Both the position numbers and the translations under genes were made by a program. 32,184 nucleotides of DNA from the NCBI GenBank assembly GCA_017427405.1, contig JAFRSV010000006.1, forward strand, positions 1 to 32,184, in the 5' to 3' direction. The first letter of the stretch is position 1. Each line of letters opens with the position of its first letter. This DNA is from Alphaproteobacteria bacterium (GTDB taxonomy: Bacteria; Pseudomonadota; Alphaproteobacteria; Rs-D84). The notes below the pieces were generated by a model. The model was not told the origin of the DNA, ran no database searches, and saw nothing but the letters and a program-made list of their open reading frames with translations. Of this stretch, positions 1 to 32,184 are shown one piece after another.

Positions 1-135
1 ATCGAACAAATCGAAATTATTACCAGCGCAAATGAACAACATTGTTTTAGTGACTGGACAAACCAGAGCCGAAACGCAACCAAAAAGGTGTTGCGATGGC
101 TTTATTGTCAATCACTGAGGCAAAGCGCATTTTAG
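1..135 (+). CDS. 3' end of an unrecognised ORF (partial)
   Basis: Frame 1 is open from the first base to a TAG at 133-135 and encodes a 44-residue C-terminal fragment rich in polar and basic residues (ending RQSAF). The start lies outside the window. It precedes, and overlaps by 40 bases, the small ORF at 96-221, an arrangement common in compact mobile-element operons next to a recombinase. I do not recognise a family. The fragment could also be chance open frame. Confidence 0.35.
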   Translation: MEQIEIITSANEQHCFSDWTNQSRNATKKVLRWLYCQSLRQSAF

Positions 136-221
136 GTTCTACGCACATGCCAATAGAACAATTACAGGAAATCCTGCAACTGATTGAAGAGTATGCGTGG
201 ATAATATGCGACCAAATATAA
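96..221 (+). CDS. Small hypothetical protein upstream of the serine recombinase
   Basis: A 41-residue ORF (starts MALLSITEAKRILG, ends IICDQI). A Shine-Dalgarno-like AAGGTG lies 5 bases before the ATG. It overlaps the end of the preceding partial ORF and lies 50 bases upstream of the large serine recombinase, so it probably belongs to the same element. The protein looks like one or two amphipathic helices, which would fit a small DNA-binding or accessory factor, but no family is recognised and no function is claimed. Confidence 0.42.
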   Translation: MALLSITEAKRILGSTHMPIEQLQEILQLIEEYAWIICDQI

Positions 222-228
222 ACTAACC

Positions 229-250
229 CCCGGGTGTTTCGGCATCCGGG
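229..250 (+). promoter_or_regulatory. UUCG-capped hairpin in the recombinase leader
   Basis: An 8-bp stem (CCCGGGTG with CATCCGGG, one G-U pair) plus a T-G closing pair encloses a TTCG tetraloop, which is very stable in RNA. It is not followed by a T-run, so it is not a standard intrinsic terminator. It lies between the small ORF stop and the recombinase ribosome-binding site (AAAGGA, 260-265). It could insulate or stabilise the recombinase mRNA, or act as a site in DNA. Confidence 0.5.
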
Positions 251-271
251 ACAAAACTTAAAGGAAAAAAT

Positions 272-1858
272 ATGAAAAAATATATACCAACCAAAGAAAA
301 ACCAATTGAAACATTGTGTCTGTGCCGTGTTTCATCAGACAAACAAGCAAAGAAAGAAACCATCATGTCACAAAAACAGGCATGTTTGGATTATGCGAAA
401 AACAACGGATTTATAATTGATAAGTTCTTTTATGAAGACGGGGTATCTGGGTGGAAAACTGACCGCCCGGGGCTTGACATGATGATGGAATATATAACCC
501 AAGAACAGAAAAACAAGCGAATAAGGGTCTTGTTCTTTGATATGTCGCGATTATCGCGCAATTTAGAGGTGTTTAGCCGGTTTGAAAACTTGGTTATAAA
601 ATACGATATAGAACTATTAACGGTCGTGGCCGGAAAATCACAGAACAATGCCACAGGTCGTTTTGTGCGCGGAATAGACATACTAAATGCACGACGGTTT
701 AGTGACGAACTATCAGAAAAGACCAGAGCCTCTATGCGCTCTTTAATGACACTTGGTTATTACCCACTAAATCCGCCATTGGGGTTAAAAAGGCAAAAAG
801 ATGAACATAACAAGGTTATTTTAGTGCCAGATGAACCAAAGGCCACACTGATACGGCAAGCATTTGAAAAATACGCCAGTGGAGAATTGGCAACCAAACA
901 TGCGGTCGCGGATTTCTTAAATTCGCATGATGTGTGGAATGGACGCAGAATAACCGATACAGCCGCAAATGATATCTTGCACAATGTGGTTTATACTGGG
1001 GTGTTTGCTTATGACAAATGGGAAATACCACTACAAGAATGGAAAATGGTTAAACTGATACCAATGGATTTGTTTGATGCTGTTCAAACCAGATTAGACA
1101 AAGGTGGTTATAAATCATATAACTCCACTATTGCCGATGATTTTCCATTGCGACACGAGGTGTTTTGTGAGCATTGTGGGCATCCATTAACCGGTTATTA
1201 CGCGAAAAGCGGAACAAGGGGGTGCAAGCACCCATATTACAGGTGCCATAACAAAGAATGCGTGTTTCACAAAAAATCCATACGCAGGAACCTTATTGAA
1301 GATGCTTTTGTGGAAAAACTGCGCACATTAAAAGCAACAGACAGGTTTCTTGATTTATGCTGTGACATGATTACAAAGATAGGCAAAATCAAAGAAGCCC
1401 AGATAAACAACATCAATAATGAAACAATAGCCAAAATAACCAATATAAAGCATAAAATATCGGGGATTACTGCGCTGGTTATTGATGCCATGGGAAAAGA
1501 TGACGATGAATTGGCAAAAATATACCAAGGGCAAATTAAAGAACTGAATGCCAACAAGCAGACATTGGAAAAACAACTGGAAAACCACACAGCATCCAAT
1601 GTCGCTGAAAAATTTCGAACCGCCATTGAAAACGGACGCGAATTTTTCAAAAGGCCGGATTTACTATGGTCTCGTGGCACACTTTCGCAAAAGCAACGTC
1701 TTGTTAGGTTAATTTTTACAGAAAAACCTGTCTACCACCAAGAATCAGGATTTCGAACCGCCTCAACAGTGCAGATTTTCAATGAAAACACCGCCCAAAC
1801 GGACGGTGACTCTGATTTGGCAGCCCTACTCGGATTTGAACCGGGATTCTCGCCTTGA
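272..1858 (+). CDS. Large serine site-specific recombinase
   Basis: This 528-residue protein belongs to the large serine recombinase/integrase group that moves phages and integrative elements. The N-terminal resolvase fold has the CRVSSDKQ motif, with the likely nucleophile Ser21 next to Arg19, and DMSRLSRN around residues 90-97. The recombinase domain follows (about 160-290). A zinc ribbon has Cys299, Cys302, Cys325 and Cys330. A coiled-coil segment of about 370-440 precedes the C-terminus. AAAGGA lies 7 bases before the ATG. The final 13 residues (LAALLGFEPGFSP) and the stop codon come from the antisense strand of the tRNA-Glu gene at 1818-1892. The natural element end therefore sits at or in that tRNA, and the reading frame closes only because of the host sequence. 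The other element end is outside the window. Confidence 0.93.
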   Translation: MKKYIPTKEKPIETLCLCRVSSDKQAKKETIMSQKQACLDYAKNNGFIIDKFFYEDGVSGWKTDRPGLDMMMEYITQEQKNKRIRVLFFDMSRLSRNLEVFSRFENLVIKYDIELLTVVAGKSQNNATGRFVRGIDILNARRFSDELSEKTRASMRSLMTLGYYPLNPPLGLKRQKDEHNKVILVPDEPKATLIRQAFEKYASGELATKHAVADFLNSHDVWNGRRITDTAANDILHNVVYTGVFAYDKWEIPLQEWKMVKLIPMDLFDAVQTRLDKGGYKSYNSTIADDFPLRHEVFCEHCGHPLTGYYAKSGTRGCKHPYYRCHNKECVFHKKSIRRNLIEDAFVEKLRTLKATDRFLDLCCDMITKIGKIKEAQINNINNETIAKITNIKHKISGITALVIDAMGKDDDELAKIYQGQIKELNANKQTLEKQLENHTASNVAEKFRTAIENGREFFKRPDLLWSRGTLSQKQRLVRLIFTEKPVYHQESGFRTASTVQIFNENTAQTDGDSDLAALLGFEPGFSP

Positions 1859-1892
1859 AAGGGCGGTGTCCTAACCATTAGACGATAGGGCC
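1818..1892 (-). tRNA. tRNA-Glu (anticodon TTC)
   Basis: The minus strand folds as a complete tRNA: acceptor GGCCCTA/TAGGGCT (first pair G-U), a D arm with TCTAATGGTTAGGAC, anticodon loop CTTTCAA with anticodon TTC, and a T arm with GGTTCAAATCC. CCA is encoded. The 3' half overlaps the end of the serine recombinase gene on the other strand. It is followed 21 bases upstream by tRNA-Asp on the same strand, so the two probably form one transcript running leftwards. Confidence 0.95.
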
Positions 1893-1913
1893 AAAACGAA
1901 AGCACAAAAAAAC

Positions 1914-1991
1914 TGGCGGGATTGACGGGGCTCGAACCCGCGACCTTCTGCGTGACAGGCAGACGCTCTAAACCAGCTGAGCTACAACCCC
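1914..1991 (-). tRNA. tRNA-Asp (anticodon GTC)
   Basis: The minus strand forms a complete tRNA: acceptor GGGGTTG/CAATCCC, D arm with AGCTCAGCTGGTTTAGAGC, anticodon loop CTGTCAC with GTC, T arm with GGTTCGAGCC, and an encoded CCA. It lies directly upstream of tRNA-Glu and is probably cotranscribed with it. Confidence 0.96.
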
Positions 1992-2084
1992 AATGCCGTG
2001 ACGCTATCTTATAATTCTTTTCCGACAAAATCAAGCATTTTTTGCAAAAAATTTGCGGCCGGATTTCAAAAATTTTTAAACCTA

Positions 2085-2112
2085 TTGATTTTTAATATTT
2101 TAATGCTAGTAT
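2085..2112 (+). promoter_or_regulatory. Sigma70-type promoter for the structured leader RNA
   Basis: TTGATT (2085-2090), a 16-base spacer and TAGTAT (2107-2112) give a plausible vegetative promoter pointing right. Transcription would start near 2118, directly at the structured region that ends in a terminator at about 2286. Confidence 0.5.
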
Positions 2113-2113
2113 A

Positions 2114-2290
2114 CAAGTGGCAGATGGGGTTCCGTCTGTTGGGCTTAAACAACCCATGTAGTCGTCCCAAAAAGGGATGTGATTCCAACCATCGGTTGGA
2201 GTGTGCGAATATATTGAATAAGCACAGCAAAACTACATTGTTGTTTAGCTCCAACCACTTGAAATTTGTTTTCGGTGGTTTTCTTTTTAA
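2114..2290 (+). ncRNA. Candidate structured leader RNA or riboswitch with terminator
   Basis: About 170 bases carry a chain of hairpins: 2121-2138 (7 bp, GGTT loop), 2163-2179 (6 bp) and 2184-2200 (TCCAACC/GGTTGGA). It ends in a terminator-like stem AACCAC/GTGGTT (2253-2258 with 2275-2280) followed by TTCTTTTT. GGTTGGAG (2194-2201) can instead pair with CTCCAACC (2249-2256), which destroys both the third hairpin and the terminator. The 5' stretch CAAGTGG (2114-2120) also complements CCACTTG (2255-2261). Such exclusive pairings are the design of attenuators and riboswitches. I match it to no known RNA class. An independent small RNA is the alternative. Confidence 0.5.
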
Positions 2291-2306
2291 CCAAAAGGAA
2301 TACACA

Positions 2307-2513
2307 ATGTCGCAAATGCTGTTGCTGAACAACATACGAAATTTTTTCAAAAAAAATCCCGCATATGAACCGGAACTTGTTGAACTTACCGCCGCGATAT
2401 ATGTTTTATCGTGTCGGGCAATGTATGAAAAGCCAAGACCATCATTTGTTGCGATGGCGCAACGCGGCGGCAAAAAACACCGCGCCGGCGACGAACAAGA
2501 TGCCGGACAATAA
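2307..2513 (+). CDS. Small hypothetical protein behind the structured leader
   Basis: A 68-residue ORF (starts MSQMLLLNNIRNFFKK) with AAAAGGA 8 bases before the ATG, 17 bases after the leader terminator. The first 45 residues are clear of other genes and look like two amphipathic helices. The last 23 residues are basic and overlap the 3' end of lgt on the other strand. If the leader is an attenuator this is the gene it controls. No family is recognised, and the overlap with lgt lowers confidence that the whole ORF is translated. Confidence 0.38.
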   Translation: MSQMLLLNNIRNFFKKNPAYEPELVELTAAIYVLSCRAMYEKPRPSFVAMAQRGGKKHRAGDEQDAGQ

Positions 2514-3242
2514 CTGGCCCATCGTCAATCCCCAACTGGTTAAAAAACCAATTTGCGCATCGGGTGCGCGGAAAAATTCGCAAATGATTCTAAACACCGC
2601 ATAGAACATCGCCATCGCCCCGCACAGTGCACCGGGATATTTGCGTAAATTCGTGAACCGATACAGGCAACACATAATGCCGAACAAAAGCACGCCTTCG
2701 GTTGCGGCTTCGAACAAAGGACTTGGGTAACGGGGGACATCGGAAACCCCATTGAAATAGACAGCCAACGCGGAATCCGTCGGCCGACCCATAATTTCAA
2801 TATTTATGAAATTTGCAATCCGCCCAAAGAAAAAACCAATCGGCGCAACAACGGATATTAAATCCAAAACCTGTAACGCGCGCCGCCATTTTTTTGCGAA
2901 TATAATCGCCGCAATTATTACGCCAAGAAGTCCGCCATGAAAACTCATCCCGCCATGCCAAACGGCAAGAATATCCAACGGATGCGCCATAAAGTAGGGC
3001 AGGTTATAGAATAAAACATAACCCATGCGTCCGCCAACAATCACGCCCAATATCACGGCGGTCAATAAATCATCAAGTTCTTTTTTGGAAAGTTGCAATT
3101 CGGCATTTTTTGACCGCCCAATTCGTCGCAGTATAAAATATCCCGATATAAATGCGATGATATACGCAATCGCATACCACCGCACCGGAAACCCAGCAAC
3201 CGAAAAAGCAACTGGTGAAATTGGGTCGATAACAATTGCCAA
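2442..3242 (-). CDS. lgt: Prolipoprotein diacylglyceryl transferase
   Basis: Lgt transfers diacylglycerol from phosphatidylglycerol to the lipobox cysteine of prolipoproteins in the inner membrane, the first step of lipoprotein maturation. The 266-residue length is normal. The HGGMSFHGG motif and the signature RIANFINIEIMGRPT are present, with about seven membrane segments. The start is taken as TTG at 3242, since the preceding codons belong to the upstream gene: its AAGGGA serves as ribosome-binding site and its TAA stop is only 2 bases away. The protein N-terminus IDPVAF-like region begins at once. Being third in the unit suggests translational coupling to the two unknown genes. A window lipoprotein (22831-23679) would be one of its substrates. 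Confidence 0.95.
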   Translation of the reverse strand: MAIVIDPISPVAFSVAGFPVRWYAIAYIIAFISGYFILRRIGRSKNAELQLSKKELDDLLTAVILGVIVGGRMGYVLFYNLPYFMAHPLDILAVWHGGMSFHGGLLGVIIAAIIFAKKWRRALQVLDLISVVAPIGFFFGRIANFINIEIMGRPTDSALAVYFNGVSDVPRYPSPLFEAATEGVLLFGIMCCLYRFTNLRKYPGALCGAMAMFYAVFRIICEFFRAPDAQIGFLTSWGLTMGQLLSGILFVAGAVFFAAALRHRNK

Positions 3243-3244
3243 GT

Positions 3245-3673
3245 TTAATATCCCTTGTGTTGTTTGCTGGCCTCATACACTTTTGCGATTCTTATTTTTT
3301 CCGCTTCGTCAAACGCCGCAACTTCTTCCGCGTGGTTGCTCACCAATTTATTAACCCTTCTTTGTAATGCGTTTGCCGTTATAGATGTCTTGTCACCCTT
3401 GGGGTCCGTGACAACATCAACAGTCTTGGTCATAGAACCACCGTTATCAACATAATTCTTCATTCTGTCCCTTGCAATTATAATCACTTTTATCACAAGG
3501 CGTGGGTCAACTTTATTTTCCATCAGTTTTGAATACTGCCTAACAACAACGCCCAAATGCATCCTGTTAGTTCTTTCTTTTTGAACCAGTGGATTATAGT
3601 CATTTGGAACCGCCTTTCCAGAAAAAGCCAACTGTGAAAGATAAGCGCTTTCAGCATAAAATTTAGAAGACAT
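3245..3673 (-). CDS. Hypothetical protein, second gene of the lgt unit
   Basis: A 142-residue soluble protein with no signal peptide or membrane segment. It is mostly predicted helix with a basic central region (RLVIKVIIIARDRMKNYV). AAGGAT lies 7 bases before the ATG. It begins 18 bases after the upstream unknown gene and ends 2 bases before the lgt TTG start, so it is clearly cotranscribed with both. I do not recognise a family. The linkage to lgt may be only transcriptional. Confidence 0.75.
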   Translation of the reverse strand: MSSKFYAESAYLSQLAFSGKAVPNDYNPLVQKERTNRMHLGVVVRQYSKLMENKVDPRLVIKVIIIARDRMKNYVDNGGSMTKTVDVVTDPKGDKTSITANALQRRVNKLVSNHAEEVAAFDEAEKIRIAKVYEASKQHKGY

Positions 3674-3691
3674 TATTTATCCTTTTTTTAT

Positions 3692-4168
3692 TTATCTTGT
3701 TATATCTTGCCCAGTTTGTCCACGACCTATGACTTTACCCATGGTCGGAACAATCCCAAGTTCTTTCAATATTTTTGGCGAAACAGGTTCATCATAGGTC
3801 CGCAAACTCCATGCCTTAGACCCCAATTTTTCCCGCAAGGCGTCGGCTCGATTTTGCAATGACTTTTGACCTTCTGTGATTAATTCCTGCCCCTTTGAGC
3901 CCAACTTGCGTTTTGCCGTCGCAATTTGTTTTCTTAACACTTCTTTTTCATCATCACGTTCCATGGAATCAAGTTCTTCCTGCCACTGTGCCACTTGCCC
4001 AGCCAAAATCAATTCCCTCAATGTTTTGGTTCCATCGTCAAAATCTTTCTTCATTTTGGCAACGCTGGCATCGTGTCCCGCGGACTTACTCGTGTCATCT
4101 TTTTCCCATCTTGACCGATTTATTGGATCGTGATCTGTGTCGTATTTTCTGTTATGACTTTTGTACAT
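3692..4168 (-). CDS. Hypothetical charged helical protein, first gene of the lgt unit
   Basis: A 158-residue, strongly hydrophilic protein. Residues 30-115 are a long charged helix, probably coiled coil (EELDSMERDDEKEVLRKQIA). The ending is rich in Gly, Arg and Thr. No signal peptide is present. AAAAGGA lies 8 bases before the ATG. It is the promoter-proximal gene of a three-gene unit ending with lgt and diverges from the BI-1-like gene at 4251. No family is recognised. Confidence 0.75.
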   Translation of the reverse strand: MYKSHNRKYDTDHDPINRSRWEKDDTSKSAGHDASVAKMKKDFDDGTKTLRELILAGQVAQWQEELDSMERDDEKEVLRKQIATAKRKLGSKGQELITEGQKSLQNRADALREKLGSKAWSLRTYDEPVSPKILKELGIVPTMGKVIGRGQTGQDITR

Positions 4169-4195
4169 TCCGTATCCTTTTTGTTTTTTTTATCC

Positions 4196-4224
4196 TTGAA
4201 ACTTTTCCCGTATTGTATTATATT
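4196..4224 (+). promoter_or_regulatory. Promoter of the BI-1 family gene
   Basis: TTGAAA (4196-4201), a spacer of exactly 17 bases and TATATT (4219-4224) lie 27 bases before the start codon. A short leader with AAGGAG follows. This is one of the best sigma70-like promoters in the window. Confidence 0.65.
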
Positions 4225-4250
4225 TTTTTCGAATAACAAGGAGAAAAAGT

Positions 4251-4976
4251 ATGCCCACACAAAAAACACCCGCACGTAAAGTCGCCGTGGCCGGCCCAAA
4301 AACCGGCGGCATCGATATGTATCTTAAAAAGATTTTTACCCTAATGTTTGGCGCCGTTGGTGTGACGGCAATCACGACATTTATCACAATTTACCTTGGG
4401 GGCATACGATTGCTGGTTTCCACCGGCGGCATGACACCGTTTTTCTATATTATGGTGTTTGGCGGACTTGCACTGTCCATCTGGGCCCAGGCACGCGCCT
4501 TTTCTATGCGCCCCGCGGTCGCGGCGGTTTTGTTGTTTGTATATGCGGTGATGATTGGTTTCGCACTTACGCCGATTGTTTGGGGCGGGCTGTCGGTGAA
4601 TCCTGTGTCAATCCTGTGGGCGTTTATAATCGCCGCGGTGATGTTCGCATGTATGGCGATGTTCGGTTATAAAACGGTAAAGAACCTGTCGTTTTTGGGG
4701 ATTTTCCTTATGATGGGCATGATTGGTTTAATCTTGGTCGGCATTGTTTCGATGATTTGGTCGCTTGGCGGCACATTTTCAACAATCGTTTGCGCGGTCG
4801 GCGTTTTGGTGTTCGCACTGTTCACTGCGTATGATATGCAAAACCTTAAAAACGCGTACAATGTCCTGGGCGATGATACCCAAAAAGACCAACTTGCGGT
4901 GCTTGGGGCGTTGCACCTGTATATATCGTTTATCGCAATGTTCCAATATGTGTTGGGGTTGCTAAATCGGGATTAA
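4251..4976 (+). CDS. Bax inhibitor-1/YccA family membrane protein
   Basis: A 241-residue inner-membrane protein with seven predicted membrane helices after a 25-residue basic cytoplasmic N-terminus. The C-terminal part has the family-typical FTAYDMQNLK and ALHLYISFIAMFQ segments. Bacterial members include YccA, which modulates FtsH proteolysis, and YetJ, a pH-sensitive calcium leak channel; which role applies here cannot be read from sequence. AAGGAG precedes the ATG by 8 bases. The ferredoxin gene follows 30 bases later and may share the transcript. Confidence 0.92.
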   Translation: MPTQKTPARKVAVAGPKTGGIDMYLKKIFTLMFGAVGVTAITTFITIYLGGIRLLVSTGGMTPFFYIMVFGGLALSIWAQARAFSMRPAVAAVLLFVYAVMIGFALTPIVWGGLSVNPVSILWAFIIAAVMFACMAMFGYKTVKNLSFLGIFLMMGMIGLILVGIVSMIWSLGGTFSTIVCAVGVLVFALFTAYDMQNLKNAYNVLGDDTQKDQLAVLGALHLYISFIAMFQYVLGLLNRD

Positions 4977-5006
4977 AAAACTTAACAAAAAGCATAGGAG
5001 TAAAAA

Positions 5007-5186
5007 ATGGCTTATAAAATAGACAAAAATAAATGTGTTGGTTGTCATACCTGTATGGGTGTATGTCCAATGGGCGCAATCAGTGTTGATTCCGACGGTA
5101 AATGCGTAATTGACCCGGCAAAGTGCGTTTCTTGTGGCGCATGTGCATCGGTTTGCCCCGTCACGGCGATTGCCCCCGCACAATAA
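5007..5186 (+). CDS. Small 2[4Fe-4S] ferredoxin
   Basis: A 59-residue bacterial-type ferredoxin. Two CxxCxxCxxxCP motifs are intact (CVGCHTCMGVCP and CVSCGACASVCP), each supplying ligands for the two cubane clusters. AGGAG precedes the ATG by 7 bases. Such clostridial-type ferredoxins serve low-potential electron transfer, typical of anaerobic or fermentative metabolism, which fits the L-lactate dehydrogenase elsewhere in the window. It follows the BI-1 gene by 30 bases and is closed by a strong terminator, so the pair probably forms one transcript. Confidence 0.95.
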   Translation: MAYKIDKNKCVGCHTCMGVCPMGAISVDSDGKCVIDPAKCVSCGACASVCPVTAIAPAQ

Positions 5187-5208
5187 ATGTTGGTTTTTAT
5201 GTTTCTTT

Positions 5209-5229
5209 GGGGGCGTCGCCCCCATTTTT
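5209..5229 (+). terminator. Rho-independent terminator after the ferredoxin gene
   Basis: GGGGGC (5209-5214), loop GTC and GCCCCC (5218-5223) followed by ATTTTT. It lies 22 bases after the ferredoxin stop. Confidence 0.85.
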
Positions 5230-5242
5230 ATACCAAAAACTG

Positions 5243-5270
5243 TTGCAAAATGCGGAATAAAGGATAATAC
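5243..5270 (+). promoter_or_regulatory. Probable glyS promoter
   Basis: TTGCAA (5243-5248), 16 bases and TAATAC (5265-5270), 34 bases before the glyS start. AAGGGG (5291-5296) serves as ribosome-binding site. No T-box or other leader structure is visible in the short untranslated region. Confidence 0.5.
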
Positions 5271-5304
5271 TTAATGCACGGATTTAACAAAAGGGGTTTG
5301 AATT

Positions 5305-6696
5305 ATGCCGGCAAAAAATGTGAATGATATTGTTGCACTGTGCAAGCGTCGCGGTTTTATATTTACCGGGTCTGAAATTTATGGCGGACTTGGCGGAACA
5401 TACGATTACGGCCCGTACGGCGTGGAACTTATGAAGAATATACGCGCCGCATGGTGGAACGCGATGATATATTCCCGCAATGATATCGAAGGTTTGGACG
5501 CGTCCCTTATTGGCAACCGACTTATTTGGAAGTATTCCGGACACGAAGGCGGATTTTCTGACCCGTTGGTTGAATGCAAGAAATGCGGCGCCCGCATGCG
5601 CCAAGACAAAATGCGCGACCAAACAAAGTGCGACAATTGCGGTTCGACCGATTTAATGCCGCCGCGCGAATATCAATTGATGATGGGGCTTTCCATTGGT
5701 GCGGTTGCCGATGGCGAAGTGAACGCGTATCTGCGCCCGGAAACGGCGACAACAACATATATAAATTTCAAAAACGTGCTTGATTCCACACCGCATAAAT
5801 TACCCTTTGGAATCGCCCAAATTGGCAAGGCGTTTCGTAACGAAATTTCCCCGCGTGGCTTTGTGTTCCGTATGCGCGAATTTGAACAGGCGGAAATGCA
5901 ATACTTTGTCCGCCCGGGCGAAGATGAAAAGTATTTTAATGCGTGGCGCGAAACGCGGATTGCATGGTGGACAAATGTGCTTGGGATACCGGCGAACAAA
6001 TTGCGCTTTACCCCGCACGAAAAATTGGCGCACTATGCCAAGGCCGCGGGCGACATTGAATACGAATTTCCCGATGGATTTGATGAGGTCGAAGGTGTCC
6101 ATAATCGCCAGGATTTTGACCTTGGGTCACACACGAAATCGCAGGGTGAATTCAAAATTGCCGCGCATGTTATGGAAAATAACGACAGTACGATAAAACT
6201 TTGCTATTCTGACCCGCAAACGGGCGAAAGTTTTATTCCATATGTTATTGAAACCGCGATGGGTGTGAACCGCGCAATGATGGCATTGATGATAGAGGCA
6301 TATACCGAAGAACAATTACCAGACGGCAAATCACGCACGGTTTTGAAACTTAAACCCGCACTTGCCCCAGTCAAGGCGGCGGTGATTCCACTTGCACGCA
6401 ACGTCCCGGAATTGGTGGGGTTGGCGGAAAATATCGAAAATGATTTGCGGAAACTTGGTATTGGTCGTATTGAACTTGAAAATTCTGGTAATATCGGTAA
6501 AAACTATCGCCGGCACGATGAAATCGGCACGCCGGTTTGTATTACCGTTGACCACCAAACACTGGAAGACGGCATGGTGACAATGCGTTTCCGTGACACA
6601 ATGGAACAAGCGCGCATCGCAATCGCGGATATTCCCGCACGCGTTATGGAAATAGTTAGGGAGTGTAAGTGGTTAGTGCAAGTGGATAGTGGTTAG
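5305..6696 (+). CDS. glyS: Glycine-tRNA ligase, alpha2 dimeric type
   Basis: This class II synthetase charges tRNA-Gly. It is the single-chain eukaryote/archaea-like type of about 460 residues, not the alpha2beta2 GlyQ/GlyS pair common in Proteobacteria. Visible features are the N-terminal GSEIYGGLGGTYDYGPYG, a zinc cluster CKKCG...CDNCG near residues 92-112, motif 2 with FRNEISPRGFVFR, motif 3 with GVNRAMMALM, and a C-terminal anticodon-binding domain (about 355-452). The last 10 codons (from CKWLV) are not family sequence. They are written by a 13-bp repeat tract at 6654-6798, which also provides the stop, so repeat expansion has replaced the native C-terminus. Confidence 0.96.
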   Translation: MPAKNVNDIVALCKRRGFIFTGSEIYGGLGGTYDYGPYGVELMKNIRAAWWNAMIYSRNDIEGLDASLIGNRLIWKYSGHEGGFSDPLVECKKCGARMRQDKMRDQTKCDNCGSTDLMPPREYQLMMGLSIGAVADGEVNAYLRPETATTTYINFKNVLDSTPHKLPFGIAQIGKAFRNEISPRGFVFRMREFEQAEMQYFVRPGEDEKYFNAWRETRIAWWTNVLGIPANKLRFTPHEKLAHYAKAAGDIEYEFPDGFDEVEGVHNRQDFDLGSHTKSQGEFKIAAHVMENNDSTIKLCYSDPQTGESFIPYVIETAMGVNRAMMALMIEAYTEEQLPDGKSRTVLKLKPALAPVKAAVIPLARNVPELVGLAENIENDLRKLGIGRIELENSGNIGKNYRRHDEIGTPVCITVDHQTLEDGMVTMRFRDTMEQARIAIADIPARVMEIVRECKWLVQVDSG

Positions 6697-6798
6697 TAGA
6701 TTCTGGAATCCTTTCACAATTACGAACTGGTTCCAGATACTACTAACCACTAACACTAACCACTAACACTAACCACTTACACTAACCACTAACACTCT
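6654..6798. repeat. Inverted 13-bp tandem repeat tract between glyS and the convergent gene
   Basis: The right arm has four head-to-tail copies of ACTAACCACTAAC (6742-6793, one with a single change). The left arm has about two and a half degenerate copies of the reverse complement (6665-6697) inside the glyS 3' end. Between them TCTGGAA (6702-6708) pairs with TTCCAGA (6731-6737). The whole could fold into one long imperfect hairpin lying between two convergent genes and could act as a bidirectional transcription stop. A similar fragment (GTGTAAGTGATTAGTGTG) occurs at 29859-29876. Confidence 0.75.
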
Positions 6799-8487
6799 CT
6801 ATTCCTTTACCGCGGGCAATGACACAACATCGTTATAGAACGTCAGGAATTTTTTACCCGTTCCGCAATATATTTTTTCAAGTGAATCGTTGTATTCGCG
6901 TGTGGCTTCGACAAAGCGGGCCTCGATATCCGCCTGGGCGCCTTGGTATCCGGAAAATCCGCCAAGTGCTGCGCCAACGCCCGCACCTTTAAGTGTTGAA
7001 CCCAAACGCGCCTTGTTTGAAAAGTCAACCACACCACCGTCATCCGTATCCATGGTTAGTGGGTTAAAATCTTCGATTGTGTATTTGGTGTCATCAGGTG
7101 CCTTTAACTCGCAATCGCCCGTTGGGTTGCCGTATCCGTCGCGCCGACACATTTTTACGCCGGTTTTATGCGCAGCCTTCCATTGTGTCCAATCGGCAAG
7201 TTTTGTTCCAAACGCGCGTGTGTCTTCAAACCCAACAATTACCGCCGGTATTGGCGCGCCGGCACGTTTTTCAACATATGCGTTATAGCAATATGCATCG
7301 TTGCTGGTGACATTTGCATCCACATTTTTTTCTTCAGCATTGTACCTATACGGTGTGGCCTTGCCACTAAGGACTTGTACAAAACCGCCTGTTTTACTAA
7401 GTTCTTCGGGTTTGATTTGTGCTTTCCCATCATCGTGTTTTATATATTTCAAAATCAAACTGTTATCTATCACACAGGGATATTGCGTTTTGGTCCGGTC
7501 ACAAACAATTACGTTGCCGTCCTTTGGACAATAATATGTTTCATCACCAACACCTTCGGCCTTGGCGGTTTTGACGATATTACCCCAAAGGCATGTTGTT
7601 TCCACACCGCCATCGTTGCACTTTGTAACGCGCAGAACGGATTCACCCGTCGCCATCATATTTCCAACAACACCACCCGCCGCCGCATTCACGCCCGCAT
7701 GTAAAATCGTGTCACCGGCAACCTTGCCGGAAAATGTGCCTGCGGTCATCAATGCCGCCCCAATCAGCGCGCCCCCAAGCGTCGTTTTCATTTTTTCAGA
7801 ATTCGTTCCAAACAGTCCGTCTTTACCCGGTTCCTGGGCGCCGACCATATTGCCCGCAACACCCGCCGCAACCGTCGCCGCCGCGATTTTAAGGCCCGCC
7901 TTGTTCTTTTGTTCTTCGTTCAAAACGCGAATAACATCATCGTGCGTTGGGGCATTGTCCGCCGGGAAAGTCACGCGCATCGCGTCCGGCAAATATGATG
8001 AAGACGGAAAGTCCGATATATTACAATTTACCGCATCGCCCGCCGCCAATTTCCCACGCGCCACGGTTGTATATTCCAACGGACCGTTTGCACCCAAAAC
8101 GCGCATTTCAACCACCGCGACACATGTCGGTTTGCCGCCCGCACCGCGCCCGATTGTTGGCACATCCCAAATAAATTCACCGTCGGGGTAAATCGCGGCA
8201 CAGTTGTTCAATGTATTATAATTTGCGCCAACGGTTTTATCACCACTTTTTATTTTATCCGCGATTTGTTTATCCGCCACACGCACCGGCAAATCTATAT
8301 CGACCGGCGTATCCGCTTCGGTGGCAATTGAATCATAGTATTGCTGTTCCAATGCGGCGGTGTTCTTATACGAATTCGCATAGTTCCGCGAAAGGTTCCC
8401 AACGCGTATTCCACCAAATGCATAATGCGCCGACGTGCCCACCAATATGGACATAATTGAACACAAAATCGCGTTATTTCTTTTCAT
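6799..8487 (-). CDS. Large secreted protein with glycine-zipper segments
   Basis: A 562-residue unrecognised protein. The N-terminus is a signal peptide of about 25 residues. Hydrophobic Gly/Ala-rich segments of the glycine-zipper type occur near 205-220 (AATVAAGVAGNMVGA), 240-260 (LGGALIGAALMTAG), 272-285 (AAAGGVVGNMMA) and 505-525 (GAGVGAALGGFSG). The remainder has about ten Cys, spaced as if disulphide-bonded. The gene starts 11 bases after the stop of the outer-membrane protein gene at 8499-9632, with a GGGGGG ribosome-binding stretch. Cotranscription with a beta-barrel suggests an envelope-associated or exported partner. The 325-residue protein at 14780-15757 has a similar hydrophobic pattern. 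Confidence 0.85.
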   Translation of the reverse strand: MKRNNAILCSIMSILVGTSAHYAFGGIRVGNLSRNYANSYKNTAALEQQYYDSIATEADTPVDIDLPVRVADKQIADKIKSGDKTVGANYNTLNNCAAIYPDGEFIWDVPTIGRGAGGKPTCVAVVEMRVLGANGPLEYTTVARGKLAAGDAVNCNISDFPSSSYLPDAMRVTFPADNAPTHDDVIRVLNEEQKNKAGLKIAAATVAAGVAGNMVGAQEPGKDGLFGTNSEKMKTTLGGALIGAALMTAGTFSGKVAGDTILHAGVNAAAGGVVGNMMATGESVLRVTKCNDGGVETTCLWGNIVKTAKAEGVGDETYYCPKDGNVIVCDRTKTQYPCVIDNSLILKYIKHDDGKAQIKPEELSKTGGFVQVLSGKATPYRYNAEEKNVDANVTSNDAYCYNAYVEKRAGAPIPAVIVGFEDTRAFGTKLADWTQWKAAHKTGVKMCRRDGYGNPTGDCELKAPDDTKYTIEDFNPLTMDTDDGGVVDFSNKARLGSTLKGAGVGAALGGFSGYQGAQADIEARFVEATREYNDSLEKIYCGTGKKFLTFYNDVVSLPAVKE

Positions 8488-8498
8488 GCGCCCCCCGA

Positions 8499-9632
8499 TT
8501 AGAATTGCAACCGCAACCGCGCGCCAACATCAATCAAACTAAGCCGTCCGCTTTCGTACCAATTTGTATAGTGGAACACGCTGTCGTAATCCGCCTGAAC
8601 TTCGCCGCCAAGCCCATCCGACAACCATTCGATTTGGGACAAAATAATACTGCCCGATGTTTTTACGTTCCCAAGGTTCGCATACCGTGCAAACAAATCC
8701 ATCTTTATTCCCCCACCAAGGTCCGTCGTTATACCACCTTCGACCATAAACGCCAACTGTTCGTTTGTTCCACCATTGTGATACGCGTATATATCGGAAA
8801 CACCTGTAAGCAGTCCTGCCTTGCCAACCGTTGTATTCAAATCTTCGATTATTGTATAAAATGTATCGTCATACACGACATAATCGGCAATTGTGTTCAA
8901 CGACAGCCCAACACCAACACCGATATACGGACGCAGCGACCCACCCGCCAAATATCCGGTATAAGAATCAAGGTTATAATATATATTCAACATCGTTGTA
9001 TTTGCGGTTATTGCACCACCTTCGACCGCGGTTTGAACCGTTGCGGCACCCGTGTATTCGGCGGTGTAAACATGGTCCGGATAACTTAAACCCGAATAAC
9101 GCGTGTATGAAAAATCCACACGAATATCATTGTTTAATGCCGAACCAACCGAAACCTGAAGCGGTATAACCGTATCTGTCTGAAAATCCGCGGCCGCGAA
9201 CGCGCCCGGTACGACATAGGCATCTTTTTCGCCCAAATAATCGGCCTTTATCGACCCCATAACACTTGCGGCATACGCAACCGAAAACCCAACATACAAA
9301 CCACTGTCCGCAAGGCGGTCATAATCAGACGGCAAATAGTATTTCCGTCCCGCCGCCGTTGCCGCCGATCCAACCTTTGGCAATGCGCCCGTGACCCTTG
9401 TCGCCGGCACCGCAACACCGGAATTTGCAACCAAAACCGTGCCGTTCGCCGTTGGCAACTGAACCGTTCCGGGTTGCACCGGATATGCGGCCTGGGCCTG
9501 CATCTGTTGTTGATATTGTTGTTGGTAAAGTGGAACCTGGGGTGATGGATACGCGGGATATGCCGCAGACGCGACGCGCGATGCACCAAAGCAAAAACCC
9601 AACAAAGTGGCGGAAAACCCGAACTTCCTCAT
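8499..9632 (-). CDS. Outer-membrane beta-barrel protein with Gln/Pro-rich N-terminal linker
   Basis: A 377-residue protein with a signal peptide ending near VASA. A low-complexity Tyr/Pro/Gln linker follows (residues 25-55, with QQQYQQQMQAQ). The rest shows alternating beta-strand patterns such as SGLYVGFSVAYAASVMG, LRPYIGVGVGLSLN and MDLFARYANLG. It ends in RLRLQF, the aromatic C-terminal signal recognised by the Bam complex. It resembles small OmpA/Omp25-like surface antigens of alphaproteobacteria. AGAGAGG precedes the start and an extended -10 lies at 9659-9667. It is first in an operon with the 562-residue secreted protein. Confidence 0.88.
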   Translation of the reverse strand: MRKFGFSATLLGFCFGASRVASAAYPAYPSPQVPLYQQQYQQQMQAQAAYPVQPGTVQLPTANGTVLVANSGVAVPATRVTGALPKVGSAATAAGRKYYLPSDYDRLADSGLYVGFSVAYAASVMGSIKADYLGEKDAYVVPGAFAAADFQTDTVIPLQVSVGSALNNDIRVDFSYTRYSGLSYPDHVYTAEYTGAATVQTAVEGGAITANTTMLNIYYNLDSYTGYLAGGSLRPYIGVGVGLSLNTIADYVVYDDTFYTIIEDLNTTVGKAGLLTGVSDIYAYHNGGTNEQLAFMVEGGITTDLGGGIKMDLFARYANLGNVKTSGSIILSQIEWLSDGLGGEVQADYDSVFHYTNWYESGRLSLIDVGARLRLQF

Positions 9633-9658
9633 ACTTTTTCTTTTCCTCTCTTGGGGGT

Positions 9659-9667
9659 ATTATATCA
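9659..9667 (-). promoter_or_regulatory. Extended -10 promoter of the outer-membrane protein operon
   Basis: The minus strand reads TGATATAAT, an extended -10 element, 27 bases before the start codon at 9632. There is no good -35 at 17 bases (T-run only), as is usual for extended -10 promoters. Confidence 0.5.
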
Positions 9668-9694
9668 CAAAATCAACATTAAAAAAAGCACTTT

Positions 9695-9723
9695 ATAAAA
9701 AAGACGGGTTATTTAAACCCGCC
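9695..9723 (-). terminator. Terminator of the 9747-10763 gene
   Basis: On the minus strand CGGGTT (9721-9716) pairs with AACCCG (9710-9705), with loop TAAAT, and is followed by TCTTTTTT. It lies 24 bases beyond the stop of the second outer-membrane protein. Confidence 0.7.
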
Positions 9724-9746
9724 TTAAAAAAACGTTAAACTTTATC

Positions 9747-10763
9747 TTAAAAACGAAGATTTGCGTGAACGCCTATCTCAAATTTTACATCTGTCCCATT
9801 TTGTGAATTTTTGTGTGCGTCATCAAATGTATATTCGCCAACCAACGCCAATTGGAACCAATCTGTTACTTGGTTTGCTATCACCCCAGATAATATATAT
9901 TCGTCCCAACCATCGTTCATATTATTTATTTCCGCCAACAATCCTTTTACAACCATTTGATTTGCATTGGAAACATCGGTATGTATAGACTTTACACCAT
10001 TGTCCGTGTGTTCAACAAACCTGAATCCGCCACCAAAGGACCAATTCTCGTTTATCTGATAAAAAAGATTCGTTCCAATTGTGATTTCTTTGGTTGATTT
10101 TAAATCCACGGAAATTTCATCTGGGAATCCAAGTGCCGAAGCATTTTGAACCCCGAATCCCATCGACGTCAAATCGAATTTTTTTAGTTTAATTTCATTA
10201 TTGTGATTTCCAAATGTCTGCAAATATTCGGCAAACAAAGATGCGGTAAATTGCGACCATCTTTTGCCAACCTTGGTGCCAAATACCGCCCCCCAACGAC
10301 CATTGGAAAAATTATCATATTTAAACCCATCCGCATCATACGCCCCCTTCATTCTTTGCAGACCGGCCATATATGCTTCGCCATACAGGTCCCAAACAAA
10401 ATTATTCGTGGTTTCAATTACACGATAATCCAAACCCAAACGTGCACGATGCATGCCCTTGCGATCAATATCATCATTTTGTGTCCAGCCCAAAGATACA
10501 TATGTGCTAAACCTATCTGTGATGCCATACCTAAAATCTTCGGTAAAACGCCATACCGGAAATTCTTCGACACCGGCACGATTTTTTAATTTCATCGCTT
10601 CACTATGATCCGCCTTTTTATACAGCAACCCGATGCCGGTTTTTGATGCAAATTGTCCAGCTGTCGGTATAAACAATGGATTTTCCATATTGTTTGTAAT
10701 TGCCGCCATTGCCGATGTGGCCATGGCCGCCGTTGCCGCTGCAATACCAAGTATTTTTTTCAT
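9747..10763 (-). CDS. Outer-membrane beta-barrel protein (porin-like)
   Basis: A 338-residue protein with a clear signal peptide (MKKILGIAAATAAMATSAMA). The mature part has beta-strand alternation throughout, e.g. FSTYVSLGWTQND, RWGAVFGTKVGKRWSQ and NWSFGGGFRFVEH. The C-terminus is ANLRF, a typical barrel end. The start is at 10763 because AAGAAAGGAA precedes it. The frame stays open upstream for 60 codons, but that part has no signal-peptide logic. The family resembles alphaproteobacterial proteins annotated only as hypothetical. Its substrate or role cannot be told from the sequence. Confidence 0.88.
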   Translation of the reverse strand: MKKILGIAAATAAMATSAMAAITNNMENPLFIPTAGQFASKTGIGLLYKKADHSEAMKLKNRAGVEEFPVWRFTEDFRYGITDRFSTYVSLGWTQNDDIDRKGMHRARLGLDYRVIETTNNFVWDLYGEAYMAGLQRMKGAYDADGFKYDNFSNGRWGAVFGTKVGKRWSQFTASLFAEYLQTFGNHNNEIKLKKFDLTSMGFGVQNASALGFPDEISVDLKSTKEITIGTNLFYQINENWSFGGGFRFVEHTDNGVKSIHTDVSNANQMVVKGLLAEINNMNDGWDEYILSGVIANQVTDWFQLALVGEYTFDDAHKNSQNGTDVKFEIGVHANLRF

Positions 10764-10927
10764 TTTGATTTTCCTTTCTTTTAATGTTTTTCCACCAACC
10801 CCCATTATTGGCAAGATTGGCATCACACCCCCACACCGCCCATTCTTGGCAACAGTGCCGTTTTGGGAATATGACCCGCATATGATTGCGCAAGTTAAAA
10901 ATAAAGTCAAAGATTTTGTGATGCCCC

Positions 10928-10956
10928 TTGAAATCCGTGGCAAAAAACACTATCAT
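10928..10956 (+). promoter_or_regulatory. Promoter of the 10984-12036 gene pair
   Basis: TTGAAA (10928-10933), exactly 17 bases, and TATCAT (10951-10956). It places the transcription start near 10963 and excludes upstream start codons for the 10984 gene. Confidence 0.6.
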
Positions 10957-10983
10957 ACAATAAAGGTGTATGAAAAGATTCAA

Positions 10984-11508
10984 ATGGAAACGAACCTAAA
11001 AAAACTTATCGCCATGGCCGCCGGCCAAGATCGTGGTTGCTTTGATGAAAATTCTATTTCACCGGATGTTCGGGCTAGGGTTGACGGTGCGCTGGATTCT
11101 ATATTCCGTGGCAAAAGCATATTGGTTTGGATGCGTGGCGGAAAACTTAGCGTCGCATGGGACGCGGCGATGAACGAACTGCGTGACGAAATTTTCGCAA
11201 TAAAAAATACCGCGCCAATTGTTGAATACCTGCGTGTTGCGGTTTTTGCGTTGCGCGGGCGGTGGCAATCAAAAACGTTGCAAAGCAATGAAAGAAATTC
11301 AATTGTTGATGGCGCATCTGATACGGAATTGAACGATTTGAAAAGTTATGCAGTGTCACTCATAGAATCGGGAACACGTGTTATAAATGATTTAATATCG
11401 GTTGGTGTATCCGGGGGTGCCCAACGCGGAATACAAAACACCATGTCCATGAATATGGAACATGTAAATGTGCGTGAACACGAATATGGACGTGTACGAA
11501 AGAGATAA
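10984..11508 (+). CDS. Hypothetical protein, first of a two-gene unit
   Basis: A 174-residue protein without signal peptide or membrane segment, starting METNLKKLIAMAAGQDRGCF. It is mainly helical, with a Gly/Met/Asn-rich tail (SGGAQRGIQNTMSMN) and a basic end (RVRKR). The ATG at 10984 is chosen because the promoter ends at 10956. The ribosome-binding site is weak: AAAGGTG lies 15 bases upstream. A second unknown gene follows 15 bases later. I recognise no family. Confidence 0.7.
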   Translation: METNLKKLIAMAAGQDRGCFDENSISPDVRARVDGALDSIFRGKSILVWMRGGKLSVAWDAAMNELRDEIFAIKNTAPIVEYLRVAVFALRGRWQSKTLQSNERNSIVDGASDTELNDLKSYAVSLIESGTRVINDLISVGVSGGAQRGIQNTMSMNMEHVNVREHEYGRVRKR

Positions 11509-11523
11509 TAGCAGGAACACAAA

Positions 11524-12036
11524 ATGAAAAACACTGACGACATTTCAAATGAAACAAAAGATTTGTTAGTCCATGCGTATCAAAGTGTATATGATGCCTT
11601 TGTAAATGCGTTTTTAGCCAATGGTCAAACCCGTGGGCAATCTGCACAAAGTGCAAGTAATAAAATGTATCAAATCATAGATGCGCACGAAAATAATAAT
11701 CCTGTAATAGCATACTTAAGAAAATTTAATGATTCACATTATTCGGCTGTGGCAAAGAAAAATATGAAAAAACCGGGCATGGACCAAACAGATTCGGAAT
11801 CTTTGAACATTGATATGACGGACGCGATTATAAGTGCTATAAGTAATTTTGAAAAAGTTATTGCGGATGTGTCGACAAGGGTTTTGTGTGTGTTGAATCG
11901 CGCACCGGTACCGTTCAAACATTCCGATATATTAAACAAGCAAGATTTTGTTTCATGGCTTTGCAGTAATCCGCATCAGCAATCAAATTTTGCCGACCTT
12001 TATCGTCAATACTTTTTGCGGCAAGCGGGTAAATAA
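11524..12036 (+). CDS. Hypothetical protein, second of a two-gene unit
   Basis: A 170-residue soluble, largely helical protein (starts MKNTDDISNETKDLL). AGGA lies about 7 bases before the ATG and 15 bases separate it from the preceding gene. It is similar in size and helix content to its neighbour, but I see no convincing sequence similarity. It ends 2 bases from the stop of the convergent trhP gene, leaving no room for a separate terminator. No function is assigned. Confidence 0.7.
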   Translation: MKNTDDISNETKDLLVHAYQSVYDAFVNAFLANGQTRGQSAQSASNKMYQIIDAHENNNPVIAYLRKFNDSHYSAVAKKNMKKPGMDQTDSESLNIDMTDAIISAISNFEKVIADVSTRVLCVLNRAPVPFKHSDILNKQDFVSWLCSNPHQQSNFADLYRQYFLRQAGK

Positions 12037-12037
12037 A

Positions 12038-13279
12038 TCACTTATGCTTATATGCCAAGACAAGTGGCACCAATTTATCGAAATCATCCGCAACCCAATT
12101 GCGCGGAATTTTTATCGCGTTATGCTGGCCCGCGGACATTTTTGGTAAAATGGAATTATCACGCGCATTAATGATTTGTTTAAGTTTAACCCGCACACCC
12201 CGCACATCATGTGGAATAACAAATGTAATTTCATCGCCGGCCTTTATTTCATTTCGCAGTTCAAGTGTGATTTCCGAATCGTTTCTTGCAACCACAACGC
12301 CCGCCGCATGATATTCGGACACCGATCGCGCGGAATCATAGTTGTGCGCGTCGCTTGGCACCGGGCCATCAAAGAACGCCGTCGTATATCCGCGCGATTC
12401 CAATACATTTAACATTTCCATATAGACGGATGGATTAAAATTTTCCGGGTCGCGCGCCCACGCATCCATCGCCGCACGATACGCGTGAACAACACTGCCC
12501 ACATAGTATTCACTGCGGTTGCGCCCTTCGATTTTAAGTGAATCCGGCGCGGATTCCAACACATCGGCCAACCGTGGCATCAAACATAAATCTTTGCTGT
12601 TCATAATATATGCGCCGCGCGCGTCTTCGGATATTGGCATTTCAATACCGCTTTCGCATTCGCGCAAAACCACATCGTATTTCCACCGACACAGTTGCGC
12701 GCATGCCCCGCGATTCGCCGGCCGCCCCGTGATAAAGTTGGACAGCAAACACCGCCCCGAATACGCCATGCACATTGCGCCATGCACAAAAATTTCAAGT
12801 TTAATGTCGGGACACGCCCGTCGAATAGATATGAATTCGTTGTGTGAAACCTCCCGTGCAAGCACGCACAGCGATGCACCCGCCGCCTGCCAGAACTTCA
12901 CGGACGCGGCGGAACAAATGTTCGCCTGGGTCGAAATATGAATCGGAATATCAGGGTGGTTTTCTTTCACCCACATTAAAACACCCGGGTCGGACACAAT
13001 TAACGCATCCGGTGATAAATATCGAATTATTTCCGACACGTGCGGCATATTTGCAAATTCATTATCATGCGCGAATAAATTAAATGCCAAGTAAACCTTT
13101 TTTCCCGCCGCATGCGCAAGTTCGATTCCAGTTTTAACCTCTTCGGTTGTAATTTTTGCGCGTGCACGCATTGAAAACCCGGGCAGGCCGGCATAAATCG
13201 CATCCGCACCATATAAAATCGCGGTCCGAAACGCGTCCAGCGTCCCCGCCGGCGCCAAAAGTTCAGGTAGTTTCATCAT
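12038..13279 (-). CDS. trhP: U32 family protein, TrhP (YegQ)-like tRNA hydroxylation factor
   Basis: The U32 signature is present in EIFVHGAMCMAYSGRC, followed by LLSNFITGRPANRGAC and a QLCRW segment whose cysteines are typical of the TrhP/RlhA group. In E. coli TrhP acts with prephenate in the 5-hydroxyuridine modification of U34 in certain tRNAs. The length (413 residues) is close to YegQ (453), and the region IMNSKDLCLMPRL...SLKIEGRNRSEYYV matches that family well. The family starts at M-K-x-P-E-L-L-A/S-P-A-G, so I place the start at 13279 (ATGATG). No ribosome-binding site is clear, and a hairpin lies directly upstream. Coupling to the protease gene that ends at 13311 is possible. Confidence 0.88.
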   Translation of the reverse strand: MMKLPELLAPAGTLDAFRTAILYGADAIYAGLPGFSMRARAKITTEEVKTGIELAHAAGKKVYLAFNLFAHDNEFANMPHVSEIIRYLSPDALIVSDPGVLMWVKENHPDIPIHISTQANICSAASVKFWQAAGASLCVLAREVSHNEFISIRRACPDIKLEIFVHGAMCMAYSGRCLLSNFITGRPANRGACAQLCRWKYDVVLRECESGIEMPISEDARGAYIMNSKDLCLMPRLADVLESAPDSLKIEGRNRSEYYVGSVVHAYRAAMDAWARDPENFNPSVYMEMLNVLESRGYTTAFFDGPVPSDAHNYDSARSVSEYHAAGVVVARNDSEITLELRNEIKAGDEITFVIPHDVRGVRVKLKQIINARDNSILPKMSAGQHNAIKIPRNWVADDFDKLVPLVLAYKHK

Positions 13280-13299
13280 CTGTGTAATACTAACACAGA
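13279..13299. promoter_or_regulatory. Hairpin immediately upstream of the trhP start
   Basis: TCTGTGT (13279-13285) and ACACAGA (13293-13299) form a perfect 7-bp stem with a 7-base loop, touching the first base of the trhP start codon. It could be a repressor operator or an mRNA hairpin controlling initiation. No T-run makes it a terminator for the upstream protease gene. Confidence 0.4.
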
Positions 13300-13310
13300 A
13301 AAATCGCACG

Positions 13311-14783
13311 TCAATCTTTAACGCATCCGGTCATTAGATTACCATTTATAATGTTCGGATGCTTTCCCCTTGGGCATTTCCCTGAACGACAATATCCATT
13401 TGATGTTCCCTTGGCACTTGCCGCCAAATACCAACCCTGTTCACATTCTGTTGCCGCACAAGCACATTTTTGGTCACCTTTACAATTCAAATCGTTTAAT
13501 CCATGTGGAATATAGTGCCCCGCCGTTGCATGTGGTTTTTTTGCCAAATCTTCCGCCAAACATTGACCCCAAAGTTCGCGTTCCGTGGGTTCTGGGGTCT
13601 GTTCCGGTTGTGGCGCGGGTTTGACCGGTTCCACAACCTGTATCGGTTCCTGTACAACGGGTTTAATCTGTTCGGGTAATGGTGTTATCGGTTTTTCTTT
13701 GGGTTTAACATTTGGCCAATCTGGTTTTTGTTCTATTGGTTTTGGCGCATTTGGTTTCAATTCTTCTATTGGCTTATTTGTTGCGCAACTGGTTGTCGAA
13801 TTTTTAATGGCTTCTTGAATTTCATTTGAATACACCGTATTCATCAATATCGCTTCGTCTAATGAAATATCTTCGTTATTATTTAGGGTCACATAAGATG
13901 TCCCCGCATAATCCAAACCAACTAAGTCATTAGTCGACATGTTTTTAATACCACTGCCTGAATCTCCGGCCCATGCGTTACACGAATGTCTTACAACATT
14001 CATACTTCCTGAATTTTTACTTACACCCGTAAATTTACAGTTTTCTATAAGTTTTAGTGTATTACTATCTTGGTTGTAATCCGCAATGAAATCTTTACCG
14101 GTAAGTTTTGTAAACTCTTCAAAAAATTTTCCAAATTTTGCATCAGAACTTGAACCGCTGCTACCAAAGGCCGTGCCACGTTTGTCAATTTTACCGCCAG
14201 ACCGCAGATACGCTTTATACGCTTGGCGTATTTTTGCTATATCATCTTCGTTTAACACCCGTAATCCCCCGAAACCGGCGCGCCAAAGGCCATCCATCCT
14301 TGAGCCCGCCTTTTGCATGGTTCTATATTCTTTATGACAATAATCACCGACGATCTCTAATATCGACCAATCCTTACTTCGTCTTTTATACCATTGGGTA
14401 TCATCAAATTTGCCACTTGCATCGGTCAAATTTGTTCCGAAAAAAACCTCACGTGCGTTAAGGACCTGGTTATTCGATGTATAAATTTCACAATCGGCTT
14501 TTCCGTTGGTGCCACACCCTTGGGCAACGTGCTCATTCGTCAAAACGTGACGCGGGGATATAAATTCCCCGGTACCACGCGTGCTTCCACTACGAACTTG
14601 AACAATACTGCTATACGGTGATGTATTCCATATATATTTTACACTTTCTAAATCGTCTAAATAATCAGGTTGATTACCTATCCAACCTATGACTTCGCGT
14701 CTGTCCGTACGACCACCAATTCCGGCGCACGCATTGCTTATAATCGCCAATCCGATAAAGAATGATGCGAATGTTTTTGTCAT
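13311..14783 (-). CDS. Secreted trypsin-like serine protease with Pro-rich linker and Cys-rich tail
   Basis: A 490-residue exported protein. A signal peptide (to about residue 20) is followed by a chymotrypsin-fold domain. The triad is readable: His85 in LTNEHVAQGC, Asp138 in SKDWSILEI and Ser275 in WAGDSGSGI. Residues 335-410 are a proline-rich linker (repeated KPI, PxP, EPxQ). The C-terminal 80 residues contain about eight Cys, likely disulphide-bonded and perhaps a binding module. The ATG at 14783 has GAGGA 8 bases upstream and overlaps the upstream stop as ATGA, so translation is coupled to the 325-residue partner. Extracellular or periplasmic action is inferred. The substrate is unknown. 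Confidence 0.88.
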   Translation of the reverse strand: MTKTFASFFIGLAIISNACAGIGGRTDRREVIGWIGNQPDYLDDLESVKYIWNTSPYSSIVQVRSGSTRGTGEFISPRHVLTNEHVAQGCGTNGKADCEIYTSNNQVLNAREVFFGTNLTDASGKFDDTQWYKRRSKDWSILEIVGDYCHKEYRTMQKAGSRMDGLWRAGFGGLRVLNEDDIAKIRQAYKAYLRSGGKIDKRGTAFGSSGSSSDAKFGKFFEEFTKLTGKDFIADYNQDSNTLKLIENCKFTGVSKNSGSMNVVRHSCNAWAGDSGSGIKNMSTNDLVGLDYAGTSYVTLNNNEDISLDEAILMNTVYSNEIQEAIKNSTTSCATNKPIEELKPNAPKPIEQKPDWPNVKPKEKPITPLPEQIKPVVQEPIQVVEPVKPAPQPEQTPEPTERELWGQCLAEDLAKKPHATAGHYIPHGLNDLNCKGDQKCACAATECEQGWYLAASAKGTSNGYCRSGKCPRGKHPNIINGNLMTGCVKD

Positions 14784-15757
14784 AATGTGTCCTCGCATTG
14801 TTCGGCAGATTCTAATAATTTCTTGGTCAGTGTAATAAGTGATATATTAAATCCCGTTCCGACCGCACCGGTTGCCGTTGCCAAACCCGCTGACACATTT
14901 GCGGTTGTATTAAGGTTTTTTTCACGCTGTTTCCCGGCCGCGGTATCATCATCGCGAACAGAATCGGTATTTGCGGCGATACTGGTCCCCGCACCAATCG
15001 CGCTAATTACCGCACCACCGATACTTGTCCCCATAACAACCGTCATACGTTTTTCAATTTTTTCAACGTTTTCAACATCTAATGTTCCACACATTTGAAG
15101 TGTATCGTTAAATTCACTAATTATCGGATTTTCAACCGGATTAATTCCGCTTTTGATGGCCGCCGTGCGCGCCGCACGCAAATTTTTAACCGCCGCATTA
15201 CACGCCGTTATTTGTTGAATCAAATCAGATTGGTTTCTGTTCAGACCCGCAATAATCGCCGATGCAACATTTGTTCCGAAACTGCCCACCATAAGTCCTG
15301 TGCGCCAATTACCTTGTCTTTTGGATTTTTCAATTTCTGCGGCCTGTTCATCTTGTAAACGTTTAAGTTCCGCATCTGCCTCAATTGCTTCGGTAAATGG
15401 GCGTATCACATTACCAAAAAACTCATCATCAGACATTTGATCTACTTTATCGGGATCACATCCGCCGCGTTCACATATTTGTTTTTGTAATTCTTCAATA
15501 TACTTATCTGTTTGGGCTTTGGCGATACCAAACGCCAATGCGCCGCCGGCCGCAACAGTTCCGACCGCCGTCACCGCCGTATTTATCTTTGATACCCCCG
15601 ATACAGATGAAATACGATCCGAAATACCGCCACAAAAATGCTGAACGGTTTGATACAGGTCGTACAAACCTTCTAATGTTGCGCTATCACTTGCATCGTC
15701 GGCAATAGACACACACGGCGCAATCGAAACCAATAAAAATGCCAAGATTTTACGCAT
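14780..15757 (-). CDS. Exported hypothetical protein coupled to the serine protease
   Basis: A 325-residue protein with a signal peptide (MRKILAFLLVSIAPCVSIA). It has several weakly hydrophobic Ala/Gly segments (VTAVGTVAAGGALAFGIA; MVGSFGTNVASAIIAGLN; GTSIGGAVISAIGAGTSIA; NVSAGLATATGAVG) and charged helices between them, one with paired Cys (ICERGGCDPDKV). The frame is open for 31 codons upstream, but the signal peptide fixes the start at 15757. Its TGA overlaps the protease ATG by the ATGA arrangement, implying a fixed stoichiometry. A membrane-associated partner or target of the protease is a reasonable guess. No family is recognised. Confidence 0.82.
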   Translation of the reverse strand: MRKILAFLLVSIAPCVSIADDASDSATLEGLYDLYQTVQHFCGGISDRISSVSGVSKINTAVTAVGTVAAGGALAFGIAKAQTDKYIEELQKQICERGGCDPDKVDQMSDDEFFGNVIRPFTEAIEADAELKRLQDEQAAEIEKSKRQGNWRTGLMVGSFGTNVASAIIAGLNRNQSDLIQQITACNAAVKNLRAARTAAIKSGINPVENPIISEFNDTLQMCGTLDVENVEKIEKRMTVVMGTSIGGAVISAIGAGTSIAANTDSVRDDDTAAGKQREKNLNTTANVSAGLATATGAVGTGFNISLITLTKKLLESAEQCEDTL

Positions 15758-15779
15758 CTCTCGTTTGAACTCATGACGA

Positions 15780-15788
15780 ATTATATCA
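15780..15788 (-). promoter_or_regulatory. Extended -10 promoter for the protease operon
   Basis: The minus strand reads TGATATAAT 22 bases before the start at 15757. The upstream -35 region is T-rich and poor. It is back to back with the tRNA-Thr promoter. Confidence 0.5.
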
Positions 15789-15812
15789 TAAAAATGCGTA
15801 AAATAAAAGGAC

Positions 15813-15840
15813 TTGATTTTAATATCGCAATATGTATAAT
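15813..15840 (+). promoter_or_regulatory. tRNA-Thr promoter
   Basis: TTGATT (15813-15818), 16 bases and a perfect TATAAT (15835-15840), 11 bases before the tRNA 5' end. Confidence 0.75.
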
Positions 15841-15851
15841 AGTGAGGCATT

Positions 15852-15927
15852 GCCAGTTTAGCTCAGTTGGTAGAGCATCTGATTTGTAATCAGAGGGTCG
15901 TTGGTTCAAGTCCGACAACTGGCACCA
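15852..15927 (+). tRNA. tRNA-Thr (anticodon TGT)
   Basis: A full cloverleaf with acceptor GCCAGTT/AACTGGC, D arm AGCTCAGTTGGTAGAGC, anticodon loop with TGT flanked by CTGAT/ATCAG, T arm GTTGG/CCGAC and an encoded CCA. It remains intact although an integrative element occupies its 3' end, because the element restores the last 18 bases. Confidence 0.97.
15910..15927 (+). repeat. attL, 18-bp core within tRNA-Thr
   Basis: GTCCGACAACTGGCACCA covers the T-stem 3' strand, acceptor 3' strand and CCA. The same 18 bases recur at 25778-25795. This is the usual target class for tyrosine integrases. Confidence 0.88.
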
Positions 15928-15943
15928 GGATTAAAAATACTAG

Positions 15944-15975
15944 AAAACCGACACTATCGTCGGTTTTTCTTTTTT
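15944..15975 (+). terminator. Element-borne terminator behind tRNA-Thr
   Basis: AAAACCGAC (15944-15952) and GTCGGTTTT (15959-15967), loop ACTATC, followed by a long T-run. It ends the tRNA transcript on the element side. The native terminator is probably the different hairpin just right of attR (25810-25835). Confidence 0.85.
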
Positions 15976-16065
15976 TTATGATTCAAAAATCAAAGAATCA
16001 TAAAAACATTGGAAATCCAACACTTTTTTGCATTGGCCCACTTGAAAAATAAAGGATGGATACCT

Positions 16066-17538
16066 ATGTTCAAAAAGTGTCAGTCAAAGTGTCAAGCAGA
16101 TAAACATCTGTGGATACGAAATAACGTTTTTTATTATATGGTTGAATTACCACGTGAAAACGGCAAAAGACGGTATTTATGTAAATCTTTGCATACGACC
16201 AATTATTACGAAGCACAGGAAAAGGCAAAAATTATGGCAGAAAGTATAAGCAGAAAAGATTACGAAGCGAAAGCCTATGTGGTTGCAGCAAAAATCATTA
16301 TGAGAAAAATGGTTTTTGATAAACACACCGAACCTGACGGCACAGAAGTAATTCGTATATCACCAAAAACTGACCCAACCGTCCTTAAAGGTGCTTTGGA
16401 AATCGTTTCAAAAGAATTGGATTTATCATCACTTCCAAAAGCAGACCAAGAATTCATGAAAACTTTTGCGAAATACGTTGGTGATTATTTAATAAGTATC
16501 GGTGCTGTTCCAAAACCGAAATCAAATCCAAATTCAAACCACACTATCAAAGAAATAATGGAATCCATGCTAAAAAAAGCAGGCAACGTGAAAAACGTTG
16601 AACAAAACAGACGAACACTTATTACTAAAATGATTCAAAATGTCGGGCTAAGTATTGACGACAAGTATTCCAATTTTTATCAACCTGATATTATCCAAAA
16701 GATGTGCGATAATATAACGGCCATGAATGTTACCGGCACCGTGAAAAGAAATCATGCACGTGAAATTAAAAATTTAATCAACCATGCAAATTATATTGAC
16801 CCCGATACATATAAAACCAATTTGCTGAACCTGATACCAGAATTCAAAAAGACCAGAAAGAACGAAAGAAAACCGCACTGGCCATATACAAACGACGAAT
16901 TAAAACAAATATTTAATATTAAAAATGATTATTTCAACAAGAACCCACATATGTTTTGGTCTGTAATGATTGGACTGTTTTTAGGTGCACGAACTAATGC
17001 TGCAATCACATTGCAATATGCAGACATAGTAAATGTTGATGGTATCGATTGTCTTAAATTCCAAGACACGCATCCGATTAAACAATTAAAAAATGATGCG
17101 TCACGCAGAACTGTCCCTATTCCAAAACAATTATTGGATATGGGCTTTGTTACGTATTTTCAAAATCAAAAGGCTAAATTTAAAGCCAAAGATACTGATT
17201 TTATTTTTCCTACCTGTCAAACTGAATATGGTGGATATAACAATAAATTCATGACCCGTGGTTTTATTAAATACATCAAATATATCGGCATAACCGATAA
17301 TAACCCAAACAAACTCGATTTCCACTCATTGCGTAAAAATGCTAATCAACGGTTGGAAGAAGTTGGTGTATCCGAAACATTTATCAACGATATTATCGGT
17401 TGGGAAGGCAGAAGCACACGACAACAATCTTATTCGAACCATGATTTATTAAAAATTAAAGCCCAGGCCGATAAACTGCAATACGATTTCCTGCAAACAG
17501 AATTCGATTATTGGCGGGATGTGATGTCAAAAAAATAA
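16066..17538 (+). CDS. int: Tyrosine recombinase (integrase)
   Basis: A 490-residue integrase that should catalyse insertion and excision at tRNA-Thr. Residues 10-60 resemble the small N-terminal beta module that precedes many alphaproteobacterial integrases (LWIRNNVFYYMVELP). A core-binding domain lies at about 155-260 and the catalytic domain at 275-465. The catalytic set is visible: Arg309 (GARTNAAITL), Lys342 (QLKNDASRRTVPI), His420-x-x-Arg423 (DFHSLRKN), Trp446 (IIGWEG) in the H/W position, and nucleophile Tyr456 (RQQSYSNH). The start at 16066 has AAAGGA 9 bases upstream. An open stretch of 19 codons upstream lacks such a site. The first codons (KCQSKCQA) coincide with a tandem repeat copied at the far end of the element. 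Confidence 0.94.
   Translation: MFKKCQSKCQADKHLWIRNNVFYYMVELPRENGKRRYLCKSLHTTNYYEAQEKAKIMAESISRKDYEAKAYVVAAKIIMRKMVFDKHTEPDGTEVIRISPKTDPTVLKGALEIVSKELDLSSLPKADQEFMKTFAKYVGDYLISIGAVPKPKSNPNSNHTIKEIMESMLKKAGNVKNVEQNRRTLITKMIQNVGLSIDDKYSNFYQPDIIQKMCDNITAMNVTGTVKRNHAREIKNLINHANYIDPDTYKTNLLNLIPEFKKTRKNERKPHWPYTNDELKQIFNIKNDYFNKNPHMFWSVMIGLFLGARTNAAITLQYADIVNVDGIDCLKFQDTHPIKQLKNDASRRTVPIPKQLLDMGFVTYFQNQKAKFKAKDTDFIFPTCQTEYGGYNNKFMTRGFIKYIKYIGITDNNPNKLDFHSLRKNANQRLEEVGVSETFINDIIGWEGRSTRQQSYSNHDLLKIKAQADKLQYDFLQTEFDYWRDVMSKK
16073..16098 (+). repeat. Putative integrase arm sites, left
   Basis: Two head-to-tail 12-mers of the form AAAGTGYCARKC lie inside the first codons of int. A 26-base copy, identical at 22 positions and in the same orientation, lies at 25651-25676, inside the right end. 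Paired tandem repeats near both ends are what arm-type integrase binding sites look like. Confidence 0.45.
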
Positions 17539-17542
17539 TATG

Positions 17543-17594
17543 CGCTGGATGGTCGTCTGTATTTAATTCGCAAACACATATTACCATCCAAGCG
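17543..17594. terminator. Large stem-loop between convergent int and helicase genes
   Basis: CGCTGGATGGT (17543-17553) pairs with ACCATCCAAGCG (17583-17594), one bulged base, around a 29-base loop. It is the only structure in the 124-base convergent gap. It has no clean T-run on either side, so a role in stopping transcripts or protecting 3' ends is tentative. Confidence 0.35.
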
Positions 17595-17662
17595 TATTGA
17601 CCCAATAACGCAATTTAGAAAAAAACGCGCTTAGGGACAAATGGTGGTTTATTTACACCCTG

Positions 17663-19456
17663 TTATTCAGTAGGTGTATGCAACCCTGGAACTTTTGAGT
17701 TTATTTCCTTTATTTCCGCCAGTTGTTTTTCTTCGAATTTTTGTAATTCCTTTTGAGTTTTGAACCCAAGAATTTCCATATATTTTGTTTGGATGGTTTG
17801 ATAAAATATTGTGGCCTTTTCTTCAAGCCGTTGAACAAGCATTCGTGAAAATCTATTGCAGCAGACGCATTGGCAAAATTCGTAAGTAATATATTCATCA
17901 AAAATATGGTTTGCAGCTTCATAAAAATTATCCGGCATATTTGTGCATTTGGTTGTATCTTCTGCTTGTTTCAAACGTCGGAATAAATCCAATGCTAATA
18001 TACCGCCACGGTCTTTGGTCCAAGATGTTTGTAAAATCACTTGTTCGCTTAATGGCGTATTGTCATCATCTTCTTCCCAATAATCTGCTTCCGTTGGTTC
18101 GGGGCATTCTATCTGTGGCAGGTCATCTGGATTTGGTATCGCGGTAAAATATGGCAACAGACAATCATACAATTCGACTTTGGAAATTTTGCTGATTTTT
18201 TCATACTTGGTGTTCAATACATCGAATTTTTCACGTATCTTTAAATACTGTTCGCCGGACACAATATAAAATTTTGTGGAAGAAATATATGGCTTTCTGG
18301 TGAGCAATCCTTGTTCTGCCAGATATTCCAACGCATCTGGTATGGCATCTCGACGTTCTGGATTTACTAATTGTGTATGGCGAGAGTATTTAATATGTTC
18401 ATAAATATAACTTGGTGTTAACAATATGGTTTGATTCATTGTCAGCGGATTAGCGGGACATGTAAGTTCCATATTGTGATGCATGTATGCTAAAATATCA
18501 GCCATTGCAACCATACTGACGGCATTTTCGTTATTTATTGATACAACCTGATATAAATCATCGTAATGTTCAAAACTGGGCAAAGAATCCATAATATTTG
18601 TTATAATTTCCGTTAGTGTGCCTTCGCCTAATGGGCGACAGTTTAATCTTTTGCCGAATTTAATGGTGGCAACACGTCGTTGCCTTAAATAAACCATATC
18701 GTTTGACGCAAAAATGACGTTGGTGTTCACGTGAAATAAATATTGTCGTTTATTCTTTGGGTTAAGTTCAATGTCGCCACCATTTATCAAATTTATCACT
18801 TTATCACGGTCTATGTCGCTGGCTTTGGCCTCATCAAAATAAACCACATGGGTTTTATATAATAATTCTTCGTGTGGTGCTAATAAAAGTTTAACAGAAT
18901 TCGCTTTAAATACTGGGCCATATTGTTCTTCTACCTTCATAATAGCCTTGGCGGTTGCGGATTTACCGTTATGTGCAACACCGTTGAAAAATGCACATAA
19001 TTTATCGTCTTGTTCAAGTTCGCCATCGCGTAAATACTTCACTTGCATTAAAAAACACACCAACCCAAGATAACTTTTTTCATCAACCAGATTCAACCGA
19101 TACAGATTATCCACCAATTTATTGATGTCTGGACAGGCGTTTTCTTTCGCTTTTGTAATATTTTGATTGTATTTTTCCTTTTGAATTTCTTCTTTTTTAC
19201 GTTCGATTTTATCGGCAATACGGTCAATCGTTTTTGGTTGCCTTTCAATTAACGTTGCAATTCGTGGGGTGATATTATAATTCCGTTCTTCACCGGTAAT
19301 ATCATCCGTGGTTTTATACCTAATCGGGTTTTCTTTGAACGCTTCCATTGTGATGTCGTATGCGTTCGCCTGATTAAATTCAATGTTTCTGTATGCACAA
19401 TAAATAGCAATTATGCGTTCGTGTTCGTGCGTTAGCGATATTTTACTCTTCGCCAT
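17663..19456 (-). CDS. SF3/D5-like replicative helicase of the element
   Basis: A 597-residue protein. The AAA+ superfamily-3 core is readable: Walker A GVAHNGKS (159-166), Walker B HVVYFDE (203-209), motif C with NVIFASND (246-253) and a likely arginine finger RQRRV (259-263). A winged-helix segment follows at about 350-405 (TPSYIYEHIKYSR...ALEYLAEQGLL). A Cys cluster (CQCVCC) lies near 530. The N-terminal 110 residues are charged helix with no TOPRIM or archaeo-eukaryotic primase motif, unlike P4-type primase-helicases. AAAGGAG precedes the ATG by 8 bases. It diverges from the HUH endonuclease gene, and the two are likely partners in element replication. Confidence 0.88.
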   Translation of the reverse strand: MAKSKISLTHEHERIIAIYCAYRNIEFNQANAYDITMEAFKENPIRYKTTDDITGEERNYNITPRIATLIERQPKTIDRIADKIERKKEEIQKEKYNQNITKAKENACPDINKLVDNLYRLNLVDEKSYLGLVCFLMQVKYLRDGELEQDDKLCAFFNGVAHNGKSATAKAIMKVEEQYGPVFKANSVKLLLAPHEELLYKTHVVYFDEAKASDIDRDKVINLINGGDIELNPKNKRQYLFHVNTNVIFASNDMVYLRQRRVATIKFGKRLNCRPLGEGTLTEIITNIMDSLPSFEHYDDLYQVVSINNENAVSMVAMADILAYMHHNMELTCPANPLTMNQTILLTPSYIYEHIKYSRHTQLVNPERRDAIPDALEYLAEQGLLTRKPYISSTKFYIVSGEQYLKIREKFDVLNTKYEKISKISKVELYDCLLPYFTAIPNPDDLPQIECPEPTEADYWEEDDDNTPLSEQVILQTSWTKDRGGILALDLFRRLKQAEDTTKCTNMPDNFYEAANHIFDEYITYEFCQCVCCNRFSRMLVQRLEEKATIFYQTIQTKYMEILGFKTQKELQKFEEKQLAEIKEINSKVPGLHTPTE

Positions 19457-19980
19457 CGTATTACTCCTTTTAAATTATTAACAAATTGCGCACAGAAATT
19501 CCCCGTGCATATATATAGAATGTGTAAAAATTTGATGACCCTGAAAAAAATTTTTCTTTTTTATGATTTGGACGGTTCGACCTGCGTTTTTTTTAAATCT
19601 CATTTTGATGTTTTTAATTTATTTTTTACATAAATTGTCGAACAAAAAAATCTTGTTTTGTTCGTAATTACAATAAGTTATATGATTTTTCCGCTAGACT
19701 TTTTATCATATTTTTCTTTTCGCGCACGTGATATAAGCGCGAAAAGTATCCAAAATAACCCATAAAAGTGCCAATCCAAAAAAATTTGATTTTGGTTCGG
19801 CATCGATTAAAAAACGGTTCAATAAATTATAAGGTTCGGTTGGTATTACAGGCTGCAAATCGCTGTGATTATTAACCACCTATCTGAAAAAACACTAAAA
19901 ACGCTGAAAACCATAATCTAAACACCAAAAGTAAGCGTTTGTAATGTTATATACCAAATTTAACCATGGGGATTGAAAAA
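19457..19980. other. Hairpin-rich AT-rich gap, candidate replication origin
   Basis: This 0.5-kb gap has no supported gene and separates the divergent helicase and endonuclease genes. It holds two perfect inverted repeats. CGAACAAAA (19639-19647) pairs with TTTTGTTCG (19656-19664), 8-base loop. CTTTTCGCGC (19716-19725) pairs with GCGCGAAAAG (19737-19746), 11-base loop ACGTGATATAA. Neither is followed by a T-run on the plus strand. Long A/T tracts surround them. Hairpins beside a HUH endonuclease gene are the usual form of a rolling-circle origin, with the nick in or next to the loop. Promoters for both genes must also lie here. Confidence 0.5.
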
Positions 19981-20505
19981 ATGACTACGATTTGTAATAC
20001 CATTTGCTGTAATACCAAAACAACCATCCAAACAAAAAGTATACTGCAATCGTGGTTCAATAATATCAATCCCCAATATTTTTTGTCGGTTCAGTTTCCA
20101 AAGTATCTTCGTTCGACGGATTTGATGAAATCCAATCAAAAATTACGCAAAATAATGTTCAACTTGGAAAAATTGCTGCTTGGTCGGCATTGGAATCGCA
20201 AACATATTCCATTTGTTGCTGTTGCTGAACACGGTAAATCTGTTCATTGGCATTATCACATCTATGTTTATGATTGTCCTTTTACTCCCTTTGAAATGCA
20301 ACAAAAGGTTCACAATCTTTTGGAAAAATTGGGATTACCACAGGAAACGTTGGATATTAAACCCATATTAACATCGGGGGTATATTCGTATACATCCAAA
20401 GAATTTATTACTGATGTTAATTACCACTTTGATTCAAACCGCATAATTACATCTGAAATTCTGTTTGACCTTCAACGTAAATCATCGACGCATATCAAAG
20501 GATGA
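19981..20505 (+). CDS. HUH-type Rep-like endonuclease
   Basis: A 174-residue single-domain protein. Three motifs in order match rolling-circle Rep/HUH endonucleases: FLSVQF (motif I), HWHYHIYVYD (motif II, HUH) and YSYTSKE with a YxxK arrangement (motif III, candidate nucleophile tyrosine). No helicase domain is attached; the SF3 helicase is encoded separately and divergently. Bacterial relatives are probably the inovirus Gp2/Rep-like proteins. GGGGA lies 8 bases before the ATG at 19981. An in-frame ATG at 19966 would add five residues but lacks such a site. Its stop overlaps the next small ORF as ATGA. It would nick the element origin to start replication. Confidence 0.72.
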   Translation: MTTICNTICCNTKTTIQTKSILQSWFNNINPQYFLSVQFPKYLRSTDLMKSNQKLRKIMFNLEKLLLGRHWNRKHIPFVAVAEHGKSVHWHYHIYVYDCPFTPFEMQQKVHNLLEKLGLPQETLDIKPILTSGVYSYTSKEFITDVNYHFDSNRIITSEILFDLQRKSSTHIKG

Positions 20506-20600
20506 CAGAGACACACCCCAGGACAACGGAAATAATTTTTTTGATAACTTATACACCGGTCAAAATCGGAGCAATTCAGGAACAATTATTTAAAAAGTAA
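20502..20600 (+). CDS. Small ORF coupled to the HUH endonuclease gene
   Basis: A 32-residue ORF (MTETHPRTTEIIFLITYTPV...FKK) whose ATG overlaps the endonuclease stop (ATGA). It ends 7 bases before a strong terminator. The overlap and the terminator position suggest real translation by coupling, and the length and content do not identify a function. It could still be chance. Confidence 0.4.
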   Translation: MTETHPRTTEIIFLITYTPVKIGAIQEQLFKK

Positions 20601-20606
20601 TTAAAA

Positions 20607-20637
20607 ACCACCAATTTTTATCTTGGTGGTCTTTTTT
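20607..20637. terminator. Bidirectional terminator
   Basis: ACCACCAA (20607-20614) and TTGGTGGT (20623-20630) form a perfect 8-bp stem with an 8-base loop. On the plus strand CTTTTTT follows. On the minus strand TTTTTAATTACTTTTT follows. It closes the endonuclease transcript and the small minus-strand gene. Confidence 0.85.
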
Positions 20638-20776
20638 ACACGTTTATGATGTTAACACTCATCGCAATATTATTATCTTTTAATTTTTGTCTGGCTTGGC
20701 ATGCGTGGTCATATCGAAAATAGATTTCAGGCAACACAATCCCATTAGCAACAAGTTTAAAGCAAGTGCAATTCAT
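20636..20776 (-). CDS. Small hypothetical protein (46 residues)
   Basis: ATG at 20776 with AAAGGA exactly 6 bases upstream; stop at 20636-20638 abuts the bidirectional terminator. The product starts MNCTCFKLVANG and contains LPEIYFRYDHACQARQKLK, a mixed beta/helix-like sequence with three Cys. The good ribosome-binding site, a start-to-terminator fit and non-random composition support it. Function is unknown; position among replication genes suggests an accessory or regulatory protein. Confidence 0.58.
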   Translation of the reverse strand: MNCTCFKLVANGIVLPEIYFRYDHACQARQKLKDNNIAMSVNIINV

Positions 20777-20839
20777 ATTTTATCCTTTGGTTTGGCGGTG
20801 ATTTTTATTAACTATTTGTTTTTAATAGTTTATAAATTT

Positions 20840-21118
20840 TTATGCGGTCTGTGATTCCATAACGAATTTAGAGAATTGTCTAAGGCCACAGCGGACGGCT
20901 CTAGATTTCAAACGACCCCTTACTGAATGTTCACCCATATCGCAATACTTTGGATAAATTTCAAATATAGAATCTGCTAATTGTTCGATTGTTTTATTTT
21001 CCCATTCACAGACATAACGAACGCCGGTCAAATAATCGAACACAGTGGATGGTTGATTGTTTGCCGTAAACAGTTTATAACCGTTAGAAATCAGCCAATT
21101 TTTAAAGTTTTTTGTCAT
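20840..21118 (-). CDS. Stand-alone core-binding-like (SAM-like) small protein
   Basis: A 92-residue protein. The pattern FKNWLISNGY...TVFDYLTGVRYVCEW...TIEQLADSIFEIY...SRAVRCGLRQFSKFV resembles the N-terminal core-binding, SAM-like domain of tyrosine recombinases, without a catalytic domain. It could be an excision or recombination-directionality factor, or a regulator. That is an inference from pattern alone. AAGAGGT lies 7 bases before the ATG and is itself one arm of a 9-bp inverted repeat (21120-21153). Confidence 0.65.
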   Translation of the reverse strand: MTKNFKNWLISNGYKLFTANNQPSTVFDYLTGVRYVCEWENKTIEQLADSIFEIYPKYCDMGEHSVRGRLKSRAVRCGLRQFSKFVMESQTA

Positions 21119-21119
21119 G

Positions 21120-21153
21120 ATTATACCTCTTTGTTTATCATTACAGGTATAAT
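21120..21153 (-). promoter_or_regulatory. Inverted repeat able to hide the ribosome-binding site
   Basis: ATTATACCT (21120-21128) and AGGTATAAT (21145-21153) are perfect 9-bp complements separated by 16 bases. In the minus-strand mRNA the start-proximal arm contains the Shine-Dalgarno sequence AGAGGT of the 20840-21118 gene. Folding would block translation. As DNA it could be an operator for autoregulation. Confidence 0.5.
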
Positions 21154-21231
21154 TCTACCGTGTAAAAACTGCTTTGCACACAAAAAAACGGCTAAAATCC
21201 GCCATTTTTTGATAATTTACTATTTAATTTG

Positions 21232-21276
21232 AATAGTTTATTACGAATAAACTATTAGATTTAAATAGTTTATAAT
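21232..21276. promoter_or_regulatory. AATAGTTTAT palindrome cluster
   Basis: AATAGTTTATT (21232-21242) and AATAAACTATT (21246-21256) form a perfect 11-bp inverted repeat with a 3-base spacer. A third half-site with TTTATAAT follows at 21263-21276. Further copies of AATAGTTTAT lie at 20824 and 21353. This looks like a multi-site operator or origin iteron set. The remaining gap holds a weaker hairpin with A/T tails at about 21182-21211. Confidence 0.45.
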
Positions 21277-21296
21277 GCTTTTTACGCCAGTATGGT

Positions 21297-21332
21297 AAAA
21301 AATTATGCCCCACCAATTTAACGATGGGGCAT
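21297..21332 (-). terminator. Terminator of the exported-protein cluster
   Basis: On the minus strand ATGCCCCA (21332-21325) pairs with TGGGGCAT (21312-21305), followed by AATTTTTT. It lies 10 bases after the stop of the last gene of the cluster. Confidence 0.85.
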
Positions 21333-21342
21333 TTTATAGGTA

Positions 21343-21561
21343 TTATATTTCCAATAGTTTATTACCGATTTTATTTACAATATCTGCCGAAGTCATACCA
21401 GGTTTTATCAGGGATTCTCCGCCAAATTTTTCTGCTGCATATTCTCCTCCAATTGCCGACACTAATTGTCCTTCAAAAATTTGTTCTCTGCAGAACCAAC
21501 CAATACCGAAACCAACACCTAATGTTACAATTAAAATAATAATTTTTACATATGTTTTCAT
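21343..21561 (-). CDS. Small membrane-anchored or exported protein
   Basis: A 72-residue protein with one N-terminal hydrophobic segment (VKIIILIVTLGVGFGIGWF). A short exported domain ends in SLIKPGMTSADIVNKIGNK, reminiscent of the first motif of BamE/SmpA-like domains. The start at 21561 has AAAGGAG 8 bases upstream; the open frame continues 14 codons further without a better site. It is the last gene of the five-gene cluster. Function unknown. Confidence 0.72.
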   Translation of the reverse strand: MKTYVKIIILIVTLGVGFGIGWFCREQIFEGQLVSAIGGEYAAEKFGGESLIKPGMTSADIVNKIGNKLLEI

Positions 21562-21580
21562 TTTTTTCTCCTTTATTTGG

Positions 21581-22027
21581 TTAATCTTTTTTATTCGTTT
21601 CAATAGAAGTTAACTCATGCTTTATAACAATACCTTTTTTATTTGTTGTAAACGTATGAGTTCTTGCAAACATTCCAATTATTTCTTCACGAAATGTATA
21701 ATACGAACAATCTTTATCTTCCAAAATATTCACAGGTGCACCGAAATACTCTTTGACTTTATCTATCGTATAATCATTGCCATTTCTGATTCCCAATTCT
21801 TTATTAAATTTACGCAATTTAAACGCATATCCAATACCAATACCTCCAAATATTACCATACAAATGATTATCCATAACATCAGGTTGCCAGGATTTCCCA
21901 TGAATACCGTAACAATATTTATTACAACTCCAAATAACATTCCGGCCACCAAAAATATGGCCATGGAATTAAATATTTCATCGGCCAAACTAAATTCATG
22001 CATTTTTCCGTTTTCGTGTTTTGACAT
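21581..22027 (-). CDS. Two-helix membrane protein with BamE/SmpA-like C-terminal domain
   Basis: A 148-residue protein. Two membrane helices occupy about residues 20-45 and 52-72. The remaining soluble part (YTIDKVKEYFGAPVNILED...CSYYTFREEI...FTTNKKGIVIKHEL) has the V-x-x-x-x-G-x-P then YYxF and trailing strand order of SmpA/BamE folds. AAGGAAA precedes the ATG at 22027; an in-frame extension upstream overlaps the previous gene and lacks a site. It is cotranscribed with its neighbours. A role in the envelope is inferred. Confidence 0.72.
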   Translation of the reverse strand: MSKHENGKMHEFSLADEIFNSMAIFLVAGMLFGVVINIVTVFMGNPGNLMLWIIICMVIFGGIGIGYAFKLRKFNKELGIRNGNDYTIDKVKEYFGAPVNILEDKDCSYYTFREEIIGMFARTHTFTTNKKGIVIKHELTSIETNKKD

Positions 22028-22038
22028 TTTACTTTCCT

Positions 22039-22374
22039 TTATTTTTTCATAGCATCTGGATTGGCAAATTGTTTCATACATTTTGTATTCACATCTGTGC
22101 TTAACTTTGAAACTCTTTTCGCAACCGCTTTGTCTTCGACACCTTGTTCTATGGCAACAGCATCTTTTGCACTCAGTGATGTCACAAAATTATATGCAAC
22201 ACATTGGCACAAATCTTGAACACTAACAAATTTATCTGCTAAGCCTTCATTTACAACAGTAGCCTGACATCCAAGCATGCTTTGTTGATAAAGTGTAGCA
22301 CCAAAATCTGATTCCACATCAATTGCCAGTGCAGGCATTGTAAATATACATATTCCCAAGATAATTTTTTTCAT
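22039..22374 (-). CDS. Exported Cys-containing protein
   Basis: A 111-residue protein with a signal peptide (MKKIILGICIFTMPALA). The mature domain is helical with four Cys (GCQATVV, LCQCVAYNF, KCMKQF), suited to two disulphides in the periplasm. A family is not recognised. It ends 11 bases before the next start and begins 18 bases after the OB-fold gene, so it is part of the same transcript. Confidence 0.75.
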   Translation of the reverse strand: MKKIILGICIFTMPALAIDVESDFGATLYQQSMLGCQATVVNEGLADKFVSVQDLCQCVAYNFVTSLSAKDAVAIEQGVEDKAVAKRVSKLSTDVNTKCMKQFANPDAMKK

Positions 22375-22392
22375 TTTTTACTCCTTTTTTGT

Positions 22393-22812
22393 TTATTCTT
22401 TAATTTTGCAATCTTTAAATGTGAAAGAATTTAAATCCCACATATATTCAGTTGTTAATTCGCACTCCAACGTTACGCTTTGACCACGTTTTAAATTTAA
22501 TAAATCATCATTATTTTCCATGATTGCCCCAGCAATAGGAACGTCAAACCCTAAAAATTCAATGGTTGTATCCGGTGAATCTAACTTAGCACATGGAATA
22601 TTTTCCGTTTTTTCCCAACTTAACATTTTGGTATAACATTTGGCATCTATCGACCTAATTGTCGCATCAAACGTCAATCGTTTGTTTTCATATTTTTGTG
22701 AAAAAGCATACTCGTTATCTTTTTTGTCTTGGAACATAGTTGATAGTTTTACCGTATCGGCATACGCACAACTAATTCCGAACAACATAAAAACAAACAT
22801 TATACGTTTCAT
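22393..22812 (-). CDS. Exported OB-fold (tRNA_anti-like) protein
   Basis: A 139-residue protein with a signal peptide (to about residue 18). The pattern NEYAFSQKYENKRLTFDATIRSIDAKC, then a hydrophobic strand, then LLNLKRGQSVTLECEL and the Cys-containing end FKDCKI matches the exported tRNA_anti-like/OB-fold family. Such proteins are widespread periplasmic or lipoprotein domains of unclear ligand. A GGAGGC ribosome-binding site precedes it. It is second in the exported-protein cluster, 18 bases after the lipoprotein gene. Confidence 0.75.
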   Translation of the reverse strand: MKRIMFVFMLFGISCAYADTVKLSTMFQDKKDNEYAFSQKYENKRLTFDATIRSIDAKCYTKMLSWEKTENIPCAKLDSPDTTIEFLGFDVPIAGAIMENNDDLLNLKRGQSVTLECELTTEYMWDLNSFTFKDCKIKE

Positions 22813-22830
22813 ATTTTGCCTCCTTTTGAT

Positions 22831-23679
22831 TTAATTAATATAGTCTAAATAGATTCTATCCGGAACGCATAAATTGATAGCACCAAATTTCGTTTCCATT
22901 TCAGCATCACCAGAAGCTTTGGTGGCATACATGTAACTTGTATTTTTTAATTCTTTTTTTAACTTAGCATATTTCTTTTTATACTTGTCTGAACAGGTTT
23001 CCGCCTTACCAAATGCTACATTTCTAATAAATTGTTTTTCTTGTTCTTCACAATTATTTTTTTCCGCCTGAGTTTGTTCTTTGTTTTTATAACAATCTCG
23101 TTCTGCATACGTGGTTACAAAATTATCGTCTTCCCACCCCCATAAAGAAAAAAAGCTATGTAAATATGCCGCCTTATATAACGTATATAAATTCGCAAAA
23201 TCGCCGTCTGTTTTTATAACACTACCTTCTGGTAAATATTTCTGAAAATTAAAATACCCGACAAAATTTTCTTTAGCACTACGTCTGGCCAAAATACATT
23301 CATCTGACAAATCTTTATATTCTATTGTTTGGTCCCCTAGGCAATTATAAGAAAACAAACATTTTTTGTCGAACGGCAAATCCACAGATGTTTTCATTAT
23401 TAATGCGCTATATTTTTGGGGTTCAGAGATTTGAGATATAGTGTTTAAACATATAACTTTTCTAGGAGTTGAACTCTTGATACCACCATACACATTATCA
23501 AAAAAGTTCAAGGTAATAATTACATCTCTGGTTCTTATCAAATCTTGTTCTGCCTCTGAAGCTATTTCTTCCAAAGATTTTATTTTCGGTTCAACAGCTT
23601 CCGATATACCCCCCTTATCAGCCTGTATAACACAAGCCGTCAGGACAAATATACAAAAAATATACAAAAAACTTTTCAT
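22831..23679 (-). CDS. Predicted lipoprotein, first gene of the exported cluster
   Basis: A 282-residue protein with a lipoprotein signal peptide: hydrophobic FLYIFCIFVLTAC with lipobox LTAC and acylated Cys16 predicted. The mature protein has about ten Cys, several aromatic-rich stretches (HSFFSLWGWEDDNF) and a Lys-rich helix near 235 (KYKKKYAKLKKELK). No family is recognised. The gene leads five exported-protein genes with short spacings (18, 18, 11 and 19 bases). An extended -10 element lies about 45 bases upstream. Confidence 0.78.
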   Translation of the reverse strand: MKSFLYIFCIFVLTACVIQADKGGISEAVEPKIKSLEEIASEAEQDLIRTRDVIITLNFFDNVYGGIKSSTPRKVICLNTISQISEPQKYSALIMKTSVDLPFDKKCLFSYNCLGDQTIEYKDLSDECILARRSAKENFVGYFNFQKYLPEGSVIKTDGDFANLYTLYKAAYLHSFFSLWGWEDDNFVTTYAERDCYKNKEQTQAEKNNCEEQEKQFIRNVAFGKAETCSDKYKKKYAKLKKELKNTSYMYATKASGDAEMETKFGAINLCVPDRIYLDYIN

Positions 23680-23720
23680 TTTTTTACCAATTTCTGATAG
23701 TTGTTTACTACTTGCGAAGA

Positions 23721-23746
23721 GTTATACCACAAACCAACGATTGTGG
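23721..23746 (-). promoter_or_regulatory. Promoter and overlapping operator-like palindrome of the exported cluster
   Basis: The minus strand reads TGGTATAAC, an extended -10, at 23729-23721. The inverted repeat CCACAA (23728-23733) / TTGTGG (23741-23746) with an 8-base spacer overlaps its upstream edge, where a repressor could block polymerase. Confidence 0.45.
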
Positions 23747-23863
23747 ACCATGCATTGAATTTTTGATTTTTTTATCGTTTAAAAATCTTGTATACGTTAA
23801 ATTTCTAATGTTTTTTCGATATTTATGTCTTTTATAACAACAAATTCAAATTAGGAAAAAATA

Positions 23864-23907
23864 GGTTGAAATAATCGTTCTATTAAAAGGGACTAAAATT
23901 ATCAACC
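23864..23907. promoter_or_regulatory. Inverted repeat upstream of the small serine recombinase
   Basis: GGTTGA (23864-23869) and TCAACC (23902-23907) with further ATAAT/ATTAT pairing inside them flank about 22 bases, ending just before the ribosome-binding site of the recombinase. The form fits a recombinase binding subsite or an autoregulatory operator. The rest of the 240-base gap shows only AT-rich sequence. Confidence 0.35.
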
Positions 23908-23921
23908 AAAGGAATTAAAAA

Positions 23922-24521
23922 ATGGCGGTTATTGGCTATATACGTGTATCATCAAATAAACAAACATTAGAACATCAACACTATGAAATCGAACAATTTG
24001 CACTTCAAAACAATATCATAGTGGATAAATGGGTTATGGAAAAAATCTCTTCGCGTAAAGCGTTAAACAAACGGCAGTTGGGGCAATTATTGGATGACTT
24101 GCAACCTAATGACATTTTAATTGCTGCCGAAATATCCAGATTGGGTCGTTCTTTGTTGGAAGTGATGCATATTTTGGAATACTGTTTAAATAAAAATTGT
24201 CAGGTCTGGACCATAAAAGAAAATTACCGTCTGGGCAATGACATCCAAAGTAAAGTTATGGCATTTGCATTTGGTTTATCTGCTGAAATCGAACGTAATT
24301 TAATATCACAACGAACAAAAGCATCATTGGAAAGCGTTCGTGCAACCGGTAAACGTCTGGGGCGTCCGTTTTCTGCACAATCAAAGAAATTAAAATTATC
24401 ACGCAACACCAAAAAAGTTAAAGAATTATTGGATATGGGGTTAACCCGATATCGAATTGCTAAAATAATGTCTGTAAAACAAACAACCGTATCCAGATTC
24501 ATAAATCGCATGGGGTGGTAA
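23922..24521 (+). CDS. Small serine recombinase (resolvase/invertase type)
   Basis: A 199-residue protein. The catalytic domain has GYIRVSSNKQ (Arg8, nucleophile Ser10), AAEISRLGRSLLEVM and the helix IERNLISQRTKASLE. A linker GKRLGRP leads to a C-terminal helix-turn-helix (MGLTRYRIAKIMSVKQTTVSRFINR), as in Hin/Pin invertases and Tn3 resolvases. AAAGGA lies 8 bases before the ATG. In this element it may resolve multimers of a replicating circular form, or invert DNA. No obvious pair of long inverted crossover sites is visible, so resolution is the better guess. Confidence 0.9.
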   Translation: MAVIGYIRVSSNKQTLEHQHYEIEQFALQNNIIVDKWVMEKISSRKALNKRQLGQLLDDLQPNDILIAAEISRLGRSLLEVMHILEYCLNKNCQVWTIKENYRLGNDIQSKVMAFAFGLSAEIERNLISQRTKASLESVRATGKRLGRPFSAQSKKLKLSRNTKKVKELLDMGLTRYRIAKIMSVKQTTVSRFINRMGW

Positions 24522-24600
24522 TTATTTAAAAACCGACATATTTTCTTGAAAAATCTTTAATTTTTGCTACTTATAACAATATCGATTAAAGGTTAAAAAT

Positions 24601-25611
24601 TTGAACGAAATTGTTATACATTTTCATTTGCCAGAAAACAAGCACGAAATGAATGCCAAAGTGCTAAATGTATGTGAAGCAAAAGTTATCGCCATCATAG
24701 AACAAATCATTGAAACACTTGGATTGCAAAACGAATTGCAGTTATCAATGGTGGTGAGAAGCGAGGGTGGAATCCGTGACAGATTAAAGTATCAAATAAT
24801 TTCCATCAGCGGAGCATTCCTTGTGGCTTATATCGCGAATGTTCTCGGGGAATTAACCGTTAAATATTTAACCAAAACTTCGAATTTGGAATTTCAGGTC
24901 GTAGAACAACATGTTAAAGATATTGCAGAAATAACAACACAAATCCAACGAGATACGAAATTACAATTAGAAGAACAGCAAAAACAAACACAAATTTTGG
25001 CAGGTATGGCCACCGGTATTGCCCGATTGGCACAGGACACAAATACGCAAAACGATATTAAAAAGAAACAATCCGGATTATATAAAAATCTTGCTGCAGA
25101 TAATGATATTGAAAAATTTTCAGTTGAGTCTGTGGACGAACACACTAATGAATTCGTTGAACAAGCGAGCGTATCTCGTGAAGAATTTGGAACATTTGTG
25201 TTAGATTCTGGTGATTTGGAACCAGAAATAGACAGGAAAGCAACCATAGCCATTATATCACCAGTATTGAATGACAATGGGCGATTAAAATGGAAAGGTG
25301 AATACAACGGTGAAATTATAGATTTTTACATGTCGGATGACGATTTTAAGCAATCAATTTTGTTAAATCAGGTTAAATTCGGTGCAAACGACCTACTGTC
25401 TTGTGTGTTGAAAAAGAACCGAAAAATAAATGAAGTTGGCGAAGAAGTTATAACCGGTTATTCTGTTGAAACCGTATTTGGATTTGAACACGATGACGGT
25501 AGTTATACAGAGACAGTCAAAGGACAACGGGAACGACTTAGAGGTAACATGCCAGATGAACCGACCACATTATATATGGACTTTGGCGACAACCCTAACA
25601 TCAATAAATAA
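24601..25611 (+). CDS. Membrane-anchored coiled-coil protein of unknown function
   Basis: A 336-residue protein starting with TTG, preceded by AAAGGT at 8 bases. Residues 1-60 form a small alpha/beta-like domain. One membrane segment lies at about 65-85 (IISISGAFLVAYIANVLGEL). A Gln-rich coiled coil follows (95-145). The C-terminal domain has ATIAIISPVLNDNGRLKWKG...IDFYMSDDDFKQSI...GANDLLSCVLK, an all-beta-looking unit I have seen only in unannotated proteins of mobile regions. It is the last gene before attR, the classical cargo position. A sensor or defence role is conceivable but unsupported. Confidence 0.8.
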   Translation: MNEIVIHFHLPENKHEMNAKVLNVCEAKVIAIIEQIIETLGLQNELQLSMVVRSEGGIRDRLKYQIISISGAFLVAYIANVLGELTVKYLTKTSNLEFQVVEQHVKDIAEITTQIQRDTKLQLEEQQKQTQILAGMATGIARLAQDTNTQNDIKKKQSGLYKNLAADNDIEKFSVESVDEHTNEFVEQASVSREEFGTFVLDSGDLEPEIDRKATIAIISPVLNDNGRLKWKGEYNGEIIDFYMSDDDFKQSILLNQVKFGANDLLSCVLKKNRKINEVGEEVITGYSVETVFGFEHDDGSYTETVKGQRERLRGNMPDEPTTLYMDFGDNPNINK

Positions 25612-25650
25612 TAAAACTGTTTACTTTTGACCAAAAACACAGTAAATTAT

Positions 25651-25676
25651 AAAAGTGCCAAGCAAAGTGTCAGGCA
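25651..25676 (+). repeat. Putative integrase arm sites, right
   Basis: A 26-base copy of 16073-16098 (22 identical), again two tandem 12-mers of the AAAGTG form, about 100 bases inside attR. The gap 25612-25777 has no gene. A shorter related segment (AAGTCAAAATTGTCA) follows at about 25691. Confidence 0.45.
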
Positions 25677-25746
25677 TTTTAGTGTTTTTAAGTCAAAATT
25701 GTCATTTTTAGGGCAGTTTTGCGCTGGTTTTTTGGGATGGCATTGT

Positions 25747-25763
25747 TCCGATAACCGGCACCA
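25747..25763 (+). repeat. Degenerate second att core
   Basis: TCCGATAACCGGCACCA matches 15 of 17 bases of the attachment core and lies 32 bases before the exact attR copy. It may be the scar of an earlier integration at the same tRNA. Confidence 0.6.
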
Positions 25764-25777
25764 GATTGTTGGAATTG

Positions 25778-25795
25778 GTCCGACAACTGGCACCA
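25778..25795 (+). repeat. attR, 18-bp core
   Basis: An exact copy of the tRNA-Thr 3' end (T-stem strand, acceptor strand and CCA). Upstream GTTGG is also shared with the tRNA, while the five loop bases between differ. This marks the right end of the element. Confidence 0.88.
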
Positions 25796-25809
25796 CCAAT
25801 TTTCATTAG

Positions 25810-25835
25810 AAAAAACCGCGGTCATGCGGTTTTTT
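25810..25835 (+). terminator. Probable native terminator of tRNA-Thr
   Basis: AAAAAACCGC (25810-25819) and GCGGTTTTTT (25826-25835) form a strong hairpin, 15 bases after attR. Before integration it would have stood directly behind tRNA-Thr. Confidence 0.8.
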
Positions 25836-25870
25836 GTTTAAGAAATCTTGCAAATAGTGGGCAAATTCCT

Positions 25871-25900
25871 AAAAAACGGAATCAAATGATTCCGTTTTTT
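25871..25900. terminator. Bidirectional terminator behind cvpA
   Basis: AAAAAACGGAATCA and TGATTCCGTTTTTT are perfect 14-bp complements around two bases. The minus-strand T-run ends cvpA, whose stop overlaps the hairpin. It can act on the plus strand too. Confidence 0.85.
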
Positions 25901-26630
25901 AATTTTTTCCCTGGCGTTCTTTATCGCGCTGTTCGACCGCGTTGGCGACATTTTCAATTTGCAGTAATTGATTTTCTAGTGCCCCCCGTTCGGAATTTTT
26001 ATATCCCGTTTCTTCCGCGCCCGCGTTTGCGCCATCTTTATCCGAATCATCAACCACACGCGGGTTAATAAGGTTATCGTAAATCCGCTGTGCCTCACGC
26101 GAACCCTCAATATCACGCAACAACAGTTTGCTTGTTTGCCCCGGGATAAACCATTCGTCCAACTTTAACGCCGTCACCTGCATCACCGGACGTGTGCGCG
26201 CATCGGTAATCCACGCCGGCACACGTGGCGTGTCGGAAAAATACCAAAGTGCAACCCAATAGAAAACGCCCATCACAACAATACCACGAACGATTCCGAA
26301 AATCACACCAAGTGTATGGTCGGTGACACTCATCACACTGGCCTGAATTTTATCGCGCAGTTTCTGATTAAAGAACCCAACAATCAACAATATAACAAAA
26401 AACACGATGAAATAAGATGCGACCAATGTGCCCACGGTTGATTCGGGCAACCCGAACCAACCCTGAAGCAATTTATCAAGCATCGGCGACACGAACCGCG
26501 CGGTCACCGCCGCCACAACCCAAGACAAGGTTGCGATGGTTTCATAAATTCCACCGCGTATCGTCGCCCATACGGTTGACGCAAGCAACACCCCAACATA
26601 CGCATAATCAAGTCCGGTCAAATTAAACAT
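25899..26630 (-). CDS. cvpA: CvpA family inner-membrane protein
   Basis: A 243-residue protein with four predicted membrane helices in the first 150 residues (LDYAYVGVLLASTVWATIRGG is family-typical) and a charged cytoplasmic or periplasmic tail from 190 on. CvpA was first linked to colicin V production, and is more widely tied to envelope homeostasis and bile resistance. CAGGAAAG precedes the ATG. It follows the thioredoxin-fold gene; if that gene is read by -1 frameshift the gap is only 16 bases, which supports an operon. Confidence 0.9.
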   Translation of the reverse strand: MFNLTGLDYAYVGVLLASTVWATIRGGIYETIATLSWVVAAVTARFVSPMLDKLLQGWFGLPESTVGTLVASYFIVFFVILLIVGFFNQKLRDKIQASVMSVTDHTLGVIFGIVRGIVVMGVFYWVALWYFSDTPRVPAWITDARTRPVMQVTALKLDEWFIPGQTSKLLLRDIEGSREAQRIYDNLINPRVVDDSDKDGANAGAEETGYKNSERGALENQLLQIENVANAVEQRDKERQGKN

Positions 26631-26735
26631 CGTGCTTTCCTGTTATTTATTTCTTTTTACGGCAAAGAACGAAAACCAATCCCACAACAAAAATCCCAAG
26701 AATTCCGTAATAGAACCAGTTCGCGTTCCATTTAA

Positions 26736-27212
26736 TTAGTTTTTTTTTGCGTCCGTCTTTTCAACAACGCGTTCAACGATTGCCGATGTCCGGTCCGCAT
26801 GTGCGCTGCGAAACGCGGCCGCATCAGATTCCATTGCTTTCTTGTTGTCGGCGGCAATCCCTTTGGCGGCATCGTCCATATCAATTTCTATTGCGGCGCG
26901 GATTGAATCACCCATGGAATCGCCATAGCCTTGGAAACATTTTTCACCAACGACCATTACCGGCACACCACCCGATTCGTATTCGCACTTTTTAAGTGTT
27001 GCCATAAATTCATCACGATTTGCGGCGTCCATAACATTGACCGTTGTCACATTCAGATTCGGATATTCGTAAATCAAATTCTGCGAAATAAATTCCCGCG
27101 CATGATGACAGTGCGGACACGTCGGCGAATAGTAAATCGTAATATCCGCGGCCATCGCATTACCAATAAACATCGCACCCGCAAGTGCACCAAACAAAGT
27201 TGCTTTTTTCAT
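26736..27212 (-). CDS. Periplasmic thioredoxin-fold protein with a possible frameshift-encoded membrane anchor
   Basis: In the normal frame it encodes 158 residues: signal peptide MKKATLFGALAGAMFIGNAMA, then a glutaredoxin/DsbA-like domain starting DITIYYSPTCPHCHHARE with a CPHC active site, a cis-Pro segment GVPVMVVGEKCFQGYG, and a charged C-terminal helix. AAAGGAG precedes the start at 27212. The gene ends ...DAKKN at a run of nine A. The sequence A AAA AAC immediately before the stop is a canonical -1 slippery heptamer. In the -1 frame 30 codons follow (26739-26647): LIKWNANW, a hydrophobic helix FYYGILGIFVVGLVFVL, then CRKKK and stop. That is a convincing membrane anchor, so the true product may be longer, by frameshifting, slippage or an indel. 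Confidence 0.88.
   Translation of the reverse strand: MKKATLFGALAGAMFIGNAMAADITIYYSPTCPHCHHAREFISQNLIYEYPNLNVTTVNVMDAANRDEFMATLKKCEYESGGVPVMVVGEKCFQGYGDSMGDSIRAAIEIDMDDAAKGIAADNKKAMESDAAAFRSAHADRTSAIVERVVEKTDAKKN
26739..26748 (-). other. A9C slippery run (-1 frameshift candidate)
   Basis: On the minus strand GC is followed by nine A and CTAA. In frame this reads GCA AAA AAA AAC TAA. One extra A, or a -1 slip on A AAA AAC, joins the upstream frame to an open frame encoding a membrane helix and basic tail ending at 26647. Confidence 0.6.
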
Positions 27213-27354
27213 TTTTTCTCCTTTATTACTTTGCATGGTGATTATAGAAACATACATTATCATAGCGCAAGTGGTTTTTAATAAAAAACAAACATTTTTT
27301 CCTATGGTCACGGCCACGTATTTTTGCAAGAATGCCCACAAAGGAGATAGAAAA

Positions 27355-27948
27355 ATGTTCAATCTTGCCGAATATCCATTACCTTTTCGTGAAACAGACC
27401 TGGTCCCGTATATGTCCGTTGAAACGGTGCGTACGCATCACGATAAACACATGGGCGCATACATTGCAAACCTAAATAAACTAATCGACGGAACAGAATA
27501 TGCCGACATGGATTTGCGCGAAATTATTTTGAAATCGCACAAGGATAAAAACGCGACAAAAATTTTTAATAACGCGGCGCAAATTTTTAATCACGAATTC
27601 TTTTTCAATTGCCTTGGGCGCGGGAATACTTTGATTCCAGATTTAATATCGGATGCGTTTGGTGGCGTGTCCGAATTCAAAGAAAAATTCAAATCGGTTG
27701 CGAACGATGTCTTTGGTTCGGGCTGGGTCTGGGTTGTACAAAATTCAAATAAAAAATTTGAAATCATATCGACCGCAAATGCGGATACACCAATTACCGA
27801 TGGATTAAAACCGGTGCTTGTTTTGGACTTGTGGGAACACGCGTATTATTTGGACTATCAAAATCGGCGCGCGGAATTTATTGATAATTTCCTGGAATTT
27901 TTAATCGATTGGAAATTCGTCCTTGATAATTTGAATGTGGAAGGTTAA
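27355..27948 (+). CDS. sodB: Superoxide dismutase, Fe/Mn type
   Basis: A 197-residue enzyme converting superoxide to oxygen and peroxide. The metal ligands are visible: His in VRTHHDKHMGAYIANLN, His in NHEFFFNCL, and Asp and His in DLWEHAYYLDY. FGSGWVWVV is family-typical and the iron-preferring type is more likely. AAGGAG lies 8 bases before the ATG at 27355. The last residue (Gly) and stop come from an inserted repeat element: the downstream copy of its 17-bp duplication shows that the ancestral end was Val-Glu-stop. Confidence 0.95.
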   Translation: MFNLAEYPLPFRETDLVPYMSVETVRTHHDKHMGAYIANLNKLIDGTEYADMDLREIILKSHKDKNATKIFNNAAQIFNHEFFFNCLGRGNTLIPDLISDAFGGVSEFKEKFKSVANDVFGSGWVWVVQNSNKKFEIISTANADTPITDGLKPVLVLDLWEHAYYLDYQNRRAEFIDNFLEFLIDWKFVLDNLNVEG

Positions 27949-28202
27949 AGCACAATTAAAACGGAACGAGGTTATTATTCCAGAATGCCGTCACCCCGGC
28001 GAAGGCCGGGGCCCAGTTTTTGCGAATGCAAAAACCTGCGTCGCAGACATTTATGTTTTTCATCGCTTTGCGATGAAAAATCCCCTGCGGGGCAAACCAT
28101 CGCTATCGCGATGCCTGGGCACCGCTCTTCAGCGGTGTGACGATTCTCTGGAATTTTAAGTGTCACATATTAATCGTGTATTAACATAATTTGAATGTGG
28201 AA
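27926..28202. mobile_element. MITE-like palindromic element with 17-bp target duplication
   Basis: A 243-base insert (27943-28185) is flanked by 17-bp direct repeats (ATAATTTGAATGTGGAA at 27926-27942 and 28186-28202). Its outermost 18 bases are imperfect inverted repeats (GTTAAAGCACAATTAAAA against the complement of 28168-28185, 14 of 18). Nested inside is ATTCCAGA (27977-27984) / TCTGGAAT (28147-28154), enclosing a chain of hairpins: GGCC-type 27995-28011, TTTTTGC/GCAAAAA, TTTTTCATCGC/GCGATGAAAAA, CCCC/GGGG, CATCGC/GCGATG and CACCGCT/AGCGGTG. It has no ORF, so it would need an enzyme supplied in trans. Confidence 0.75.
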
Positions 28203-28208
28203 TAATTT

Positions 28209-28511
28209 TTACGCGGCAAGTTTCATAAGGCGCACATCATCAAATTCCGCGTACCGGTTAAAGATTGATTGCGCCCGCGGACAAAGCGATAAAATCTTTC
28301 GATGTTCCCGACGCGCAAAATCCGCAACGCACCGTACCAGGTTTTTGCATACATCACTGTTTTCAAACGCGCCATCGATTTGCGTGGATTCGATAATTAA
28401 ACGATTTGCGCCGACATAGACAATATCTATTTCACCGATTATTTTACCATCACACTTTGCGCAAAATCCATTTCCATTTGAAAGTTTTTGGTATTCAATA
28501 TCTAATGACAT
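28209..28511 (-). CDS. GNAT-like acetyltransferase (YjdJ/acetyltransf_CG type)
   Basis: A 100-residue protein matching the small GNAT subfamily: FCAKCDGKIIGEIDIVYVGANRLIIESTQID, then the acceptor helix region KNLVRCVADFARREHRKILSLCP, then FNRYAEFDDV. Size and order fit this subfamily, whose substrates are mostly unknown. AAGGGGGG lies before the ATG. It is convergent with sodB, and before insertion of the 27943-28185 element the two stop codons would have been only a few bases apart. Confidence 0.82.
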   Translation of the reverse strand: MSLDIEYQKLSNGNGFCAKCDGKIIGEIDIVYVGANRLIIESTQIDGAFENSDVCKNLVRCVADFARREHRKILSLCPRAQSIFNRYAEFDDVRLMKLAA

Positions 28512-28659
28512 ATTGCCCCCCTTATACCAAAACTATACCACGCGCGGCGTGCGGTATGAATATGAATGTTTGCCAAAAGTCGGGTATGTTTTCCGCGTTT
28601 TGATATCTGCACACAGATGTTACGAAATTTTGTGACAAGATTGCCGTAATAATGCGACG

Positions 28660-28879
28660 ATTCCCATATCCGCGTCATCCCGGCGAAGGCCGGGATCCAG
28701 TGCGAACGAATGTGAGCACCTGCGTCGCAGACATCAAACAAATTGTCATTCTGAACCAATGTCTCGGCGTAGCCACAGGCGAAGACGGATTGTTTCAGAA
28801 TCCCCGCGGGGCAATCCGTCGGTGCAAAGCACCGCCGAGATGGACACCGCTCTTCAGCGGTGTGACGATTCTCTGGAAT
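28660..28879. repeat. Second copy of the folded palindromic element
   Basis: This block shares modules with 27977-28154 in the same order and orientation: CGTCAYCCCGGCGAAGGCCG, CCTGCGTCGCAGACAT (28719-28734), and an identical 35-base end (28845-28879). The interior differs in sequence but again folds: TCTCGGCG (28762-28769) with CGCCGAGA (28833-28840) encloses GACGGATTG (28784-28792) with CAATCCGTC (28812-28820), which encloses CCCC/GGGG. It lies between the GNAT gene start and the ldh stop. No matching target duplication is seen. The stretch 28512-28659 holds the GNAT promoter region and nothing else recognisable. Confidence 0.75.
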
Positions 28880-28885
28880 GATTTA

Positions 28886-29815
28886 TCAAATCCGTGAAAA
28901 ATTCTTTTGAATTATCTTTCCGCTTTTCTTTAATGCCGCCGATTCCGCCGGTGACATTTTGGGGCCCAATGTCGCGACAACACCGTTCGCGCCAACAATG
29001 CGTGGCAAAGACATTGCAATCACATGTGCGCCTGTGCCCGCGGCAATCGATACGGTTAAAATCCTGTGTTCGTCGTTTATAATGCACTTTAACAAATCTG
29101 CAACCGCGGCGCCGATGCCGTCCCACGTTGCGCCACGCCCACGAATAATTTCATACGCCGCGTTGCGAACGTGTTCTTCGATACTGGTGCGAATTGCGGC
29201 GGTCAGTGGAATTTTTAACTGGCGACAAAAATCTTCCAATCCCAATCCACCAACGCTAATCGATGACCAATCGATAACACTGCTGTCACCATGTTCGCCA
29301 AGAACATACGAATGAATCGATTGTGGCGACACGGCAAGTCCCCGCGCCAATATCGTTCGCAACCGCGCACTGTCCAACATTGTGCCGGTTCCAATCACGC
29401 GCGCCGGCGGCAATTCCGAAAGTTCCTGGGCCAACATAACCATCACATCCAACGGGTTCGTCACGATAATTAAAATTACACGTTTTGAATCAACGTTCGC
29501 CATCACGCGCGGCACAATATCGCGAATAACCGCGGCATTGTTTTGCAACAAATCTGTCCGTGTTTCGCCGGGCTTTTGATTTTTACCGGCGGCAATAATA
29601 ACAATGTCCGAACCACGAATTGCGCGATAATTACCGGCCGCGGAAATGTTCACATCAAAACCAAAACTTGCCGCATGACCTAAATCTTCGGCGGCGGCAC
29701 GCGCCCGCACCGCATCGCGGTCAAACAAAACAATTTCATGCACAAGTCCGGTATTTTTAACCGCCGTCGCAACGGCCGAACCAACGGTCCCAATACCAAT
29801 AATCGCCACTTTCAT
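28886..29815 (-). CDS. ldh: L-lactate dehydrogenase
   Basis: A 309-residue NAD-dependent enzyme reducing pyruvate to L-lactate. The Rossmann motif GIGTVGSA is followed by Asp (LFDRD). The specificity loop reads GKNQKPGETRTDLL, with Gln where malate dehydrogenases have Arg, so lactate rather than malate is the likely product. NPLDVM, GTGTMLDSARLR and the catalytic His in LGEHGDSSV are intact. The start is at 29815, with AAAGGAG 7 bases upstream; seven earlier in-frame codons overlap that site. The promoter is at 29836-29864. The enzyme suggests fermentative growth. Confidence 0.93.
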   Translation of the reverse strand: MKVAIIGIGTVGSAVATAVKNTGLVHEIVLFDRDAVRARAAAEDLGHAASFGFDVNISAAGNYRAIRGSDIVIIAAGKNQKPGETRTDLLQNNAAVIRDIVPRVMANVDSKRVILIIVTNPLDVMVMLAQELSELPPARVIGTGTMLDSARLRTILARGLAVSPQSIHSYVLGEHGDSSVIDWSSISVGGLGLEDFCRQLKIPLTAAIRTSIEEHVRNAAYEIIRGRGATWDGIGAAVADLLKCIINDEHRILTVSIAAGTGAHVIAMSLPRIVGANGVVATLGPKMSPAESAALKKSGKIIQKNFSRI

Positions 29816-29835
29816 CTCTCTACTCCTTTTGGGCA

Positions 29836-29864
29836 ATTATAACATATTTTGGTGGCCGGTGTAA
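29836..29864 (-). promoter_or_regulatory. ldh promoter
   Basis: On the minus strand TTACAC (29864-29859), 17 bases and a perfect TATAAT (29841-29836). The -35 lies in a fragment resembling the 13-bp repeat found behind glyS (GTGTAAGTGATTAGTG on the plus strand). Confidence 0.65.
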
Positions 29865-29883
29865 GTGATTAGTGTGTGTGATG

Positions 29884-31464
29884 TTATTCCGCGATACTCC
29901 ACAACCAACAATGTTCATCGGTGTGTGTTTCACTGTCCCAACCGGCACAGGTCATTTTATTTTGTTTTTGGTCAAGGCCGACCTCTACTGCACCTACGGT
30001 TGGAATGGATTGACGAATCGCCGTTCTTTCGGTTGCATTACTGGTATATTCGTCAAGATCCCATGACGCTGAATCCCCGCCATCGGCATCCCAGAGAGCA
30101 ACCTGTTGCACTACACCGGCGGTGACGGTAGGGGCAAGTACACTGCTGGGTACATTGTTCATGACTTGCTGTCCTGGCACCAAATTGGTATCCTGGGCCG
30201 GAAGTTTATTTTGTTTTAACGCCAACCCCTGCGCCAAGGCGGCGGTGTTTATCAACTTAGTTTTATCTGCACTTGGCCAGGCGTTGGCCGTTGCGCCTGT
30301 ATCACCAACAAATTTTGTTTCGTATGCATTTGTTGATGTCGTTTCGGCCGAATTCCATGTAAGTGCGGTCCAAAATGGCATGGCATCCCATAAAGTAGTA
30401 TACAAATCCTCCAATCTACTGGCTACTAACGCTGCTGATGGGACAAAATTATCTCCGTTATTTTCGTATGCGAAATCTCCGAACGGCGTTGAGGTTGAGT
30501 TTAATGCAGAAAGGGTCATAAACCCAATCTGATTTCCACTTAAACCAGTTCCCGCCACATTTGTGGTAACAACAGATGGCACATTGATAGTTGCATCGTC
30601 ACCTTCAAACTCCACCAATCCGGTTGTGATTTTATTTTGTTTCAGTGCAAGGGAGTTTGCCAAAAATTGCCCGTTTATCAAATCTGTGCTTTGTCCCGCC
30701 CAATTGTTTGTGCCGTTTCCAAATGTTGTATTATATGCATTGATTGCGGCGGTTTGCGTGGCGCCATTGTCGGGGGTATTATTGATGAGCACAGACCAAG
30801 GAAGCAGGGACCAATCTAAGTAGTCAAAAATATTTTGCAATTCACGCGCCACGGCACCAACGGTGGGTATAAGGTATTCTACTTCTGAATCGCCTACGTA
30901 ATTCTTCCATCCATCATCCATGTAGTCCATTGACACATCAAGATGCAAAATACCGTATTTATTACCAACCAGTCCAGATGTAGAATCAAATGAAACAACA
31001 GACGGAAGATTTTCAATCCAATCATCCCCCACAGACACCAACCCGGTTTCGATAATATCCTGTTTCGTATCGACATACGCTTTGCTTGCCACGGTTTTCT
31101 TGTCCAATTCCGTTGGCACGGCAAATGACGGTGTGGCAACAAAGAGTGCAACAAATGCAGCAAACCACACCCCGGCGGGTGCTACCCGCCACCCCTCTCT
31201 AGAGGGGAACTTGTGGCATATTTTCTTTGTCATCCCGCTGAAAAGCGGGATCCCGTCAGTTTTACCGCAGACCAATTCTCTACAACACCGCGGAGATTCC
31301 GCGTTTCCGCGGAATGACGGCACTTTGTGTTCCCCTTCTTTCCAAGAAGGGGTGGCGCACGGAGTGCGACGGGGTAATTCCCATACCCCGCCCCGTTCCA
31401 CGGGGCACCCCTTTCCATCGGAAAGGGGAGATATCGTTTTGTTGAATAAATTTATCTTTTTCAT
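29884..31464 (-). CDS. Repeat-bearing secreted surface protein with palindrome array inside its signal peptide
   Basis: A 526-residue ORF. GAGAGGA precedes the ATG at 31464. Residues 1-10 (MKKINLFNKT) and 99-115 (VWFAAFVALFVATPSFA) together make one normal signal peptide. The 88 codons between them come from an array of DNA palindromes (31165-31436) and are full of Arg, Gly, Pro and Cys, unlike the rest. The mature part has three or four diverged repeats with motifs KxxLALKQNKI, then TGLV or NLVP, then VPSVV, then SIPTVGAVEVGL-like ends, reminiscent of phage tail fibre or adhesin modules. The end CAGWDSETHTDEHCWLW has paired Cys. Export may be lost or impaired by the insertion, or the array may be tolerated. 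Confidence 0.78.
   Translation of the reverse strand: MKKINLFNKTISPLSDGKGCPVERGGVWELPRRTPCATPSWKEGEHKVPSFRGNAESPRCCRELVCGKTDGIPLFSGMTKKICHKFPSREGWRVAPAGVWFAAFVALFVATPSFAVPTELDKKTVASKAYVDTKQDIIETGLVSVGDDWIENLPSVVSFDSTSGLVGNKYGILHLDVSMDYMDDGWKNYVGDSEVEYLIPTVGAVARELQNIFDYLDWSLLPWSVLINNTPDNGATQTAAINAYNTTFGNGTNNWAGQSTDLINGQFLANSLALKQNKITTGLVEFEGDDATINVPSVVTTNVAGTGLSGNQIGFMTLSALNSTSTPFGDFAYENNGDNFVPSAALVASRLEDLYTTLWDAMPFWTALTWNSAETTSTNAYETKFVGDTGATANAWPSADKTKLINTAALAQGLALKQNKLPAQDTNLVPGQQVMNNVPSSVLAPTVTAGVVQQVALWDADGGDSASWDLDEYTSNATERTAIRQSIPTVGAVEVGLDQKQNKMTCAGWDSETHTDEHCWLWSIAE
31165..31436. repeat. Palindrome array inserted in frame in a signal peptide
   Basis: About 270 bases carry at least eight separate hairpins: GGCGGGT/ACCCGCC, CCCCTCT/AGAGGGG, ATCCCGCT/AGCGGGAT, ATTCCGCG/CGCGGAAT, CCCCTTCTT/AAGAAGGGG, CGCAC/GTGCG, CCCCGT/ACGGGG and CCCCTTTCC/GGAAAGGGG. 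The inserted length is a multiple of three and contains no stop in the coding frame. Several modules recur at 31795-32155. Confidence 0.75.
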
Positions 31465-31494
31465 TGTGTCCTCTCCATTTTGTTTGTTGTTACG

Positions 31495-31519
31495 AAAAAA
31501 ACGTCGCCAAATGGGACGT
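31495..31519 (-). terminator. Attenuator-like terminator in the surface-protein leader
   Basis: On the minus strand ACGTC (31519-31515) pairs with GACGT (31505-31501) and is followed by a T-run, about 30 bases before the start codon at 31464. It would stop most transcripts before the gene, or release a small RNA of about 70 bases. Confidence 0.5.
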
Positions 31520-31573
31520 GTCGGGGTGTTCGAAAATCAAAACAACGATGACTCCGTGGCCTTTTGCCAGGGC

Positions 31574-31604
31574 ATTATAACCAACGGCACCCCAACAATT
31601 GGGG
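31574..31604 (-). promoter_or_regulatory. Promoter and palindrome of the surface-protein gene
   Basis: TATAAT on the minus strand (31579-31574) with CCCCAA/TTGGGG (31590-31595 / 31599-31604) in the spacer and -35 area. No clear -35 hexamer is present, so activation by a factor binding the palindrome is possible. The remaining gap to 31759 shows no gene. Confidence 0.4.
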
Positions 31605-31759
31605 TATCAAGATTCGGCACAGAATATCGGAAACTTTTCTAACAATCTTCTGGATTACGACATAGTGTGCCGGTTGTTTTGGGCCTTCGAAAGCCCCGAA
31701 CCAGATTCCCATCTGATTCAAGTTTATTATATCAAAAATCACTGAATCGGGTCAAGGGT

Positions 31760-31783
31760 AAAAAATCGCCATCCGGCGATTTT
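31760..31783 (-). terminator. Terminator for a transcript coming from the right
   Basis: AAAATCGCC (minus strand, 31783-31775) and GGCGATTTT (31770-31762) form a perfect 9-bp stem with a 4-base loop and end in six T. No gene is recognised directly upstream of it within the window. Confidence 0.65.
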
Positions 31784-31794
31784 AATAATCCCCT

Positions 31795-32155
31795 TCTTTC
31801 CGCCCCGCCACTTTCCCATGGAAAGGTGATCATCCCAGCCCTTGCGGCGGTATGACGAGGGTAAAAAGCGAGTTATGGCAGTTGCAAAGTTCCCCTCCAA
31901 TCACCGCAAAATTTGAAAAATTTTGTGGCTGATGATCGGAGGGGTGCCCAGTGGAACTGGGCGGGGTGGGGGTGAAGATAAAATATGTTTCTTTTTTTAT
32001 TACCCCCACCTCGTCGCCGTTCGGCGCCACTCCTCCAGGGGAGGAGAACTACCCATACCCCCGGCTGTTCAGCCGGACCCCTTTCCCAGGGAAAGGGGAG
32101 CCCCCCGCCCCGTTCCACGGGGCACCCCTCTATAAGAGGGGAACTTCGCTTTCTG
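31795..32155. repeat. Palindrome array at the right end
   Basis: A second dense array with GCCCAGT/ACTGGGC, GGTGGGGGT/ACCCCCACC (long loop), CTCCTCC/GGAGGAG, CCGGCT/AGCCGG, CCCCTTTCC/GGAAAGGGG, CCCCGT/ACGGGG and CCCCTCT/AGAGGGG. The CCCCGCCCCGTTCCACGGGG core and its neighbours repeat those of 31384-31420, and AGAGGGGAACTT recurs from 31201. TTTCTGGAAT follows at 32150. Open frames across it encode only repeat-derived Arg/Gly/Pro-rich sequence and are not called genes. Confidence 0.65.
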
Positions 32156-32184
32156 GAATTTTTGCACAAAAAACGGGCGCATCC

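Follow-up and report, generated by a model that had tools for sequence, protein, structure and literature searches.

How can a signal peptide be interrupted by a stack of palindromes while the gene that carries it stays open? This question is raised by one gene of the window, i.e. the whole 32,184-nt stretch of DNA analysed here (contig JAFRSV010000006.1, from the genome labelled G000). The ORF 29884-31464 on the minus strand is stop-free throughout its 526 aa, and its residues 11-98 correspond to 88 codons (264 nt) of palindromic DNA. A first-pass annotation had taken residues 1-10 and 99-115 as a single export signal around these palindromic codons, and this held on closer inspection: the insert is free of stops and in frame, and both core and cleavage motif are present. 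Cleavage after A115 is a prediction from this motif, and a signal peptide of 115 residues is of extreme length. The database gene call P0003 (449 aa) begins at M78, within the array. The features needed in the following are given below in window coordinates. R1 denotes a covariance model whose training set consisted solely of seven DUF559-flanking units taken from four genomes other than G000, DUF559 (PF04480) being what we take to be a Vsr-like nuclease.

31495..31519, minus strand: terminator-like hairpin ACGTC...GACGT with T run, directly upstream of the ribosome site (from sequence)
31470..31476, minus strand: Shine-Dalgarno sequence GGAGAGG, a strong ribosome site (from sequence)
31435..31464, minus strand: start codon (ATG, 31464-31462) and residues 1-10, the leader MKKINLFN.. 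common to sister genes
31380..31431, minus strand: G4-type double-hairpin unit, left end of an inverted pair (R1, E 2e-7)
31332..31376, plus strand: inverted G4-type double-hairpin unit, right end of the pair (R1, E 1.8e-7)
31228..31319, minus strand: CGTC-type REP dimer (sequence compared with the definition in PMC3733652)
31231..31233, minus strand: ATG of M78, start of P0003, inside the REP and without ribosome-site motif
31165..31210, minus strand: lone G4-type double-hairpin unit, encoding ..KFPSREGWRVAPAGVW (R1, E 7.7e-6)
31120..31170, minus strand: signal-peptide h- and c-region, residues 99-115, VWFAAFVALFVATPSFA, with core and cleavage motif
29884..31119, minus strand: predicted mature secreted protein, of a family with TVASKAYVDTKQD behind the cleavage site
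31891-31972 (plus), 32003-32049, 32052-32101 and 32103-32141 (all minus): extra G4-type units between the gene and the contig end (R1)

In the case of the window protein, Pfam and NCBIfam searches gave no match. The AlphaFold2 model was weak overall (mean pLDDT of 52), with values below 50 for residues 1-98 and a helix at residues 99-109, so that the array residues are predicted to be unstructured; a PDB fold search with this weak model returned no match at E up to 0.001. Upstream of the start codon, a hairpin with a T run was also seen 5' of 17 of the 39 family genes scanned, its sequence varying. In many family genes, with or without inserts, this terminator-like hairpin ends 27-36 nt ahead of the start codon, and it may be an attenuator. 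In another part of the window (16009-19456), a phage-type integrase (PF00589) adjoins a DUF5906 protein, possibly as a small integrated element.

The array itself is composed of four units: an inverted G4-type pair, a CGTC-type REP dimer and a lone G4-type unit. The three G4 units are double hairpins with CCCC/GGGG bases. The two R1 matches of the inverted pair are separated by 3 nt, a MITE-like and nuclease-free arrangement; no DUF559 nuclease is present between inverted units in the window's array. In the REP dimer (31319-31228), the tag CGTC, an 8-bp stem, the loop GAAA and a spacer are followed by an inverted unit tagged TGTC. Its stems, ATTCCGCG/CGCGGAAT and ATCCCGCT/AGCGGGAT, its loop and its unpaired tags agree with the definition of CGTC REPs, i.e. 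a tag CGTC/TGTC/CCTC, a stem of 8-9 bp from A-T pairs and a loop of 4-5 nt (PMC3733652, Di Nocera et al. 2013). A CCA tail, which fits most but not all CGTC REPs (PMC3733652), is missing from the window units, where the tails read CTC and CCC; L012, a sister array, does have a CCA tail. Exact copies of the lone unit are found at G000:C10:34351 and C2:105454, and both palindrome kinds of the array occur outside the secreted-protein family too. As RNA, the stretch 31165-31500 folds with -142.7 kcal/mol (z = -6.05), none of 100 shuffles being as good, and Rfam gave matches solely below the gathering score. An assembly artefact was considered for the array and ruled out, as arrays are also present in the assemblies G050, G117, G120 and G125. 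Five contigs of G000 (the window's own, C2, C3, C13 and C14) end within about 200 bases of array-type palindromes. These repeats probably break the G000 assembly, and with contigs ending near such palindromes their copy numbers in this genome are lower bounds.

To place the gene among its relatives, a protein search was carried out. It gave 145 relatives, of which 120 were listed and combined with two window translations into a file of 122 proteins. The named records come from the metagenome assemblies RUG774, RUG13256, RGIG8185 and RGIG10173; the latter two are titled Alphaproteobacteria, from the rumen of water buffalo and yak, and the former two, in whose names RUG presumably stands for rumen, are titled proteobacterium. 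Within the genus, a match was obtained in 17 of the 157 genomes searched. Precomputed Pfam labels were present in three of the 120 relatives among the matches listed (PF00542 twice, PF26539 once). A family motif lies near the N-terminus in 106 of the 122 proteins (relatives among the matches listed plus the two window translations), and in these the presequence is 32 residues or shorter in 28 proteins and longer in 72, with no recognised site in 6. Five of the 28 (P0016, P0065, P0077, P0103 and P0107) start within palindrome-like sequence, and their genes were probably called too short; among the 72, P0047, P0081 and P0117 are insert-free genes whose start was called upstream.

Relatives without the insert, which the first-pass annotation had proposed to look for, were indeed found: insert-free paralogues have a presequence of about 20-22 aa, e.g. 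MKKIFILSSLIAVTLATPSFA. In the insert-bearing members, the palindromes follow the leader and precede the hydrophobic core; they are combined in many ways and sometimes nested. In the 19 genes with inserts that were located by the motif, among them the window gene, the presequence takes 14 different lengths, the shortest being 43 aa and the longest 146 aa. A single conserved long N-terminus in all orthologues, the pattern that had been named beforehand as contrary to an insertion, is therefore not what the family presents; some sisters have nothing at the insertion site, and others have a different stack there.

Array types, bodies and upstream regions are moreover reassorted among sister genes, and one promoter region is found with different arrays, and vice versa. 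In the largest body type (23 proteins), eight array classes, the empty one included, and one unclassified array were distinguished, 10 of the 23 proteins being insert-free; these array and body classes were defined by our own patterns. The malate dehydrogenase locus gives a view on the history of one position. In the window genome four units stand behind MKKINLFN, in G125 one unit stands behind a different leader, and in G074 the protein resembles, by eye, a distant insert-free member; in G050 no family gene was found within the 1500 bases examined. Because the makeup of the 5' part at this locus differs among relatives, it was probably replaced or built up recently.

Such observations could also be read in another way, in which the shared leader and the palindromes are a recombination anchor: hairpins would invite breaks, and sister genes would exchange the promoters, arrays and bodies of a surface-protein repertoire. 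The strong mosaicism, the exchange of arrays behind one promoter region and the reverse, and the differing 5' part among close relatives at the malate dehydrogenase locus are all consistent with this. However, palindromes are unnecessary for such an exchange, since insert-free genes join the mosaics in the largest body class as well, no breakpoint was mapped to a hairpin, and the shuffling may be a by-product. We consider an anchor function unlikely.

Whether the insert is coding was approached through its reading frame. In a leader-seeded test, genes were located by their leader DNA alone, blind to what follows downstream, in six genomes, one of which yielded none. Among the 21 places obtained, 2 led into an unrelated gene, 4 were insert-free and 15 carried inserts. 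Thirteen of these inserts were in frame to a conserved SK[AY]YVD motif, two were open to the contig end, and none was broken. All 13 readable inserts are in frame from M1 and have nine different lengths between them; with one in three per insertion, the chance of nine in-frame lengths is about 5e-5, with stops not yet counted and with the lengths being not fully independent because the architectures share sub-modules. In the 19 motif-seeded genes, frame 0 was open in every case. The five alternative frames together were open in 22 of 95 cases, and the two forward ones among these five in 5 of 38. L048, L057, L066 and L115, where the contig ends inside the array, were left out of the frame judgement. 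In the motif-seeded L051 (OMPY01000003.1), the leader sequence is intact upstream and the ATG is missing at the array start, and this gene is either a broken allele or a collapsed assembly. Outside the family and the gene queA, the length change was not divisible by three in 8 of the 9 unit copies with a net change, some of these nine being mutual duplicates and their intergenic position not being proved for each; 22 of 29 matches entered this comparison, the seven omitted being ungapped or the window itself.

A second line of evidence comes from the start sites. One of the sequences GGAG, GAGG or AGGA stands upstream of all 19 leader ATGs and of none of the 42 internal in-frame ATGs, and five of the 19 inserts are without any internal ATG. 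When GTG and TTG codons were checked, the motif was detected upstream solely at one in-frame TTG each in L006 and L027, whose inserts are near-identical and ATG-less. As the upstream frame is kept and the ribosome-site motif is found at leader ATGs and at no internal ATG, these sequence features indicate M1 as the most likely start of translation and the palindromes as coding.

This bears directly on the possibility that the array effectively stays untranslated as a 5' element, with a start at M78 or at another internal codon and with hairpins that tune mRNA stability or translation. P0003 would have a plausible signal peptide of 38 aa when started from M78, and the RNA structure of the array is very stable. 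In Pseudomonas putida and other species, REPs located where ORFs begin have been suggested to tune mRNA stability or translation, an untranslated nature being argued for the N-terminal REPs of several species (PMC3733652); whether N-terminal REPs in ORFs are genuinely coding is left open in that paper. The unbroken upstream frame in every readable insert, the bare internal ATGs and the inserts that have no ATG at all speak against it, the two TTGs with a motif being an exception. Overall, this is a rather improbable account of the array, and the downstream start that the annotation had offered as an alternative route does not hold as the main one.

In the case of the peptide itself, the evidence is more neutral. 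In the frame used, the net charge of the insert is positive in all 19 genes (+1 to +17), as an n-region needs; the other frames are often equally positive, and charge therefore gives no sign of selection. Pooled from six of eleven compared pairs, substitutions in the inserts amounted to 8.3 synonymous and 14.7 non-synonymous (pN/pS of 0.58), and these few neither demonstrate nor rule out constraint on the peptide. Lastly, regulation of export by the array, in which a long n-region slows or blocks targeting or hairpins gate translation and the degree of export varies by array, would fit n-region lengths that are extreme and variable inside one genome, but no link of array type to body type or to any condition emerged here and the array is built of repeats found outside the family too, which makes this very improbable and leaves the earlier suggestion that the insertion switches off or modulates export without support.

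The reading that we prefer, and to which we assign a probability of roughly 0.6, is that the array is a stack of palindromes, likely mobile, in the n-region of a signal peptide, likely translated from M1 and predicted to be removed together with the signal peptide. Because of this predicted removal, selection would probably be confined to the reading frame. Several steps can be envisaged. Firstly, the units would have arrived by transposition-like insertion, the G4 units probably together with DUF559-type nuclease elements. Secondly, insertions out of frame would have been lost by killing the protein, and the basic, unstructured peptide would be tolerated, serving as a very long n-region until signal peptidase I removes it. 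Thirdly, whole 5' modules of promoter, leader and array would then have been swapped among sister genes by recombination. The removal of the inserted peptide, if it occurs as predicted, would explain why the signal-peptide site fills up.

Tracing copies of the G4 units pointed to DUF559. In G000, queA (C2:83577-84980; L136, L182, L183) contains two in-frame DUF559 domains, each flanked by G4-type units, and no further DUF559 domains were found in this genome. Units are in frame here in the secreted-protein family and in queA. By eye, DUF559 is also in frame in queA in L189-L192 and L211, at one or both of these sites and of differing kinds. In the genus, DUF559 is matched in 64 of 152 genomes, and a CCCC..GGGG hairpin lies within 300 bp in 21 of 32 DUF559 loci versus 0 of 10 malate dehydrogenase loci. 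The 32 loci, some of them nearly identical, are the best one from each of 30 genomes together with the two in queA; the controls are 10 of 12 fetched. In the class, a DUF559 match was obtained in 93 of 289 genomes. Among 30 loci from other families of the class (L226-L255), a hairpin with a stem of at least 8 was present within 250 bp in 28, on both sides in 12, and as an identical hairpin on both sides in 10; in 58 control windows of these loci the corresponding numbers were 6, 0 and 0. The hairpins at the class loci are perfect and mostly C-rich, like CCCTCTCCC..GGGAGAGGG.

Model R1 connects these loci with the array. On the 32-kb window, its top three matches are the G4 units of the array (E 1.8e-7 to 7.7e-6), and elsewhere in the window it matches only the palindromes at 31.9-32.1 kb; arrays of sister genes are matched as well. 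DUF559 loci outside the training set were matched in 18 of 28 cases, not always adjacent to the gene, and 10 were missed. Of 24 control loci three were matched, two of these being one overlapping place in G055 and the third the G125 member of the family, which has an insert in its signal peptide. We tentatively propose, at somewhat less than even odds, that a large, so far undescribed class of mobile palindromes in alphaproteobacteria has the Vsr-like DUF559 nucleases as its autonomous partners. These nucleases would ride between inverted double-hairpin ends and home in frame into genes like queA, and nuclease-less derivatives would pile up in frame in the signal peptides of a secreted-protein family, where their translated product would be discarded by signal peptidase and thus be cheap for the host. 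Altogether, the first-pass annotation was borne out in part; the pattern of inserts across the family had escaped it, as had the fact that units of the DUF559-flanking kind make up three of the four.

The repeated filling of one site in one family, with the frame kept wherever it can be read, argues by comparison that the palindromes are coding. As the extra peptide is likely made and is predicted to be cut off at export, the signal peptide would be a safe landing site for mobile palindromes. This suggests a general rule, by which selfish DNA would find safe shelter in regions that are removed in maturation, and the DUF559 link offers a candidate enzyme for G4-type palindromes. Rickettsia is already known to have palindromes in frame, as are other bacteria in the form of REPs, and coding palindromes are reportedly present in the mitochondria of Nematomorpha. 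In our searches of open-access literature we found neither a recurrent stacking of palindromes in signal peptides nor DUF559 as a companion of palindromes.

The Rickettsia palindromic elements, with which the annotation had drawn a parallel, are similar in behaviour: palindromes stand in frame in genes and are kept as coding sequence, in an alphaproteobacterial host with a small genome. The parallel does not extend to the profile of RPE1 (TIGR01045, NCBIfam), which gave no match at E 10 in 10 family proteins; a six-frame RPE1 search of the genome also gave no match, though no control gave a signal. RPEs have been summarised as in-frame fusions in a review on MITEs (PMC10969869), and R. conorii proteins with an N-terminal RPE-1 are expressed (PMC3733652). 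RPE-4 and RPE-6 are CGTC REPs (PMC3733652), and one window unit is, by description, of this same kind. In contrast to the Rickettsia elements, three of the four window units are of another kind, and within one gene family, several units are stacked in many versions at a single site, the n-region of the signal peptide.

CGTC REPs are typical of alphaproteobacteria and at times intragenic (PMC3733652). The window dimer shares with them the tag CGTC/TGTC, an 8-bp stem beginning with A-T/T-A, a 4-nt loop and the arrangement as opposed dimers. It differs in its tails, which lack CCA, and a recurrent occupation of signal peptides is not among the traits described in the portions of PMC3733652 used here. 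A further likeness is to MITEs and to the 'REPtrons' of REP and RAYT, i.e. short palindromes that, in their more complete copies, lie on either side of a nuclease-type gene. The inverted pair at 31332-31431 resembles such an element minus its gene; unlike in the REPtrons, the gene between the ends is DUF559 here and not a tyrosine transposase.
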